Shown: piece after piece, positions 1-64,000 of the stretch
Numbering within the stretch: position 1 is the first letter of the stretch
Layout: each line of letters starts with the position of its first letter
Source: Deltaproteobacteria bacterium
GTDB taxonomy: Bacteria > Desulfobacterota > Desulfobacteria > Desulfobacterales > Desulfosarcinaceae
Length of the DNA: 64,000 bases
Direction of reading: 5' to 3'
NCBI GenBank assembly: GCA_021824175.1
Contig: JAKALP010000025.1
Span: 1-64,000 of the forward strand
The notes under the pieces: generated by a model
Database searches by the model: none
What the model was told of the DNA's origin: nothing
What the model saw: the letters and a program-made list of their open reading frames with translations, nothing else
Position numbers and translations under genes: made by a program

Positions 1-447
1 GAGCAGGATGGTGAGAATGATCTTTTGGACATTGGTGCGATTGGCATTGACCAACGTGTGGGGCACCAGAACGATCAGATAATATTGAAAACCGCTTTCA
101 AACCCCAGCAAGGCCGAAGCCAGCACGGCGTGGCCGACAATCTCAAGCCAGCTCAGCAAAATGGTCAGCCCATACCTTTCCCGCTTCAACAGATAAATAC
201 ACCCGCTGTAGAGCACGACGCTGCCGATATTGAAAAGGAACAGCGGCATGATGCGCAACCATAAGAACAGGAATAGAAAAATGGCATGAAAGATCAACGC
301 AGCGCGTATGCCATGGTGCAATACCCTGATGAAATTGTAATTATTTCCAAATTCAATCCGGTTTTCAGCGAGTGCAAAGTCCCTGGCCCGATCAGGCCCA
401 GGTTGGGACGGGCGTGAATTTTGCTCTGTATCTACTGTCGGTTGCAT
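1..447 (-). CDS. Membrane protein, N-terminal part only (runs off the window)
   Basis: The complement reads open from an ATG at 447 to base 1 (149 codons, no stop). An AGAGGA-type ribosome site lies just upstream. The first 50 residues are polar. After that come hydrophobic stretches at about residues 51-72, 74-92, 98-118 and 120-140, so this is a multi-helix membrane domain. In anaerobic proteobacteria such an N-terminal module often precedes a GGDEF or adenylate-cyclase output domain, but that part lies outside the window and is not claimed. No function is recognised. A hairpin (523-529 pairing with 545-551) lies in its upstream region. Confidence 0.6.
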   Translation of the reverse strand, partial: MQPTVDTEQNSRPSQPGPDRARDFALAENRIEFGNNYNFIRVLHHGIRAALIFHAIFLFLFLWLRIMPLFLFNIGSVVLYSGCIYLLKRERYGLTILLSWLEIVGHAVLASALLGFESGFQYYLIVLVPHTLVNANRTNVQKIILTILL

Positions 448-640
448 ATCAAAAAGAATCCTCTGCAAAATAGCGTATATGTAGATATCGCCAGCTCTAT
501 CAGTTTCTAAAGTCGGCGGCCTAACCCTGATACTGCTTTCGCACCAGGGTTCTAGTGCTCCCAAAAAAGGGTTTCGGCTCAGGATACAGTCGGTTGCTAA
601 ATAGATTCAAAAAGCCTTTATAAAATCGCTTGCAGTATTT

Positions 641-2416
641 TTAAGGCCCCGCATCAGGGTTAAAAATTATCTCCAGCGGCCCAATTGTTTCTCCGGTATC
701 AAGGCAAAAACAGTTTTCGATGGATAACGTAGTATCGAAGTCTTGGTTCCCCTGGCCTGTGACCTCACCACGCAAGATCCGGTTGTGGCGCAAAGAGCAA
801 TTGGCTAACACGGGCTTGGCATGGTTGATATATAATGCACCGCTTAATCCGCAAGGGTCTTTACGATGAGGCGACAGATCCTTTTCTCCCAAACCATTTT
901 GGATAATAAAGCCATCAATTCTGGTGTCCGCTGCCCCAGGATAAAAAAGGAAACAGCGAGTGGCGGAAGAGCCTCCAGGGCTATGGGCATTTAAGATCGT
1001 TGGATTAGCTTTCCGATCGCTCAAACCGCGTTGGGCTTCATTGCCGCTGAAGCCCCCGTACAGTTCGATCTTCCGGTCGATCGCGATGGCGCCCGTCAAA
1101 TCATATTGCCGGCCCGCCACCCAGATTTCATCGCCATCGGCCGCGGCATCCACCGCCGCTTGAATCGTACTAAGCGCGCCCTCCCAACTCCTGCCGTCTT
1201 GGGGGCCATCCTCAATGGCTATCTGGCGAGCGTTGTCGACATACCAAATGGTATTAGGCGCTGAGTTGACGCTTTGTCTGCTCTCCAGAGCGGCAGGGCT
1301 ATCGGAAGGGGTTAATGTCAATTGATCCTCACCCGCGACGGCCGGCGAAGCGCTTGAAATAATGATTGGTATGTCCGAGGTCACCGCCCGGATCGTGTGA
1401 TCCTTCATCACGGGTGAAAATGTGTATTGATAGGGATTTATGAAAAGGGCCACCGGCTGCGAGAGGACCGGATTGCTATCTATGTATAATTGATCAATTT
1501 GCGAAAGCGTTGGGCGCGAGATAGTAAAAGTCGGTTGCGCGCCATCACAAACAAGAACATCCCCCGAAGGGCTGATAATACCACCGCTATTGACCGTGGC
1601 GGTGATGGTGTGACGCAGACATAGAGTAGTAAAACTCCACTCGGCGGGCGCCAATTGTTTCCCCTGGCGGTCTTCTATACCGGCGGTGAGTCTAACGGTA
1701 TATACAGTGCTGTAAGCCAGATAATTCGAGAGAATAAAAACAGCCTTGTGAGTCTCGGGGGTATACGCCACCGATCCGGCGATCCCGACACCTCCAGACA
1801 AGACCAAAAATGTTCTGCTGTTTATAGTGACCGGCAATACATCCTCACTAAACGTGACTTCTATGGTCGGATTCAACGCCACATTGCTCGCGTTGGCCGC
1901 GGGGGCGTGGCTTTCCACAGCGGGCGCTGGATTGGGCTCTTTATATTGCATGGTAATCACACCCAATTGAGTCGTTTGCCCGGCGATTACTTCAAAACTG
2001 TCCCTTTGTCCTACCCAAAAAGAATCAAATCCAATAATACCTTCCACCATGACGAGCATATTGGTACCCGGAGGCACGTCGCGCAATGTCCCACTATGAT
2101 TGTTATCGCCGCATGCCCAGAGCGCGGATGCCACGGATTGACGGTTGTCATTAAAAATCGTGGCACGGATATTCGTGATCCCATAATCCGCGCAAACATC
2201 TCCGCTGGGTGAAAAGGCAATGCGATCGTCGCTGCCGGAAGGCCCCCATTTGAGCTGCATGGCAACGGCGCCGGAATCTCTATCGAAAGAATCGGCGGAA
2301 CGGTCTTCTTCGGAAAACTTTTGGCTGCAACCATTCAATACCGAAATCGATAGAAACAGAAGCACGCCCGACAGACTCAGTACGATTGCAGATAAGGATA
2401 ACCGATAGAAGTACAT
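641..2416 (-). CDS. Secreted lipoprotein: Ig-like domain plus short beta-helix region
   Basis: About 591 residues. The ATG at 2416 is preferred over one ten codons upstream because AGGAG sits 6 nt before it. An N-terminal hydrophobic stretch ends in a lipobox (LNGC), so the protein should be lipid-anchored. A bacterial Ig-like region (residues about 175-270, with P-x-I-x-V-T-F-S-E-D typical of Big_5 domains) is followed by a PKD-like stretch. The C-terminal part begins with a WYVDN...G-x-S-W-x-x-A motif and the 'IQ-A-A-D-G-D-x-I-W-V-A' signature of pectate-lyase/polymorphic outer-membrane repeat proteins. Such right-handed helices normally run several hundred residues. Here it ends after about 160, so the gene may be 3'-truncated. 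Substrate unknown. Confidence 0.7.
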   Translation of the reverse strand: MYFYRLSLSAIVLSLSGVLLFLSISVLNGCSQKFSEEDRSADSFDRDSGAVAMQLKWGPSGSDDRIAFSPSGDVCADYGITNIRATIFNDNRQSVASALWACGDNNHSGTLRDVPPGTNMLVMVEGIIGFDSFWVGQRDSFEVIAGQTTQLGVITMQYKEPNPAPAVESHAPAANASNVALNPTIEVTFSEDVLPVTINSRTFLVLSGGVGIAGSVAYTPETHKAVFILSNYLAYSTVYTVRLTAGIEDRQGKQLAPAEWSFTTLCLRHTITATVNSGGIISPSGDVLVCDGAQPTFTISRPTLSQIDQLYIDSNPVLSQPVALFINPYQYTFSPVMKDHTIRAVTSDIPIIISSASPAVAGEDQLTLTPSDSPAALESRQSVNSAPNTIWYVDNARQIAIEDGPQDGRSWEGALSTIQAAVDAAADGDEIWVAGRQYDLTGAIAIDRKIELYGGFSGNEAQRGLSDRKANPTILNAHSPGGSSATRCFLFYPGAADTRIDGFIIQNGLGEKDLSPHRKDPCGLSGALYINHAKPVLANCSLRHNRILRGEVTGQGNQDFDTTLSIENCFCLDTGETIGPLEIIFNPDAGP

Positions 2417-2485
2417 TACACTCTCCTGTAGCTCATCCCAAGCCATGACAGTATATAAAACGTACAGCCTGAATAGGTATTATAA

Positions 2486-2530
2486 GCCACCTCAAAATAA
2501 TCTTTTGGCCCAAACTCTTTTTTTGGAGGC
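2486..2530. repeat. Dispersed palindromic element, copy 1
   Basis: Bases 2491-2514 match the complement of 55683-55706 exactly over 24 nt. The core contains TTTTGGCCCAAA, itself almost self-complementary. Its arms (CCTC-AAAA and TTTT-GGAGG) pair only partly and differ from the arms of copy 2, as expected for a mobile palindrome whose stems drift separately. Confidence 0.65.
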
Positions 2531-2584
2531 AAATCTAAAATCTTCGAAATACTTTAATATGTCAGCGGTTTAAAATTTGCCTCC
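2525..2584. repeat. 10-bp perfect inverted repeat
   Basis: GGAGGCAAAT at 2525-2534 and its exact reverse complement at 2575-2584, separated by 40 nt of AT-rich DNA. The left arm overlaps the right arm of the palindromic element just before it. It could form a stem-loop, but no T tract follows on either strand, so it is not called a terminator. Confidence 0.5.
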
Positions 2585-2951
2585 GCCGCGATGTTAAACC
2601 AAAATCTCTATTTTGAGACGGGGTTGTAGCTCTGAATGTAACCGTAAAAAAAGTGGGGGGGGTTGACAAACAGCGGGCAGTATGGCGTCTGCGATAATGA
2701 ATGTCAAGGAATATCGGCGCACTACGATAAGCAGCAAACAGCTTCATGTAACTTAGTTCACCAACACGCCCTTAAGTTGAAGATTGGCGGTTTTATTTGT
2801 CTGCCCATAGAATATTAAACAGCGCGACAATCAATCCATTCGATATGAACAGTAAATCATTCCGCAAAGTATTGGAAAGATACGCCCCAGACTCATGGAA
2901 GCCGTTTTTATGTAGGCCATCGGACATCTGTAGGTGTCTTAGGAGAAAATT

Positions 2952-3530
2952 TTACCGGGGCTTTTTCCGTTCGATTATGGGAGTTCGTAACTTGCTGGCA
3001 AGTTTATGATCCCTTTTTAGTGTAGCAATGGTGCGGTTTTGTTCTTCAATGGTGGCATCTTGCTCGGCCATTCGTTTTAGGGCCTCGCTCAGATGCCGCC
3101 TGGTTTCTTCCAGCGCTGATTCCAGCTTCTGGTTTTTAAGCTTTAATTGTTCGTTGAGATGGATCATCCCCTGCCCGATAAGTTCCAAGGGGATCTCCAT
3201 CTGGGCAATATCTTCGTAGGTGAGGTTGGGACGGCCAGTACCTGACGACACCAGCCCAGCCGATTGGGCGAATGTGGCCAGTTTGCTTCGGGCCTTGTTT
3301 TTTGCTTCGGCCTTGTCATCCAGGTTTTTAAATGAATACACGATTGGCTTTTTGGGTCCTAGTTTTTTGGCTTTCCCTTTCCGGGTCAGCTGGGCCAAGA
3401 CGTTTTGCAGGTAAAACCGTTCAGCTTCTTCCCATTTGAGCTTATTCATCAGGTCAGAAATGGTAAAACCGGTTTTATGACTTTCGAGGCTGTGACCGGC
3501 GTCTATAACCATGGAAATTTTGCTGGGCAT
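2952..3530 (-). CDS. Unknown protein: winged-helix-like N-terminus and C-terminal coiled coil
   Basis: 192 residues from the ATG at 3530, which has AGGA 7 nt upstream; the frame stays open further 5' but without a better ribosome site. Residues about 20-70 (TGFTISDLMNKLKWEEAERF onward, then a basic loop and P-I-V-Y-S-F) look like a winged helix-turn-helix followed by its wing. Residues about 125-180 form a heptad-rich coiled coil with many E, K, L and Q. The C-terminus is very basic (ERKKPR). This is consistent with a small DNA-binding or nucleoid protein, but no family is recognised. The gene stands alone between two gene-poor stretches. Confidence 0.5.
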   Translation of the reverse strand: MPSKISMVIDAGHSLESHKTGFTISDLMNKLKWEEAERFYLQNVLAQLTRKGKAKKLGPKKPIVYSFKNLDDKAEAKNKARSKLATFAQSAGLVSSGTGRPNLTYEDIAQMEIPLELIGQGMIHLNEQLKLKNQKLESALEETRRHLSEALKRMAEQDATIEEQNRTIATLKRDHKLASKLRTPIIERKKPR

Positions 3531-3701
3531 ACATTTTCCTTTCGGAGGTTTAGAATCTGATAGTGAAATGACTTTACAATAAACACGCTTCGCCGTAAAG
3601 CCATATGGCTGTTCGTTCAATATTTGTACTTGTATTGCCCCTCCATTTCCCGGATAATCGGCGTCCGAAACCGATTCGGTTATTCGTTTCAAAGGATGTA
3701 C

Positions 3702-3833
3702 ATGACCCAGCTATCCATTAAACGGCTCTCTTCGGGCGGTGTGACCACCAACTACAGTTGCGTGTCGCGTTGCGGCCACTGCTTATATAACTGTGGTCCC
3801 CATAGAATATGGATACTCGCCGCGATGAAGTGA
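3702..3833 (+). pseudogene. Truncated radical SAM gene (N-terminal 43 codons)
   Basis: The ATG at 3702 has a good ribosome site (AAAGGA, 7 nt). The reading gives RLSSGGVTTNYSC, then C-x3-C-x2-C inside CVSRCGHCLYNCGP, which is the 4Fe-4S/S-adenosylmethionine binding motif with its usual surroundings. The similarity stops right after CGPH and the frame closes at TGA 3831-3833. A functional radical SAM enzyme needs about 200 more residues for its barrel, so this is a remnant or a decapitated gene. The rest was not found within the window. The following GT9 reading is in the same frame directly after this stop codon. Confidence 0.65.
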
Positions 3834-3983
3834 ATTTCTCAACCACGAAGATTAATAAATGCTTGGGGGGTAGTCATCGTCTTCACGCCCGAAAGCAAAC
3901 TCCTCATCTTCCATCAAGGCGCGTTAGGCGACCTGGTTACCCTTTTCCCGCTGCTCGCGCGTCTGCGGGCCCGATTCGAAACC

Positions 3984-4823
3984 GTGGATCTTATCTGCAA
4001 AAGTCAGATCGGTGTGCTGGCCCATCACCTCGATCTTGTTGATAGAACTTACCCGGCGGAGTCGGCCCTTTTCGCCTCGCTTTTTGGCGATGGACCAATC
4101 CCGCCACAGCTCGAAATGCTTCGCGGCTATGGCACTATTCTTCTGTTCTCCTATTCCATCGAACTGCATCAGCGCGTCAGTGCACTGACCGGGACGCGAG
4201 TCCATTTGGTTGCTCCCCGGCCGCCGGACTCGACGCCGGTTCATATCACTGATCATTATGCTGCTCAGATGGAGAGGCTTTTGATATTACAGCCGGGGAC
4301 TGCGGAATCCGAAACCGAGGCCGATGAAAAGGATCGTCGCCGAACCGATTTCGATCCTGCGCGGATTATGCTTCATCCTGGGTCAGGCAGCCGGCGCAAA
4401 AACTGGCCCTTAGACAGCTTCCTGACCCTGAAAGAATTGCTTTCCGTGCATGGATTTAAGGCCGAATTTCTTCTGGGCCCGGCCGAAGCGCATTGGCCGG
4501 CGAACGGGCTCACGCCGGTAACGAGGCCGGAAAATCTGGTCTCTTTGACCGAAACGCTAAAGAGTTGCGGCGCCTTTATCGGGAACGATTCCGGAGCAAC
4601 CCATCTGGCGGCATTTATCGGCGTGCCGACGGTGGCGATTTTCGGGCCTTCCGACCCAGTCCGCTGGGGTCCCAGAGGCCGCAGCGCATGCGTTATGCGG
4701 TCAGACGAGAAGTGCCCGCCCTGTTTTGAGAGCAGTGGTCAAGCCTGCCCATCTTTGGATTGCCTCGAGCGCATCTCACCTGATACAGTAGTCAACACAT
4801 TGATCCAACGCCTCCGCTCATAA
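3984..4823 (+). CDS. Glycosyltransferase family 9 (heptosyltransferase-like), 5' end uncertain
   Basis: From the first conventional start (GTG 3984) the product is 279 residues, short for GT9 (about 340). The same frame is open back to 3834, and its translation contains the expected GT9 N-terminus (LLIFHQGALGDLVTLFP, from about 3900), but no ATG, GTG or TTG lies there. The body has the HPGSGSRRKNWP motif, GNDSGATHLAA and FGPSDPVRWGP, all typical of ADP-heptose:LPS heptosyltransferases, and a C-P-P-C...CPSLDCL cysteine-rich tail. It should transfer a sugar during LPS core or related glycan assembly at the inner membrane. It may start at an ATC (3876) or need a frameshift at the G6 run 3865-3870. 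Confidence 0.8.
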   Translation: MDLICKSQIGVLAHHLDLVDRTYPAESALFASLFGDGPIPPQLEMLRGYGTILLFSYSIELHQRVSALTGTRVHLVAPRPPDSTPVHITDHYAAQMERLLILQPGTAESETEADEKDRRRTDFDPARIMLHPGSGSRRKNWPLDSFLTLKELLSVHGFKAEFLLGPAEAHWPANGLTPVTRPENLVSLTETLKSCGAFIGNDSGATHLAAFIGVPTVAIFGPSDPVRWGPRGRSACVMRSDEKCPPCFESSGQACPSLDCLERISPDTVVNTLIQRLRS

Positions 4824-4891
4824 ACACAGGCATTCCCTCGAGGCGTTTTCATTTGGACTACCGGGTCCAAGGTTCAGCCAAGGAGATGATC

Positions 4892-5395
4892 ATGTCCCGT
4901 AAATTCCTCGCTCATCCCAGCGCCTTAATCCTAATCGCCGTCACAATAATGACCGCCGTGGCCTTTTGGGGGTGCTCAGCCACCAAACGCGTGGGCCCGA
5001 TCGGCCCCGACGGCAAGCCATTGACCTGGTCCGAAATGAACATCGAACAGCGCAAGCTGCATATGAAAAAGGTGGTGCTGCCCCTGGCGACCACCATATT
5101 TCAGCAGTGGCGCCCGGAGCGGTACGCCAAAGTGGATTGCACATTGTGCCACGGGGTCGGCGACTACACCGGCGACTACCATATGCCGACTGATCATCTT
5201 CCCAGGCTCAGCGGCGAGCTCTTCCTGGGACCGGAGCGCGCCAAGTACCCGGACACCACCGAACTCAAACTCAACCGACTGGTGCCTGAAATGGCTGACG
5301 CCCTGGGGGTGAAACGTTTCAACCTCATCACGCGGCGGGGGTTCGGCTGCTATTCCTGCCATCTGGGGCCCAAGGGGCCCATGTTCGGACATTAG
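4892..5395 (+). CDS. Diheme c-type cytochrome lipoprotein
   Basis: 167 residues from the ATG at 4892 (AAGGAG with 6-nt spacing). An N-terminal hydrophobic segment ends in a lipobox-like W-G-C, so it should be exported and lipid-anchored facing the periplasm. Two heme-binding motifs are present: CTLCH at about residue 89 and CYSCH near the C-terminus. Methionines (MPTDHLP, GPMFGH) lie close and could be axial ligands. The long spacing between the hemes differs from tetraheme c3 proteins. It is likely a small electron carrier. The next gene begins 8 nt after the stop codon, so the two are probably co-transcribed. Redox partner unknown. Confidence 0.75.
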   Translation: MSRKFLAHPSALILIAVTIMTAVAFWGCSATKRVGPIGPDGKPLTWSEMNIEQRKLHMKKVVLPLATTIFQQWRPERYAKVDCTLCHGVGDYTGDYHMPTDHLPRLSGELFLGPERAKYPDTTELKLNRLVPEMADALGVKRFNLITRRGFGCYSCHLGPKGPMFGH

Positions 5396-5403
5396 GAAAC
5401 GCC

Positions 5404-6495
5404 ATGAACATAGAGCAGCTCACGCGCCAAGTGCAGCACAATTGCGATATCTCCGATGCCCTTCATGCGGGGATCTATTCGGTTTGCGGCCTGGCCTTGC
5501 GGCTGCGCGATCTCTATAAATGGCACCAGGGCCTGCACCCATGGGAAGAACATGCGGCCGATGCGGTGCTGGCGTGGATCGGACAGCGCGAAGAGCTATG
5601 GGAGTCGCTGGCCGACCAACCCTATCAAGAGATAACCATTGATGAACGCAGCTTTGAACCCTTTGACAGCCAGGCCATCAACGCCCTTTTAACGCCTCAA
5701 GGATACTTTTACGGCTCTGGCTATGCCCACAGTTTGAAACCCACCTTTTTCCTGGCCCGCATTAAACTCTGCCAGAACATCGACGGCCGCACCGTCTGGC
5801 GCCTGGGCCGTGAGTTGGCGCGCGATCTGCTGACCTTGCCGGCCTTTACCCAGGATGACCAGGTGGTGTTGCGCACCGCGGCGGCGCGCATGTTTCTGTG
5901 GGATCAGATCGATTATCTTCCCAACAGCGGCCGGGCCGCTCTGGCATACGCTCTGGCTGCGTGCTGCCATCTGCCGGTTTGCGATAAGAATGGAATCCGC
6001 CGTCATCTGGATACGATTTTGAACATCCAGCAAACCACCTATATCCGGCACGAATTGAGCGAGCTTGATGAAGCGGTATTTGAACGCGCCACCTGGCGTC
6101 AAATGCTGGCCGACTTTCCGCACACGGCCGTTGAACTGCTGATCCGCACCCTGAAAGACGTGCTGGCCGACACCGGTCCTCAAGGTCCCCTGCCCTATTA
6201 CTGCGCCCGGCGCGATAAGGCCGGGATAGGCTTTTACATGGCCTTCAGCGGCGGGCTGGTGCCGCTGCTCTTCGGTGAACTAAAATCAGGCTTCGAAGCA
6301 TTTATCAAAAGCGATAATTGGAGTGAAATCGAACAGGCCGCCAAGGTCGTGCACAACAAAGCTTCAACCTATACTCGAGAAGTGATGGATCTCTACTCCA
6401 GCGGCCGCCAGAAGCAGGATCTATCCTGGAGCCAGACGGCCATCGAAGAGACCCTTTACCAGCGCGGAGTGCCGAGAAGAAATAGCCAGCAGTGA
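5404..6495 (+). CDS. Conserved hypothetical protein downstream of the diheme lipoprotein
   Basis: 363 residues, no signal peptide, no clear membrane helix. It looks mostly alpha-helical with many W, L and A (for example LRLRDLYKWHQGLHPWEEH near residue 37). I believe it belongs to a family found mainly in Desulfobacterota and named after the Syntrophobacter locus Sfum_1244; that name is from memory. No catalytic motif could be picked out. The 8-nt gap after the cytochrome gene suggests a two-gene operon, so it may be linked to the cytochrome's maturation or to cell-envelope metabolism, but this is inference. Confidence 0.6.
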   Translation: MNIEQLTRQVQHNCDISDALHAGIYSVCGLALRLRDLYKWHQGLHPWEEHAADAVLAWIGQREELWESLADQPYQEITIDERSFEPFDSQAINALLTPQGYFYGSGYAHSLKPTFFLARIKLCQNIDGRTVWRLGRELARDLLTLPAFTQDDQVVLRTAAARMFLWDQIDYLPNSGRAALAYALAACCHLPVCDKNGIRRHLDTILNIQQTTYIRHELSELDEAVFERATWRQMLADFPHTAVELLIRTLKDVLADTGPQGPLPYYCARRDKAGIGFYMAFSGGLVPLLFGELKSGFEAFIKSDNWSEIEQAAKVVHNKASTYTREVMDLYSSGRQKQDLSWSQTAIEETLYQRGVPRRNSQQ

Positions 6496-6562
6496 ACAAG
6501 CAGGGAGACGACCGCGCGAATTCTGCTCCCCAAGTCTCTTTTTGATCCCGTATCCAGCCACG

Positions 6563-6586
6563 AATCAACCAATCATCCAATCAACA
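6563..6586. repeat. Period-8 degenerate tandem repeat
   Basis: Three units in a row: AATCAACC, AATCATCC, AATCAACA. They lie in the spacer between two converging genes. The motif resembles the complement of the units at 20707-20746 and belongs to the same class of short-period spacer repeats seen elsewhere in the window. Confidence 0.55.
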
Positions 6587-6596
6587 AAATACACGC

Positions 6597-7388
6597 CTAT
6601 TTGATCAGTCGTCTCTTCATAAACACCAGCCCCAGGCCGCCGAAGACCGATGCAAAGAGCAACAGGTAAACCAGGTTGAAGACCGGGTTGGACTCCATGA
6701 ATCCCAGGCAGAAGAAGCGGGTCAACTCCACCAGATGGTAGAGCGGAAAGATGAGTGGGAAGATGGCGGCCCATTTGGCAATGCCCGCCACGGGAAAGAA
6801 TGTGCCCGAGAAGAGAAACATGGGTGTGATGAACAGAAAGATCGGCAAATTGAACATATCAATGGTGGGGATGACGCCGGTGAAGAAGATACCGACAGCG
6901 GCAAAGGCTATCCCGCCCAAGAAGGCCAGCGGAATACACATCAGGGCTCTGGGAAAATCCGCATATCCCAAGGGCATGAGCACCAGCAGCATCAGGGCCA
7001 CGGCCGCGGCGGCTTTGGATGCGGCCCAGACCACCTCCGCGATGATGATCTCCTCGATGCTGATGGGTGTGGCCAAGATACCATCAAATGTCTTCTGGTA
7101 GTACATGCGCACAAAGGAAGTATAGGTGGTTTCGAAGAAGGAGTTCCACATACAGGCCGTGGCCACCAGGGCCGGGGCCATGAATCGGGTATAGACCAAA
7201 TGCTTCCCGGCGTACTCCACGCCATTGATCAGACCTGAAAATCCCAGGCCGAAGGCCAGAATATAGAAGCCGGGTTCGAGTAGCGGCACCAGAAAGTTAA
7301 CCCGCCAGATACGGCGGTAGGTGATCAAATTCCGGTACCAGATATGACGAAAGCGCAATGAAATGGCGTTCAGTTGCACTGGGTTCAT
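6597..7388 (-). CDS. ABC-2 type transporter permease, NodJ-like
   Basis: 263 residues from the ATG at 7388, which overlaps the stop codon of the upstream ATPase gene (ATGA), so the two are translationally coupled. About six membrane helices are visible. Motifs are those of the NodJ/DrrB branch of ABC-2 permeases: LEPGFYILAFGLG near the N-terminus, FETTYTSFVRM, and FLFSGTFFPV before the last helices. With the ATPase it should form an exporter in the inner membrane. In rhizobia NodIJ exports lipochitin oligosaccharides; outside them the substrate of relatives is generally unknown, and nothing here fixes it. Confidence 0.85.
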   Translation of the reverse strand: MNPVQLNAISLRFRHIWYRNLITYRRIWRVNFLVPLLEPGFYILAFGLGFSGLINGVEYAGKHLVYTRFMAPALVATACMWNSFFETTYTSFVRMYYQKTFDGILATPISIEEIIIAEVVWAASKAAAAVALMLLVLMPLGYADFPRALMCIPLAFLGGIAFAAVGIFFTGVIPTIDMFNLPIFLFITPMFLFSGTFFPVAGIAKWAAIFPLIFPLYHLVELTRFFCLGFMESNPVFNLVYLLLFASVFGGLGLVFMKRRLIK

Positions 7389-8293
7389 TCGCGTAACTCC
7401 CTGCCGGTCAGGCGTAAAAACACATCTTCGAGGTTGCCGGTGCGAAACAGGCACGAGCCCATGCAGAACTTGCGGCGCACTTCCTCGGCCAGCCGCCCGT
7501 CGGCCTGGGTGTAGATAATGATGCGCTCACCCAGGTCATCGTGTTTAATGGCATTTTCCTTGATATACGTCTTCAGATCAGGACCCGGCCCTTCGATCTC
7601 GATGACGTTCTCAGCCGCATGCTCGGTGATCAAACCGCGCGGCCGGCCCTGGGTGACGATCTGGCCGTGATCCATGATCAGCAGCCGGTCGCACAGGCTT
7701 TCGGCCTCATCCATGTAATGGGTCGTCAGAAGCATGGTCAGGCCGCCTTTTTTCAACTCTAAAAGCCGGTCCCAGACCTGGTGACGGGATTGAGGGTCCA
7801 GGCCGGTGGTGGGTTCGTCCAGAATCAGCAGATCCGGATCAGCGATCAGGGCCCGTGCCAGTTGCAGCCGGCGGGCCAATCCGCCGGAAAGCTCCATCAC
7901 CTTGGCCTGACGCTTGTTATTAAGAGCGAAAAAGGTCAAGAGCTCTTCAGTCCGCTGGCGAACCTGGGCCTTGGGCTTATCGAAATAGCGGCCATAGATC
8001 AGCAGGTTCAGTTCAACGGTGAGGTCGGGATCCAGCGTATTCTCTTGCTGGCATACGCCCAAGCGGGAACGGATGCGGCGCCAATCCTGCGCGATGTCCA
8101 GGCCGAAGACCCGCATCTGACCGCTGGTCACTGGTGAAAAGCCGTAGATCATACGGATGGCCGAGGTCTTGCCCGCGCCGTTGGGTCCCAACAATCCGAA
8201 GAATTCGCCGCTTTGAATGGAGAAGCTGATGCCATCCACGGCGGTAAAGGCGCCATAGCGTTTGACAACCTGATTTGCTTCGATGATGTTCAT
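7385..8293 (-). CDS. ABC transporter ATP-binding protein, NodI-like
   Basis: 302 residues. Walker A GPNGAGKT at 36-43, signature LSGGLARRLQLARAL near 137, Walker B LLILDEPTTGLD, and the H-loop (LLTTHYMDEAE). The C-terminal extension of about 80 residues after the ATPase core (ENVIEIEGPGP onward) matches DrrA/NodI-type export ATPases. It energises the permease encoded directly downstream. Its start lies 1 nt from the stop codon of larE upstream, so transcription probably begins before larE. Confidence 0.88.
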   Translation of the reverse strand: MNIIEANQVVKRYGAFTAVDGISFSIQSGEFFGLLGPNGAGKTSAIRMIYGFSPVTSGQMRVFGLDIAQDWRRIRSRLGVCQQENTLDPDLTVELNLLIYGRYFDKPKAQVRQRTEELLTFFALNNKRQAKVMELSGGLARRLQLARALIADPDLLILDEPTTGLDPQSRHQVWDRLLELKKGGLTMLLTTHYMDEAESLCDRLLIMDHGQIVTQGRPRGLITEHAAENVIEIEGPGPDLKTYIKENAIKHDDLGERIIIYTQADGRLAEEVRRKFCMGSCLFRTGNLEDVFLRLTGRELRE

Positions 8294-8294
8294 G

Positions 8295-9131
8295 TTATTT
8301 AGCCTGTGTCACAACGCCGCGATTCATCTTGCCTGTGGCATAGCCCTCCAAATCAATGCAGACATGGGCATATCCCAAGGACCGCAGTTCATCGACGATG
8401 CGCCGCCGCAAGCGCGCTTTGGACAACCGCTCGATCTGCCGGGCCTCGACTTCAATGCGCGCCAACTCCCCATGGTGGCGTACGCGGCAATGATCTATGC
8501 CCATCCGGCGTAGAAAGGTCTCGGCCTGGTCGATCTGTTGGAGCACTTTGCGCTCGATGCTCACGCCATAGGGGATGCGCGTGGCCAGGCAGGCCATGGC
8601 GGGCCGGTCCCAGTTAGGTAAGCCCAATTGCTTGGCCAGGGCGCGGATATCGGCCTTGGTCAAACCGGCTTGCACCAGGGGCGACACCACCCCCAGTTCC
8701 TCGGCGGCCTTGAGTCCTGGCCGGTAATCGGAGCAGTCATCCAAATTGGCGCCGTGGGCCAGAATCTCAAAACCAAGGACCGCGCTTTGGGGGCGCATGG
8801 CCGTGATGAGGCGTTTTTTACAATGATAGCAGCGATCCTTGGGATTGGAGACAAATTGGGGGTCCGCCAGCTCGTCTGATCTGAAGAGTATATGGCGCAC
8901 CTTCAGCTGCTGGGCGATGGCCACGGCGGCCTCGCGTTCGCCGGTGGGATGAACCTCGGATTCGGCAGTCAAGGCAATGACCTGATCCTTCAAAACCTCT
9001 TTGGCCATGGCCAGTAGCACGCTGCTGTCCACGCCGCCAGAAAAGGCCACCGCCAATCCCGGGTAACCCCTTAGAACCTCGGCCAATCGTTGCTGACAGG
9101 CCGCGACTTGATCTCGACTTCTTGGGCTCAT
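8295..9131 (-). CDS. larE: ATP-dependent sacrificial/iron-sulfur sulfur transferase LarE
   Basis: 278 residues from the ATG at 9131 (GGGAGG, 7 nt upstream; the longer frame has no ribosome site). A PP-loop SGGVDSS at 31-37 binds ATP. Three conserved cysteines are present: CYHC at 101 and 104, and Cys181 in ACLATRIPYG. LarE adds sulfur to the pyridinium dinucleotide during synthesis of the nickel-pincer nucleotide cofactor of lactate racemase-like enzymes. Single-cysteine LarE sacrifices its own sulfur; three-cysteine forms hold a 4Fe-4S cluster and can turn over, and this copy is the latter type. No larA, larB or larC is nearby. Confidence 0.85.
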   Translation of the reverse strand: MSPRSRDQVAACQQRLAEVLRGYPGLAVAFSGGVDSSVLLAMAKEVLKDQVIALTAESEVHPTGEREAAVAIAQQLKVRHILFRSDELADPQFVSNPKDRCYHCKKRLITAMRPQSAVLGFEILAHGANLDDCSDYRPGLKAAEELGVVSPLVQAGLTKADIRALAKQLGLPNWDRPAMACLATRIPYGVSIERKVLQQIDQAETFLRRMGIDHCRVRHHGELARIEVEARQIERLSKARLRRRIVDELRSLGYAHVCIDLEGYATGKMNRGVVTQAK

Positions 9132-9343
9132 ATTTATCCTCCCGAAAGCAACAGGCGATATACTTATCGGAAGATCCTGTTCGCTCAACCGGATAGCACT
9201 AATTACGCAACATAGCGCCGGACTTTTTCCATGCAAGATGAGTGGGAAAAAATAGTTTACAAAGCAATGGCATTACTTTATGTATCCACCTCGTTCATAC
9301 GCTCTTTGAACGATTAACCGTCTTCATTTCAAAGGGGAACCGC

Positions 9344-11023
9344 ATGGGCAAAGATAGTCTGATCAAGTCGACCACTAAAAAAGGCAAACCCAAAAAAGAA
9401 AAAATCTCCAAAAAAGCTGGGTCCCAGTCCGCGGGCAGCGCCAAAGCATCCAAACCCGCCGGCCCGGCAAAAGCAAAAGCCGCCAAGAGCGCAGCCAAAA
9501 AGACCGAACCCAAACCAGCCCCCACTATCGAAGAGCTGCTGCTAAAAAAATTTGCGGACTACTCCGCCGCCACGCAAAGCCCGCCGGCTTTGCCGGATGT
9601 CTCCAACATGACCGCGCCGCCCTGGATTGACGGCAATGATCCGGCCGCGGTCGAACGTCTGGATGCCCTGTTGGCTCGCAAGTTCAGCATGGAAGAAATT
9701 ATCGCGGTCGCCCAGCCGCCTGAAGAACTTCCAGCTACTGAACCCAAACCAGCACCCACCCTGGAAGAGCTGCTATTTAAAAAATTCAGCGATCATCCAG
9801 TCTCCAAGCAGAGTTCTGAACCTTTGCCCGACCTCTCGAAAATGACCGCACCGCCATGGATTGCCAGCAACGACCCGGCCGAAATCGAACGTCTCGATGC
9901 CCTGCTGGCGCGCCGGTTTAGCGTGGAGGAGATCATTGCGGTGGCCCAGCCGCCCGAAGAACCGCCCGCCAGGGTTGAAGCGGCCGCGATTCCTGAACCC
10001 CCGATGGCTGAACCCGCGCCGGAAGTATCCGAACCAGCGCCGGCAATGGTGGAGGCACCGCCACCCGCGGAGCCCATGGCCACGGCGCCGGAACCAGAAG
10101 CTCAAGTAAATCTTGAAGCCCCCCAGGCGGCCGTTGAGGAACCCAAACCCTTGCCGCCTGAGCCTGTGCCGCCAGCCGTGGAACCCGCGCCTGCGACAGC
10201 GCCGGTCGCCGAGGAGCCCAAACCCGCGCCACCGCAACCCACGGTAGAGGTGGTCCCGCCAAAAACAGTGCCAAAAGAGATGGCCCAGGAATTTAAGAGC
10301 GCGCCCGTTGCAGCCCCAGCCCAGATACCTGTTATGGCGGAAAGCGAAAGACCAGCGGCGGTTTCAGGCCCCTGGGAAGAAACCAGCAAACCGCCAACAG
10401 ACCCGGTCCTGCGATCCGCTAAAATCGCCGTCACGGTGGTTGCCGCCCTGGTCATCATGATTGTGTGGGCCAGCATCAGCAACCACGCTAAATACTTCGT
10501 AACGGTCAAAAAGGGCGCCATGGAAATCTGGCGGGGAGAATTCTCTCCCACCGGCCGGCAGTTCTTTGCCATTCTGCACGGGGTGCAGCCAGATGATTCC
10601 AAAAGGGAAGTATATAGCCGTGAGGAGATCTTCCCAATCATCTTCAATTACTACCTGGAGAAATCCGATGCCTTGTTGGAGGTTTCCGAGCTTCCGGATT
10701 ATAAGTCCATCATCGAGTATCTGGAAAAAGCCGAGCGATTCGCGCTCAATTCCGAGATGCGCGATGCCATCACGGTGCGCCTCAACAACATTCAGCGCCT
10801 GACTCTGCTTTACAAGGCGGACGTGGATGCCAGCAAGGACACGGTTGAATCCCTATCAGCCGCCGCGGCCGGCCTGGAACAAGCCCTGCGATTGACACGG
10901 GACCCCGTCCAGGCTGATACCATCAAGAAAAAGATCGAAGTATTGCTGAATCGGCGCTCGGACCTTCAGGCCGCCGAGGCGAACCGCTCCACCACCAACC
11001 AGGAGCCGGCGCCGGCAAAATAG
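9344..11023 (+). CDS. Membrane protein with duplicated N-terminal domain, Pro/Ala/Glu-rich linker and C-terminal helical domain
   Basis: 559 residues from the ATG at 9344 (AAGGGG upstream; an earlier in-frame start has no ribosome site). Residues 1-55 are Lys/Ala/Ser-rich like a histone H1 tail. Two near-identical 78-residue modules follow (about 54-131 and 132-209), each with P-KPAP, EELL-KKF, MTAPPWI and ERLDALLAR-FS-EEIIAVAQPPEE. Residues about 210-345 are a Pro/Glu/Ala linker. One membrane helix lies at about 359-380. The C-terminal 180 residues are helical and resemble tetratricopeptide-like packing. No known family is recognised. A strong terminator follows, so it forms its own unit. 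The topology suggests a cytoplasmic repeat region tethered to the inner membrane. Confidence 0.7.
   Translation: MGKDSLIKSTTKKGKPKKEKISKKAGSQSAGSAKASKPAGPAKAKAAKSAAKKTEPKPAPTIEELLLKKFADYSAATQSPPALPDVSNMTAPPWIDGNDPAAVERLDALLARKFSMEEIIAVAQPPEELPATEPKPAPTLEELLFKKFSDHPVSKQSSEPLPDLSKMTAPPWIASNDPAEIERLDALLARRFSVEEIIAVAQPPEEPPARVEAAAIPEPPMAEPAPEVSEPAPAMVEAPPPAEPMATAPEPEAQVNLEAPQAAVEEPKPLPPEPVPPAVEPAPATAPVAEEPKPAPPQPTVEVVPPKTVPKEMAQEFKSAPVAAPAQIPVMAESERPAAVSGPWEETSKPPTDPVLRSAKIAVTVVAALVIMIVWASISNHAKYFVTVKKGAMEIWRGEFSPTGRQFFAILHGVQPDDSKREVYSREEIFPIIFNYYLEKSDALLEVSELPDYKSIIEYLEKAERFALNSEMRDAITVRLNNIQRLTLLYKADVDASKDTVESLSAAAAGLEQALRLTRDPVQADTIKKKIEVLLNRRSDLQAAEANRSTTNQEPAPAK
9503..9970 (+). repeat. Intragenic tandem duplication, two 234-bp units
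   Basis: Units 9503-9736 and 9737-9970 encode the two 78-residue modules of the protein above. The protein repeats are very similar, while the DNA differs at many third positions. The duplication is therefore old and the modules appear to be kept by selection rather than by recent slippage. Confidence 0.75.
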
Positions 11024-11055
11024 CTGATTCGCGCATTTGCTCTTCATCGACAACC

Positions 11056-11096
11056 AAGCCACGGAGATGTTCTTTTCTCCGTGGCTTTGCGTTTTT
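11056..11096 (+). terminator. Rho-independent terminator
   Basis: A perfect 12-bp stem (AAGCCACGGAGA at 11056-11067 with its complement at 11076-11087), an 8-nt loop, then TGCGTTTTT. It ends the transcript of the 559-residue membrane protein gene. Confidence 0.85.
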
Positions 11097-11173
11097 GGAG
11101 AAGTGCATCGCCCCGGCCCCTTCACCCATTAACGGTAAGGATGCCGGTGGATCAAGCCTGAATATGTCTGTTT

Positions 11174-11998
11174 TCAGCTCAATAATGGCGCAATGGCGCC
11201 GGCCACGCCGGCCATGGTAGAGATCGGAAAAAAACGCTTGGGCACGGGAATCGAAGGCAGATACATCAGGATAAAAAGAATAAGGGTGGCACCATAAGCA
11301 CTCCAGGCCAACCAACGCGCCTTGATCAGGCCCAACAGGAACGCCAGGCTTGTAAGCGCCACGATGTGGGAAACTGCGGCCACTGCCTGGGCCTTTTGGG
11401 CTCCCAGGGCCGCCGGGATACTGTGGATGCCCATGCGGCGGTCGCTTTCAATATCCAACAGCGCATAAATGATATCCGCCCCGCTGAGCCAGAAGAAGAC
11501 AAATAGGGAGAAGAGCCAGGCTCCTTTAGAAAAATACGGAGTTCCGGCGGCCGCCACATATGCGCCCAGGGGAGCCAAAGCCAGACACAGGCCAATGCCG
11601 AAATGGCAAAGAGCCGTGAAGCGTTTGAGCAGTGAATACCCCAACAGTGGGATCAAGGGTAAGGGGGAAAGAACAAGGCACCAGCGGTTGAGCAACCCAC
11701 AGGCGAGCAGGTAAAGCAGCAGACCACCGATGGCTATGGTCAGGGCCGTGCCGATGCCCATGGCTCCGGATGGCAGCTCGCGGCCGGCGGTGCGCGGATT
11801 CTGGGCGTCGATACGACGATCGAAGATGCGATTAAAAGACATACCGAAAGTGCGCGCCCCCACCGCCGCGCAGATGATCAAAACAATGACTTTGAGACTC
11901 GGCCATTGCTGGCCGCCTCCCAGCCAGGCGCCAGTAAAGATCAGGGGCAAACTGAAGGCCGTGTGCTCGACCTTTATGAATCGAAGTACTTTGCTCAT
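11174..11998 (-). CDS. mqnP: UbiA-family prenyltransferase, probably menaquinone (futalosine) pathway
   Basis: 274 residues with about eight membrane helices. The two Asp-rich motifs of UbiA enzymes are present as NRIFDRRIDAQNPRT (residues 56-70) and DIIYALLDIESDRRMG. The N-R-I-x-D-R-x-x-D-A-x-N-P-R-T form is common in the branch found beside futalosine-pathway genes. It should attach a polyprenyl chain to 1,4-dihydroxy-6-naphthoate in the inner membrane. Its start overlaps the stop codon of mqnB (ATGA), which supports the pathway assignment. A plain 4-hydroxybenzoate transferase (UbiA) is the alternative. Confidence 0.82.
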   Translation of the reverse strand: MSKVLRFIKVEHTAFSLPLIFTGAWLGGGQQWPSLKVIVLIICAAVGARTFGMSFNRIFDRRIDAQNPRTAGRELPSGAMGIGTALTIAIGGLLLYLLACGLLNRWCLVLSPLPLIPLLGYSLLKRFTALCHFGIGLCLALAPLGAYVAAAGTPYFSKGAWLFSLFVFFWLSGADIIYALLDIESDRRMGIHSIPAALGAQKAQAVAAVSHIVALTSLAFLLGLIKARWLAWSAYGATLILFILMYLPSIPVPKRFFPISTMAGVAGAIAPLLS

Positions 11999-12618
11999 CC
12001 CTTATTCCCATTAAGCATCTGCCACAAAAGCAGGGCCAGGCGTTCGCTGACCGTGTTCAAATTGGCGATCAGCGTCTTTCTTTCGGCGGCCTGGGCGCTG
12101 TCGGTAATGCCCTTGAGCATTTCGCAGGGCACTTGATACAAGCCAGCGGCGCGGGCAATGGCCGCCCCTTCCATGTCCACGACTTCTCCAAGCTTGGCGC
12201 AGGCACTGCGGCGCCGAAGATCGAAGACCGGCCGATCGCAGGTCACCAGACGCGCTTTAGGCAGTTCCGGCCATAGGGTAGTACTACAAATGGCAGGTTC
12301 CGGCCGCCGGCCGAATACTTGGTGATCACCTTCCACGGCGGAAGTGATGGCCACGATCTGACCCACAGGAAGTTCAGACAGGTCGCGCAAAACGCCGCAG
12401 GCACCGGCATTGATGATTTGCCCGACCCGATGTTCAATTATCAGGGAAAGGGTGGACATGGCCGCAGCCACTTTGCCCATGCGGCTGATCATGATGCGCA
12501 GGGCGGGCAGGCTCGCGCATTGGTAGATCTGAAACGGCTTCTCAACCGCCAGCTCCGCTTTGCTCAGCTGCAAAAAAGGTTGAGCTTCCATACGCGTGGC
12601 GAAGATCAGGCCGATCAT
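11995..12618 (-). CDS. mqnB: Futalosine hydrolase MqnB
   Basis: 207 residues of the nucleoside phosphorylase/hydrolase fold. Visible motifs are IINAGACGVL near residue 88, VDMEGAAIARAA (the Glu pair contacting the nucleoside ribose) near 148, and the late KGITDSAQ. The enzyme cleaves hypoxanthine from futalosine to give dehypoxanthine futalosine, an early step of the alternative menaquinone route. It overlaps mqnD upstream and the prenyltransferase downstream by 4 nt each. This tight coupling with two pathway genes argues against a generic MTA/SAH nucleosidase. Confidence 0.88.
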   Translation of the reverse strand: MIGLIFATRMEAQPFLQLSKAELAVEKPFQIYQCASLPALRIMISRMGKVAAAMSTLSLIIEHRVGQIINAGACGVLRDLSELPVGQIVAITSAVEGDHQVFGRRPEPAICSTTLWPELPKARLVTCDRPVFDLRRRSACAKLGEVVDMEGAAIARAAGLYQVPCEMLKGITDSAQAAERKTLIANLNTVSERLALLLWQMLNGNKG

Positions 12619-13418
12619 GTCAGAAGCCCCGCCTGCTCGGCCCGCTCGGCCAAAACTGCCACGGCCTTGCGTCCTTTGGGGCCCATATCGAGGGTGAAAT
12701 CATTGACAAACATTTCAATGTGGGCGCGCAGCACTTCAGCGGTCATCTCCTGGGCATGCTGGCGGATATAGGGCAAGACGTCATCAGGGTTTTCCTGGGA
12801 AAGCAAAATGCTTTGACGGATCAGGCGCTCGGTCTGGTCGAGCACATGCACCGGCAGCCGCTTACGGGCCGCGATGCAACCCAAGGGAATTGGCAGCCCG
12901 GTTTGTTGTTCCCACCAGGCTCCCAGGTCCACCACTTGCTGGAATCCTGCTTCTTGAAATGTAAAGCGGCTTTCATGGATGATGACCCCGCAGTCGGCCC
13001 GGCCGGTGCGAAGGGCATCGAAGATTTGGTCATAGGTTACGAAAAATCGTTGCTGCGCCTGGGGCGCCCACAAGCGGAATAGCAGGTGAGCCGTGGTCCA
13101 TTCACCTGGCAGCGCGATGCGGCAGCCGGCCATGTCGTCAATTCGCAGGGGCTTGGCGGCAATCACCAGCGGTCCGCAGCCATAACCCAATGCGGCGCCG
13201 GAAGATAATAACGAGTAGTGCTTCTTGGCTCGAAGATAAGCATAAAAAGAGAGCTTGGAGATGTCCAATTTCTGTTCAAAGGCCATTTGATTGAGAGTTT
13301 CAACGTCATGCAACTCGGCCCGGAAAGTAAACCCCAGAGGCCGCAGCCGGCCGTTGGCCAAAGCGTCAAAGATAAAGGTATCGTTGGGGCACGGTGAAAA
13401 TCCAAGCGTGAGCTGCAT
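12615..13418 (-). CDS. mqnD: 1,4-dihydroxy-6-naphthoate synthase MqnD
   Basis: 267 residues from the ATG at 13418, where AAGGAGG lies 5 nt upstream. The N-terminus GFSPCPNDTFIFDAL is the hallmark of MqnD, which opens cyclic dehypoxanthine futalosine to 1,4-dihydroxy-6-naphthoate. The periplasmic-binding-protein-like fold shows in CGPLVIAAKPL and GVIIHESRFTF. Its relative MqnA lacks the SPCPNDT start. Its 3' end overlaps mqnB. No mqnA, mqnC or mqnE lies in the window, so the early steps are encoded elsewhere. Confidence 0.9.
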   Translation of the reverse strand: MQLTLGFSPCPNDTFIFDALANGRLRPLGFTFRAELHDVETLNQMAFEQKLDISKLSFYAYLRAKKHYSLLSSGAALGYGCGPLVIAAKPLRIDDMAGCRIALPGEWTTAHLLFRLWAPQAQQRFFVTYDQIFDALRTGRADCGVIIHESRFTFQEAGFQQVVDLGAWWEQQTGLPIPLGCIAARKRLPVHVLDQTERLIRQSILLSQENPDDVLPYIRQHAQEMTAEVLRAHIEMFVNDFTLDMGPKGRKAVAVLAERAEQAGLLT

Positions 13419-13480
13419 GGCCCCTCCTTTGGTCATTTCTTCTGCCATAAAACGTTTGCCTTCAACCTTATTCCTAAACT

Positions 13481-14623
13481 TTACGCTTTCCACCTTCTGA
13501 TGCAATCCACAACGTACTCAATCTGCTCAGGCAACAGTTCGGGATAAACCGGCAGAGCCAGGGTTTCCAGCGCGGCCCGTTCAGATTCAGGGAAGTCACC
13601 GGCTTTGTATCCCAGATAGGCAAAGCACTCCTGGAGATGCAACGGCACGGGGTAGTAGACTTCGGTGCCAATGCCGTGGGCGCCCAGGTAATCTCGCAAG
13701 GCATCGCGATTTTGGGGCACCCGGATCACGAACTGATTATAGATATGCCGGTTCTGGATCTCTTCGGGCAGCGCTATGCCATTTCCCAGGCCTGCTTCAT
13801 CGAACAGCCGTCGATAAGCGGCAGCATTCTTTTGTCGGCCAAGGGTCCACTGGTCTAAGTATTTGAGCTTGATCGTCACGATGGCGGCTTGGAGCGCGTC
13901 TAAACGGAAATTGCCGCCGATGACGTGATGATAGTACTTGGGCGCCATACCGTGCATGCGCAGCAGGCGCAAACGAAGGTCCGTATCCGCGCTCAGGGCC
14001 GTGACCACGCCTCCATCCCCAAACGCGCCTAGATTCTTGGATGGAAAGAAAGAAAAGCAGCCGAAATCGCCCATGCTTCCGGCCCGCCGCCCTTTATACT
14101 CAGCGCCAATGGCCTGGGCCGCATCTTCGATGACGACCAGTTGGTATTTGCGGCAAATGGCAAGAATGGGCTCCATCTCCGCGCATTGGCCATAAAGATG
14201 AACCGGAATCACGGCTTTGACTTTGGCGCGTTGGGAAGGGCTCATGGTTTCCAAACACAGGCTCAGTTTGGCTGGATCGATGTTGAAGGAGCGAGGCTCG
14301 ATATCTACGAATACTGGAAGCGCGCCGATCCGCGCAATGGCGCCGGCCGTGGCGAAAAAAGTATATGGAGAAGTGATGACCCGATCGCCGGGTTTAATAT
14401 CCATGGCCATCAACGCAATAATCAAAGCATCGGAACCCGATGAGACCCCCACGGCATGGGGTGTTCGGCAGTACTGGGCGATCTTTTGCTCCATCTCGTC
14501 GACTTTGGGGCCTAAGATAAACATCTGGCTGTCACAGAGTTCATCGATGCAGGTCCGAATTTCTTCTTTTATGCTCTGATATTGAGATTTCAAATCCAGT
14601 AATGGTACTTTCATGGGATTCAT
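13481..14623 (-). CDS. DegT/DnrJ/EryC1/StrS-family PLP aminotransferase
   Basis: 380 residues. The PLP lysine is Lys196 in SFFPSKNLGAFGDGG, and the cofactor-holding Asp is in VIEDAAQAIGAEY (Asp167). SSGSDALIIAL near 61 is the usual phosphate-binding turn. These enzymes transfer an amino group to nucleotide-linked keto-sugars for LPS or capsule. The exact sugar cannot be told. The start is uncertain: ATG 14623 and ATG 14614 both have weak ribosome sites. It lies 37 nt downstream of dnaE and 62 nt upstream of mqnD in one transcriptional direction, an unusual place for a sugar aminotransferase. Confidence 0.85.
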   Translation of the reverse strand: MNPMKVPLLDLKSQYQSIKEEIRTCIDELCDSQMFILGPKVDEMEQKIAQYCRTPHAVGVSSGSDALIIALMAMDIKPGDRVITSPYTFFATAGAIARIGALPVFVDIEPRSFNIDPAKLSLCLETMSPSQRAKVKAVIPVHLYGQCAEMEPILAICRKYQLVVIEDAAQAIGAEYKGRRAGSMGDFGCFSFFPSKNLGAFGDGGVVTALSADTDLRLRLLRMHGMAPKYYHHVIGGNFRLDALQAAIVTIKLKYLDQWTLGRQKNAAAYRRLFDEAGLGNGIALPEEIQNRHIYNQFVIRVPQNRDALRDYLGAHGIGTEVYYPVPLHLQECFAYLGYKAGDFPESERAALETLALPVYPELLPEQIEYVVDCIRRWKA

Positions 14624-14660
14624 ATGGATATATCTTTCTGAAAAGTGTTGCTATTTCGTT

Positions 14661-17600
14661 TTATGCACCAGCCCGAAACCCATTGCGCGCGCGATGTCCG
14701 TTGGCGGGGGCTTTAATCTCGCCGCAGCGTGTCTCCACCGCCGCATACCCCAGGAGTGCTTTTACTTCTCGGTTGAGACTATCGCCCGGTTGAATGCGCC
14801 ACTCCTCGGACATTGCGATGACGGTCTCCACATTTTCATCGGTTTTCAAATGCAGCCACCCCCGGCATTCGCCCGGATAACGGCGCACCAGGTCCCTCAG
14901 CCGCGATAAAAGCGCTTTATCCACGCGCATGGCATCGATTTCGAAGTGAACTTCAGCCGTCCAGAGGGTTTCGGCTTCTTCCATGGCGATGACGTGATCG
15001 GCCAACAGTTTGGCTCCTTTTTCACTTTGCTGAATTTTACCCTGCACCATGACCGGTCGATCTTCGGTCAATAGATGCTGGCATTCGGCGTAGATCGAAG
15101 GGAAGATCACCACTTCGATGATGCCCTCCATGTCTTCCAACTGCATGAAGGCCATCAGTTCTTCTTTCTTGGTGCGAATCACTTTGCGACCAGTGACCAT
15201 GCCACCCATGCGCACGTTTTTGCCGTCCGGCACCTCAACGGCCGTGCCAGTGGCGGTGGTGCTGAACTTGGTGATGGTGGCTTGATGGGGCGCCAACGGA
15301 TGGCCGCTGATATAAAACCCCAGTGCTTCCTTTTCGCGGGTGAGACGGTCCCTTTCGTTCCACTCCTCGATATGGGGTAAGGTGGGCGGCGTTACTGATA
15401 GGGTACAATCCGGGCCATCATCAAAAAGACTCATTTGAGGATCGCAGCGTTCTTTTTGAACTTTCTGACCATAATCCAGCGCCTCTTCCAAAATCGCCAT
15501 CAACTGGGATCGCTTGGCTCCGGTGGTGTCAAAAGCGCCGGAAGTGATCAGGCTTTCCACCACTCTTTTGTTGACCTTGCGCAGATCGACCCGTTCACAG
15601 AAGTTAAACAGAGAAGTAAATGGACCTTTGGCCCGCCGCTCTTCGCAAATGGCCTCCACGGCACCTTCACCCACATTCTTAATGGCCACCAGACCGAACC
15701 GGATCTTGCCGTCGGCCACGGTAAACATGGTGTCTCCGCTGTTGACATCCGGCGGTAGTACTTCGATTTGATGAGTGCGGCACTCGTTGATATACTTTAC
15801 TACTCCGTCAATGGAGTTCATTTCGCTGGTAAGCAGGGCGGCGATGAATTCCACGGGATAATGGGCTTTGAGATACGCGGTCTGGTAGGCGATGAGAGCA
15901 TAGGCCGCGCTGTGGGACTTGTTAAAGCCATAGCCACCGAACTTCTCCATCAAATCAAAGAGCGCCACGGCTTTCTTCTCATCGTGACTGTTTTGTACGG
16001 CGCCTTTGACAAAGCGTTCGCGGTGTTCGGCCATCATGGCGGCGATTTTCTTGCCCATGGCTTTGCGCAAGCCGTCGGCTTCGGCCATGGTGTAGCTGGC
16101 CAGGGCGCTGGCAATCTTCATCACCTGTTCCTGGTAGACAATGACGCCGTAGGTTTCCTTGAGCAGCGGTTCCAGCTCGGGCAGCATATACTCCACTTTT
16201 TTGCGACCGTGCTTGCGCTCCACGAAGTCATCCACCATACCGCTGTCCAGCGGGCCCGGACGGTAGAGAGCAACCAGCGCCGTGACGTCGTCAAAAGACT
16301 CGGGCTTTAAGCGCACCAGCAAGTCCTTCATGCCCGAACTTTCCAGCTGGAAGACGCCGGTAGTATCGCCGGCTGCCAGCACGGCGTAAGTGGGTGCATC
16401 GTTGAAGTCGAGATTGGATAGATCCGGCACTGGCTTGCCCTGCTGCCGAATGAGGTCCAGGGTGTGATCGATCACGGTGAGGTTGCGCAAGCCCAAGAAG
16501 TCGAACTTCACCAGGCCGATCTTCTCCACCAGTTTCATGTCGAACTGGGTGATTACTTCGCCCTTTTTACCTTTGTAGAGGGGAAGATATTCGACCAGAG
16601 GTTTGTCGCCGATAACCACCCCGGCGGCGTGGGTGGAGGCATGGCGCGGCAAACCCTCCAGGGTGCGGCAGATGTTGATCAACTCAGCCACTTCGGGCCG
16701 CGTCTCTTCCAGCTCCTTGAGTTGCGGTTCCTTTTCCAGGGCTTTGTCCAGGGAGATGTTCAACTCGTCGGGCACCAGCTTGGCGATGGCATCCACTTCG
16801 TTGAGGGGGATGTCCAGGGCGCGGCCCACATCGCGGATCACGGCGCGGGTTTTGAGCTTTCCGAAGGTGATGATCTGGGCCACGTAATCCCAGCCGCCAT
16901 ATCGATCCACCACATACTTAAAGACCCGCTCACGGCCGTTGATGCAAAAATCCACATCGATATCCGGCATGCTGATGCGATCGGGATTCAGAAAACGCTC
17001 GAAGAGCAAACCATGGGCCAGGGGGTCCAGGTCGGTGATGCCCAGAGAGTAGGCCACTAGACTTCCAGCGGCCGATCCTCGGCCTGGGCCCACAGGAATT
17101 TTGTTCTTCTTGGCGTAGTTGATGAAATCAGCGACAATTAAAAAATATCCGGGAAACCCCATTTTGTTGATTACGCCGATTTCATAATCCAGACGCTGGC
17201 GGTATTCGCCTTGGTCGGCTTCCGGCCGTTTGGCCTGGATCAAAGCCCAGACCCGTTCGAACCCTTCGTTGGCTTTGCGGATAAAAAGTTCTTCAGCGCT
17301 CAGGCCGGAGGGGTCCTTAAAAAGCGGGAAGTGATAGCTCTCCAAATCAAAACGCACATTGCAGCGCTCGGCGATGGCCAGCGTATTTTCCACGGCTCCG
17401 GGGAAATCTTTGAAGTAGCCGATCATCTCCTCTTTGGATTTGAAGTAGAGCTGGTCCGTGCGGAAACGAAACCGTTCTCCGTCATTGACCGTCTTACCGG
17501 TCTGCACGCAGAGCAGCACGTCATGGGCGCGCACATCGGCTTTGTCCAGATAGTGACAGTCATTGCTGGCCACCAGCGGAATGGCGAGTTTGGCGCTCAT

Positions 17601-18188
17601 GGTGCGCAACGCCATATTGACCGTGTCCTGCGCATCGATGCCGTTATTTTGAACTTCCAGGAAGAAATTGTTCTCTCCGAAGAGTTCTTGATAGAAGCGG
17701 GCCGCGGCCTCGGCCTTTTCCTGAGCGCCTTGCATGATCAACTGCGGGATTTCGCCATGCAGACAGGCTGACATCCCGATCAGTCCAGTGCTGTGTTCCC
17801 GCAGAATCTGTTTATCAATACGCGGCCGGTAGTAAAAACCTTCGGTTTGGGCAAGGGTGACCAGCTGGCACAAGTTGCGGTACCCTTCCTGGTTTTGGGC
17901 CAACAGCACCAGGTGGGTGAGCCCCTTGGCATCCAGGGGAGTTTTGTCGGCCAGCGTGCGCGGGGCCACGTAGCACTCACACCCGATGATGGGTTTGATA
18001 CCGGCTTTCAGTGCCATCTGGTAGAACTCGAGCGCGTTGAACATGGTGCCATGGTCGGTGATGGCTACACTATGCATGCCGAACGCTTTGGCTCGCTGAA
18101 AAAGGCTTTCCAGCCGGATGGCGCCGTCCAGGAGGCTGTACATGGTGTGGACGTGGAGATGAACAAAATCGGTGGGGGTGTCGGTCAT
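14661..18188 (-). CDS. dnaE: DNA polymerase III alpha subunit
   Basis: 1175 residues, close to the 1160 of E. coli DnaE. The PHP domain comes first (HLHVHTMYSLLDG at residue 10). The palm carries catalytic aspartates in PDIDVDF around residue 405 and the later ITQFDMK. The finger/helix-hairpin region and an OB-fold follow (GGMVTGRKVIRTKKEELMAF near 1000). The enzyme is the replicative polymerase. GGAAG lies just before the ATG. guaB lies upstream in the same direction, separated by a spacer full of GCCCGT repeats. Confidence 0.97.
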   Translation of the reverse strand: MTDTPTDFVHLHVHTMYSLLDGAIRLESLFQRAKAFGMHSVAITDHGTMFNALEFYQMALKAGIKPIIGCECYVAPRTLADKTPLDAKGLTHLVLLAQNQEGYRNLCQLVTLAQTEGFYYRPRIDKQILREHSTGLIGMSACLHGEIPQLIMQGAQEKAEAAARFYQELFGENNFFLEVQNNGIDAQDTVNMALRTMSAKLAIPLVASNDCHYLDKADVRAHDVLLCVQTGKTVNDGERFRFRTDQLYFKSKEEMIGYFKDFPGAVENTLAIAERCNVRFDLESYHFPLFKDPSGLSAEELFIRKANEGFERVWALIQAKRPEADQGEYRQRLDYEIGVINKMGFPGYFLIVADFINYAKKNKIPVGPGRGSAAGSLVAYSLGITDLDPLAHGLLFERFLNPDRISMPDIDVDFCINGRERVFKYVVDRYGGWDYVAQIITFGKLKTRAVIRDVGRALDIPLNEVDAIAKLVPDELNISLDKALEKEPQLKELEETRPEVAELINICRTLEGLPRHASTHAAGVVIGDKPLVEYLPLYKGKKGEVITQFDMKLVEKIGLVKFDFLGLRNLTVIDHTLDLIRQQGKPVPDLSNLDFNDAPTYAVLAAGDTTGVFQLESSGMKDLLVRLKPESFDDVTALVALYRPGPLDSGMVDDFVERKHGRKKVEYMLPELEPLLKETYGVIVYQEQVMKIASALASYTMAEADGLRKAMGKKIAAMMAEHRERFVKGAVQNSHDEKKAVALFDLMEKFGGYGFNKSHSAAYALIAYQTAYLKAHYPVEFIAALLTSEMNSIDGVVKYINECRTHQIEVLPPDVNSGDTMFTVADGKIRFGLVAIKNVGEGAVEAICEERRAKGPFTSLFNFCERVDLRKVNKRVVESLITSGAFDTTGAKRSQLMAILEEALDYGQKVQKERCDPQMSLFDDGPDCTLSVTPPTLPHIEEWNERDRLTREKEALGFYISGHPLAPHQATITKFSTTATGTAVEVPDGKNVRMGGMVTGRKVIRTKKEELMAFMQLEDMEGIIEVVIFPSIYAECQHLLTEDRPVMVQGKIQQSEKGAKLLADHVIAMEEAETLWTAEVHFEIDAMRVDKALLSRLRDLVRRYPGECRGWLHLKTDENVETVIAMSEEWRIQPGDSLNREVKALLGYAAVETRCGEIKAPANGHRARNGFRAGA

Positions 18189-18202
18189 CTTTGCTTCCGT
18201 TG

Positions 18203-18268
18203 GCCCGTGGCCCGTTTGCCCGTTTGCCCGTTAGCCCGTGGCCCGTGGCCCGTGGCCCGTGGCCCGTT
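18203..18268. repeat. Array of nine GCCCGT units at 7-8 bp
   Basis: GCCCGT starts at 18203, 18210, 18218, 18226, 18234, 18241, 18248, 18255 and 18262. Spacing is 7 bp after GCCCGTG units and 8 bp after GCCCGTTN units. It lies directly upstream of dnaE on the opposite strand sense. The complementary motif recurs at 18335-18374, so the two arms could fold into a long imperfect hairpin. Confidence 0.8.
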
Positions 18269-18334
18269 AAGGGGAAAAAAACATTTTCGTTGTATTATCA
18301 ATAAAAAAGACCGTACAGGTGCCCCCAGGCACAC

Positions 18335-18374
18335 TGGCCAACGGGCCAACGGGCCACGGGCTAACGGGCCAACG
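18335..18374. repeat. Inverted arm of the GCCCGT array (four ACGGGC units)
   Basis: ACGGGC starts at 18341, 18349, 18356 and 18364, again alternating 8 and 7 bp, beginning just after the guaB stop codon. It is the reverse complement of the array 18203-18268, with a 66-nt AT-rich loop between. No T tract follows on the guaB strand, so it is not a standard terminator. Confidence 0.75.
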
Positions 18375-18378
18375 TCTT

Positions 18379-19866
<1,488 letters not shown>

Positions 19867-20086
19867 TCACAGCCTATAGCTGATATTCTATTTAAATTTC
19901 AACAGCATACAATTTATTGGGATCATAAATTCGTTACATTACCATATGTTGTGTTCAGCGATCAACCCCGGCATGGGATGGATCTTTGCTTCAGCGTGCT
20001 TCATGCCTTGACTTTGACCATAGCCGATACTAAATACTTTCGCTTGCAAATAAATATCAACCGCTTTCGCTATCGATGGTCAATGT

Positions 20087-20701
20087 ATGGCAGTGATTTT
20101 TGAAATCAATCCAGTTAACCCTCAGGCGCGCAAAATCGACCAGGTGGTGACAGTGCTCAAAGAAGGCGGTGTCATCGCCTATCCCACGGATACCATTTAC
20201 GGGATCGGCTGCGATATCATGAACAAAAAGGCCATTGAGCGGGTCTACCAGATTAAGAAACGGGCCAGGCACATTCCCTTCAGCTTTATTTGCTCTGACC
20301 TGAAAAATATCAGCCAATACGCTAAAGTTTCCAACTATGCTTACAAAACCATGCGACGTTTGTTGCCTGGCCCCTACACGTTTATTCTTGAGGGCTCCAA
20401 TGAAGTGCCCAAAATGATGCTGACCAAACGTAAAACCGCTGGCATCCGAGTGCCGGATCACCCTATCTGCATGGCTATCATCGCCACCCTGGGCAACCCA
20501 ATTATCTCTACCAGCGCCGCCACCCCCGAGGATGAGCTGCTGAGCGAGCCCTGGTTGATTAATGAATCTCTCGGGAAGTTACTGGATGTGGTCATTGATG
20601 GCGGACCGGTCCCAGGTATACCCTCCAGTGTTATTTCATTGATCGGTGACGAGCCCCAGGTGCTACGCAAGGCGTTGGGAGATGTCTCCATCTTTGAATG
20701 A
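20087..20701 (+). CDS. Threonylcarbamoyl-AMP synthase family protein (YrdC/Sua5/YciO)
   Basis: 204 residues. GGVIAYPTDTIYGIGCD (about residue 27) and KKRARHIPFSFIC are the classic YrdC-domain start, with IISTSAATPEDEL and GIPSSVISL near the end. TsaC makes threonylcarbamoyl-AMP for the universal t6A modification of tRNA. The KRARHIPFSFI form instead of KR-P--P-- is reminiscent of the YciO branch, so the exact role is not certain. It is divergent from guaB, with 241 nt between them. Only a weak ribosome site (GATGG) is seen. Confidence 0.85.
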   Translation: MAVIFEINPVNPQARKIDQVVTVLKEGGVIAYPTDTIYGIGCDIMNKKAIERVYQIKKRARHIPFSFICSDLKNISQYAKVSNYAYKTMRRLLPGPYTFILEGSNEVPKMMLTKRKTAGIRVPDHPICMAIIATLGNPIISTSAATPEDELLSEPWLINESLGKLLDVVIDGGPVPGIPSSVISLIGDEPQVLRKALGDVSIFE

Positions 20702-20706
20702 TGGGG

Positions 20707-20746
20707 ATTGGTTGAATCGTTAATTGGCTAATTGATCCATTGGTGG
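20707..20746. repeat. Period-8 degenerate tandem repeat, five units
   Basis: ATTGGTTG, AATCGTTA, ATTGGCTA, ATTGATCC, ATTGGTGG follow one another without gaps, right after the stop codon of the YrdC-family gene and before the 3' end of sppA. Confidence 0.65.
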
Positions 20747-20803
20747 GAGTCGCCCTTAAGCGTGCGGCCCCCCGAGTTTCGAACATCTCAACCATTGTCC
20801 CAA

Positions 20804-21688
20804 TCAACGCAATACGGCCTCCGGTCGAAGCCTGGATCTGAGCATGTTTTTATTCCACAGGTGCAAGGCCGACTCCATGAGATATTCAAGAAAAGATAGC
20901 CGATCTTTCTCCGGATAGACCGTTTCTACTTCCCCTTCGATGCCACCCAATTCGCCGGCCCACTGCACGGCGTCTTCAAAGTTCCCCAAACGGTCTACCA
21001 AGCCGAGATTCTTAGCATCCTCACCGGTGAAGATTCGACCATCGGCAATGGCCTCGACATTGGTTAGCTCAATGCCGCGGCCCTGGGCAATATCTTCGAT
21101 GAACTGGCGATGAATATTCTTGGCCAGATCCTCCAGCAATGACTTCTCCTGGCGAGTCATTTTGCGCACGGGCGAGCCGATGTCTTTGTACTCGCCACTT
21201 TTTATCACCACGGGGGATAGTCCGATTTTAGACAACAAATCTTCGAAATTGGTATACCCCATGATAACGCCGATACTGCCCGTGATTGTTCCAGGATTGG
21301 CCACGATGCCATTGCCCGCTGCGGATATGTAATAACCGCCCGATGCGGCCACGGAGCCCATGGAGATGATCACCTTTTTTTCAGGAATGGTTTTACGGAT
21401 TTCGCGGTAGATCTCCTGAGAAGGGCCAACCGCGCCGCCGGGCGAATCCACCCGAACAACGATGGCTTTGATGGACTCTTCTTCTCTGAACTCCTTGATT
21501 TGGTCAATAATCTCTTTGCTGTCGGCGATGGTGCCCACCACTTCGATGACGCCCACCTTATCACCATCGTATTTTACTTTATCGCCGGATACGGACATGA
21601 TCATGATGGATAAAAATATCATGCTCACGGTGCCCATGGCGGCCAAAAGCAGAAGAAAAAAGAGATAAGGATGCCTGCGTGTAAACAT
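20804..21688 (-). CDS. sppA: Signal peptide peptidase SppA (short form)
   Basis: 294 residues with one N-terminal membrane helix (residues 8-33). The catalytic pair is Ser116 in SVAASGGYYIS and Lys168 in SGEYKDIGSPVR. The VDSPGGAVGPS motif is at 80-90. It degrades left-over signal peptides at the inner membrane. AAGGAG lies 9 nt before the ATG. It follows rpsA on the minus strand with a hairpin in the spacer. Confidence 0.93.
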   Translation of the reverse strand: MFTRRHPYLFFLLLLAAMGTVSMIFLSIMIMSVSGDKVKYDGDKVGVIEVVGTIADSKEIIDQIKEFREEESIKAIVVRVDSPGGAVGPSQEIYREIRKTIPEKKVIISMGSVAASGGYYISAAGNGIVANPGTITGSIGVIMGYTNFEDLLSKIGLSPVVIKSGEYKDIGSPVRKMTRQEKSLLEDLAKNIHRQFIEDIAQGRGIELTNVEAIADGRIFTGEDAKNLGLVDRLGNFEDAVQWAGELGGIEGEVETVYPEKDRLSFLEYLMESALHLWNKNMLRSRLRPEAVLR

Positions 21689-21710
21689 GAGCTTTACTCC
21701 TTAATAATGA

Positions 21711-21747
21711 AACGGCCGGCGGAAGAACTTCTTCCCCACCGGCCGTT
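21711..21747 (-). terminator. Hairpin between rpsA and sppA
   Basis: AACGGCCGG at 21711-21719 pairs with 21739-21747, with further pairing of GGAAGAA and TTCTTCC-type bases inside. On the minus strand it is followed only by TTTCATTATTAA, so it is a weak terminator or an attenuator that lowers sppA transcription relative to rpsA. Confidence 0.5.
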
Positions 21748-21774
21748 GGATCGCAATCAGAATGAAGATAAGCG

Positions 21775-23577
21775 CTATTCTTCGTTAAGTTTTTCCTGCA
21801 GATTTTCCCGGAGAATTTCTCCGAATGCCGATGTGGCCGGCCCCATGTTGTTTACATATTCGCTAAGATACTCCTGGTCACTGGCCATCTCCAACCGCTT
21901 GATGGACAAGCCGATGCGCCGCTCCTCGCTGTTGATATTCATGACCATGGCTTTGATGGGATCGCCGACATTGAACATACCCACCGGGGTTTTGACCTTT
22001 TCACGGCTGATTTCGGAGACATGCACCAGACCTTCAATGCCCTCTTCCAGTTCCACGAAGACACCAAAATCGGTGACGTTGGTCACATTGCCGGTAATCT
22101 CTTTGCCCACAGCGTAGCGCTGGGCCACGGTTTCCCACGGATCGGCCTGCAATTGCTTGACGCCCAGGGAGAAGCGCTCATTATCCTTGTCAATCTCCAG
22201 AACGATGGCTTGAACCGTGTCGCCTTTCTTGTAGATCTCGGAAGGGTGTTTGATCCGCTTGGTCCAGGACAGATCAGAGATATGCACCAAGCCGTCAATG
22301 CCTTCATCGATACCGATGAACAAACCAAAATCGGTGATATTTTTAATTTTGCCTTCAATGGTGGTGCCCACCGGATACTTGTCGCTGATCACATCCCAGG
22401 GATTGGGACTTGCCTGCTTCATGCCCAGGGAGATACGCCGGTTTTCCGATTTGATATCGAGAACCACCGCTTCAACTTCTTCACCCACCGAAACGATTTT
22501 GTTGGGGTGACGTACCTTGCGGGTCCAGGACATTTCGGAAACATGGATCAATCCTTCGATCCCCTCTTCCAGCTCCACAAAGGCGCCATAATCGGTCAGG
22601 CTTACCACCCGGCCGGAAACACGGGAGCCAACCGTATATTTTTGGGCGGCCAATGACCAAGGATCAGGGACAAGCTGCTTCATGCCCAAGGAGACGCGCT
22701 CGCGCTCCAGATCCAGATTGAGCACTTTGACATTGATTTCATCCCCGACCTTGAACAGTTCAGAGGGGTGTTTGACCCGTCCCCAGGAGATGTCGGTGAT
22801 ATGCAGCAATCCGTCCACACCGCCCAAATCCACGAAGACGCCGTATTCGGTAATATTCTTGACCGTACCCTGCACCACCTTGCCCTCATGGATGGTGGCC
22901 AGGGTGTTGCTGCGCTTGGATTCCCGCTCGGTTTCGAGGATGGCGCGCCGGGAGAGAACGATGTTGCTTCTCTTACGGTTGAATTTGAGCACTTTGAATT
23001 TATAGGTCTTGCCGACCATCTCGTCCAGATTGCGCACCGGGCGCAAATCAGCCTGGGAACCGGGCAAGAAGGCAGTGACGCCGATATCGACGGAGAACCC
23101 CCCTTTGACGCGGCTGGCAATCACACCCTCCACGGGCTGATCCGCTTCAAATGCTTTTTTGATATCTTCCCAGACTTTGACTTTTTCCGCTTTTTCTTTG
23201 GATAGGACAACGACTTCATTTTCATCGTCCCACCACTCCACCATAACTTCTATGCGATCACCCGGTTGGGCGCTAACCTGACCGTTTTCATCTTGAAATT
23301 CGCCAATGCGGATCTGACCTTCGGATTTATATCCGATATCAACCAGCACGTGATCTTTATCTACCGAAATGATTCTGCCGGTAACCACTTCGCCTTCGGC
23401 AAAGCGCTTGAAACTTTCCTCATAAAGATCCATGAGGTCGTCCATGGAAGCCTCGGATGAGGTGCCTCCTTCATTGGTCCCTTTGCCGGAACGGGTGGTT
23501 GAATCTTCGGATCTTGATCTTGAGGTGTTTGGATCGATGGTTGTTTCTTCGGTTTCGTTTTCGACAATGCTGTTCAT
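21775..23577 (-). CDS. rpsA: 30S ribosomal protein S1
   Basis: 600 residues with six S1/OB repeats starting near residues 62, 148, 235, 320, 407 and 493. Typical cores are VLVDIGYKSEG, GVFVDLGGVDGLLHITDISW and GAFVELEEGIEGLIHVSEMSW. It has about 40 extra N-terminal residues rich in E, T and S compared with E. coli S1 (557). It helps mRNAs bind the 30S subunit. The neighbour cmk lies upstream on the same strand, as in many bacteria (cmk-rpsA). The start is chosen by the long frame; the ribosome site GGGGGAA is 13 nt away. Confidence 0.96.
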   Translation of the reverse strand: MNSIVENETEETTIDPNTSRSRSEDSTTRSGKGTNEGGTSSEASMDDLMDLYEESFKRFAEGEVVTGRIISVDKDHVLVDIGYKSEGQIRIGEFQDENGQVSAQPGDRIEVMVEWWDDENEVVVLSKEKAEKVKVWEDIKKAFEADQPVEGVIASRVKGGFSVDIGVTAFLPGSQADLRPVRNLDEMVGKTYKFKVLKFNRKRSNIVLSRRAILETERESKRSNTLATIHEGKVVQGTVKNITEYGVFVDLGGVDGLLHITDISWGRVKHPSELFKVGDEINVKVLNLDLERERVSLGMKQLVPDPWSLAAQKYTVGSRVSGRVVSLTDYGAFVELEEGIEGLIHVSEMSWTRKVRHPNKIVSVGEEVEAVVLDIKSENRRISLGMKQASPNPWDVISDKYPVGTTIEGKIKNITDFGLFIGIDEGIDGLVHISDLSWTKRIKHPSEIYKKGDTVQAIVLEIDKDNERFSLGVKQLQADPWETVAQRYAVGKEITGNVTNVTDFGVFVELEEGIEGLVHVSEISREKVKTPVGMFNVGDPIKAMVMNINSEERRIGLSIKRLEMASDQEYLSEYVNNMGPATSAFGEILRENLQEKLNEE

Positions 23578-23772
23578 GTGAATGATAGTTCCCCCTAAGC
23601 CGATTTTCGCCGTAGCACTTCCTGTGGCGTAGCTTTAGCTCTATACTCAAGGGTCTGGCAAAATGCAATCACAAAATTCGAAAATGTCAGCTGGGAGCTG
23701 CTTTTCCCGCCTCCATGGCGCTTGAAAGAGGCATATCGATTGAGTAGGAAATCGCGCGAGGCGCAGGCTGAT

Positions 23773-24465
23773 CTACTGAATTTGTTCGATGTAATCCAAC
23801 ATTTGATGGATTACCTGATCCAAGGTTAAATGGGTGGAGTCAATTCGTACAGCATCTTCAGCCGGTTGCAGGGGGGCCAGTGACCGCGTGCTGTCATTAT
23901 GGTCGCGTTGAAGCATCTGTTTTTCAACGGATTCAAGGGATGGGCGCTCTCCTTTTTGAACGATAAGCTCCTCATGGCGTCGGCGGGCCCGTATGTGGGG
24001 ATCGGCGTCCAGGAAGAATTTGGCTTCGGCCTGTGGGAATACCACGGTGCCCATATCGCGACCTTCAGCCACCACCCCTTTCTGTTCGCCCAGTTGCCGT
24101 TGAACGGTCAGCAGAAATCGCCGTACCACGGATCTGGCTGAAACTGCTGAGGCCATCATAGAAATTTGCGGGGTACGAAGGCGCCCGGTCACATCATCCT
24201 GATTCACCAGGACACGCAATCCATCAGCCGACGAACGCAAATCGATCACCATATCCCGGCACAGGGATTCCAAGGCCAGGTCGTCATCCACGGCAATCCC
24301 CCTGTCCGTTGCCGCTACGGCCACTGCCCGGTAAAGAGCGCCGGTGTCCAGATAGCGATAGCCCAGCTTATCCGCCAGAAGCTTGCTGATCGTGGTTTTC
24401 CCGGCGCCTGCGGGCCCGTCGATGGTTACGATAATCTTTTTGAATGGCTTCTGGACGCGTTCCAT
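23773..24465 (-). CDS. cmk: Cytidylate kinase
   Basis: 230 residues. The P-loop DGPAGAGKTT is at 16-25, then YLDTGALYRAVA, and AEGRDMGTVVFPQAEAKFFLDA in the middle, all diagnostic of Cmk. It phosphorylates CMP and dCMP. AGAGGGG precedes the ATG. It starts 10 nt after hisC, so hisC, cmk and probably rpsA share a transcript. Confidence 0.95.
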   Translation of the reverse strand: MERVQKPFKKIIVTIDGPAGAGKTTISKLLADKLGYRYLDTGALYRAVAVAATDRGIAVDDDLALESLCRDMVIDLRSSADGLRVLVNQDDVTGRLRTPQISMMASAVSARSVVRRFLLTVQRQLGEQKGVVAEGRDMGTVVFPQAEAKFFLDADPHIRARRRHEELIVQKGERPSLESVEKQMLQRDHNDSTRSLAPLQPAEDAVRIDSTHLTLDQVIHQMLDYIEQIQ

Positions 24466-24475
24466 ATTGACCCCT

Positions 24476-25561
24476 CTATAAAACTTGGTCCAATGCGGTT
24501 AGAAACCGCTGATTCTCCTCCGGCAATCCGACGCTTAAGCGGATGAACCGCGGATAGCCATAGGCGCGCATGGAACGTACGATCACACCGTGATGCAGCA
24601 AGCGTTCGAAAACCTCATCCGCTGGCCGTTGCACATCGATGAGAAAGAAGTTGGCTTGACTGGCATATGATCGCAGCCCCCGTTTTTTCAGTTGGGCATA
24701 TAGAAAATCTAAACCCTGATGCACGACCTCAAGGGATTTTTTTAGGAAGGCCTCATCGTCCAATGCGGCCGTGGCACCGACCTGGGCCAAGGAGTTGACA
24801 TTGAAGGGCATCCGCACGCGTTGAAGCAATTCGGCCAAGGCTGCGTCCATGACCCCGTAGCCCACCCGCAGACCCGCTAAGCCATAGGCCTTGCTGAAGG
24901 TACGCAAGGTGGCGACCATGGGTTTGGACCCTAGAAAAGAGATACCGGAGGCGCAGCGACTATCCCGCACAAATTCATAATAGGCTTCATCCACCACCAC
25001 CAACACATCCTGCGGCAAGGCCGACAGAAACGCTTCGAACTCAGAGCGTCCCACCACCGTGCCCGTGGGATTATTGGGGTTGCAGATAAAAATCATCCGG
25101 GTATGCGGCCCGACTTTATCCAGAATTCCTTCCAGATCAATAGCCAGATCTTTCAATGGGATTTTAACGGGAATAGCTCCAGCGCTTTGGGCCACGATGG
25201 TGTACATGAGAAACGACGGGTCTGGTACCAGCACCTCATCACCCGGCTGCAGCAAAATCCTGGCCAGCATGCCCAGCAAGTCATCCGAGCCATTACCCAG
25301 CACGATTTGACTGGGTGAGATTTTCCAATAATTGCTCAAGCGCTGGGTCAGCTCGTAGCCGGCGCCGTCAGGATAACGATGCAGTTTGGCGGTCGCGGCC
25401 CCGATGGCCGCCAAAGCCTTGGGCGAGGGACCCAATGGATTCTCATTGGAGGCCAATTTTATTGAATTGCTGACACCGTACTCGCGTTCCAGTTCCTCAA
25501 TGGGTTTGCCCGGAACATAGGGTGCAATGCCTTTGATATAATCTGGGATGGGAAGTTTCAT
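24476..25561 (-). CDS. hisC: Histidinol-phosphate aminotransferase
   Basis: 361 residues from the ATG at 25561 (a GTG two codons earlier is possible; neither has a strong ribosome site). The PLP lysine is Lys224 in TFSKAYGLAGLRVG, with Asp191 in VVVDEAYYEF. The N-terminus KLASNENPLGPSP is typical of HisC. It makes histidinol phosphate in histidine synthesis. No other his gene is nearby. It lies 217 nt downstream of the oxidoreductase operon. Confidence 0.93.
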   Translation of the reverse strand: MKLPIPDYIKGIAPYVPGKPIEELEREYGVSNSIKLASNENPLGPSPKALAAIGAATAKLHRYPDGAGYELTQRLSNYWKISPSQIVLGNGSDDLLGMLARILLQPGDEVLVPDPSFLMYTIVAQSAGAIPVKIPLKDLAIDLEGILDKVGPHTRMIFICNPNNPTGTVVGRSEFEAFLSALPQDVLVVVDEAYYEFVRDSRCASGISFLGSKPMVATLRTFSKAYGLAGLRVGYGVMDAALAELLQRVRMPFNVNSLAQVGATAALDDEAFLKKSLEVVHQGLDFLYAQLKKRGLRSYASQANFFLIDVQRPADEVFERLLHHGVIVRSMRAYGYPRFIRLSVGLPEENQRFLTALDQVL

Positions 25562-25778
25562 GGTCACGGTAACACGCCTATTTTGAAGTCAGTCGCTCAA
25601 TGCTGGAAATAATCTGCTATTCTTACCGTGGCTTGAGTAGTCAGCATCCAGGCGCCAGGGATCAGAATAGATCGCTTCTGACTGCTGAATACCGACTCCC
25701 GATTACCGCTATAAGTCCAGTCAGTAAAGGAAATGAGTCGATTTGTAGTATTGATCTTTCGCAGGCAAAACCTGCGGC

Positions 25779-26312
25779 TCACTCCGCCGCTTTGATGCCC
25801 GCCTCCAAAGCCTTGATATTCAAAGGGATCAAATTGGGGCGTTTGGCAAATTCCACTTCAATGCTATGCCGTAAAGCATCGAGGGAAACCATTTTGGAGC
25901 GGGCTACAAAGGCCGCCAACGCCACGATATTGGCGGCCTTGCCATTGCCTGCCTCGGTGGCGATCTCCCCGGCCGGAACACGCAGCTCATCCAAATCCTG
26001 GCGCCCGGTATCGACGGTAATGAGAGAAGAGTTAATTAATACGACGCCACCAGGCTTAATGGCCTGGGCGAACTTTTCCAGCGAAGGCCGATTCATGGCC
26101 ACCAGGTGCTTCGGGTTTTTGATTATGGGCGAGCCGATGGGACGATCACTGACCACCACCAGACAATAAGCGGTTCCGCCCCGCATCTCCGGCCCATAGG
26201 AGGGAATCCAAGCTACTTCAAACCCTTCTTCCATGGCGGCATGGGCCAGAATTTTACCGCTGAGCAGGATACCTTGCCCGCCAAAACCGGCAAACATCAC
26301 TTCATTTTGCAT
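25779..26312 (-). CDS. vorC: 2-oxoacid:ferredoxin oxidoreductase, gamma subunit
   Basis: 177 residues. MFAGFGGQGILLSGKILAHAAM at the start is the gamma-domain signature of ketoacid:ferredoxin oxidoreductases, and PSYGPEMRGGTAYC follows. It works with the alpha, beta and ferredoxin subunits encoded upstream. AGGAGG lies 9 nt before the ATG, and the start overlaps the end of the beta-subunit gene by 11 nt. Last gene of its cluster. Confidence 0.9.
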   Translation of the reverse strand: MQNEVMFAGFGGQGILLSGKILAHAAMEEGFEVAWIPSYGPEMRGGTAYCLVVVSDRPIGSPIIKNPKHLVAMNRPSLEKFAQAIKPGGVVLINSSLITVDTGRQDLDELRVPAGEIATEAGNGKAANIVALAAFVARSKMVSLDALRHSIEVEFAKRPNLIPLNIKALEAGIKAAE

Positions 26313-27063
26313 GAGCCGGTTCCTCCTCTGGCGGTGTTTTCACATCGCCCAACGGATAGTAAGGCAGCAGTACATCCTCCGTCCACTGGATAGCCTCCTG
26401 GGGTGTCATGCCCCAGTTGGTCGGACAGGTGCTGACCACCTCGACGAATGAGAAGCAGCGGTTTTCCATCTGATAGGTGAAGGCCTGGCGGATGGCCTTT
26501 TTCGTTTTCTGGATATACTTGGGGCGGATCACGGTTTGACGGGTGATGAAAGCTGGTGTCACCAGGCTGCCCAATAATTCCGCCACCCGGATGGGCATCC
26601 CGACTTCAGCGGTTTTACGCCCAAAGGGCGAAGTAGTGGTCCGCTGGCCGGGCATAGTGGTCGGTGCCATTTGTCCGCCGGTCATGCCATATATGGCGTT
26701 GTTGACGAAAATGGTTGTGAATTTCTCGCCCCGGTTGGCGGCATGAACGATCTCACCCATGCCGATGCTGGCCAGATCGCCGTCGCCCTGATAGGTAAAC
26801 ACAATGAGATCGGGCCGCACCCGCTTGATGCCGGTGGCCATGGCCGGTGCCCTGCCGTGGGCTGCTTCCTGAAAATCGCAGTCAATATAATTGTAGGCCA
26901 GTACCGCACATCCCACGGGCGCAATGCCCACCGTACGGCCCCGGATGGCCAGTTCATCGATGGTCTCAGCCACCAGGCGATGAATCACGCCATGGGTGCA
27001 ACCCGGGCAATAATGGGTCGGGGTGCTGGACAGAGCCTGGGGTTTTTGAAAGGTCTTCGCCAT
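26302..27063 (-). CDS. vorA: 2-oxoacid:ferredoxin oxidoreductase, beta (thiamine diphosphate) subunit
   Basis: 253 residues. HYCPGCTHGVIHRLVAE near residue 18 and the TPP-binding segment GDGDLASIGMGEIVHAANRG...NNAIYGMTGGQMAPTT are conserved in beta subunits. It binds thiamine diphosphate for oxidative decarboxylation of a 2-oxoacid to acyl-CoA with ferredoxin reduction. The four-gene layout fits a Vor/Kor enzyme. The preferred substrate (branched-chain or 2-oxoglutarate) cannot be fixed from sequence alone. Confidence 0.9.
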   Translation of the reverse strand: MAKTFQKPQALSSTPTHYCPGCTHGVIHRLVAETIDELAIRGRTVGIAPVGCAVLAYNYIDCDFQEAAHGRAPAMATGIKRVRPDLIVFTYQGDGDLASIGMGEIVHAANRGEKFTTIFVNNAIYGMTGGQMAPTTMPGQRTTTSPFGRKTAEVGMPIRVAELLGSLVTPAFITRQTVIRPKYIQKTKKAIRQAFTYQMENRCFSFVEVVSTCPTNWGMTPQEAIQWTEDVLLPYYPLGDVKTPPEEEPAHAK

Positions 27064-27129
27064 TGAATTACTTTTCTCCTTACAAACAGGCCAAAATCAA
27101 AATATGTAGGCGTTTTGCACGCAGATCCT

Positions 27130-28215
27130 TTAATAACTCTTATGAAGCGCCAAGGTGCTTTTTACCAGCTCAATGATCTCTTCCGGAGTGGGCACATCGC
27201 CGCCGCATTTGCCGTACCACTTTACCGGACGAGCCCCCAGAACACTTCGCTCCACATCTTCGACCATTTGCCCCATGCTCATTTCGATGCACAAGACATG
27301 ACGGCAACTCTCCTTGCGGGCCGCCTCCCGGACTGCTGCTTCGGGATAAGGAAAAAGGGTTTGGGGTCGAATGAGCCCCACGTCAATCCCTTGTTCCTTG
27401 AGGGTGGCGATGGCGGTCTTACACACCCGGCTCATGGTGCCATAGGCGACAATCAGAATGCGGTAATCGCCTTCGGTGTTATAGGCCTCAAAGCAGACAT
27501 CTTCTTTTTTCATGCGCTCGTACTTATCGCGCAAGATCAAGTTATTGTTATTCAAGATCTGCGAATCCAAAAACAGGGAGCGCACGAGATTGCGGGTTTT
27601 GCTTTTGCGGTGATCCATGCCGTTGGTGGCCCAGGTGTTTTTGTTGGAGGGCACGCTTTTCAAATGATCGGGGAACTCCACGGGTTCCATCATCTGTCCG
27701 ATGAGACCATCGCCCAGAATCATCACTGGATTGCGATATTTTTCCGCCAAGGGGAAGGCCCGCATCACCATCTCGGCCGCTTCCTGCACACCTTCGGGCG
27801 CCATGACAAACAACCGGCAATCGCCGTGGCCAATTCCTTTGGTGGCTTGCAGGTAGTCCCCTTGGGAGGGCAGAATGCCGCCCAGGCCGGGTCCGCCGCG
27901 CATGATATTGACAAACACGGCCGGCAGTTGAGCGCCGCACAGATAACTGATGGCCTCGCTCATCAGACTGATGCCGGGGCTGGATGAGGTAGTAAAAACC
28001 CGCACGCCGGCGCCGGCTGCCCCGAATATCATATACGAGACCGCCACTTCGCTTTCGCCTTGCAGAAAGACGCCATTGACTTCCTGCATGCGCCAGGCGA
28101 GATATTCAGCCACTTCGGATTGCGGGGTGATGGGATAGGCAAAATAGTTGAGACACCCAGCCCGGATGGCGGCCTCGGCAATGGCTTCATTGCCTTTCAT
28201 CAATACTTTGGACAT
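27130..28215 (-). CDS. vorB: 2-oxoacid:ferredoxin oxidoreductase, alpha subunit (VorB-like)
   Basis: 361 residues from the second of two adjacent ATGs (AGGAG is 6 nt from it). MKGNEAIAEAAIRAGCLNYF and AYPITPQSEVAEYLA are the alpha-subunit start. VFTTSSSPGISLMSEAISYL and RGGPGLGGILPSQGDYLQAT follow. The C-terminal half (RILIVAYGTMSRVCKTAI) is the TPP-enzyme domain II. It fits the 3-methyl-2-oxobutanoate (VorB) type better than fused pyruvate enzymes. It starts 3 nt after the ferredoxin gene. Confidence 0.9.
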   Translation of the reverse strand: MSKVLMKGNEAIAEAAIRAGCLNYFAYPITPQSEVAEYLAWRMQEVNGVFLQGESEVAVSYMIFGAAGAGVRVFTTSSSPGISLMSEAISYLCGAQLPAVFVNIMRGGPGLGGILPSQGDYLQATKGIGHGDCRLFVMAPEGVQEAAEMVMRAFPLAEKYRNPVMILGDGLIGQMMEPVEFPDHLKSVPSNKNTWATNGMDHRKSKTRNLVRSLFLDSQILNNNNLILRDKYERMKKEDVCFEAYNTEGDYRILIVAYGTMSRVCKTAIATLKEQGIDVGLIRPQTLFPYPEAAVREAARKESCRHVLCIEMSMGQMVEDVERSVLGARPVKWYGKCGGDVPTPEEIIELVKSTLALHKSY

Positions 28216-28218
28216 CAT

Positions 28219-28482
28219 TTACTCCTGTTTGGATCGTGATCTTTTCGTGCCACTGCCACAAACGGCAGTATCGGTCTGCTCGGTAATGCTGATGGCCACG
28301 TCCGGACACATCGTGCAGCAAATGGCGCACAGAACGCAATCCTCAGGCCGGGCCTGATAGGCTGGAAAATAGCCCAAGGCATTGACCTTATCTGTAAGGT
28401 CAAGCACCTTTTTAGGGCATACCATGACACAGAGGCCGCATCCTTTGCATCGGTCTACATCGATTTGATAACAATAGGGCAT
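28219..28482 (-). CDS. vorD: 2 x 4Fe-4S ferredoxin subunit of the 2-oxoacid oxidoreductase
   Basis: 87 residues. Two cluster motifs are present: CKGCGLCVMVCP (Cys 12, 15, 18, 22) and CVLCAICCTMCP (Cys 49, 52, 55, 59, with an extra Cys56). It passes electrons from the thiamine site to free ferredoxin. The last 20 residues are a hydrophilic tail with another Cys. AAGGAG is 6 nt before the ATG. First of the four core subunits, followed by vorB after 3 nt. Confidence 0.92.
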   Translation of the reverse strand: MPYCYQIDVDRCKGCGLCVMVCPKKVLDLTDKVNALGYFPAYQARPEDCVLCAICCTMCPDVAISITEQTDTAVCGSGTKRSRSKQE

Positions 28483-28502
28483 CCACTTCTCCTTAAAAGA
28501 GC

Positions 28503-29219
28503 CTATGTATGATCTGTTAGCGGCATCGGGTGCCGCCAGGGCGGCACCAATTGCCGTTTGATGGTCAAGATGGGACAGCCCAGGGTAAGGACTGCCGCCT
28601 GGGAGGCCAAGGATGAATCCACGGCCATACAGACCAACGGCAATCCACTGGCCCGAGCCAATGCCTGCAACAGGTCATGGCCCTGTTGAATATGATCCAC
28701 CGTGGTCTCGTCCATTAAGTGGGCATTGCCAATCCAACCCGTGACCTTCAGGCGGGAAGCGGACTCAATGGCATCTCGCATGGAGAGGCAGCGCGGCACC
28801 GTGTCCGTATTGGGGCGAAAGGGGTTGACCACTTGCAGCATCTGCAAAGGGGCATGAACAGTTTTAAAGGCATCAGCCAAAGCCGCCAAAACAGTTGCCC
28901 CCACGCCATCGCCCCCCGCATCGAGGATGGCCAGCTGGCCCGGCTGGCGAATCAAACCGGCCACTTGAGGGGCCAGAATGGGCAAATCCGCTTGCAACCA
29001 CCCTTCGGGGGGCAACACTATATCAATCCCTAAATCACGCAGGGCCTGTCGCGCCTCACGAGTACGGAAATACGGATTGACCAGATCCAGATCAGCCACA
29101 TGGACCTGGCTGCCCTTGGCATGTTGATCCACTGCCAGATTGATGGCTACCTCGGTTTTACCGCTACCGTAATTTCCGACAATCACCACAATCCCGCTCA
29201 GGCGGATCTGCTCTGGCAT
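28503..29219 (-). CDS. P-loop ATPase in the 2-oxoacid oxidoreductase operon
   Basis: About 238 residues if read from the ATG at 29219. The frame is open to 29348 and no start has a clear ribosome site. Walker A is GNYGSGKTE at about 15-23, followed by VADLDLVNPYFRTREAR and a Walker B-like LAILDAGGDGVG. The layout resembles the MinD/CobQ/CooC branch of P-loop proteins, yet the deviant-Walker lysine is absent. It lies 20 nt upstream of vorD, so it is probably co-transcribed and may help assemble or activate the oxidoreductase. That role is inference; no characterised family is recognised. Confidence 0.65.
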   Translation of the reverse strand: MPEQIRLSGIVVIVGNYGSGKTEVAINLAVDQHAKGSQVHVADLDLVNPYFRTREARQALRDLGIDIVLPPEGWLQADLPILAPQVAGLIRQPGQLAILDAGGDGVGATVLAALADAFKTVHAPLQMLQVVNPFRPNTDTVPRCLSMRDAIESASRLKVTGWIGNAHLMDETTVDHIQQGHDLLQALARASGLPLVCMAVDSSLASQAAVLTLGCPILTIKRQLVPPWRHPMPLTDHT

Positions 29220-29482
29220 CCCAACACCATATCCCAACATTGGGCGGTCCGTTCCGATGCAGCCTCCGGCAATCGCAACATCATGGCCGCCCCGAGTGTA
29301 ACCCATCACACAGGCGGTCAATCTATTGGCTTCAATTCCGGGTGTCAAGCGGATTCAGGTTTACAATCCAGGCGCCTTAAACTATGTTTGGCAAAAGCAA
29401 ATCAAGGCCATAGAGCGCCCTTTGAAACTCTGCTAAAGCAGCGCCTCGGCCAATCAATGAATCGAATGGAATTGGAAGCATC

Positions 29483-30658
29483 ATGACCGATATCACACTG
29501 GGTCTTGAACATTTCCTGGCAGCGCCACCGCCCCATCTAAAAGGATTGCGTTTTGGACTTCTCTGCAATGCAGCTTCCGTGGATCGCCGGTTTCGCCATG
29601 CCAGGCATTTGTTGCATGACTGTCTGGGACAGCGTCTGACCTCTCTTTTTTCCCCCCAACACGGGCTTTTCGGTGACAAGCAAGATAACATGATCGAGTC
29701 GGGCCACCGCCGGGAGCCGGGATTGAACATCCCTGTATTCAGCCTTTACAGCGAAACCCGCATACCCACCAAGGAAATGTTCGATCATCTGGACGCCTTG
29801 CTGGTGGACCTGCCGGATGTGGGTACTCGGGTTTACACCTTCATGTATACGGTTTCCTATTGCATGGAAGCTGCTCGCAAATTAGGCAAAAAGGTGATCA
29901 TCCTGGACCGCCCCAACCCCATCGGTGGTCTCAAGGTTGAAGGCAATATTTTGAATACGGCCTGGAGCAGCTTTGTGGGACGTTTCCCCATCCCCATGCG
30001 CCACGGTTTAACCATGGGTGAATTGGCCTTGATGTTTAACAAACAGTTCGGCATTGGATGTGACCTTGAAGTCATTGCCCTCAAAGGCTGGCGCCGGGAG
30101 ATGTTATACTCCCATACCGGGCTGCCTTGGGTGGCGCCTTCACCCAATCTGCCCACGCCCACATCCGCCCTGGTCTACCCAGGCCAGGTGATCTGGGAGG
30201 GCACCAATGTTTCGGAGGCCCGTGGCACCACCCAGCCCTTTGAAATGTTTGGCGCGCCATACATCGACACTGGCCAGCTCCTGAACGCATTGGGCGGGCA
30301 CCGCCTGCCTGGGGCCGTGCTTCGACCGGTGGAGTTTGAGCCCACCTCCAATAAATGGCAGAGCCAAAGATGCTGCGGATTTCAAATCCACGTGGTCGAT
30401 CCAGATCTTTTTCAGCCCTATCTAACCAGCCTGGCGCTGCTGCAAGCCATCTTGAAATGCCATCGCCGAGAATTCCAATGGAAATCGCCGCCCTATGAGT
30501 ATGAATATGATCGCCTGCCCATCGATCTCATCCTTGGCGATCAGCAAATCCGCCTCCGGCTTGAAAAAATGGAACCCGTCGACGCCTTGGCCGCTTCATG
30601 GCGAGAGGAGCTGGAGAGCTACGACCAAATGCGAAGCCAATATTTCCTTTACCGTTGA
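29483..30658 (+). CDS. namZ: DUF1343 protein, NamZ-like exo-beta-N-acetylmuramidase
   Basis: 391 residues. FSPQHGLFGDKQDN (about 57-70), DLPDVGTRVYTF (109-120), ILDRPNPIGG near 150 and NVSEARGTTQPFE in the middle are the DUF1343 signatures. Bacillus NamZ cuts MurNAc from the non-reducing end of peptidoglycan fragments. No signal peptide is visible, so this copy should be cytoplasmic, unlike secreted relatives. That fits a role on imported muropeptides. The MurU-AmgK-like fusion 4 kb downstream could use the released MurNAc. GGAAG lies 4 nt upstream of the ATG. Confidence 0.8.
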   Translation: MTDITLGLEHFLAAPPPHLKGLRFGLLCNAASVDRRFRHARHLLHDCLGQRLTSLFSPQHGLFGDKQDNMIESGHRREPGLNIPVFSLYSETRIPTKEMFDHLDALLVDLPDVGTRVYTFMYTVSYCMEAARKLGKKVIILDRPNPIGGLKVEGNILNTAWSSFVGRFPIPMRHGLTMGELALMFNKQFGIGCDLEVIALKGWRREMLYSHTGLPWVAPSPNLPTPTSALVYPGQVIWEGTNVSEARGTTQPFEMFGAPYIDTGQLLNALGGHRLPGAVLRPVEFEPTSNKWQSQRCCGFQIHVVDPDLFQPYLTSLALLQAILKCHRREFQWKSPPYEYEYDRLPIDLILGDQQIRLRLEKMEPVDALAASWREELESYDQMRSQYFLYR

Positions 30659-30680
30659 ACCGATTGATTGAGGTCAAAAA

Positions 30681-31361
30681 GTGCCCATTTCCAGCGATCA
30701 TCCGCATTGGAAACGAATGCGATTTAAAAACAATAAGGTCTATATGGCTGTGGATGAAGCAGGGCAGCCATTAATCGAAAAAGGCAAGATCCTGATCAAA
30801 TACCAACTCGATCAACCCCATGAATACTGGGTTTTTCCCGCCAGCGTTCAGCCTTTGGACTCAGTGGAAAATCCTGCCCCACCGTCGGCCAACCGGAAAG
30901 CTAAAAAGGCGGCTTCCCCCAAAACAACGGAATCGGCGCCTACCGAGCAGGAGCGTAACTCAGCGGTCTTGATCTATACCGATGGCGCCTGCTCGGGCAA
31001 CCCAGGACCAGCGGGCGTCGGCGTAGTCTTGCGCTATAAAGACAATCACAAAAAGATCTCGCGTCACATCGGCCAAGCAACCAATAACATTGCGGAGCTC
31101 GAAGCGATTAAGACTGGATTGCTGGCTGTGAAAAATCGCACCCTGCCGGTGATCGTTTTCACGGACAGCAGCTATGCTCTGGGTTTGCTGACCCAAGGTT
31201 GGAAAGCCAAGCAAAATATCGCATTGGTGGCGGAGGTCAAAAACCTGGCGTCGTCGTTCAAGAATTTACGGTTTATCAAAGTCAAAGGGCACGCCGGTGA
31301 TCCTGATAATGAGTTAGCGGATCGGCTGGCGGTGCGGGCCATAGATGGAGAGGAGGTGTAA
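30681..31361 (+). CDS. rnhA: Ribonuclease HI with an N-terminal extension
   Basis: 226 residues starting at GTG 30681 (GAGG 8 nt upstream). The C-terminal 135 residues are RNase HI with the four catalytic acids Asp101 (YTDGACSGNPGP), Glu139 (NIAELEAI), Asp162 (VFTDSSYAL) and Asp214 (NELADRLA). It cuts RNA in RNA-DNA hybrids. The first 90 residues form an unrelated domain (KVYMAVDEAGQPLIEKGKI) plus an A/K/P linker. That domain is not the usual hybrid-binding HBD, whose W/K pattern is absent. It follows the NamZ-like gene by 22 nt. Confidence 0.9.
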   Translation: MPISSDHPHWKRMRFKNNKVYMAVDEAGQPLIEKGKILIKYQLDQPHEYWVFPASVQPLDSVENPAPPSANRKAKKAASPKTTESAPTEQERNSAVLIYTDGACSGNPGPAGVGVVLRYKDNHKKISRHIGQATNNIAELEAIKTGLLAVKNRTLPVIVFTDSSYALGLLTQGWKAKQNIALVAEVKNLASSFKNLRFIKVKGHAGDPDNELADRLAVRAIDGEEV

Positions 31362-31425
31362 GACAGAAGCTGGAATGGTCAATGAACTGACAAGATTAAG
31401 ACGCTGACGGTGTGCTTCATACCAT

Positions 31426-31476
31426 AAAAACAAAAACCCCTTCCACCAGATGCGCTCTCGCCGCGGCAGAAGGGGT
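31426..31476 (-). terminator. Rho-independent terminator for the small membrane protein gene
   Basis: On the minus strand ACCCCTTC pairs with GAAGGGGT around a GC-rich loop, followed by TTTTTGTTTTT. It lies 20 nt beyond the stop codon of the 91-residue gene. The stem may also slow read-through from rnhA on the plus strand, where no T tract follows. Confidence 0.85.
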
Positions 31477-31496
31477 GAATACCTTTAAAAAGTTAA

Positions 31497-31772
31497 TTAC
31501 TTATCCGTTTTAAGGGTCTCAATCTCTTTTTTCAGATCATCGATCTCTTGTTTGTATTTGCCGGAATCATCTCCCGCTTCAGCGCCCTTGTCTTCCCCTT
31601 TTTTCCAGCTGTCCTTGAGCTCATCAAACCCCAGGTAGATGGCAAGACCGCCGCCCAGCAGCAGCATGATGGGAAGGACACCGGCGAGCAGCTGTAGAAA
31701 AGGCCCAAACCAAATGGTCAAACCGATAAGTCCGATAACCGCTGCCACAGCACCGCCTATTAAAGTTTTCAT
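31497..31772 (-). CDS. Small two-helix membrane protein with coiled-coil tail
   Basis: 91 residues. Two hydrophobic helices (about 3-25 and 28-48) are followed by a charged tail with a heptad pattern (YKQEIDDLKKEIETLK). AGGAGG lies 11 nt before the ATG and a strong terminator follows, so it is a real monocistronic gene. The sequence resembles short hypothetical membrane proteins with an apolar hairpin and an acidic/lysine tail. No function is known. Confidence 0.7.
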   Translation of the reverse strand: MKTLIGGAVAAVIGLIGLTIWFGPFLQLLAGVLPIMLLLGGGLAIYLGFDELKDSWKKGEDKGAEAGDDSGKYKQEIDDLKKEIETLKTDK

Positions 31773-32161
31773 AAAACACCGACCTCCTTTTTTATTGATA
31801 AAAGCTTAAAAATACCTTGCCAATCCATAATCGCTAAGTTGTTTATTGGGTTCCCTGGAGTTTCACGCCACGGGGACTCGATCGGAGTGTGTGATGGTGC
31901 CCGTGATCAGGGCTGCACCACCCGAACTACTAACAGGTGCCGAGAGTTACCATAAGCCCATATTCCGCGCAAGTGCATTTTCCCTTGATCTTCTTTAATT
32001 GCAAATAAGCACGGTTTCTGTTAGCTTCCGGTCGTTTTTAACGATGATGAAACGCCTCTGCTTTTTATGCCGTAGACCGAATCATCCAACCTTATCTGAT
32101 GGCTCCAGGCCAGCCCCGCGGTTCAGGGATCTGAGCTTTGCACATTGCAGGATAAACCTCC
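31773..32161. other. 389-nt divergent spacer, no gene seen
   Basis: Lies between the start of the 91-residue membrane protein gene and the start of plsB, so it should hold both promoters. No consensus -35/-10 pair stands out and no open frame with a ribosome site was found. A GC-richer block at about 31865-31960 may be a decayed gene or a structured leader. It could not be assigned. Confidence 0.5.
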
Positions 32162-34798
32162 ATGCCCATACCCGAAAATCAAACCAATGGCTCGTGGCTC
32201 GATACTTGGCGCAAATGGGTGCTCAAAGCACTGAAGGGCACCCACCACCACTTCCTCTCCTTCCTGCCCTCGCGCGGCGGCTTGATTTCATGGCTGCTGG
32301 AAATGTTTTTCAAAGGCATCACCATCGATGATCAGCACCTGGAAATCCTGCGCAAACTGCCCTCCGACGCGATTTTGATTTATACAATCAAATTAAAAAG
32401 CTATTTTGATTATCTTTGTTATTATTCCCGCTATCGCAAAGCGAAAGTGCCAGTACCGGAACTCAGTTTTGATATGCGCCCCTGGTTCTGCCAGCCCTTT
32501 TCAAGGATCTGGCGCAGCATTCTCGCCCAGCTGGACTGGCTGGCCCGCAGACACCAGTGGATGGACCCGTATGCCAGCGGATATTACCGCCAGGAGCTGC
32601 TCAACGGCCGCACGGCTATACTGCCTTTGGTGGACAAAGGCGGATTTTACAGACGATTCGTTAAAGCTAAAACCGATCCTCTGCGATTTCTCATCGAGCT
32701 GCAGCAGGGCTGTGACCGTCCCATTTTCCTTGTTCCCCATCTGATGTTTTTCAGTAAAAATCCATCGCCGGATACCCCCCGACTAAAGGATATTTTCTTT
32801 GGCACTGAAAATCGGCCCGGGTTGATGCGGCGGCTGTTTACTTTATTGCGTAACCCCGGCAAAGTCTTCGCTGAGGTGTCCCAGCCATTGGACCTGCGCG
32901 CGTTCATCGAATCCACGGGCCGGACCGAAACCAATCTGGAGTATTTGGCCCTTCTGCTCCGTCGTCAACTCCTGATGCAGCATAACCGCCATCGCCAAAG
33001 CATCACCGGACCGGTGATAAAATCCCACGAAGAGTTCAAAGAAGAACTGCTTTCCAGCGAGCGGTTGCGCGAATTCATGAATCAGTACGCCCAGAGCCGC
33101 AACAAATCGATCTATGAAGTCCGCAAACAGGCCGATGAATACATTGATGAAATTGCGGCCCGTTATAGCCACTTTTTCGTCAGCGCCGCCTACTACCCCA
33201 TGCAATGGCTGCTCAAGACCATGTTCGACGGCATTGTAATGGACAAGCAGGGCCTTCAACAGATCAAAACCATGGCCCGCAAAGGCCCCATTATCTTCGT
33301 GCCTTGCCATAAGAGCCACATGGATTACCTAATTCTCTCGCCCGTGTTATACGAAAACAATATGCCTGCACCCCATATCGCGGCGGGCAAGAATCTCTCC
33401 TTCTGGCCTCTGGGCGCATTTTTCCGGGCCGTGGGCGCATTCTTCATCCGGCGGTCGTTCAGCGGCGCGGTGGTTTACTCTAAAGTGTTCGGGGAATATG
33501 TGTATAAGCTGCTATCCGAAGGATTCAATATTGAAATCTTCATTGAAGGTGGACGCAGCCGCACCGGCAAATTGCTCATGCCCAAGCTGGGGCTTATCAC
33601 GCTGCTGCTCAACTCCTTTAAGGAAAAAGCATGCGAAGACATGATCTTTGCGCCGGTTTATATAGGGTATGACCAGGTATTGGAGGAGACCGCGTACCTG
33701 AAAGAGGTATCGGGCGGTGAAAAGGAACCGGAAAACATCTCCCAGGTGCTCAAGGCCAGACGCTTTCTCAAACGGCGTTATGGCAAAATTTATATCAATT
33801 TTGCCAATCCCACATCTCTGAAGGATCTGTTGGCCGAAAGCAACTCCTCACTGGAAACGATGTCCACCAAGGAACAAAACGCCTTGTGCCGCAATTTGGG
33901 CTGGCGCATCATCCGGGCCATTGACCAAAACAATGTGGTCACGCCCCACGCCCTGGTGGCATCGGCAGCGCTGAACTGCTCGTCGCTGCGCTTTACGGCT
34001 GAGGAGCTCATGCAGATTACGGACACTTACATCACTTTTCTCCTATCCCAATGCGCCAGACTGGCCGACACGCTGATGACGGACCCCGCGCATGCGCTGG
34101 AACAGGCCATGGAGAACTACATCCAGCGCAAATTCATTGAATTGCCCAGCGGCGAGAAAAACATGCCCATGGAGATGGCCCAATATATTCTATCGGCCAA
34201 TAAACGCCTCCAGTTGGAGTATTATAAAAACAACTGTATCGCCAGCTTCGTGCCGGCGGCCTTCACCGCCATGGCCATTCTTGAGCTGGATGCCTTTCAA
34301 TTTTCTTCTACCGATCTTCACAACCGCTACCGTTTCTTGCAAAGTCTGTTCAAATATGAATTTGCTTATGACCTGGAGAAAAGCGCGGAAGTGCTGGTGC
34401 GCAAAAATATCAAATCCTTTATTGACGACGCCATTGTCATTCCCCATGCCACTCTGCCCGATACCTATCAGATTACTTCGGCCGGTTTTCGCAAACTCAA
34501 GCTCTTTGCCCGTTTCCTGCTGACCTATTTCGAATCCTACTGGGTGGTTCTGGCCTACTTCAAACAGACCCCGCGCGGCGACGCCGGCGCCGAGGAACGG
34601 CCGAAGAAGATCCGAGCCCTGGGCAAAACCATGCTTAAGCAGCATGAACTGGTGCTCAGTGAATCGTTGTCCCAGATCAACTATGACAACGCCATCAACT
34701 ACTTTACCAGCAAGGGCGTTCGCGGTTCTGAAAACATTGACAAAATAGAACCTTTTGAAAATACGATCCGCACCTGCTTGCAGATATTAAAACAATGA
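32162..34798 (+). CDS. plsB: Glycerol-3-phosphate 1-O-acyltransferase PlsB
   Basis: 878 residues. The acyltransferase motif H-x4-D is His383-Asp388 in CHKSHMDYL, then AAGKNLSFWPLGAFFR and GAFFIRRSF, and EGGRSRTGKL at 462-471. These blocks and the length (E. coli 806) identify PlsB, which makes lysophosphatidic acid at the inner membrane. The N-terminal 380 residues carry the usual helical domain. Its stop codon overlaps the start of the next gene (ATGA), so the two are translationally coupled. Confidence 0.95.
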   Translation: MPIPENQTNGSWLDTWRKWVLKALKGTHHHFLSFLPSRGGLISWLLEMFFKGITIDDQHLEILRKLPSDAILIYTIKLKSYFDYLCYYSRYRKAKVPVPELSFDMRPWFCQPFSRIWRSILAQLDWLARRHQWMDPYASGYYRQELLNGRTAILPLVDKGGFYRRFVKAKTDPLRFLIELQQGCDRPIFLVPHLMFFSKNPSPDTPRLKDIFFGTENRPGLMRRLFTLLRNPGKVFAEVSQPLDLRAFIESTGRTETNLEYLALLLRRQLLMQHNRHRQSITGPVIKSHEEFKEELLSSERLREFMNQYAQSRNKSIYEVRKQADEYIDEIAARYSHFFVSAAYYPMQWLLKTMFDGIVMDKQGLQQIKTMARKGPIIFVPCHKSHMDYLILSPVLYENNMPAPHIAAGKNLSFWPLGAFFRAVGAFFIRRSFSGAVVYSKVFGEYVYKLLSEGFNIEIFIEGGRSRTGKLLMPKLGLITLLLNSFKEKACEDMIFAPVYIGYDQVLEETAYLKEVSGGEKEPENISQVLKARRFLKRRYGKIYINFANPTSLKDLLAESNSSLETMSTKEQNALCRNLGWRIIRAIDQNNVVTPHALVASAALNCSSLRFTAEELMQITDTYITFLLSQCARLADTLMTDPAHALEQAMENYIQRKFIELPSGEKNMPMEMAQYILSANKRLQLEYYKNNCIASFVPAAFTAMAILELDAFQFSSTDLHNRYRFLQSLFKYEFAYDLEKSAEVLVRKNIKSFIDDAIVIPHATLPDTYQITSAGFRKLKLFARFLLTYFESYWVVLAYFKQTPRGDAGAEERPKKIRALGKTMLKQHELVLSESLSQINYDNAINYFTSKGVRGSENIDKIEPFENTIRTCLQILKQ

Positions 34799-36486
34799 AG
34801 GCCTTAATCCTTGCCGCTGGTCTGGGTACCCGCTTGCTGCCCTTTACCCGGCATACCCCCAAACCCTTGTTCACCCTGAATCAGCGTCCGATGCTGGATC
34901 TGATTGTGGAACGCTTGGTGGCGGCCGGCTGCCAGGCCGCCATCATCAATACCCATCACCACCATGAACAGATTGAAACCTTTATTGCCCAGCGTCGCTA
35001 TCCGATCCCAGTCCTATGCCGGCATGAACCGGAAATATTGGGCACCGGCGGCGCCATCCGCAATGTAGCCGATTTCTGGTCGGGCCAGTCAGCGCTGATC
35101 ATCAACTCCGATATAGTCACAGATATTGATCTTCGAAGTGTCTTTGCTTTCCATGGGCGGCACCAATTCCCTGTCACCATGGTGATGCACGACTACCTGG
35201 AGTTCAACTCGGTGCAAGTCGATGATGCCGATTTCATCGTTGACTTTGAACCCAAACACCCTGTGGCTCCCCATGACCGCATCCTGGCATTCACCGGCAT
35301 TCATGTGGTTGATGCTCGGGTTTTGGATTTCCTGCCTCCCGAGGGACCTGCCCATGTAATTTCGGCCTACGGGCGCATGCTAAAAGCCGGCGAGAGGATC
35401 AAGGCGCTCGTAGCACGAAACCATCGCTGGCGCGATATCGGCACGCCGGAGAGTTACAAAATCGCGGCCAGAGACCACATGGCGCCTATCGCGCTTGAAG
35501 GTGCCACCGGGCAAAAACCAGACGCCCAAATCCAGTATCACAGTCTGAGCGGCGACGGTTCCGATCGACGCTGGTACCGCGTCACCCACCAGGATCACAG
35601 CATCATCATGGTGGATCACGGTATCCGTCCCGAACGCCACGGCCGGCAAGAAGTAGACGCTTATGTGGATATCGGGTTACACCTTTATTCCAAGAGCGTA
35701 CCCGTACCTCAAGTCCATCTCTTTGACCGCTTTTCAGGACTGGTCTTTCTACAGGATCTCGGGGACCAGCATTTACAAACGGCTATTCAGGGCCAAAGTC
35801 AGATACGTATCAAGGATATCTATGGCCAGGTCCTTTCCCAATGGCTGCACATGGCGATAGCCGGCGCCGAAGGCTTTGATCCCAACTGGACCTATCAGAC
35901 CGCTCGCTATGATCGCGAGCTGATTCTGAGTCGCGAATGCCGTTACTTTATGGAAGCTTTTGTCCACGGATATGTCGGACGCAGCGATCCATATGAAATT
36001 ATGGAAGATGAATTCCAATGCCTGGCTGACCGGGCTTTACAAGACAGTGTCACAGGATTTATGCACCGGGATTTGCAATCACGTAACATCATGGTCCAAA
36101 ACGAACGGATTTTCTTCATCGACTTTCAGGGTGGACGAATGGGGCCGTTGCAATATGATTTGGCTTCCTTGCTCATCGATCCTTATGCGGCCCTTTCTCC
36201 GGAACTGCAAAGAGAACTTGCCCGTAATACGGCCGATCAGCTTGCCAGGCGGACCAATATCAACCCCGATCAATTCCTGCGCGGCTATGAATACTGTGCC
36301 CTGACCCGCAACCTGCAAATGCTGGGTGCCTTTGGTTTCCTCAGCCGCGTAAAAGGCAAAACCTTTTTCGAAGGATTCATCCCCATGGCTATACGAACAT
36401 TGCAAAGGAATCTGCAAGCTCATGGGACTTTTTTCCCCAAGCTGACTGCGTTGGTAGATAATATTGCAAAAGGAATAGGAATTTGA
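34795..36486 (+). CDS. Fused sugar-1-phosphate nucleotidyltransferase and sugar kinase (MurU-AmgK-like)
   Basis: 563 residues with two enzymes in one chain. Residues 1-230 are a nucleotidyltransferase: LAAGLGTRLLPFT at 7-18, ILGTGGAIRN at 81-90, NSD at 104-106 and RWRDIGTPESY at 211-221, matching MurU (MurNAc-1-phosphate uridylyltransferase). Residues about 250-560 are an aminoglycoside-phosphotransferase-fold kinase with catalytic HRD (424-426), Asn431 and IDF (Asp443), followed by GPLQYDLASLL as in AmgK (anomeric MurNAc/GlcNAc kinase). In Pseudomonas these are two neighbouring genes of a peptidoglycan recycling shunt to UDP-MurNAc. The substrate here is inferred; another hexose is possible. 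Confidence 0.8.
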   Translation: MKALILAAGLGTRLLPFTRHTPKPLFTLNQRPMLDLIVERLVAAGCQAAIINTHHHHEQIETFIAQRRYPIPVLCRHEPEILGTGGAIRNVADFWSGQSALIINSDIVTDIDLRSVFAFHGRHQFPVTMVMHDYLEFNSVQVDDADFIVDFEPKHPVAPHDRILAFTGIHVVDARVLDFLPPEGPAHVISAYGRMLKAGERIKALVARNHRWRDIGTPESYKIAARDHMAPIALEGATGQKPDAQIQYHSLSGDGSDRRWYRVTHQDHSIIMVDHGIRPERHGRQEVDAYVDIGLHLYSKSVPVPQVHLFDRFSGLVFLQDLGDQHLQTAIQGQSQIRIKDIYGQVLSQWLHMAIAGAEGFDPNWTYQTARYDRELILSRECRYFMEAFVHGYVGRSDPYEIMEDEFQCLADRALQDSVTGFMHRDLQSRNIMVQNERIFFIDFQGGRMGPLQYDLASLLIDPYAALSPELQRELARNTADQLARRTNINPDQFLRGYEYCALTRNLQMLGAFGFLSRVKGKTFFEGFIPMAIRTLQRNLQAHGTFFPKLTALVDNIAKGIGI

Positions 36487-36623
36487 AGCCCGTACCCGTC
36501 GGGTTTCGATGAACCATAGCAAGTCGAAGCCCAACTCTTTTCGCAAAAGCGCATTGGTAAGAATTTTAAATCAACCCGCTGGTGTCGGTTTTCGCAACCC
36601 CAAACACCACAAGGAGGATCACC

Positions 36624-37463
36624 ATGAAGAAGATCAAAGTCATGCTCAATGGATTGCCTGGCAATGTGGCCAAGGTCATCGCCCGCCATATCATGACTGA
36701 TCCGCGTCTGGTACTCCTGCCCTACGCTCTGACTGGTCCTGATATCGATGCCTCCCATTGCCACATTGGAAGTGTGGCCGTGGAGCTGATCCGGCCCGAT
36801 GCCCTGGAAAAGCGAATGGCTGCGATTATGGCCGCCGAAGCGCCCTTTATCAGCGTGGACTACACCCATCCCACGGCGGTTAATGCCAATGCCCAATTCT
36901 ACTGCCGCCAAGGTCTGCCATTTGTCATGGGCACGACGGGCGGTGATCGGCAGAAATTGCACGCCACTGTGATCGAATCGAACAATGTGGCGGTCATCGC
37001 TCCCAATATGGCCAAACAGATTGTGGGCTTCCAGGCCATGATGGCCTATGCCGCCGAAAATTTCCCGGACCTCTTCAAAGGCTACCGCCTCAGCATCCGC
37101 GAGAGTCATCAGGCCGGCAAAGCCGACACCAGCGGCACGGCCAAGGCCATGGTGGACTACTTCAACAAAATGGGGATACCTTTTTCGGCCGATCAGATTC
37201 AGATGGAGCGCGACCCGGAACGCCAAGCCAACCTGTGGGGCATCCCCACGACCTATCTCGGGGGGCATGGCTGGCATACTTATACCTTGATCTCACCGGA
37301 CGATACGGTGAAGTTTGAATTCACCCACAATATTAACGGGCGCGAAATTTATGGCCAAGGCACCGTCGATGCCGTCTGTTTTTTAGCGGACAAGGTAGCC
37401 CAGGGGGCTACCGCAAAAGTCTTTTCCATGATCGATGTTCTCACCGCCGGGAAAAAGAAATAG
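36624..37463 (+). CDS. dapB: 4-hydroxy-tetrahydrodipicolinate reductase, plant-type
   Basis: 279 residues from the ATG at 36624 (AAGGAGG, 6 nt). A Rossmann-like start (IKVMLNGLPGNVAKVIA), GTTGGDRQKLH, then RESHQAGKADTSGTAKAM, the DapB loop with catalytic Lys and Gly-Thr-Ala in the form typical of the plant-type subfamily. It reduces the dipicolinate precursor to tetrahydrodipicolinate for lysine and diaminopimelate. The glycine-rich dinucleotide loop is LNGLPGNV instead of the bacterial GxxGxMG. No other dap gene is nearby. Confidence 0.88.
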   Translation: MKKIKVMLNGLPGNVAKVIARHIMTDPRLVLLPYALTGPDIDASHCHIGSVAVELIRPDALEKRMAAIMAAEAPFISVDYTHPTAVNANAQFYCRQGLPFVMGTTGGDRQKLHATVIESNNVAVIAPNMAKQIVGFQAMMAYAAENFPDLFKGYRLSIRESHQAGKADTSGTAKAMVDYFNKMGIPFSADQIQMERDPERQANLWGIPTTYLGGHGWHTYTLISPDDTVKFEFTHNINGREIYGQGTVDAVCFLADKVAQGATAKVFSMIDVLTAGKKK

Positions 37464-37866
37464 AAGCCATTTCAAAGCGATCCAGCCCCTTCCTCCTTCT
37501 GCTCAACTCAAGAAAACCCGTTCGGCGCCGATAACTTGATCCGATACGCTCAGGGGGGTATCCCCCCTGTTTATTAAAACTACCGGCTAACTAGAGATGA
37601 TAGCAGCCGGAACGGGAGATCAACGAGCTGAATTCACAATAACACCTTATGATTTCAGCCAGATAACCGTCATCTCAGGGCCTGGCGTATAAAATATTAA
37701 ACAATCTTATAAAGTTCGCCACAGGGATGCCGATGATAGTTGTGATGCAAAATGAAGTATTTACGGTACGCTTGTCATTGAAGCATCCGCTGATACTTGT
37801 TTCGGCTGTTTTAGCTCATGGCCTGGATGGGAGAAAAATTTTACGATCCAGCTATGTGGAGCGGTG
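37464..37866. other. 403-nt spacer between dapB and cheX
   Basis: Besides the 37551 hairpin it contains a second stem (CCGGCT at 37583-37588 with AGCCGG at 37605-37610), and then an AT-rich stretch at 37680-37720 that could hold the cheX promoter. No open frame with a ribosome site. The two close stems might be part of a small RNA, but no known family is recognised. Confidence 0.5.
37551..37573 (+). terminator. Short perfect hairpin downstream of dapB
   Basis: CAGGGGGG and CCCCCCTG pair perfectly over 8 bp with the loop TAT (37559-37561), followed by TTTATT. It may end the dapB transcript, although the T tract is short and the hairpin is symmetric on both strands. Confidence 0.55.
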
Positions 37867-38328
37867 ATGGACCCAAAGTATATCAAGCCTTTTGTGATAG
37901 CGGTCAAACGAGTGTTTGAGACCATGATCACCGTGCCTTTTTCATTAGGGAGACCTGAGCTGAAAAAGGGCAGCGAGGTGCCGCATGAAATCAGCAGTAT
38001 TATCGGATTGTCCGGCAACGTGAGCGGTAGCGTGGTCATCAGCCTCTCCCATGCCGTAGCATTTCAGCTGGCCTCCGCCCTGTTGGGCGAAGAGATCAAT
38101 GAGTTTAATGAAGACTGCACCGATGCCATCGGTGAAATTTCCAACATCATTGCCGGCAACGCCAAGACCGATTTCCCCACCCGGGATAACGCCATTTCCG
38201 TACCGAGCGTAGTCGTGGGCAAACACAAGGTCACTTATCCATCGGGAATTCCCATTGTCTCCATTCCCTGCGCCACCGATAAAGGCGAGATGATCATCGA
38301 AATCGCTTTGAAAGTGAACGGGCATTAA
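37867..38328 (+). CDS. cheX: CheX-type chemotaxis protein (CheY-P phosphatase fold)
   Basis: 153 residues from the ATG at 37867, where GGAG lies 5 nt upstream. The E-x2-N signature of CheC/CheX phosphatases is Glu90/Asn93 in AIGEISNIIAGNAK. The N-terminus (YIKPFVIAVKRVFETM) is typical of CheX. It would dephosphorylate CheY-like response regulators. No other chemotaxis gene lies in the window, so its partner is elsewhere and it may serve a non-chemotaxis response regulator. Confidence 0.85.
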   Translation: MDPKYIKPFVIAVKRVFETMITVPFSLGRPELKKGSEVPHEISSIIGLSGNVSGSVVISLSHAVAFQLASALLGEEINEFNEDCTDAIGEISNIIAGNAKTDFPTRDNAISVPSVVVGKHKVTYPSGIPIVSIPCATDKGEMIIEIALKVNGH

Positions 38329-38334
38329 AAATAC

Positions 38335-38387
38335 AGAAGGTAAAAGGGAGAAGGAAATGCTATCCTCTTCTACCTTTTACCTTCAAC
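38335..38387. repeat. Inverted repeat plus period-7 tandem repeat
   Basis: GAAGGTAAAAGG at 38336-38347 pairs with its exact complement at 38373-38384. The right arm is part of three period-7 units (CTTCTAC, CTTTTAC, CTTCAAC, 38367-38387). It lies between the converging cheX and alaS genes and could act as a bidirectional stem-loop. Confidence 0.65.
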
Positions 38388-38470
38388 TTAAAATCTGATT
38401 GCCATTACCTTCTACATAGTGCGTGAACTGGGAAAAATTTGGGCTTTTCGTTCAAGCACTACTTATTTAT

Positions 38471-41104
38471 CTACTTCCCCATGGCCTCAATGATCTCATA
38501 GGCTTTTTCCAAAGCCTGATCCAAATGCTCCGGCTTGGAGCCGCCGGCCTGGGCCATGTCCGGTCGGCCGCCGCCGCCGCCGCCAACAACAGCGGCAACT
38601 TCCTTGACGATTCGGCCGGCAGGAAAGCGCTTCTCCAGATCTTTGGTGACCACTACGATGATTAAGGCTTTTTCACCGGCCACACTGCCCAAGACCACAA
38701 TCCCGGACTTGATGCGATCTCTGAATTTGTCGGCCAATTCCCGCAAGGCCGCAGGCTGATCCACGGCAACTTTTTTCACCAGAACCGCCGCGCCCTGAAT
38801 CATCCGGGGCTGATCATCGCCGGCTTGAGCTTTGGTGTCAGCCAGGGAAGCCTTCAGCTTCAAGATCTCCTTTTCCATGGATTTCTGACCGCTGATCAAC
38901 TGCTGAATGCGCGGCAGCATTTCATCAGGTTTGGCCCGCAGCAAATTGGCCACTTGCTGGGAATTACGCGCAATGGACTGGACATAGCTCAAAGCCGACT
39001 CGCCACCCAAGGCTTCTATGCGTCGCACGCCCGAGGCCACACTGCTTTCGGCAATGATCTTGAACAAGCCAATATCGCCGGTGCGGCTGGTGTGAGTGCC
39101 GCCGCACAACTCTTTGCTCAGATCCGCCAGGGAAACCACCCGCACCCGGTCGCCGTACTTCTCTTCGAATAATGCCATGGCGCCGGATTGCATGGCTTGG
39201 TCCGCATCCATCTCTTCGGTGTGCACCGGTACATTGGCACGGATACCGGCATTGACCAGCAGTTCGATACGCTCCAATTCTTCGGGGGACACCTGGGAGA
39301 AATGACTGAAGTCAAATCGCAACCGGTCCGGCGCCACCAAAGATCCGGCTTGTTTGACATGCTCGCCCAACACTTTGCGCAAGGCTGCATGCAGTAAATG
39401 GGTGGCGGTGTGGTTGCAAGCCGTAGCCCTTCGCTTTTCTTCGTCCACGGTCAAAGTAACGGTCATACCCTTGGCGATTTTGCCCTGGGCAACCACGGCC
39501 TTGTGAATGATCAGCCCGGTGGGATCTTTGATGGTATTCTGAACCGCCAGCTGAAATCCTGGTCCTGAGATGGTCCCCTGATCCCCCACTTGACCGCCGG
39601 CTTCACCATAGAACGGAGTGGCGGCCGTGACCACCTCCACGTTCTGGCCGGCTTCGGCCTGGGCCACTTCGCTCCCTTCCTGGACCAGTAGGAGTACTTC
39701 GGAATCCACGGCCAGGGTTTGATAGCCTCTAAAGTCGGCTTTCACGGCCCGTGCGGAAAGATCTTTGTAGGCATCGCCCAAGGCATCAAAGGAAACTTTG
39801 GTACGGCTGCGCTTGCGCTGGTCTTCCATGTGAGCTTGAAAGCCCTGCATGTCAACGCGCATGGCAGTATCACGCACCATGTCCTGGACAATATCCACGG
39901 GGAAACCGAAGGTGTCGTAAAGCTTGAAAATTAAATCGCCTGGGATCTCTTTCTGACCGCGAGCCTGCAGGTCGGCCAGGGATTCATTGAGCAGCTTGAG
40001 GCCGGTGTCCAGGGTTTCCAGGAAGCGCTGTTCTTCATTCAGAATCACGTTGCGGATGAACTGCGCCGATTCCGCCAGCTCGGGATAAGCCGGCCGCATG
40101 ATATCGAAGACCGTCTCAGCGGTTTGGTGCAGAAAAGGTTTTTGCAGACCAATGTTGCGGCCATAGCGAATGGCCCGGCGCATGATGCGGCGCAGCACAT
40201 ACCCACGACCTTCATTGGAGGGTAGAACGCCATCACCGATGAGAAATGCGGCGGCCCGGCTGTGGTCGGCAATGACCTTCATGGCCACATCCACGGCCGC
40301 ATCCTGACCAAAGACGCGCTGGGCCAATTGTTCGGTGCGCGCGATAATGGGCCGGATCAAATCCGTATCATAATTGGTGGTGGTCTTTTGCAGCACCGAG
40401 GCAATGCGTTCCAGCCCCATGCCGGTATCAATACTCGGCTTTGGCAAGGGCGTCATTTTACCTGACTCATCCTGGTTATACTGCATGAACACCAGATTCC
40501 AAATTTCAAGAAAACGATCGCAGTCGCAATCCACGCCGCAATCGGGCTTTCCGCAGCCCAGCGCCGCGCCGCGATCAATATGAATTTCACTGCACGGCCC
40601 GCACGGTCCGGTATCGCCCATGGCCCAGAAGTTGTCTTTCTTTCCCAGACGGACGATACGCTCGGCGGGAATGCCGATGCGCTTGTGCCACAATTCATAG
40701 GCCTCGTCATCATCGGTGTAAACCGAAGCCCACAACCGGTCGGCCGGCAAACCATAGCCATTGGTCAGCAGGTCCCAGGCAAAAACCACCGCGTCTTCCT
40801 TGAAGTAATCACCGAAAGAGAAGTTGCCCAGCATTTCGAAAAAGGTGTGGTGGCGGGCCGTGTAGCCCACGTTATCCAAATCATTATGCTTGCCGCCGGC
40901 CCGTACACATTTTTGGGAAGTGGCGGCCCGAACATAGTCGCGTTTTTCTTCTCCCATGAAGGTCCGTTTGAATTGAACCATGCCGGCATTGGTGAATAGC
41001 AGGGTCGGATCATCCTGAGGAACCAGGGAAGAACTGCGAACGACGCGATGGCTGTGCTTTTCAAAATATTCTAGAAAGCGTTTTCGAATCTCATTGCCTG
41101 TCAT
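38471..41104 (-). CDS. alaS: Alanyl-tRNA synthetase
   Basis: 877 residues, as usual for AlaS (E. coli 876). The class II catalytic core begins IRKRFLEYFEKHSHRVV and has SLVPQDDPTLLFTNAGMVQF. The editing domain carries the zinc motif HTATHLLHAAL and CGGTHTSRTGDIG. The C-terminal Ala-rich domain has VGGGGGGRPDMAQAGG. It charges tRNA-Ala. recA lies directly upstream on the same strand, as in many bacteria. Confidence 0.98.
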   Translation of the reverse strand: MTGNEIRKRFLEYFEKHSHRVVRSSSLVPQDDPTLLFTNAGMVQFKRTFMGEEKRDYVRAATSQKCVRAGGKHNDLDNVGYTARHHTFFEMLGNFSFGDYFKEDAVVFAWDLLTNGYGLPADRLWASVYTDDDEAYELWHKRIGIPAERIVRLGKKDNFWAMGDTGPCGPCSEIHIDRGAALGCGKPDCGVDCDCDRFLEIWNLVFMQYNQDESGKMTPLPKPSIDTGMGLERIASVLQKTTTNYDTDLIRPIIARTEQLAQRVFGQDAAVDVAMKVIADHSRAAAFLIGDGVLPSNEGRGYVLRRIMRRAIRYGRNIGLQKPFLHQTAETVFDIMRPAYPELAESAQFIRNVILNEEQRFLETLDTGLKLLNESLADLQARGQKEIPGDLIFKLYDTFGFPVDIVQDMVRDTAMRVDMQGFQAHMEDQRKRSRTKVSFDALGDAYKDLSARAVKADFRGYQTLAVDSEVLLLVQEGSEVAQAEAGQNVEVVTAATPFYGEAGGQVGDQGTISGPGFQLAVQNTIKDPTGLIIHKAVVAQGKIAKGMTVTLTVDEEKRRATACNHTATHLLHAALRKVLGEHVKQAGSLVAPDRLRFDFSHFSQVSPEELERIELLVNAGIRANVPVHTEEMDADQAMQSGAMALFEEKYGDRVRVVSLADLSKELCGGTHTSRTGDIGLFKIIAESSVASGVRRIEALGGESALSYVQSIARNSQQVANLLRAKPDEMLPRIQQLISGQKSMEKEILKLKASLADTKAQAGDDQPRMIQGAAVLVKKVAVDQPAALRELADKFRDRIKSGIVVLGSVAGEKALIIVVVTKDLEKRFPAGRIVKEVAAVVGGGGGGRPDMAQAGGSKPEHLDQALEKAYEIIEAMGK

Positions 41105-41136
41105 TATTGCTGCTCCGATGGTAACATTGCTTCTCT

Positions 41137-41167
41137 TACCTTATACCTTACATCTTATACATTCTAT
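41137..41167. repeat. Period-7 degenerate tandem repeat between recA and alaS
   Basis: TACCTTA, TACCTTA, CATCTTA and TACATTC follow one another at 7 bp, running up to the recA stop codon. On the sense (minus) strand of both genes the motif reads TAAGGTA, so it is purine-rich like a ribosome site. Confidence 0.7.
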
Positions 41168-42202
41168 CTACTCTTCCGCTTCAACCACCACTTCCGTTTC
41201 GCTCTTCTTTACCACCCCCACCGATGTACGCACTTTTTCATCGATGGCGGCCAGAATATCGGGATTGTCCGCCAGGAAGAGTTTCACATTCTCCCGGCCC
41301 TGGCCGATGCGCTCGCCGCTGTAAGAATACCAGGCGCCGCTCTTTTCAATAACGCCGGCTTCCACGCCGGTATCCAGCAGATCGCCCACCATGGAGATGC
41401 CTTCGCCATACATGATGTCGAATTCGGCCTCTTTGAAGGGTGGTGCCATTTTATTCTTCACTACTTTGACCCGGGTACGGTTGCCGACCACATCCTGGCC
41501 GGCTTTTATGGCGCCCACGCGGCGGATATCCAGGCGCACCGAAGCATAGAACTTCAAGGCATTGCCGCCGGTGGTGGTTTCAGGATTGCCGAAGACCACG
41601 CCGATCTTCATGCGGATCTGGTTGATGAAAATCAGACAGGTGTTGGTTTTGCCGATGGTGCCGGTCAACTTGCGCAAGGCCTGGGACATCAGGCGGGCCT
41701 GCAATCCCATGTGGGCGTCACCCATTTCGCCTTCAATTTCAGCACGGGGCACCAGGGCTGCCACTGAGTCGATGACCATGACGTCGATGGCACCGCTGCG
41801 AAGCAGCATGTCAGCGATCTCCAAAGCCTGCTCACCGGTATCCGGTTGGGAGACCAGCAATTCGTCACAATTGACCCCCAGACGTTTGGCATAAGCGATG
41901 TCCAAGGCATGTTCGGCGTCAATAAAAGCCGCAATGCCACCCTTTTTTTGGGCGTTGGCCGCGGCATGTAAGGCCAGCGTGGTTTTACCCGAAGATTCAG
42001 GGCCGTAAATTTCAATCACCCGCCCCCGGGGAAAACCGCCCACGCCCAAGGCCCGGTCCAAGGCAATGGAGCCGGTGGAGATGACCGGCACCTCCACAAT
42101 GGGGCGGCTGCCCAGCTTCATGATTGATCCCTTGCCAAACTGTTTTTCGATCTGGCTCATGGCCGAATCGATGGCTTTGGACTTATCCACTGATACACTC
42201 AT
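41168..42202 (-). CDS. recA: Recombinase RecA
   Basis: 344 residues from the ATG at 42202 (GGAGGA, 5 nt upstream). Walker [10 protein letters not shown] at 67-75, [20 protein letters not shown], the L2 region with [17 protein letters not shown], and an acidic C-terminal tail. It carries out homologous recombination and LexA cleavage. No LexA box was recognised by eye in the upstream spacer. recX is absent; alaS follows. Confidence 0.98.
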
Positions 42203-42220
42203 GATCTCCTCCCCCTCTGG

Positions 42221-42244
42221 AATGGTCAAATGGTTGAATCGGCT
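42221..42244. repeat. Period-8 degenerate tandem repeat upstream of recA
   Basis: AATGGTCA, AATGGTTG, AATCGGCT in direct succession, 19 bp upstream of the recA start codon. The middle unit shares the TGGTTGAAT word with the period-8 repeat at 20707-20746. Confidence 0.55.
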
Positions 42245-42336
42245 GTCAGACTATTGGAGCTGGCTTGGTTCCAATTCCTGTTTGCATCGATACCATCGCC
42301 CTGTGACAGATCCGGTCACACCGGTAAATTCACTCG

Positions 42337-42540
42337 TTAATATTTTATAAAAAATGGCAAAGTCATTATCAGCACTCCCACACCGATACTCAAAAATGCA
42401 TTGGAGATGAAATAAGGGATAACGCACAAAAGCATCCCCGCAAGCAAAGCAATCCCTTTTCTCTGTTTTCTGCCATAAACGAGATAGCCCATACCGATAG
42501 CTCCAAAAAAAACTCCAAGCAACAGCGTGGTATCATCCAT
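42337..42540 (-). CDS. Small membrane protein
   Basis: 67 residues with two to three hydrophobic helices: about 4-22 (LLLGVFFGAIGMGYLVYG), 28-46 and 48-65. The loop GRKQRKG between the first two is basic, so that side should face the cytoplasm. It resembles short conserved membrane proteins of Desulfobacterota of unknown role. No strong ribosome site is visible (an AGG lies about 19 nt upstream). It sits between thpR and recA on the same strand. Confidence 0.6.
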   Translation of the reverse strand: MDDTTLLLGVFFGAIGMGYLVYGRKQRKGIALLAGMLLCVIPYFISNAFLSIGVGVLIMTLPFFIKY

Positions 42541-42582
42541 AGCGATAGACGGAAAAACCTAAAAAAGGAATTCTCTACGACT

Positions 42583-43158
42583 TCATTGATATCCCAGCGT
42601 AGCCCTTGCCAAAGACCTGTAAATGGGCCCCTGGGGTTTCAACTCACTTTGGAACAATACTATTTCAGATGCTTGAAAGGATTTTGGCGCGTATCCTCCA
42701 TACCTTTCAATGGCCTCAAGTAACTGCCGGACTTCCACGGGTGCCTTGATGCGGGCCAGTGTCAGGTGCGCCTTAAAGGGCCTTTTCTCCTTTTCAAAGC
42801 CGATCTCCGCCAGCCCGGCCTCGAGGTCCGCCACGGCCTGCAGCAATCGTTGCGATGCGCCGTCCATACCGATCCAGAGCACTTTGGGATTACGAGCACC
42901 AGGGAAGACGCCCATGCCTTGCACCGTTAATGCGATTGGCTGCAGCGCGCCGCCGGCCTGTTGCATGGCCGTGGATATGTCCGGCACCATTTCAGCCGGA
43001 ATGTCGCCCAGGAATTTGAGCGTCAAATGGATATTTTGCGGCCGCACCCAGCGCAACGCCAAGCCATCGCGCTTCATAGCGGATTGCAGATCGCCCGCCA
43101 GCGCGATGACATCCGACGGCAGTTCAATTGCAATAAAGGCACGAATCGTTTTTCCCAT
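42583..43158 (-). CDS. thpR: RNA 2',3'-cyclic phosphodiesterase ThpR (LigT family)
   Basis: 191 residues from the ATG at 43158. The two catalytic H-x-T/S-x motifs are His44 (HLTLKFLGD) and His131 (HLTLARI). It opens 2',3'-cyclic phosphates on RNA ends and can ligate tRNA halves in vitro. The start is a compromise: GGGAG lies only 1-2 nt before this ATG, and an upstream ATG at 43239 is in frame. It follows the DUF39 gene on the same strand. Confidence 0.87.
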   Translation of the reverse strand: MGKTIRAFIAIELPSDVIALAGDLQSAMKRDGLALRWVRPQNIHLTLKFLGDIPAEMVPDISTAMQQAGGALQPIALTVQGMGVFPGARNPKVLWIGMDGASQRLLQAVADLEAGLAEIGFEKEKRPFKAHLTLARIKAPVEVRQLLEAIERYGGYAPKSFQASEIVLFQSELKPQGPIYRSLARATLGYQ

Positions 43159-43257
43159 ACTCCCAAGGTGCGACGTTGTGGAGATATCGTTAAGCGCGGA
43201 AGCATCAATGAATCGCCTTTGGCCGATCGAGACCGCCATTGGCCAGTGTCGCCTGCA

Positions 43258-44427
43258 TCATCCGGCAGGCCAGCGCCATTGGGGCTCACCAAGAAGAAAT
43301 TCGCCCTTTTGAATCCACGCCTTCAGCGCTTCGGCAATTTCTCGAGCTCGAACCATGCTGGAAAGTGGTACGGTTGGGATAGGACGTCCACTGAGCGTGA
43401 TGGTTCCGCTCTTAAGCTGGGCATAGCTGACCTGAGCCAAACTTTTTGAACGGCCGTTGGGATAGTCTTCCCCATAGTCTACAACTTGGGTAAAGAGTTC
43501 TTCATCCGAGACACCGGCAAATCGCGCCATCTCCTCATCCAAGATGGGGATTGGAATACCCAAGCCCACCGAAAGAGAGCAGCCATATCCCTGAATACTG
43601 ACCCCCACCAGAAAACGAGCCGTCATCTGCTTGAGATCCCCCATCACCCAGAGCGTTCCGGCCGGCCGCAAGGGGGTGCCGTTGGCGGCCCGATCCACGC
43701 CAGGGCGATGCTGGGTGCCCTGCCAGGTCACATAGCCGATGCCGCCGCCCAGAAAAATGCGCGTGCCCAGGCCGATGGTGCGGTAGTACGGGTCATTCAG
43801 GAGAGGGCTCAGCTGACCGGCGCTGCAGTAATTGGCGTTGCCCATCTTGGGCTTCAGGGTGCCCATATACGTGTAGATGGTTTTATGTGTCGAATTGACG
43901 GCCACATTGTAGTTTTGATAGGCGTTGCGGGGATTGCACAATACGGCATTGGGCATCTCCGCCAGGGTCATCTTCTTTTCAAGCGCGCGGCTCGGGTAGC
44001 AGTCGGTACCATAGGCGGTGGCTCGGATGTACACGGCCTTGCCGGCCACCAGGTCCTGAATCACATGGCCGCCGCCGTAAAGAAACTCGCCCGGATAGAC
44101 TTTGTTGAGCGGATCATCTATGCACGGTTCAGTGGCGCCGATGTAGCAATCCACCGCGGCCAATCCAGCGTAGGCCGGTACATTGTTGATCCAGACATTG
44201 GCCGCCTTGGTACCCGGAACGCTGTGCCCGAAATTAACAAACGCGCCCGAAGAACACATAGGCGCGAACGTGCCCGTAGTCACCACATCAATCTCACGGG
44301 CTGCCTTGGCCGGCCCCATGCGCTTGACGATGTCGGTCATCTCTTCGGCGGTGACCACTACTACTTTGCCGCTCTTGATGCGATCGTTAATCTCCTGAAA
44401 ACTCTTCTGCGCCGCTCGCTTGGCCAT
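43258..44427 (-). CDS. DUF39 homocysteine biosynthesis protein (aspartate semialdehyde sulfurtransferase)
   Basis: 389 residues. VVTTGTFAPMCSSGAFVNFG (Cys58) and ATAYGTDCYPSR (Cys143) contain the cysteines expected for the methanogen MA1821 type, which uses a persulfide to convert aspartate semialdehyde to homocysteine with reducing help from a NIL-ferredoxin. GLGTRIFLGGGIGYVTWQGT and GCSLSVGLGIPIPILDEEM are family hallmarks. It would let an anaerobe make homocysteine directly from sulfide. The ferredoxin partner is not adjacent. Its ribosome site AGAAGG is supplied by the period-7 repeat upstream. Confidence 0.88.
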   Translation of the reverse strand: MAKRAAQKSFQEINDRIKSGKVVVVTAEEMTDIVKRMGPAKAAREIDVVTTGTFAPMCSSGAFVNFGHSVPGTKAANVWINNVPAYAGLAAVDCYIGATEPCIDDPLNKVYPGEFLYGGGHVIQDLVAGKAVYIRATAYGTDCYPSRALEKKMTLAEMPNAVLCNPRNAYQNYNVAVNSTHKTIYTYMGTLKPKMGNANYCSAGQLSPLLNDPYYRTIGLGTRIFLGGGIGYVTWQGTQHRPGVDRAANGTPLRPAGTLWVMGDLKQMTARFLVGVSIQGYGCSLSVGLGIPIPILDEEMARFAGVSDEELFTQVVDYGEDYPNGRSKSLAQVSYAQLKSGTITLSGRPIPTVPLSSMVRAREIAEALKAWIQKGEFLLGEPQWRWPAG

Positions 44428-44432
44428 TGCTC

Positions 44433-44456
44433 TACCTTCTGCCTTCTGCTTTCTAC
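44433..44456. repeat. Period-7 degenerate repeat carrying a ribosome site
   Basis: TACCTTC, TGCCTTC, TGCTTTC at 7 bp fill the short gap between the M23 peptidase and DUF39 genes. On the minus strand they read GAAAGCA, GAAGGCA, GAAGGTA, and the last AGAAGG stands about 7 nt before the DUF39 start codon. Confidence 0.6.
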
Positions 44457-45823
44457 TACTTCACCCCTTCGAGTTTAGCCTCAATATTGTTGTGAATCCA
44501 TTGACTGTCCCACCACTCTATGGGGTTGACGAACGTGTGTTGCACGAGCATGCCGAAATGGAGGTGATCTCCACCGGCCAGACCGGTCATGCCGGTTTTA
44601 CCGATAATATCCCCCTTGGCAACCATCTGTCCCACCGCAGCGCCTATACTGCTGAGATGGGAGTACATGCTGAAAAGGCCCAAGCCATGATCAATGACCA
44701 CGGTTTGCCCATAAATGCCCAAGGTTTCGGCAAAAACCACTTTGCCGGCATTGGCGGCCGGCACTGGCGATTGCTCCAGCGAAGCCAGATCCACACCCAT
44801 ATGGTTTTGTTCGTCGATCTTTTTCCCTTTGTAGGTGTAGGTCCGATGATCGGCGTAACCGGCCCTGGGGGCGGCATTGGGCAGACGCAGGAAATCGCCC
44901 TTCCAGTGCATCTTGTTATCGCTGGTGGCCGTCACCTTTTTCAAAGTCTCGTAATTGGCCCGCCGCAGCTCATCATTGACTTTGAGAAAGATATTTAAAT
45001 TAGATTCTCCAGGCGTGGCCGTCACCTGGTTGGCAAACTCCGGCATCTTCCAATCCAAAAACTGATCGGAGATCTCAAGAGTGTCGTGCTTGAATTGGCG
45101 CGCGTTGATCAAATGCTGAAGCCCGGCTCGAAAAGTATTGCCGGCGAAATCGGTAGCAGTGACCTGCATGGCCGTGGATGGTCCCTGATCAAAAGCCACC
45201 GCCACCATCGCTAAATAAATACTCGGATCGCTCAGAGCGCCACTGTATCCGGGATAAAAGATGTCTCCTACCAGAATCCCGCTGGTGGGACATTGCTCCG
45301 ACAATTTATAGACCACCAAGCCGGCCCCGCCCTGGGAGAAGTAGTTTGCTTTGCTTAATACTTCGACGCTGGGTGGTTGGGTATCAATAATAATTTCTTG
45401 CTCATGGTAGTAAAGGTTGCCATGGAACCACTGACGCCAGGAATAATCCCTGACCATGATGCGCAAAATGGCCTTGCCGTCCTTGATTCCTTTGGCGCGG
45501 GGTTCAATGGTCACAGGTATGGTCTCTTCATGAATCGCCCCTCCTGAAAGAAGACCGACGGCGGGATAAGTTTTGTCCACTAGGGCTATTTCCTGCCCAT
45601 CCTTTATCAACCCAATCCATACCTTGCGCAGCCCGCTTTTGGTATCCGCTACCTTCACTGGCACGGTTTGGCTGGCACCCAATGCAGGTGAAGCTAAAGT
45701 CAATGTTACGGTTGGCGGTTCACCTTCCAGGCGTCGAACCAGAAAAACCACCAGTAGCGCGAAAATCAAGATCGCGGGAATGCCCAATAGCCAAAGCCGG
45801 GATGTATTCTTTTTTGCATTCAA
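44456..45823 (-). CDS. M23-family peptidoglycan metallopeptidase, membrane-anchored
   Basis: 455 residues. One N-terminal helix (about 10-30) anchors it to the inner membrane facing the periplasm. The C-terminal LytM domain has the zinc ligands His341 and Asp345 (HMGVDLA) and His422 (HLHFGM), with His389 and His420 as catalytic histidines. It should cut peptide cross-links. Residues 35-330 form an unidentified beta-rich region. The only usable start is TTG at 45823, with AGGTGG about 10 nt upstream. The zinc set is complete, so it should be active rather than an EnvC-like regulator. Confidence 0.88.
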   Translation of the reverse strand: MNAKKNTSRLWLLGIPAILIFALLVVFLVRRLEGEPPTVTLTLASPALGASQTVPVKVADTKSGLRKVWIGLIKDGQEIALVDKTYPAVGLLSGGAIHEETIPVTIEPRAKGIKDGKAILRIMVRDYSWRQWFHGNLYYHEQEIIIDTQPPSVEVLSKANYFSQGGAGLVVYKLSEQCPTSGILVGDIFYPGYSGALSDPSIYLAMVAVAFDQGPSTAMQVTATDFAGNTFRAGLQHLINARQFKHDTLEISDQFLDWKMPEFANQVTATPGESNLNIFLKVNDELRRANYETLKKVTATSDNKMHWKGDFLRLPNAAPRAGYADHRTYTYKGKKIDEQNHMGVDLASLEQSPVPAANAGKVVFAETLGIYGQTVVIDHGLGLFSMYSHLSSIGAAVGQMVAKGDIIGKTGMTGLAGGDHLHFGMLVQHTFVNPIEWWDSQWIHNNIEAKLEGVK

Positions 45824-45942
45824 TGGGTTATATCCACCTTTGATTATTGAAATTAACGCAGGACAATACCAGCTCCACCCGTGCTAATCAAGGCAAAGTT
45901 TCGCGGCTTGACTTTTGCAGGGTGAGGATCTAAGGTTTCGCA

Positions 45943-46779
45943 ATGCACAACATCGTTCAAATCAACTCCTTGCAAATCGGCCCCGGACGGCCTCTGGCGA
46001 TCATCTCCGGCCCTTGTGTGATCGAGAACTTCGATATTACTTATCAAATTGCCGCATTTCTGAAAGATGTAACCCGCCAATTAGGATTATCTTTCATTTT
46101 CAAAGCATCATTTGATAAAGCCAATCGTACCGCGATTAACTCTTTTCGCGGTCCAGGCTTATCCCAGGGCTTGGCAGTACTGGCGCGCATCAAGTCGGAG
46201 CTGGGCATCCCCATTCTTTCCGATGTTCATGATATCCACCAAGTGGAGGCTGCTGCGCAAGTCTTGGATGTGATCCAAATTCCGGCGCTGCTATGCCGCC
46301 AAACAGATCTTGTCCTTGAAGTGGCGCGCACCGGCAAAGTAGTCAACATCAAAAAGGGACAATTTCTAGCCCCATGGGATGTGGCCAATATTGTAGAAAA
46401 GATCACATCGGTCTCCAATCACAACATTCTACTGACCGAACGCGGCGCTTCTTTCGGATACAACAATCTGGTGGTGGATTTCAGAAGCATTCCTATCATG
46501 CAGTCCACAGGCTATCCCGTGATCTTCGATGCCACGCACAGCGTGCAATTGCCGGGTGGGGCCGGCACCAGCTCAGGCGGGCAACGCCAATATGCTCCGA
46601 TGCTGGCACGGGCAGCAGTGGCGGCCGGCGCCGACGGCGTATTTCTTGAAGTTCATCCAGACCCGGAACGCGCATTGTGTGATGGGCCCAACTCCTTACG
46701 GCTGGACACCCTGAAGCCGCTCTTCACGCAACTCAACGCCATTCACCATGCCCTATTGTCCGGAGATCAGGTTCCATGA
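45943..46779 (+). CDS. kdsA: 3-deoxy-8-phosphooctulonate synthase
   Basis: 278 residues. IISGPCVIENFDI at the start, FKASFDKANRTA, then GQFLAPWDVANIV and GASFGYNNLVVDFRSIPIM are KdsA signatures. It joins PEP and arabinose 5-phosphate to KDO-8-phosphate for the LPS inner core. AAGG lies about 8 nt before the ATG. It opens a long plus-strand operon and overlaps kdsC by 4 nt. Confidence 0.97.
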   Translation: MHNIVQINSLQIGPGRPLAIISGPCVIENFDITYQIAAFLKDVTRQLGLSFIFKASFDKANRTAINSFRGPGLSQGLAVLARIKSELGIPILSDVHDIHQVEAAAQVLDVIQIPALLCRQTDLVLEVARTGKVVNIKKGQFLAPWDVANIVEKITSVSNHNILLTERGASFGYNNLVVDFRSIPIMQSTGYPVIFDATHSVQLPGGAGTSSGGQRQYAPMLARAAVAAGADGVFLEVHPDPERALCDGPNSLRLDTLKPLFTQLNAIHHALLSGDQVP

Positions 46780-47297
46780 TCGCCGAACGGCTCAAACGCA
46801 TTCAAATGGTCCTCATGGATGTAGATGGTGTTCTAACCGCGGGAGAAATCATTTACGGTGACAGCGGCGAGCAGTACAAAATCTTTGATGTCAAGGACGG
46901 TCTGGGAATCCGCCTGCTCAAAGAGGCTGGCTGCCGTGTGGGTATTGTAACGGGTCGCAGCGGTGAGGCCTTGCGGCACCGTTGCCGCAATTTAGGGATT
47001 GAAATGCTCTTTGATGGCGTCCGGAACAAATCCCAGGTGCTGGTTCAGGCCACCGCGCAGACCGGCATCGCACCGGAGGCCACTGCTTTTATTGGAGACG
47101 ACCTGCCTGACCTGGCCATCATGAAACATGTGGGGCTGGCTGTTGCCGTGGCAGATGCCCATGACATGGTGCGGTCCGCCGCGCACCTGACCACTAAGGC
47201 TCCTGGCGGCCGGGGGGCGGTCCGCGAGCTATGCGAAGCCATCCTCAAAGCCCAAGGGCGCTGGGATCATCTTATCCAGACATTATTCAATGGCTGA
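46776..47297 (+). CDS. kdsC: KDO-8-phosphate phosphatase
   Basis: 173 residues of the HAD superfamily without cap. DVDGVLT at residue 15-21 holds the nucleophile Asp15 and the acid Asp17, then VTGRSGEALRHR and GDDLPDLAIM. It releases KDO from the kdsA product. It overlaps kdsA at its start and lptC at its end. Its length is typical. Confidence 0.95.
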   Translation: MIAERLKRIQMVLMDVDGVLTAGEIIYGDSGEQYKIFDVKDGLGIRLLKEAGCRVGIVTGRSGEALRHRCRNLGIEMLFDGVRNKSQVLVQATAQTGIAPEATAFIGDDLPDLAIMKHVGLAVAVADAHDMVRSAAHLTTKAPGGRGAVRELCEAILKAQGRWDHLIQTLFNG

Positions 47298-47859
47298 TCG
47301 GACGCGCATATTAAAGAACATCCTGACCGCGGCCGTCATCTTGGGCCTATGTGCCATGGGCCTGGTCTTTTTTCAATTTCGCCGCCAGCAAATCGCCCCC
47401 CAGCCCCTGCCGGATTTGGCTGCCAAAGCCTTGATGACCTTGGCCCATCTCCATCAAACCGCCACCAAAGACGGCAAAACCCAATGGGAGCTGGAGGCTC
47501 AATCAGCCCAAATGGAAGCCGAAAGCCATCGCATGGTACTCACGGCACCAAAGGTCGATTTTATGATGGAAGATGGCAAAATGGTCCACTTGACCGCTGA
47601 GCGAGGCATCCTGGATACCCAAAGCAACAACATGCAAGTGACCGGTAATGTTTGTCTTCGCAACGACCAATATACTCTATTGACGGAGGCGCTGGAGTAT
47701 CAGCATGAAAACCATCTATTGCGCTCCGATGCCCCGGTGATCATTAAAAGCAAGATCGTGGACCTGCGAGCCAACCAGATGACCTACAATCTTGAAAAGA
47801 ACCTGGCGCAGTTCGATGGACATGTGGAAGGAAGGATCTATGAAAAGCCGGCCTTGTGA
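47290..47859 (+). CDS. lptC: LPS export protein LptC
   Basis: 189 residues. One N-terminal membrane helix (about 8-28) and a beta-jellyroll with SAQMEAESHRMVLTAPKVDF and AERGILDTQSNNMQVTGNV. It links the LptBFG transporter to the periplasmic LptA bridge. Its start overlaps kdsC by 8 nt, its end overlaps lptA by 20 nt. Confidence 0.9.
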   Translation: MADRTRILKNILTAAVILGLCAMGLVFFQFRRQQIAPQPLPDLAAKALMTLAHLHQTATKDGKTQWELEAQSAQMEAESHRMVLTAPKVDFMMEDGKMVHLTAERGILDTQSNNMQVTGNVCLRNDQYTLLTEALEYQHENHLLRSDAPVIIKSKIVDLRANQMTYNLEKNLAQFDGHVEGRIYEKPAL

Positions 47860-48388
47860 CCATTTACTGCTGCCAAAAATCACGGTTTGGATTGCCATGG
47901 CGCTTTTATTCGTTGCCGGCACCGGCAAAGTGGTTTGCGGCGATACTCAGGCAGCGGCCAATCCATCCGGCCCGATTCAAATTAGCGCCGACCGTCTTAT
48001 ATCGGACAGCCGCCAAAACAGTGCCGAATTCAGCGGGAATGTTAAGGCGGTCCAAGAGCAGACGACGATTATTTCAGATCGACTCAAGGTCATTTACAAA
48101 GGCGGCGGTGATAGCGGGCAAGCAGGAATCAATGCCAACAGCATTGATTCGATTGAAGCCTCCGGCAATGTACGCATCGAATTTGACAACAGAGTTGCCG
48201 TGGGACAAAAGGCCGTTTATACTACTAGTGACAGAAAACTGATTCTGACCGGTCCAGGGGCTAAAGTCACCTCCGGGCCGGAGGTGGTCGAAGGAAGCAC
48301 CATCACATATTATCGCGATAGCGGAAAGGTGGAAATCGTCGGCCAAGTTAAGGCGACTATACGGTCTGATCAAAGGGGCTTGAACTGA
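47840..48388 (+). CDS. lptA: LPS transport periplasmic protein LptA
   Basis: 182 residues from the ATG at 47840 (GGAAGGA, 4 nt upstream). A signal peptide ends about VVCGDTQA. The OstA-like jellyroll follows with PIQISADRLISDSRQNSAEF and SIEASGNVRIEFDNR. It forms the bridge carrying LPS across the periplasm. It shares 20 nt with lptC. Confidence 0.92.
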   Translation: MKSRPCDHLLLPKITVWIAMALLFVAGTGKVVCGDTQAAANPSGPIQISADRLISDSRQNSAEFSGNVKAVQEQTTIISDRLKVIYKGGGDSGQAGINANSIDSIEASGNVRIEFDNRVAVGQKAVYTTSDRKLILTGPGAKVTSGPEVVEGSTITYYRDSGKVEIVGQVKATIRSDQRGLN

Positions 48389-48436
48389 CGATAACGAGCT
48401 GTTATACCTTCCCGTCCAACGACCATCAGGGGATGC

Positions 48437-49159
48437 ATGGCGACATTGGCCGTCGAAAACTTGGCGAAGAGTTACAACGGGCGCAAAGTCGTTAAGACGG
48501 TCAGCCTGACTGTCCATTCTGGGCAAGTGATTGGATTATTAGGGCCCAATGGGGCCGGTAAGACCACGACTTTCTACATGACCGTGGGCATGATCCGGCC
48601 GGACCAAGGTCAGGTGTTATTGAATAGCGAGGATATTACTCAGAGCCCCATGTACATCAGGGCGCGCAAAGGGATTGGCTATTTGCCCCAGGAGACTTCC
48701 ATCTTTCGGAAACTGACGGTGGAGCAAAATATATTGGCGATTCTGGAGACCCTGCCGATCCCCAAAAAAGAGCAACGAAGTAGAGCCGGGGAGCTTTTAG
48801 ACGAACTGGGGATCAAACGCTTGGCCCAGCAGTCGGCCAGCGTATTATCGGGCGGCGAACGCCGGCGATTGGAAATCAGCCGAGCCTTGGCCACCAACCC
48901 GTCGTTTATCTTGCTTGACGAACCATTTGCCGGTATAGATCCCCTGGCTGTGGCCGATATTAAAAAGATTATCGGTCACTTAAAACAACGCAACATCGGC
49001 ATTTTGATCTCCGATCACAATGTCCGTGAGACCTTGGAGGCCTGTGACCAAGCATTTATACTGGCCGACGGCGAAGTAATAGAATCCGGTGCGCCCGAAG
49101 CCATAGCCAACAGCCAGATCGCCCGCCGGATCTACCTGGGCGACGAATTCAGGTTATAA
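48437..49159 (+). CDS. lptB: LPS export ATPase LptB
   Basis: 240 residues. Walker A GPNGAGKTTT near 36, signature LSGGERRRLEISRAL, Walker B FILLDEPFAGIDP and H-loop ISDHNVRE, all in the form typical of LptB. It powers LPS extraction from the inner membrane with LptFG, which are not in the window. It ends 1 nt before rpoN. Confidence 0.96.
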   Translation: MATLAVENLAKSYNGRKVVKTVSLTVHSGQVIGLLGPNGAGKTTTFYMTVGMIRPDQGQVLLNSEDITQSPMYIRARKGIGYLPQETSIFRKLTVEQNILAILETLPIPKKEQRSRAGELLDELGIKRLAQQSASVLSGGERRRLEISRALATNPSFILLDEPFAGIDPLAVADIKKIIGHLKQRNIGILISDHNVRETLEACDQAFILADGEVIESGAPEAIANSQIARRIYLGDEFRL

Positions 49160-49160
49160 A

Positions 49161-50597
49161 ATGGCCATTGAACTTCGACAGCAACTCAAACTGACCCAGC
49201 AGCTCATCATGACGCCTCAATTGCAGATGGCGATCAAGCTGCTGCAGTTGTCCCGCTTGGAATTGATGGATGCAATCCGGCAGGAGTTGGAAGAAAACCC
49301 CACCCTGGAAGAATCCATGGATACCTCACCCAGGGAACAGCTCCATCAAGATGAGGAAGTACCTGTCGTAGCGCCCGAAAAACCCCATGAAGTCACAATC
49401 GAAGAAAAAATTCCCAGTGATATCGACTGGAACAACTATATCGACGAATACAACACTCCAGGGCGTATTCGCTATGAAACCGAGGATCGTGACGCCCCCC
49501 AGTATGAAGCGTTCATTTCCCACAAGGAGTCTCTGGCCGATCATTTACTGTGGCAGCTCTTGATGGCCTCGCCCAGTGAAGAAGAAAAACGGCTGGGCAG
49601 TCTGATCATCGGCAACCTCGATAAGGACGGCTATTTAATGAGCACCGCCGCGGATTTGGGTCAACAGGCCGGCGTGACGGCGGATGATATTGAAGAAGTG
49701 CTCTTTTTGCTGCAAAGCTTTGACCCCATTGGGGTTTGCGCCCGTGATCTGACCGAATGCCTCATGTTGCAGGCCAAGAATCTGGGATTGCAAAACACGC
49801 TGGTCACCCAGATCATTTCTCAGCACCTCAACCACCTGGAAAACAAGAATTACAAAGCCATCTGCAAAGCGCTCAAAGTCAGCCTTGATGAAGTAATTGC
49901 CGCCGTCGAAATCATTACCAACATGGAGCCCAAACCCGGCCGGCAATACAGCGAAGACGAACCCCAGTACATTACGCCGGACATTTATGTGTACAAGACC
50001 GAAGACGATTTTGCCATTGTCATCAACGACGACGGTCTGCCCAAATTGAGAGTAAATCCATTTTACAAACAAGCCATTACCCATGATAAAGAAGTGGGCG
50101 GCAACGCGCGCAATTACATTCAAGACAAATTGCGCTCAGCGGCTTGGCTGATCCGCAGTATTCACCAGCGTCAAAAAACGATTTACAAGGTCATGGAAAG
50201 CATTTTGAAATTCCAAAGAGATTTCTTCGACAAAGGCATCACGCACTTGAAGCCCATGGTGCTGCGGGATGTGGCCGAAGATATCAGCATGCATGAATCC
50301 ACCATCAGCCGGGTGACCACCAACAAGTACGCTTATACTCCCCAAGGGATTTTCGAACTCAAATACTTCTTCAACAGCTCCATTAAACGAGTCCATGGCG
50401 AAGCCATAGCATCCGCCAGCGTGATGGAGAAAATCAAACGATTAATCGAATCCGAAGATGCGCGCAAACCCTTTTCCGACAGTAAGATGGCCGAGCTGCT
50501 CAGAACTGAAAACATCGACATCGCCCGACGCACGGTGGCCAAGTACCGGGAAATGATGGGTGTGCTGCCTTCGAGCAAACGCAAAAAATTCTCATAG
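49161..50597 (+). CDS. rpoN: RNA polymerase sigma-54 factor
   Basis: 478 residues. Region I begins LRQQLKLTQQLIMTPQLQ with the Gln-rich activator contact. The core-binding domain follows, and the C-terminal RpoN box ARRTVAKYRE is at 455-464. It directs transcription from -24/-12 promoters and needs enhancer-binding proteins. The lptB-rpoN-hpf-ptsN order is conserved in Gram-negative bacteria. No -24/-12 promoter was picked out confidently in the window. Confidence 0.97.
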   Translation: MAIELRQQLKLTQQLIMTPQLQMAIKLLQLSRLELMDAIRQELEENPTLEESMDTSPREQLHQDEEVPVVAPEKPHEVTIEEKIPSDIDWNNYIDEYNTPGRIRYETEDRDAPQYEAFISHKESLADHLLWQLLMASPSEEEKRLGSLIIGNLDKDGYLMSTAADLGQQAGVTADDIEEVLFLLQSFDPIGVCARDLTECLMLQAKNLGLQNTLVTQIISQHLNHLENKNYKAICKALKVSLDEVIAAVEIITNMEPKPGRQYSEDEPQYITPDIYVYKTEDDFAIVINDDGLPKLRVNPFYKQAITHDKEVGGNARNYIQDKLRSAAWLIRSIHQRQKTIYKVMESILKFQRDFFDKGITHLKPMVLRDVAEDISMHESTISRVTTNKYAYTPQGIFELKYFFNSSIKRVHGEAIASASVMEKIKRLIESEDARKPFSDSKMAELLRTENIDIARRTVAKYREMMGVLPSSKRKKFS

Positions 50598-50709
50598 CCC
50601 ATGATCAATAGCACCTTGTATTGTTCCAGATTTTGTTTCAGCGTGCCCGGTTGCACGCTGATCAAGCGTACCAGCGTCACAAGACTTTTATCCGCCAGGA
50701 GGTTCCATT

Positions 50710-51237
50710 ATGCAAACATCCGTCACCTTTAAAAACCTAAACCCCTCCGATCCCGTGAAGTCATACGTCAGCGACAAGCTCAATCGGCTTGACAAATATT
50801 TCCACAATCCCTGTGAGGCCAGCGTCGTGCTTTCAGTGGAAAAATTCAGACACACGGCGGAAGTCAATATTAAAGGCGACCGGCTGACCATCAATGGCAA
50901 GGAAGAGACCGAAGATATGTATTCGGCCATCGATATGGTGTTGGACAAACTTGAAAAACAGATCAAAAAGAACAAGCAAAAGATTCGGGAACGCCGCCCT
51001 GGGAAAGGCAAAGGCAAGGCGGTTATGTCAGAAACCCCGGCAGGGGAAGATGACGGCACACCCAGCGTCGTTGTGCAAAACATTGAGTATAAGCCCATGG
51101 ACGTGGATGAAGCCGTCATGCAAATGGATCTGATGGAAGAAAACTTCTTGGTATTTACCAATGCCCGCTCCGATCGGGTCAATGTCTTGTATCGCCGCAA
51201 GGACGGCAACTACGGACTCATCCAACCCAACCCATAA
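50710..51237 (+). CDS. hpf: Ribosome hibernation-promoting factor, long form
   Basis: 175 residues from an ATG with AGGAGG 7 nt upstream. The N-terminal HPF/RaiA domain (about 1-100) is followed by a basic linker and the C-terminal dimerisation domain (about 118-175, with IEYKPMDVDEAVMQMDLMEE and FLVFTNARSDRVNVLYRRKDG). Long HPF dimerises 70S ribosomes into inactive 100S particles during stasis. Cotranscribed with rpoN. Confidence 0.94.
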   Translation: MQTSVTFKNLNPSDPVKSYVSDKLNRLDKYFHNPCEASVVLSVEKFRHTAEVNIKGDRLTINGKEETEDMYSAIDMVLDKLEKQIKKNKQKIRERRPGKGKGKAVMSETPAGEDDGTPSVVVQNIEYKPMDVDEAVMQMDLMEENFLVFTNARSDRVNVLYRRKDGNYGLIQPNP

Positions 51238-51278
51238 ACCTAAAAGGCGTTGGCGTGAGAAAGCTGCGGTGAGCGGGC

Positions 51279-51737
51279 ATGAAGATTCTGGATGTGCTGA
51301 CAAAAGATACGATCAGTATCGACCTGAAAGCCACGGACAAAAAAGGGGTGCTGAAAGAACTGGCGGCACCCGCGGCAAAAGTTGCGGGTGCCACCCCGGA
51401 AGAACTCGTAAAGATCCTCTTGGAGCGCGAGCGCCTCGGAAGCACCGGTATTGGTGGCGGTATTGGCATCCCCCACGGCAAACTAAAGCATTTGGACCAA
51501 TTGGTTTTGGGTTTTGGTCTCAGCCGCCGCGGCGTGGATTATGAGTCCATCGATCGGCGCCCGACCCACATCTTTTTTCTACTGCTCACCCCAGAAGACT
51601 CCGCCGGGCTGCATCTCAAAGTACTGGCACGCATTTCCCGGCTTTTAAAAAATGATGACCTCAAGGCCCAGCTCATGCGCGCCGCCAGCCCCGACGAAAT
51701 CCTGGAGATCATCCGCGATAAAGACGAAGAGTTCTAA
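51279..51737 (+). CDS. ptsN: PTS IIA-like nitrogen-regulatory protein PtsN
   Basis: 152 residues with the EIIA-fructose/Ntr fold. The phosphorylated histidine is His66 in GIGIPHGKL. It is part of a regulatory phosphorelay linked to nitrogen and potassium metabolism, not sugar uptake. It lies 41 nt after hpf and 2 nt before rapZ. The phosphate donors (EI-Ntr, NPr) are not in the window. Confidence 0.92.
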   Translation: MKILDVLTKDTISIDLKATDKKGVLKELAAPAAKVAGATPEELVKILLERERLGSTGIGGGIGIPHGKLKHLDQLVLGFGLSRRGVDYESIDRRPTHIFFLLLTPEDSAGLHLKVLARISRLLKNDDLKAQLMRAASPDEILEIIRDKDEEF

Positions 51738-51739
51738 GC

Positions 51740-52612
51740 ATGAAGAAGCGGCCTGTCATCATCGTTACCGGCACCTCCGGCTCAGGTAAAAGCACAGCCC
51801 TGGCCGCCTTTGAAGATTCCGGATTCTACTGCGTGGATAACATGCCCATCGAACTGATTGCCCAGTTCCTGGCTCAATCCGATGACGATGCCGTTGAAAC
51901 GCAGGAAGCTGGATGGGCTTTTGGTATGGACCTGCGGGATAAACATTTCCTGCCGAAATACCGTCCGCTCATGGAAGAACTCAAACAGAAGGGGTATGAC
52001 GCCAAAATCGTCTTTTTAGATGCCGACGAGCAGATCCTGTTGCGGCGCTACAATCAAACCCGGCGCCACCATCCGCTCGGACATTGCGGCAGTCTGCTCG
52101 ACGCCATCCGCGCTGAAAAGAGACAGTTACAGCCCTTACGCAAAACCGCCGACCACCTCATCGACACTTCGCGTTTCAGTGTTCATGAGCTAAAATACGC
52201 CATATTGGGGATCGCCCGACAGCACACGGCCATTTCAGGCATGGCGATTAACGTGGTGTCATTCGGTTTTAAATACGGTCCCCCTTCGGAAGCGGACTTG
52301 GTCATGGATGTGCGCTTTCTGGCCAACCCTTTTTTTGTCCCGGAACTCAAACCCTTGGATGGCGAATCCGCTGCTGTTCAAGAGTATGTTCTCAAAGATC
52401 CGGAGACCGCTATTTTTTTAAAATCCTTTACAGAGCTACTTGACCATTTAATCCCGTTATACGAAAAAGAGGGCAAGGCCTATTTGACCATTGCCATCGG
52501 ATGTACCGGCGGACGCCACCGCTCAGTGGTCATCGCTCAAAAAGTGTACGACCACATTCAGTGCAAGCAACCCACGGTGCGGTTGATCCATCGCGATATA
52601 CAGTTCGGGTAA
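51740..52612 (+). CDS. rapZ: RNase adapter protein RapZ
   Basis: 290 residues. Walker A GTSGSGKST at 11-19, FYCVDNMP, and the C-terminal GCTGGRHRSVVIAQ. RapZ directs RNase E to the GlmZ small RNA and senses GlcN6P in enterobacteria. In other groups it is a nucleotide-binding protein of less certain role. It follows ptsN by 2 nt. Confidence 0.94.
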   Translation: MKKRPVIIVTGTSGSGKSTALAAFEDSGFYCVDNMPIELIAQFLAQSDDDAVETQEAGWAFGMDLRDKHFLPKYRPLMEELKQKGYDAKIVFLDADEQILLRRYNQTRRHHPLGHCGSLLDAIRAEKRQLQPLRKTADHLIDTSRFSVHELKYAILGIARQHTAISGMAINVVSFGFKYGPPSEADLVMDVRFLANPFFVPELKPLDGESAAVQEYVLKDPETAIFLKSFTELLDHLIPLYEKEGKAYLTIAIGCTGGRHRSVVIAQKVYDHIQCKQPTVRLIHRDIQFG

Positions 52613-52699
52613 CATCGGCTTCAAACACTCACCGTCATTCAAACGATAGGCCCACCCTTTGAGTCATCCGAGGGTGTAAAGGGAAGGACTATTGCAATT

Positions 52700-53119
52700 A
52701 TGATCGGAATCCTTATCGTAACTCATCGCCAGCTCGGCGAATCACTTATCGACTGCGTGGAATTCATCTTGGGGTCAAAACCGGAAGCACTGAAATCCAT
52801 CTCCATTGATCTGCGAGAAAATGCCGCTGATCTTCGCAATAAAATTGAAAAAGAAATCAAACAACTGGATTCCGGGAAAGGGGTATTGATTCTAACCGAC
52901 ATGTTTGGCGGCACACCGTCCAACCTCAGTTATGCCTTCCTCGAAGAAGGCCGCATTGAAGTCCTCTCTGGTGTCAACCTTCCCATTGTCTTTAAAGCCG
53001 TCAGCATGCGTGAAAACAAACCACTCGTTGAACTAGTGCAATATCTGGAAAATTTTGGTAAAAAGAGCATCTCCCTGGCCAGCGGCATTCTTAAAGGGAA
53101 CAAACGCAGCCAAGGTTAG
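52700..53119 (+). CDS. PTS EIIA component, mannose family
   Basis: 139 residues. The phosphorylated histidine is His9 in GILIVTHRQLGESL. LTDMFGGTPSNLS near residue 70 is the family hallmark. No IIB, IIC or IID gene is near, so it probably acts as a regulatory protein rather than a mannose transporter, as in other deltaproteobacteria where it follows rapZ. The canonical HPr and EI genes are missing directly downstream. GGAAGGA lies upstream. Confidence 0.87.
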   Translation: MIGILIVTHRQLGESLIDCVEFILGSKPEALKSISIDLRENAADLRNKIEKEIKQLDSGKGVLILTDMFGGTPSNLSYAFLEEGRIEVLSGVNLPIVFKAVSMRENKPLVELVQYLENFGKKSISLASGILKGNKRSQG

Positions 53120-53163
53120 GCTATCTAAAAACCCAAACAGAAGTTGAACAGGAAGGAGGAGTG

Positions 53164-54168
53164 ATGAGCATTAAAATCGCTATCAATGGTTTCGGCAGGA
53201 TCGGCCGTGTTGTATGCAGGGCAGCATTGAAAAATCCAAATATCAAGGTTGTGGCGATCAATGACCTGACCGATGCCGCCACCATGGCCCATCTGCTTAA
53301 ATATGATTCGGTTCACGGCAAACTCGATCTGGAAGTAAAGGCCGAAGAAAAGGCCATCGTGGTCGGCGGCCAAACCATTGCCTATACCGCATTCAAAGAC
53401 CCCGCCCAACTGCCTTGGCAATCCATGGGCGTTGATATCGCCATGGAATGCACCGGACTGTTTGTTGATCGCGCCAATGCCGCCAAACACCTGAGCGCCG
53501 GCGCGCGCAAAGTGATCATCTCGGCGCCTGCCAAAGGTCCGGATGCCACCATCGTCATGGGCGTCAACCATACTACCTATGATCCTAAACAACATCATGT
53601 CATCTCCAATGCCTCCTGCACCACCAACTGCCTGGCGCCTGTGGCCAAGGTGTTGATGGAGAACTTTGGCATCCAGAACGGATTGATGACCACCATCCAC
53701 TCTTATACCGGTGATCAACGCTTATTGGATTTCCCCCACAAGGATCTCCGGCGCGCCCGGGCCGCGAACCTCTCCATGATTCCGACCTCCACCGGCGCGG
53801 CCAAGGCCGTATCCCTGGTATTGCCCGAGCTCGCCGGTAAACTTAATGGTTTGGCCATCCGCGTGCCGACTCCCAATGTCTCTCTGGTGGACGTGGTGGT
53901 CAATGTCAACAAAAGCGGTGTCACCGTATCCGATGTCAATGAAGCCCTGAAAGCTGCCGCGAACGGACAGCTGAAAAATATCCTGGGTTATTGCGACCTG
54001 CCACTGGTGTCTTCTGACTTCAACGGCAGCGCGCTTTCCTCCATCGTGGATGCCGGTAACACTTACGCCATCGATAAAATGGTCAAAGTACTCTCCTGGT
54101 ATGACAATGAAACCGGATATTCCCATCGCATGGTGGACTTGGCCGCCATGATCGGCGGGATGCTTTAA
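53164..54168 (+). CDS. gap: Glyceraldehyde-3-phosphate dehydrogenase, type I
   Basis: 334 residues from the ATG at 53164 (AAGGAGG, 4 nt). NAD-binding INGFGRIGR near residue 7 and catalytic Cys152 in SNASCTTNCLAP, with SYTGDQRLLD and WYDNETGYSHR near the end. It catalyses the NAD-linked step of glycolysis or gluconeogenesis. tpiA follows after 17 nt, giving a small glycolytic set. Confidence 0.97.
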   Translation: MSIKIAINGFGRIGRVVCRAALKNPNIKVVAINDLTDAATMAHLLKYDSVHGKLDLEVKAEEKAIVVGGQTIAYTAFKDPAQLPWQSMGVDIAMECTGLFVDRANAAKHLSAGARKVIISAPAKGPDATIVMGVNHTTYDPKQHHVISNASCTTNCLAPVAKVLMENFGIQNGLMTTIHSYTGDQRLLDFPHKDLRRARAANLSMIPTSTGAAKAVSLVLPELAGKLNGLAIRVPTPNVSLVDVVVNVNKSGVTVSDVNEALKAAANGQLKNILGYCDLPLVSSDFNGSALSSIVDAGNTYAIDKMVKVLSWYDNETGYSHRMVDLAAMIGGML

Positions 54169-54185
54169 GATTCTGGAGGATTCTA

Positions 54186-54947
54186 ATGATAAATCGCCTT
54201 CCGCTCATCGCCGGCAACTGGAAGATGCACAAAACCGGCGATGAGGCCGTAGCCGCTGCTAAACAGCTAAAGCCCCTGGTGGCTGGCGCAAAAGATGTCG
54301 AAGTGATGATTGCGCCCCCCTTCACCGCCTTGTACCAAGTCAGCACCGAAATCAAGGGGAGCGCTATTGGCCTGGGCGCCCAAAATGTGCATTGGGAACC
54401 CCATGGTGCCTATACTGGAGAAATCGCACCCAATATGCTTTTGGCCGCGGGGTGCATGTATGTGATCATCGGCCATTCGGAACGTCGGCAGTTCTTTGGC
54501 GACACTGATCAAACGATCAACCGGAAAATCCGTGCAGCCATTTCTGTTGGTCTGGCGCCCATCTTCTGCATTGGTGAAACAGAAGCCGAACGAGATTCGG
54601 GCAAGACATTTTACGTGCTTGACAAACAGATCCGAAACGGTTTAGAGGGCTTTGTTTTACAGGATCTGCAAGCGTTGGTGATTGCCTACGAGCCGGTTTG
54701 GGCCATCGGTACCGGCAAGACCGCCACCAAAGAACAAGCACAGGAAGTGCACGCTCATGTGCGCCGGCGACTGGCCGAAATGGTGGGCCAAGGCTTTGCC
54801 GATCAATTGCGCATCCTGTATGGCGGCAGCGTCAAGCCATCCAATATTAAGGAGCTGATGGCCATGCCGGATGTGGACGGTGCCTTGGTCGGCGGTGCCA
54901 GCCTTGATCCGGTAACTTTTAGCCAGTTGGTGCTTTATAAAAAATAG
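54186..54947 (+). CDS. tpiA: Triosephosphate isomerase
   Basis: 253 residues. AGNWKMHKT with catalytic Lys13, VIIGHSERR with His, AYEPVWAIGTGKTAT with the Glu base, and YGGSVKPSN. It interconverts DHAP and GAP. GGAGG stands 6 nt before the ATG. It sits between gap and secG, an arrangement seen in many bacteria. Confidence 0.98.
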   Translation: MINRLPLIAGNWKMHKTGDEAVAAAKQLKPLVAGAKDVEVMIAPPFTALYQVSTEIKGSAIGLGAQNVHWEPHGAYTGEIAPNMLLAAGCMYVIIGHSERRQFFGDTDQTINRKIRAAISVGLAPIFCIGETEAERDSGKTFYVLDKQIRNGLEGFVLQDLQALVIAYEPVWAIGTGKTATKEQAQEVHAHVRRRLAEMVGQGFADQLRILYGGSVKPSNIKELMAMPDVDGALVGGASLDPVTFSQLVLYKK

Positions 54948-54957
54948 CAGGTAACCC

Positions 54958-55410
54958 ATGACTATACTGATTACAGTGATTCACATTATTGTTTGCGTTG
55001 CGCTGATTTTAATCGTGCTGCTTCAGACGGGTAAAGGCGCTGATATGGGGGCCGCCTTTGGCGGCGGTGCTAGCCAGACCCTATTCGGGGCTACCGGTGC
55101 ATCCACGTTCTTGAGCAAAGCTACTACTGCCGCGGCCATTATTTTTATGTTGACCTCCTTGACCTTGGCGTACATGAGCGCCAATAAAGGTTCGGCACGC
55201 CTCGTGAAGGAAACACCGGCCGCCCAAAAACAAACTACTACCGAATCGGCTCCAGCATCGGCACCAGCAGAAGGACAAAATGCCGCACCAAGCACAAGTG
55301 AAAGCAAACCAGCGGCAAAAGAAAATTCGCCAGCCGCTTCAGAGTCACAACCTGTGCCTCAAAGCGGCGCTCCGGCACCGGCTGACCAAGCAGCCCCGAA
55401 GGCCCAGTAG
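54958..55410 (+). CDS. secG: Protein translocase subunit SecG with long low-complexity tail
   Basis: 150 residues. Two membrane helices (about 1-22 and 50-72) with LLQTGKGADMGAAFGGGASQ between them, the conserved SecG loop. It helps the SecYE channel in protein export. The last 80 residues are rich in A, P, S, Q and E and carry no fold; such a tail is longer than in E. coli SecG (110). AGGTAAC lies before the ATG. A tRNA-Leu gene starts 30 nt downstream. Confidence 0.92.
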   Translation: MTILITVIHIIVCVALILIVLLQTGKGADMGAAFGGGASQTLFGATGASTFLSKATTAAAIIFMLTSLTLAYMSANKGSARLVKETPAAQKQTTTESAPASAPAEGQNAAPSTSESKPAAKENSPAASESQPVPQSGAPAPADQAAPKAQ

Positions 55411-55439
55411 GGCCTGATGAGTTTGCGATGCAATAATAT

Positions 55440-55525
55440 GCCGAAGTGGTGGAATTTGGTAGACACACTATCTTGAGGGGGTAGCGGCGCGAGCCATGCG
55501 GGTTCAAGTCCCGCCTTCGGCACCA
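55440..55525 (+). tRNA. tRNA-Leu (anticodon GAG)
   Basis: 86 nt including an encoded CCA end. The acceptor stem GCCGAAG pairs with CTTCGGC, the anticodon stem is CTATC/GGTAG with the loop TTGAGGG (anticodon GAG, reading CUC and CUU), and the long variable arm (CGGCGCGAGCCATG) marks a leucine tRNA. The T arm GCGGGTTCAAGTCCCGC is perfect. It follows secG by 29 nt without a visible promoter of its own and is closed by a strong terminator, so it is probably transcribed with tpiA-secG. E. coli also has tRNA-Leu(GAG) after secG. Confidence 0.97.
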
Positions 55526-55539
55526 AGTTATAAACTGTG

Positions 55540-55580
55540 AAAGGGTTTCAGCGAGTGGCTGAAACCCTTTTGTTTTATTT
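55540..55580 (+). terminator. Rho-independent terminator after tRNA-Leu
   Basis: AAAGGGTTTCAGC (55540-55552) pairs over 13 bp with 55558-55570, with loop GAGTG, followed by TTGTTTTATTT. Confidence 0.93.
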
Positions 55581-55665
55581 GAGACGATGTGTGGTCTTCC
55601 GGCGCAGTTCTGCGCGATCGTACCGGCTCTTATACGCTCCCACCGACTTGCCCTTCGTACTACAA

Positions 55666-55711
55666 GCTATCTTAAAAAGGATTTTGGGCCAAAAGATTAT
55701 TTTGAGATAGC
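55666..55711. repeat. Dispersed palindromic element, copy 2
   Basis: GCTATCTTAAAA at 55666-55677 pairs with TTTTGAGATAGC at 55700-55711 (one T-G wobble), enclosing a core whose bases 55683-55706 equal the complement of 2491-2514. The outer arms differ in sequence from copy 1 but still form a stem here, so pairing rather than primary sequence seems to be kept. Confidence 0.65.
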
Positions 55712-55803
55712 GTGTACTTCCAGTCAATCCAGTGGTCATAGATGGTGGGTGAACGAATAGACCAGAGTTTTTCCAAGTTCAAGGTATAGGTTTAGCGATA
55801 GCT

Positions 55804-55887
55804 CTAATATCCAAGAGTAATAATAGTTCCATACAGGCCTAAGATCAGACAAAAGGTGGAAAAGACAAAAAGTAATACACGACTCAT
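55804..55887 (-). CDS. 27-residue membrane peptide
   Basis: From ATG 55887 to TAG 55804 on the minus strand. TGGAGGT stands 7 nt before the ATG, one of the best ribosome sites in the window. The product is MSRVLLFVFSTF followed by CLILGLYGTIITLGY, a single hydrophobic helix with one Arg near the N-terminus. Its size and composition suit either a subunit of a membrane complex (like KdpF or CydX) or a type I toxin-like peptide. No antitoxin RNA was identified. It lies alone in the spacer between the tRNA and the acyltransferase gene, and it is real only if expressed. Confidence 0.5.
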   Translation of the reverse strand: MSRVLLFVFSTFCLILGLYGTIITLGY

Positions 55888-56052
55888 AATTTTACCTCCA
55901 ATATTTTAAAATTGCAAAAAAAGAATTTTAAGTACTCTATTACTTGTGAGGTTATTGCGCTTGAACAATGTCGAACGTCGATTAGGAAAGCAATTATCTT
56001 GGTTTGGAAGAATTGAGAGCAAGATAATGCCTTTACTGGTTTCAACAATTCC

Positions 56053-57912
56053 TTAGCCTGCCTTTCCCAATGCAACTATAGATTCTTTCTCATTTGTATC
56101 GCAGTGATGGCAAAGAAAAGTATTTACGCCATCCAGGCCCATGTAGCGTTCCAGGGTTTTATGGTCGGTTTGCAGCAAATCTACTACGATTAATCCATCC
56201 ATGACCCTGCTGAAAAGCTTATCGATATTGAAGGAAAGCAGTTGCCCGCCGAGATTCAGATATTGGCGTAACAGAACCGGAACATCCTTTTGTTCGAACT
56301 CAATATCGGAAACCACGGAACAGACCTCTTTGAAGTCCTGGAAATGGAAGTCATGGGTGGTGCGGTCACATCCCTTGATCCGCACCGGTCTAAGTGGGGC
56401 CGGCTTGCGCGGCTGCACCAGCAAGGCCAAATCCTTAGCCTGACTGTTCCTGAGCAGGGTGGTGGCCAGCAGCTGGCGGGAGAGATCGGAATAGTCGCTG
56501 CTGATGCTTACTGGACCGAACAGCATACGGTATTGGGGGTTTTTGCTGATGTAGGTGCCGATGCCCCGCCAAAGCAAAAGCAATGATGAGTATGATTTTT
56601 GATACTCCGGACGAATAAAGGATCGGCCCATTTCGAGAGCGGGTCCCAGCTTTTGAAAAAAGTCTATCCGACTGTGAAAAAGCGTTTGGGTATAAAGCCC
56701 CTTGCGGCCGAACTCAGCCAGGATTTGATCTGTGCGGCCCAATCGATAGGCGCCCACGATCTCTTCGCTCTCTTCGTTCCAGATAAAAAGATGTAGATAG
56801 TACTGGTCAAATCGATCAATGTCCAGGGGGCGGCCAGTGCCCTCTTTGGCCAGCCGAAAGGAAAGCTCCCGCAACCGGCCGATTTCCAGCATAGTATGCG
56901 GTATCTGAGGGGCCTGGGCCACCCATACCGAAAACGAACCGCTTTGCACCAGCAATTGATCTTCCGGCAAGCATTCGATTTCCTTCCGGCAGATCTTGGG
57001 CGCCTGGGGAAGCGCCAAGGGCTGTTGGTTCGGGCCCAGTGAAAATCCCGGTCCCCCAGACCGTTTAAGTAACGGAGGGCGGCGATGTCCCATGATATAG
57101 GTGCGCCAGCGTAAGTAGGCCATCAGACAGTCATCTTCGGTGTACTTCTGCAGCCAACGGTAACTAATCGGATTGCCAATTTTGTAATGAATGGATTTAC
57201 CCCGCTGTCTTAGTAACTCGCGGGCCAAAAGAATGGTGCGTAGTCTGGGATGGAGCATTCCGGCAGCCTGGAAGAGATTGCCATTGCGGCTTTTGAAGTA
57301 AATAGGCACTACGGATGCGTGGGCATGATGGACGACGCGAGCCACAATGTGGCTCCAGGGAGGATCGGAGACCTCTCGGTGCAGATATTGGAAGTGGGAT
57401 ACTTCGCCGGCCGGAAATACTAAAAGCAAGCTCCCCTCTTTGACCCAGCGCATGGCCTTGCGAAGTGGGCCGAGGTTGGCTTGGGCCGCCCCGTTGCCTT
57501 CAAAAGGATCTACAGCGATGGTCAGGGATTGAAGCTGAGGCAGACGATTCAGCAAATAGTTGGCCATGATCTTTACATCAGGGCGAATGCTGAGCAGCAT
57601 TTCAGCCAAAATAATGCCCTCAATGGCGCCGAAGGGATGATTGGCCACGACAATGCATGGTCCCTTGGAGGGGATCTTTTCCTTATCCTGAGACGTGACG
57701 ACCGAAGTAATGGACAAATGCTTCAGAATTTGCCGCATAAACGCCTGGGAGTCTCTTTCGTGCCCGATTTGCTTATAAATTTGATCGCAGCGTCTAAACC
57801 CCAGCATAGATTCAAAAGGTGTGGATAGAAGAGAGGCCCAATGGCGTGGGCTATTGGGCGTCCGAGAAGCGTTTATTGAGAAGATCCTATGGGTGGGGGA
57901 CATGGGTGTCAT
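56053..57912 (-). CDS. Two-domain acyltransferase: PlsC-like plus GNAT/hemolysin-like (OlsF-like)
   Basis: 619 residues; the ATG at 57912 follows GGAG by 5 nt. The N-terminal half (about 80-280) has the acyltransferase motifs NHPFGAIEG (91-99, with Glu98 in place of the common Asp) and FPAGEVS (166-172). The C-terminal half (about 320-560) resembles the OlsB/acyl-homoserine-lactone-synthase-like GNAT fold, with LREL-FR near 350 and GRSFIRPEYQKS. In OlsF an N-acyl and an O-acyltransferase in one chain build ornithine lipids, phosphorus-free membrane lipids. The domain order is compatible. The amino acid substrate is inferred, not shown. Confidence 0.78.
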   Translation of the reverse strand: MTPMSPTHRIFSINASRTPNSPRHWASLLSTPFESMLGFRRCDQIYKQIGHERDSQAFMRQILKHLSITSVVTSQDKEKIPSKGPCIVVANHPFGAIEGIILAEMLLSIRPDVKIMANYLLNRLPQLQSLTIAVDPFEGNGAAQANLGPLRKAMRWVKEGSLLLVFPAGEVSHFQYLHREVSDPPWSHIVARVVHHAHASVVPIYFKSRNGNLFQAAGMLHPRLRTILLARELLRQRGKSIHYKIGNPISYRWLQKYTEDDCLMAYLRWRTYIMGHRRPPLLKRSGGPGFSLGPNQQPLALPQAPKICRKEIECLPEDQLLVQSGSFSVWVAQAPQIPHTMLEIGRLRELSFRLAKEGTGRPLDIDRFDQYYLHLFIWNEESEEIVGAYRLGRTDQILAEFGRKGLYTQTLFHSRIDFFQKLGPALEMGRSFIRPEYQKSYSSLLLLWRGIGTYISKNPQYRMLFGPVSISSDYSDLSRQLLATTLLRNSQAKDLALLVQPRKPAPLRPVRIKGCDRTTHDFHFQDFKEVCSVVSDIEFEQKDVPVLLRQYLNLGGQLLSFNIDKLFSRVMDGLIVVDLLQTDHKTLERYMGLDGVNTFLCHHCDTNEKESIVALGKAG

Positions 57913-58369
57913 GGCATCTCCAGTAGTAATTGTTCAATTTCTCCGCCGCGTCGGAAGATAATGCTTTTCGAGATATCCACCGACATTGGTATCGGCCATC
58001 GGCGCTCCTTTGTCTTAGTTTATAAACACGAGCTAAACTGGCACACTATTAGTAAGCTTCTTTTAGAATTAGATTAGAATTTTGTTAAATTTCTATGCGG
58101 TGTGAAGATGCAATCGATTTTGAATGTCGGCCAAGAGTTTCAGTAGATGCAGGCGGAACCTCCTCCTGCCCTCCAGAAGGAGGGTTGAAGGCACGAATAG
58201 GACCAGGGGGGAGGAGATGGTTCAAATACGGTTAGGGCCAAATTAGAATTTGATGAACTTGCTGAAAGTACTTTGCTTATGGAGAAGTCCGTGTTAGGCA
58301 ACTCACATGGACAAAGAATTTGATTACCGCAGTAAACTGCTAACGATAAAAAATAAAGGAAAACACGTT
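57913..58369. other. 457-nt divergent spacer with phased TTAG boxes
   Basis: Shared by the acyltransferase (minus) and the DUF3108-like gene (plus). It holds the 11-bp phased boxes at 58062-58088, a CCCTCC/GGAGGG hairpin at 58169-58184, and otherwise AT-rich DNA. No open frame with a ribosome site was found. Confidence 0.55.
58062..58088 (+). promoter_or_regulatory. Three TTAG-type boxes at 11-bp spacing (candidate operator 1)
   Basis: TTTAG at 58062, ATTAG at 58073 and GTTAA at 58084 repeat exactly every 11 bp. The word TTAGAATTTTGTTA (58074-58087) recurs exactly at 62975-62988. Direct repeats one helical turn apart are the binding pattern of OmpR/PhoB-family regulators. The site lies between the acyltransferase and the DUF3108-like genes. 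Confidence 0.5.
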
Positions 58370-59176
58370 ATGGCGGCGAACAGCCTATGCTATTTTTTCA
58401 AACTGCGTTTTTCCTTCAGATGGCAATCACTGCCTGCCGTCGTACTGGGCGTGATTTTCTTTTCTTTCCCATGCGCTAAAGCCGACCCCATTGCCCAGCA
58501 TACCCGATATTTTACGGAGCAAAATGGAGGTGCTCGGCATAAAGTAGTATGGTTCTTATCTCCGCAAACGGAAGGTTACCAACTGCTCTATCTCAAGGAG
58601 ACACAGGTGAACACCACGCTGGTGGATCAAAACATGCGGACATTGCTTTGGACCATGGATGATGCCCAAACCGCCAGCGACCTCCGCGCCGAACGGAAGA
58701 ACAACCTCATTACGATCCAAGGGAATCTCAACGGCCGGCCCATTCACAAAGATATAAAAATCGATAATGCCCCCTGGTTTCAGGCTACCACCCTCTCTCT
58801 GAAGACGCTGGTCACCTCCGAGCAAAATGAAATCGAATTCTGGACTCTGCGACCTGGCACATTGAAAGCATATAAGCTCAAGGCGACCAAAGTGGGCTGT
58901 GAGCAACTGAACATCGCGGGTCAGACCATTCAGGCAGTTAAAGTGCAACTGCAGCTCAGTGGCTGGCTGGCGCCATTTTGGAAGAGCTACTACTGGTTTG
59001 ATGCTGAAAATGGGCTATTTGTGCGGTTTAATGGTCAGACCGATTCCGGTGCTGAGGCATTCTATTCCATTGACTACAGCGGCCCCGCCAGCCCGACCTG
59101 TCCCGAACTGAAACGGTATGCCAATATCTCCCACGGTGCTAATCCCACCACCCTCCGCCATCAGCCAAATGGTTGA
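58370..59176 (+). CDS. Exported DUF3108-like protein
   Basis: 268 residues from the ATG at 58370 (AAAGGA about 10 nt upstream; an upstream ATG at 58307 has no ribosome site). A signal peptide ends near FPCAKADP. The rest is a beta-rich domain with ATTLSLKTLVTSEQNEIEFW, KAYKLKATKVGCEQLNIAG and SYYWFDAENGLFVRFNGQ. The last pattern (substrate loaded, W-x-x-x-N-G-L) is common in DUF3108 outer-layer proteins. Only two Cys are visible near the C-terminal half. The role is unknown. It ends 13 nt from the convergent 3' end of the GH57-fold gene. Confidence 0.65.
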   Translation: MAANSLCYFFKLRFSFRWQSLPAVVLGVIFFSFPCAKADPIAQHTRYFTEQNGGARHKVVWFLSPQTEGYQLLYLKETQVNTTLVDQNMRTLLWTMDDAQTASDLRAERKNNLITIQGNLNGRPIHKDIKIDNAPWFQATTLSLKTLVTSEQNEIEFWTLRPGTLKAYKLKATKVGCEQLNIAGQTIQAVKVQLQLSGWLAPFWKSYYWFDAENGLFVRFNGQTDSGAEAFYSIDYSGPASPTCPELKRYANISHGANPTTLRHQPNG

Positions 59177-59189
59177 TGGCGACACCAGC

Positions 59190-62100
59190 CTATCCCCACC
59201 ACCAATTGGACACCATGGCGTGCAGATTGGCCCACAGTACCTTGAGTGCCAGCTTCAAGGGCACGGACGGCCGCTTTTCTTTGACCTTGCCGATGGTGAA
59301 TTGGATCTCGGATGCGGGTCTGGAGAGATGATCGCCAGCCGACACCATTTCGATGGTGGCATAGTAAGGCTTACCTTCGACAAACGCCTGATGGCCTAAG
59401 TAATAAGGGACAATCACGCTATTGCCGGTGGCGGGATAGGCTGCATCGTAGCGGCCGGGCCGCAGGCCGCAGAGTACACGGTAGTGCGCCTGGGAATTAT
59501 CGGAGTTATCCCAGCTGAACTGGACCGCGCCGCGCCCCTGATAGGCGGCAACCAATCCTTTGGGCGGTTTTAATGGGTCCGCAGCCGGCAGATTTCGAAG
59601 CGCCTGTGATAGGGAAATGGTCAGCGGAGGACGGGCGAAATTGACCAAGACGCGCTCAATGGGCGCCGGCAACTGCCGGGAGCGAGCGAAGGCCAACATC
59701 AAGCTAAAAGTCTGCGCCATGCCGTTATAGGTCGGTCCAGAACTGGCGTATTGCTCGCCAGTCAACAAGGTAACGTCAAACCCGTTGCCGTTGCCCCAGG
59801 TGGGATGGTGGTACTGACGGCCATAATAGGTGCCAAAGGGGTTGGCGCGCACGGAAAAGGTCCCCTCTTGATTCGCATATTTCAATTTCAGTGGCGCAAA
59901 CGCGAAATTGGCCCATACGCTGGTATCCATGGCAATGGCCATGGTTTGATCACCGGCTGTTACTCCGGCGTAGCTTGAAGTAATGTGGTTGTTGACCGCA
60001 TCCAGATTCAAGTTCTGCGGGCCGCAGCGGAAGTAATCCAGCTCATAAGCACTGTCAACGTTCAAATAATTTTGTTTGAATACGCGTACCGGGTCTTTTT
60101 TGGCGGTGGCCGGCGCAAAACGGATCTCGACCGGCGCCACTTCCTGCCAGTTGAGATCTGTTCGCCGGATCAACCCGGCGGTGCCTGCTTTGAGCACATC
60201 CGGTGTGGCGGTGGTTGGATAATGAACGGTGCCTTGTACAATCACATAAGGCAATTGCTCCATCAGAACGAACCGGTAATCCACCCAACCGTCGGATTGG
60301 GTGTGGTCCCACGGGCCGGGGAAGGGGCCGGTCATCCGCAATGAGGCATAATGGCCTCCATGGGGAGCTTTATCCAATTTCAGCAGCGGCCGCGCGGGAT
60401 AGCTCTGGCCGGCCCAGCGCAGATAAGGTGTGAAGCTGCCGGATTCGGTCTGGCGCTGGCCATCAAGGTATATGCCTTCAATCTGATCCTTGCCAAAGCG
60501 AATGGCCAGATGGGTATTGGTAATACTTTGGGGATCGGCCCGTAGGTCGCCGGCCGCCTTTGGGGAGTAGAGAGCCTGAACGGCCGGGTCCGCCGCGCAG
60601 AGACGATAAAGTCCATCAATCGGCGGATCGTCCTGATCCATGAACAGAAGCAATTGGGGCGCCTGGTTGGGCGCGCTCAAGGCCGGCAATGTCACGGCCG
60701 GCCATGGGCGTTGGCCGGGTTGCAGTAAGAAAAGATCCATCCCTTCTCGGTATGCTTCGGGTCGTGGAATCTTGAGAAAACGATATCCTTGCCCAGAGGA
60801 ATTGCCGCCCAGCACCATGACCCAATCCAACGGTTGAAAGCCGTTGGGGAGTTCTGCGGCTGACGGGGCTTGTTGCAGATACCGGCGCAACCCGTCGGCT
60901 AGCAGCTGTTCGGTGGTCTCGGAATACCTGTTCAAATCCTCCATGAGACGGGCCATGGCCTGTACGCGCTGGCGCGCCACATAGGGTGTGGCCATGCCGA
61001 AATGGGTGGTGGATAGTGTCCGCAGACGCGTTATATCGGCAAAGTTAATCAAGTTGCCCAACCGGTCGGTGTCCACGTACTCAGCCAAGATGGATTTGGC
61101 CTTAAGCGCCGCCTCACGGGCCCGACGGTTGCGCTCGATCATGGTCCAGTACCGCGAGCTGTCGGCTTTTTCAGCCCAAGAGTTATAGCCGTCGAAGCTG
61201 CCGTCGGCTGTATCCTGGCCAAAGGTTACCGTGCCAACAGCCGGATGGCCGGATAGGTAGTCTCCCAAAGTAGTAAAATGCACATAGGGTAAATCCTGAA
61301 CCTCCCGGACCAGTGCGCCGATGCCCTTGGTGTTGGGCAGCCACTCCATGAGCCACGGCAAGTCGAGGCCACTCCATAGCTCCGAATCCGCATCATAGTT
61401 GATAAAGATCAGGGCATCGCGATCCAATTCTCCTCTGTCCTGCAGGTTGCGCAGCTCGGAGACCCAATGTTTCAGGCTGACGTGTTCTACCAGATCACCA
61501 ATATGATAGGTGGGAATGATGACCATTTGCTCTTTGGTCTGGGAATTTTGATAGAGGATGGGGTTGTGCGCTTCGGCCCGAGTAAGCGGGCGGCTGAAGA
61601 CCCTGAAGGCATCGAAGGGCGTGGCGCTGTAGTATAAGGCCATGGCCTGCACACCGTGCTTCTTGTAGATCGAGAAGCTGCCGGGAGTGGTCATCATCTC
61701 CTGGGGACGAACAATGGGGGAGTACTTACCGAAGACATCCTGAACACCGCTTTGCCAGGGATTGGTGATGGACCAGCGCACGGCATCATCGAGCTCCTGG
61801 GCCGTCATGGCGGAAACCAGCCCGTTATTGTAAGACATCAGAATGACTTCATCGCCGTTTTCTTCTATCCGTCTTCGAATATCCGCGATAATGTCCGGTG
61901 CATATTGCGGCAGAATTTCCTGAAGAGAGAAGAGATTATCGAAATCCCAAACCCCTTTGACCGGGATGCCACTGGCGTTGCAGCGATCCAGGGTCCGGAT
62001 GATATGACGAATAACGCGAATGTCTTTACCAAAACCACTCTCATCATTGGTATCATTGCGAAAGGAATGGTAGAGATTGACATGAAAACCGAAGGCAACA

Positions 62101-62231
62101 AAAACATGATGCTTGGCTTGGCCGGGGTGCTCTTCAGTTCCGGCCAGCGCCCATAACACCGGCAAAGTGACAGCGAAGAAGAAAAGAAAAGTTCCCGGCC
62201 GTCTGAACTTATTCGCTCGCTGATTTGGCAT
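59190..62231 (-). CDS. Large exported protein with GH57-like (glycoside hydrolase/deacetylase) N-terminal domain
   Basis: About 1013 residues from the ATG at 62231; an ATG nine codons earlier is also possible. A signal peptide (LFFFAVTLPVLWALA) is followed by AFGFHVNLYHSFRNDTND, GVWDFDNLFSL and GDEVILMSYNN, which match the start of the GH57/GH38-type beta/alpha barrel used by alpha-glucan enzymes and some deacetylases. The middle (about 370-650) is beta-rich. The C-terminus has a fibronectin-III-like module (AAYQGRGAVQFSWDNSDN) and a basic amphipathic end. The catalytic acid residues cannot be assigned with confidence. It is likely periplasmic or cell-surface and works on a polysaccharide. 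Confidence 0.65.
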   Translation of the reverse strand: MPNQRANKFRRPGTFLFFFAVTLPVLWALAGTEEHPGQAKHHVFVAFGFHVNLYHSFRNDTNDESGFGKDIRVIRHIIRTLDRCNASGIPVKGVWDFDNLFSLQEILPQYAPDIIADIRRRIEENGDEVILMSYNNGLVSAMTAQELDDAVRWSITNPWQSGVQDVFGKYSPIVRPQEMMTTPGSFSIYKKHGVQAMALYYSATPFDAFRVFSRPLTRAEAHNPILYQNSQTKEQMVIIPTYHIGDLVEHVSLKHWVSELRNLQDRGELDRDALIFINYDADSELWSGLDLPWLMEWLPNTKGIGALVREVQDLPYVHFTTLGDYLSGHPAVGTVTFGQDTADGSFDGYNSWAEKADSSRYWTMIERNRRAREAALKAKSILAEYVDTDRLGNLINFADITRLRTLSTTHFGMATPYVARQRVQAMARLMEDLNRYSETTEQLLADGLRRYLQQAPSAAELPNGFQPLDWVMVLGGNSSGQGYRFLKIPRPEAYREGMDLFLLQPGQRPWPAVTLPALSAPNQAPQLLLFMDQDDPPIDGLYRLCAADPAVQALYSPKAAGDLRADPQSITNTHLAIRFGKDQIEGIYLDGQRQTESGSFTPYLRWAGQSYPARPLLKLDKAPHGGHYASLRMTGPFPGPWDHTQSDGWVDYRFVLMEQLPYVIVQGTVHYPTTATPDVLKAGTAGLIRRTDLNWQEVAPVEIRFAPATAKKDPVRVFKQNYLNVDSAYELDYFRCGPQNLNLDAVNNHITSSYAGVTAGDQTMAIAMDTSVWANFAFAPLKLKYANQEGTFSVRANPFGTYYGRQYHHPTWGNGNGFDVTLLTGEQYASSGPTYNGMAQTFSLMLAFARSRQLPAPIERVLVNFARPPLTISLSQALRNLPAADPLKPPKGLVAAYQGRGAVQFSWDNSDNSQAHYRVLCGLRPGRYDAAYPATGNSVIVPYYLGHQAFVEGKPYYATIEMVSAGDHLSRPASEIQFTIGKVKEKRPSVPLKLALKVLWANLHAMVSNWWWG

Positions 62232-62581
62232 GACCGAAGATTCCCCACATTGTTCCAAGCTGCGGACCGGCTTCAGATTTACGATGGCGGCGACCGGTGC
62301 GCGCCTTCATGAAGGCCTCCGCTAACCGCCACCTAACATATTACTTACATAAAACTAACACGCCGATCGGATGGAAACAACGAAGGCTAAAGAGGTTTTG
62401 TCATTACCAAACCTACATCATAGGAATTCTGACGGAAGAACTTGAACCAAATTATCTTTGCGACGGTATGAAGCAAGGTAGGGTGGCGTAGGAAATCGCG
62501 ATCCCAGTTAAAGATTTCTATTAGTTGCGACCCTCATACAATCCGTCAGGAGGTCCTGCATGGAGATCGCGGCTTGCGCGG
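62232..62581. other. 350-nt spacer upstream of the GH57-fold gene
   Basis: Carries the four 11-bp phased boxes at 62322-62359 and, on the minus strand, a 33-codon open frame starting at 62310 with GGAGG 5 nt upstream that overlaps the start of the large gene; it may be a leader peptide or chance. Nothing else is recognised. Confidence 0.5.
62322..62359 (-). promoter_or_regulatory. Four GTTAG-type boxes at exactly 11-bp spacing (candidate operator 2)
   Basis: On the plus strand CTAAC, CTAAC, CTTAC and CTAAC start at 62322, 62333, 62344 and 62355; on the sense strand of the GH57-fold gene they read GTTAG, GTAAG, GTTAG, GTTAG. A TAATAT at 62338-62343 could serve as the -10 box of an activator-dependent promoter. 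The boxes lie about 90-130 bp upstream of the start codon. Confidence 0.6.
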
Positions 62582-62848
62582 TCAATGTTCCAGCCGGATC
62601 CTGCCGAAGCTTTCCAAACTCAATGCTTTGATCTTCCTGGTACGAACGCCATGGCGCATAAAAAGGATCAAATCCTTTAAACATCCGGAATAGCTTAAAA
62701 CCTTGGCGCGATCACTTTCGGTGATCCTTTTAAACAAACAGCGTTCGGCAGCGGTGGCCTCGTTATCCGCCATCCAGATGATGTCCTCGTATGAGTGGCC
62801 CTTAGCTTTTTGTACGAACTCAATAATATTGAATGATGATGATAACAT
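62582..62848 (-). CDS. Small hypothetical protein
   Basis: 88 residues. AAGGAGG stands 7 nt before the ATG at 62848. The product is soluble and mixed helical with SYEDIIWMADNEATAAERCLFKRI and a basic C-terminus (RHGVRTRKIKALSLESFGRIRLEH). No known domain is recognised. The gene is single and has the phased-box spacer upstream, so it may share regulation with its neighbours. Confidence 0.55.
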   Translation of the reverse strand: MLSSSFNIIEFVQKAKGHSYEDIIWMADNEATAAERCLFKRITESDRAKVLSYSGCLKDLILFMRHGVRTRKIKALSLESFGRIRLEH

Positions 62849-63326
62849 AGCACTTCCTCCTTGCCATGTCCGGTTACAGGCGTCTCAACACGGGTTTCCA
62901 TGTCCCGGCTAACCCGTTGAGATTATGATACTCCGCCACGGGAGCCAAGCAGTCATATTGATACCAGACATTTGTTAGAATTTTGTTAGCAACATTCTCC
63001 AGCCTAATCTATTACAAACAAGGTGCTGATCCGGGAGACTGTTCGGCGAATCCAGGATGCTTGCGCTGAGCGTAGCGTGCAGGCGGTCTCGTTTACCGGT
63101 GCAGAACCGCTGCTCGCGATAGCCGCCGCCTGCTGAACCCCTCCAAAATAAAAAGATTTTCCCGGAAATCTTCATCAAAATCTATTGCAGCCCTAACGCC
63201 GGCTTAATCGAACTGATAGATAGTGTAATCAAATATAAAGCTTTCGGGCGGTTGAGAGAAGTTTCTTCCATTTACCTTGAAATGACTTCCTTCTCAGCAA
63301 CCCGTGACAGCGAAGGAGAATATTCT
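62849..63326. other. 478-nt divergent spacer with phased GTTAG boxes
   Basis: Between the 88-residue gene (minus) and the PHP gene (plus). Holds the boxes at 62974-62989, a TAATCT at 63005 that could be a -10 box for the plus strand, and an AAGATTT/AAATCTT hairpin at 63153-63172. GC-richer DNA at about 63040-63140 has no open frame with a ribosome site. Confidence 0.5.
62974..62989 (+). promoter_or_regulatory. Two GTTAG boxes at 11-bp spacing (candidate operator 3)
   Basis: GTTAG at 62974 and 62985 with AATTTT between. The 14-nt word TTAGAATTTTGTTA is identical to that at 58074-58087. Sits between the 88-residue gene and the PHP-domain gene. Confidence 0.5.
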
Positions 63327-64000
63327 ATGCGCATCGATGTTCATGTTCATTCCAAGTACTCGACACGGCCGAGCCAGTGGATACTAAAAAAGATTGGATG
63401 CCCGGAGAGTTTTACCGAACCTTTGCAGCTCTATCAAATCGCTAAGAATAGAGGAATGAGCCATGTAACCATCTCCGATCACAACACCATCGATGGCGCC
63501 TTGGCCATAGCTCATCTGCCGGATACCTTTATCAGCGAAGAAGTCACCACCTATTTTCCTGAGAATGGATGTAAAGTTCACGTGCTGGCATTGAACATCA
63601 ATGAAGCGCTGCATCACGAAATTCAAAAAATCCGTGAGAATATATATGATCTGGCCTCCTATCTGAAGAGGGAGAACATTCTTTGCATCGTGGCCCACCC
63701 GCTTTACGCTATCAACGACAAACTGACGGTAGAAAATTTTGAACAAATGCTGCTGCTCTTCCAGAATTTCGAAATCAACGGTGCCCGTAATGCCCGCGAG
63801 AACGAAACCCTGCGTATGGTTCTGTCTTGTTTGAATGAAGCGAAGATCATCCGGCTGGCCGACAAACATAAGCGCTTGCCACTCTATCCGCGCGCCTGGG
63901 AAAAGAGATTATGGGGCAGTTCCGATGACCATAGTGCCTTAAACATCGCGCGAACCTATACCCGCATCAAAGACATGAAACGACCGGAACTGCTCACGGC
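63327..64000 (+). CDS. PHP-domain protein, 5' part (continues past the window)
   Basis: ATG at 63327 with AAGGAGA 7 nt upstream; open to base 64000 (224 codons). MRIDVHVHSKYSTRPSQW begins with the PHP H-x-H-x3-YS metal motif, then TISDHNTIDGALAIAHLPD (Asp-His pair), IVAHPLYAI and a late GSSDDHSALN. All the PHP metal ligands therefore seem to be present, so a phosphoesterase is expected. Members with this start in sulfate reducers often continue into a glycosyltransferase domain, which cannot be checked here. The substrate is unknown. Confidence 0.75.
   Translation, partial: MRIDVHVHSKYSTRPSQWILKKIGCPESFTEPLQLYQIAKNRGMSHVTISDHNTIDGALAIAHLPDTFISEEVTTYFPENGCKVHVLALNINEALHHEIQKIRENIYDLASYLKRENILCIVAHPLYAINDKLTVENFEQMLLLFQNFEINGARNARENETLRMVLSCLNEAKIIRLADKHKRLPLYPRAWEKRLWGSSDDHSALNIARTYTRIKDMKRPELLT

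Follow-up and report, generated by a model that had tools for sequence, protein, structure and literature searches.

What reads four near-identical pentamers set one helical turn apart between two genes, and which gene is controlled by them, in which direction? The locus that raises this question lies in a stretch of 64,000 nt (the window) from the start of contig JAKALP010000025.1 of a Desulfosarcinaceae genome. The preliminary description had placed CTAAC, CTAAC, CTTAC and CTAAC at 62322, 62333, 62344 and 62355 in perfect phase; the coordinates are confirmed, and the 11-bp steps are exact between all four boxes. The array stands after the stop of a gene for an 88-aa protein and 90 nt before the likely ATG of a gene for a 1013-aa protein, both on the minus strand (Table 1). 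With up to three mismatches allowed, the pattern CTAACN6CTAACN6CTAACN6CTAAC has the array as its single match in the window and no match in 100 dinucleotide shuffles. A scan without preset motif, for any four pentamers with at most one mismatch overall, returns the array as the sole period-11 case in the window, and at the other periods from 7 to 25 only tandem repeats starting at 18210-18243 with periods 7 and 8. (From there on, these repeats consist of short units like GCCCGT, with periods 8 and 7.) Of 300 Markov-1 random windows, none holds a four-pentamer array of the same strictness at period 11 and one holds such an array at period 10 or 11; the number rises to 27 once every period between 8 and 22 is admitted. 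On the whole, the earlier view that such phasing is unlikely by chance is borne out, with a within-window statistic that is modest (27/300 at any period) and conservation as the decisive part; its claim to be the longest array of its type in the window holds at the strictness of at most one mismatch, weaker arrays of the same motif being present at two other places (Table 1) and a doubtful one at 58225-58260. No longer repeats are listed in the spacer holding the array. A structured RNA was considered as well and rejected, Rfam at gathering scores giving only one tRNA in the window.

Table 1. Positions of the array, the candidate promoter elements and the neighbouring genes and arrays in the window
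Feature	Position	Strand	Basis or remark
Four-box Pho array	62322..62359	-	GTTAG/GTAAG/GTTAG/GTTAG in the sense of the downstream gene
Boxes of the array	box 1 62355-62359, box 2 62344-62348, box 3 62333-62337, box 4 62322-62326	-	
Candidate extended -10, TGT-TAGTTT, shares box 1	62352..62360	-	17 bp from TTG
Candidate -35, TTGTTT	62375..62380	-	TTG 18 nt before TGTTAG in 13/13 spacers not chosen by TTG
Second conserved element, GTAGGTTTGGTAATGA	62401..62416	-	centre about 63 bp before the expected start
1013-aa gene, predicted GH38/GH57-type fold, N-terminal hydrophobic segment, C-terminal helix	59190..62231	-	ORF, AlphaFold, Foldseek
88-aa gene, no known family	62582..62848	-	activating Pho arrays before several orthologues
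Second Pho array, activating toward the 88-aa gene	62960..62992	-	R2 E=2.2e-4
Third Pho array, activating toward the OlsF-like gene	58061..58099	-	R2 E=0.0058
OlsF-like bifunctional acyltransferase	56053..57912	-	NF052615 OlsF, 400 bits (cut-off 620, not reached)

The product of the downstream gene is predicted to be an uncharacterised GH38-like envelope protein. Its AlphaFold model (pLDDT 83, pTM 0.82, 27 sequences) has its best Foldseek matches among GH38 alpha-mannosidases (5kbp, E 8.7e-20, about 10% identity), with GH57 enzymes lower in the list. By sequence the protein matches no known family, neither in Pfam at 0.001 nor in the PDB at 0.1, and its likeness to GH38 is one of fold alone. 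The GH38 alpha-mannosidases 5kbp and 2wyi appear to be the closest solved folds, with about 1000 aligned columns; however, the identity is about 10%, and since the query TM-scores are 0.41-0.49 with an rmsd of 9-20 A, the domain arrangement differs from theirs.

Poor conservation in orthologous spacers had been named beforehand as refuting a function for the boxes, and it was looked for, and not seen, in 30 genomes of the family (source genome included), 13 of which have the 1013-aa gene or part of it. Our analysis shows that the array precedes the orthologue in all 13 genomes carrying the gene, these 13 spacers being related to one another and not independent events. Over them the majority letter has a mean frequency of 0.885 in box columns, against 0.585 in the columns that separate the boxes and 0.484 in the stretch from the TTG of the candidate -35 to box 1. 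Box 1 is GTTAG in every spacer (13/13), and boxes 2, 3 and 4 match [GA]T[TGA][AC][GA] in 13, 12 and 12 of them, respectively. A wider sample comprised the upstream regions of 30 out of 58 loci. Among them, 12 have TTG-18-TGTTAG upstream, five more (L040, L043, L045, L050 and L068) have altered forms of the TTG and box 1 in register, and the remaining 13, with Clostridia- and Chloroflexi-labelled loci among them, have no TTG-TGTTAG form; L042, L047 and L052 of these 13 were also read by eye and the other ten were judged by the pattern alone, and one of the 13, L066, gives one weak three-box match.

The regulator was approached with two sequence profiles. The first, R1, was made from 16 focal-type arrays, that is, arrays like the one studied here, and at E<=0.1 it has matches in 40 genomes out of 60, other genes following many of these matches. 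In relatives the genes behind these matches include pst genes, an alkaline phosphatase gene, a gene adjoining polyphosphate kinase, a lipase gene, a gene for a PhoB-like regulator and others, where the genes at L131, L139, L140, L142, L146 and L135 (a porin) were tested against Pfam and the remaining pst labels go by sequence resemblance. (Three pst loci, L129, L136 and L138, each have a pair of Pho arrays separated by about 88-110 bp.) The second profile, R2, was made from 14 non-focal arrays, mostly pst and none from the source genome, with L130, L133, L137, L140, L144, L145, L146, L136a, L118-L128 and both window arrays excluded; it shares no sequence with R1, but all 14 of its arrays were first found as R1 matches, and as regards the finding of members the two profiles are not independent. 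On the 6.07-Mb source genome R2 has at least nine matches at E<=1 and at least seven at E<=0.05, with 150 of 314 candidates scored; the whole-genome profile searches scored 150 of 395, 150 of 314 (R2) and 150 of 1172 (R3, described below) candidates, and further sites may exist. The matches at E<=0.05 precede the phoB homologue, pstC, pstS, a porin gene, the OlsF-like gene, the 88-aa gene and the 1013-aa gene. The phoB homologue is followed by a gene for a PhoR/PnpS-type kinase, pstC is in a cluster with pst genes and phoU, and the pstS match belongs to a second pst cluster. The array before the 1013-aa gene itself is matched at E=0.02 with a low score of 17.5 bits, and the ninth match (E 0.78) falls within an ORF that is unrelated.

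PhoB belongs to the OmpR family of response regulators, the family to which the preliminary description had looked for candidates, and this suggestion gains support from the same motif standing before the phoB homologue, pstC and pstS of the source genome. Because R2 matches these sites in the genome, the array is most likely a conserved site for the phosphate-starvation regulator PhoB, a Pho box in a consensus of this lineage, and the assignment to PhoB is well supported by motif and gene context. The array has the direct repeats at an 11-bp period, at least two being needed for a Pho box, and the genome encodes a PhoB homologue and a PhoR/PnpS-type kinase and carries the motif before its phosphate genes. 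Four half-sites at 11 bp are best read as room for two PhoB dimers, with CTAACA-N5 as the lineage consensus (N5-TGTTAG on the other strand), and a multimer on one face of the helix, as earlier proposed, is plausible.

The Pho box of E. coli is described as 11-nt direct repeats on which PhoB sits head to tail, two per box (PMC4415409). The array shares the 11-nt direct repeats but not the letters, which are CTGTCAT in E. coli according to PMC3333781 and CTAACA here, and unlike the E. coli box as described it is reversed and overlaps a probable -10. For the sulfate reducer D. vulgaris, sites of PhoB (DVU1083) are reported before pstS-C-A (PMC3333781), which likewise join the PhoB of a sulfate reducer to pst genes; however, the box given there is (c/t)GT(n)AC, a 6-bp repeat with a 4-bp spacer, whereas C/T-TAAC-A with an 11-bp period is seen here. 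The motif is thus related to both consensus forms with letters that are not identical, and the lineage consensus is derived in this study.

We then turn to the direction of control, for which orientation is informative. Before pst and similar genes CTAACA reads toward the gene, and the array studied here is reversed relative to the 1013-aa gene. We compared it with 31 non-focal arrays, which are loci at hand and not a random part of the about 87 non-focal R1 rows, and which count in L121 although no convincing boxes were found there. TANNNT stands exactly 9 nt past the last CTAACA in 14 of the 31 and TTGA at 6 nt in five, and 12 have neither activated geometry, so the geometry is not universal. 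In the CTAACA direction, the 16 focal-type arrays have neither TANNNT at 9 nt nor TTGA at 6 nt (0/16); the arrangement of a PhoB-activated promoter, with boxes in activating orientation and a -10 about 9 nt past the last box, is accordingly found in 0/16 against 14/31. As for the five loci with TTGA 6 nt after the Pho array (L130, L133, L137, L140 and L118), a -10-like hexamer follows further on, and they probably form a second activated class that keeps a -35; the gene after the L140 array is a class 3 lipase, and others among the five look alike.

Read in the sense of the gene, the focal-type arrays present TTG, 17 bp and then TAGNNT preceded by TGT, this candidate extended -10 coinciding with box 1. 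The TTG at -35 spacing is found in 13/13 orthologous spacers and in 1/31 of the other arrays, where the set of 13 was not chosen by this feature, while L036, L037 and L044 among the 16 arrays were chosen by the TTG pattern. In five distant orthologues, none of which entered the models, a hexamer closer to a canonical -10 occupies the exact register of box 1: TATGAT (L040) and TAATAT (L043) at 17 bp from a TTG, TATATT (L050, Desulfobacter latus) and TATAGT (L068) at 16 bp, and TATATT (L045) at 15 bp. Four of the five hexamers are preceded by TGT, and box-like pentamers follow at 11-bp steps; the spacing of 15 or 16 instead of 17 in three of the five counts against the promoter. At L041 the likely ATG, that of a signal-peptide-like start, is separated from box 4 by 5 nt, and therefore the promoter cannot sit downstream of the array; a longer reading frame at this locus starts at a TTG within the array, which would move the promoter further upstream still. 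Activating arrays keep the same TGTTAGNNT in their last box, so the conservation of box 1 by itself is no proof of a -10, and this shared invariance weakens the notion that a -10 role is what holds box 1 constant. The promoter claim is kept because of the TTG in 13/13 spacers, the distant orthologues and L041. A consensus promoter scan does not list the candidate promoter, whose -35 is poor beyond the TTG (TTGTTT). Judged from sequence anatomy alone, the array would thus lie over the -10 and the start, as in a PhoB-repressed promoter, and we infer from this anatomy that the GH38-like gene is repressed.

Other directions of control have to be weighed against this. The array might stand before the GH38-like gene only incidentally and activate a plus-strand gene, in the manner of the pst arrays, and the CTAAC direction does point to the plus strand, with divergent neighbours at some loci: a DAGK_cat gene at L087, DAGK_cat-like genes (by eye) at L041, L044 and L048, and a CehA/McbA-like gene in D. 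alkaliphila (L046). We consider this unlikely, since the window, G005, G007 and G010 (the 88-aa gene in each) and L036 and L037 (other genes) have a same-strand gene as the nearest one upstream and hence no adjacent gene reading away from the array, no -10 stands at 8-10 nt in 16/16 focal-type arrays, and the array stays with the GH38-like gene while its neighbours vary among loci, no single one of them keeping with it. Divergent activation is thus rejected, with no activated geometry in 16/16. It is quite unlikely, too, that PhoB has a positive effect on the GH38-like gene, be it by activating a promoter between array and ATG or in another way: the distance from box 4 to the ATG, 90 nt in the window and longer in D. 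widdelii, would leave space for this, but L041 has no room, the orientation is opposite to that of the 19/31 arrays with recognisable activated geometry, and the consensus scan lists no promoter-like site between array and ATG.

The identity of the regulator was weighed in the same way. The PhoB homologue has TIGR02154 as its best NCBIfam match with 235 bits, under the equivalog cut-off of 296, a PnpS/PhoR-type kinase adjoining it, and at least six response regulators of the genome match the PhoB-like protein of a relative at E<=1e-30 (150 of 212 candidates scored), so that another OmpR-family regulator with a similar half-site might bind the array; this is very unlikely, as the phoB homologue and two pst clusters are among the best matches of the Pho model in the genome. 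That the phasing is due to chance and has no function, for which the 27/300 random windows with arrays at one or another period between 8 and 22 might be cited, has a negligible probability beside an array kept in 13/13 orthologous spacers of three genera of the family and the 0/300 and 0/100 found in random windows at period 11 and in shuffles with the motif pattern.

The other Pho arrays in the window belong to the same picture. In the array at 62960-62992, CTAACA is followed after 9 nt by TATCAA. The 88-aa protein has eight other matches in 40 genomes, six of which have an activating array by either test (L214-L217 by boxes; L213, L216, L217 and L218 by R2 matches), with neither boxes nor an R2 match at L211 and L212. 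The OlsF-like protein has Pfam acyltransferase and GNAT domains, and its gene is probably one for phosphorus-free aminolipid synthesis. A homologue is reported to be needed for normal growth of phosphate-limited D. alaskensis G20, in which ornithine lipids appear (PMC5193443). Repression of the GH38-like gene fits this neighbourhood because activating arrays precede the OlsF-like and 88-aa genes. Between the OlsF-like gene and a gene for a 289-aa protein (58307-59176) there is in addition the weak array at 58225-58260 (R2 E 0.32), which is reversed like the four-box array, reads GTTAG/ATTAG/ATGAA before the 289-aa gene and adjoins, by eye, a TTCAAA-17-TAGAAT-like promoter; at orthologous loci of the 289-aa gene a crude box test gives GTTAG-direction arrays in 2/7 (L204 and L209) and none in 5/7.

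A second conserved element lies upstream of the candidate promoter. In eight Desulfatitalea-type spacers its pattern, GTAGG-N4/5-TAATGA, starts 36 nt upstream of the TTG, and in six Desulfosarcina-type spacers it is inverted, at 33 nt; it was not found in 2 of the 16 spacers. A profile of this element, R3, has no other match at E<=0.5 in the source genome (150 of 1172 candidates scored), and a regulon test with R3 in 13 genomes gives one match each in five, all before the GH38-like gene.

On this evidence it is quite probable that the array is an operator for PhoB~P, that box 1 overlaps the promoter, and that the 1013-aa GH38-like gene is repressed in phosphate starvation. Under starvation PhoR would phosphorylate PhoB, and PhoB~P, bound head to tail on all four boxes, would span the promoter from about -14 to +24. 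Lying on the bases of the extended -10 used by sigma, it would exclude RNA polymerase and turn the GH38-like envelope protein off, while the OlsF-like lipid gene and the adjacent 88-aa gene would be turned on by way of their arrays in activating orientation. More generally, and with a confidence somewhat better than even, we propose that in Desulfosarcinaceae and relatives TGTTAGNNT, a reversed PhoB half-site, doubles as an extended -10 for which PhoB~P and sigma compete, the reversed array being a dedicated repressor site for a GH38-like protein anchored in the membrane, alongside a phosphate-induced synthesis of aminolipids. In the tagAB promoters of B. subtilis the PhoP boxes are on the opposite strand. 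No account of opposite-strand boxes in repressed PhoP promoters was found in the literature searched. That PhoP~P represses tagAB is described in PMC6232261, and as far as that account goes the likeness lies in a phosphate regulator repressing an envelope gene in starvation, which is inferred for the present locus, the difference in another gene and another lineage. E. coli PhoB is likewise reported to activate or repress depending on the position of its site (PMC10294691).

Beyond the preliminary description, the present analysis names the regulator and adds the reversed orientation of the array and its overlap with a probable -10, hence a likely repression. A limited literature search for 'Pho box' and 'Desulfosarcina' together found no paper with that pair. 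The results point to a Pho box that is specific to one lineage of sulfate reducers, the Desulfobacterales, and to a conserved PhoB-repressed gene predicted from the orientation of the array and the position of the -10 alone. When phosphate is limiting, lipid remodelling is reported to matter in D. alaskensis G20 (PMC5193443), and if the proposed repression is true, a GH38-like envelope protein would join the phosphate response of these organisms beside the remodelling of their lipids.
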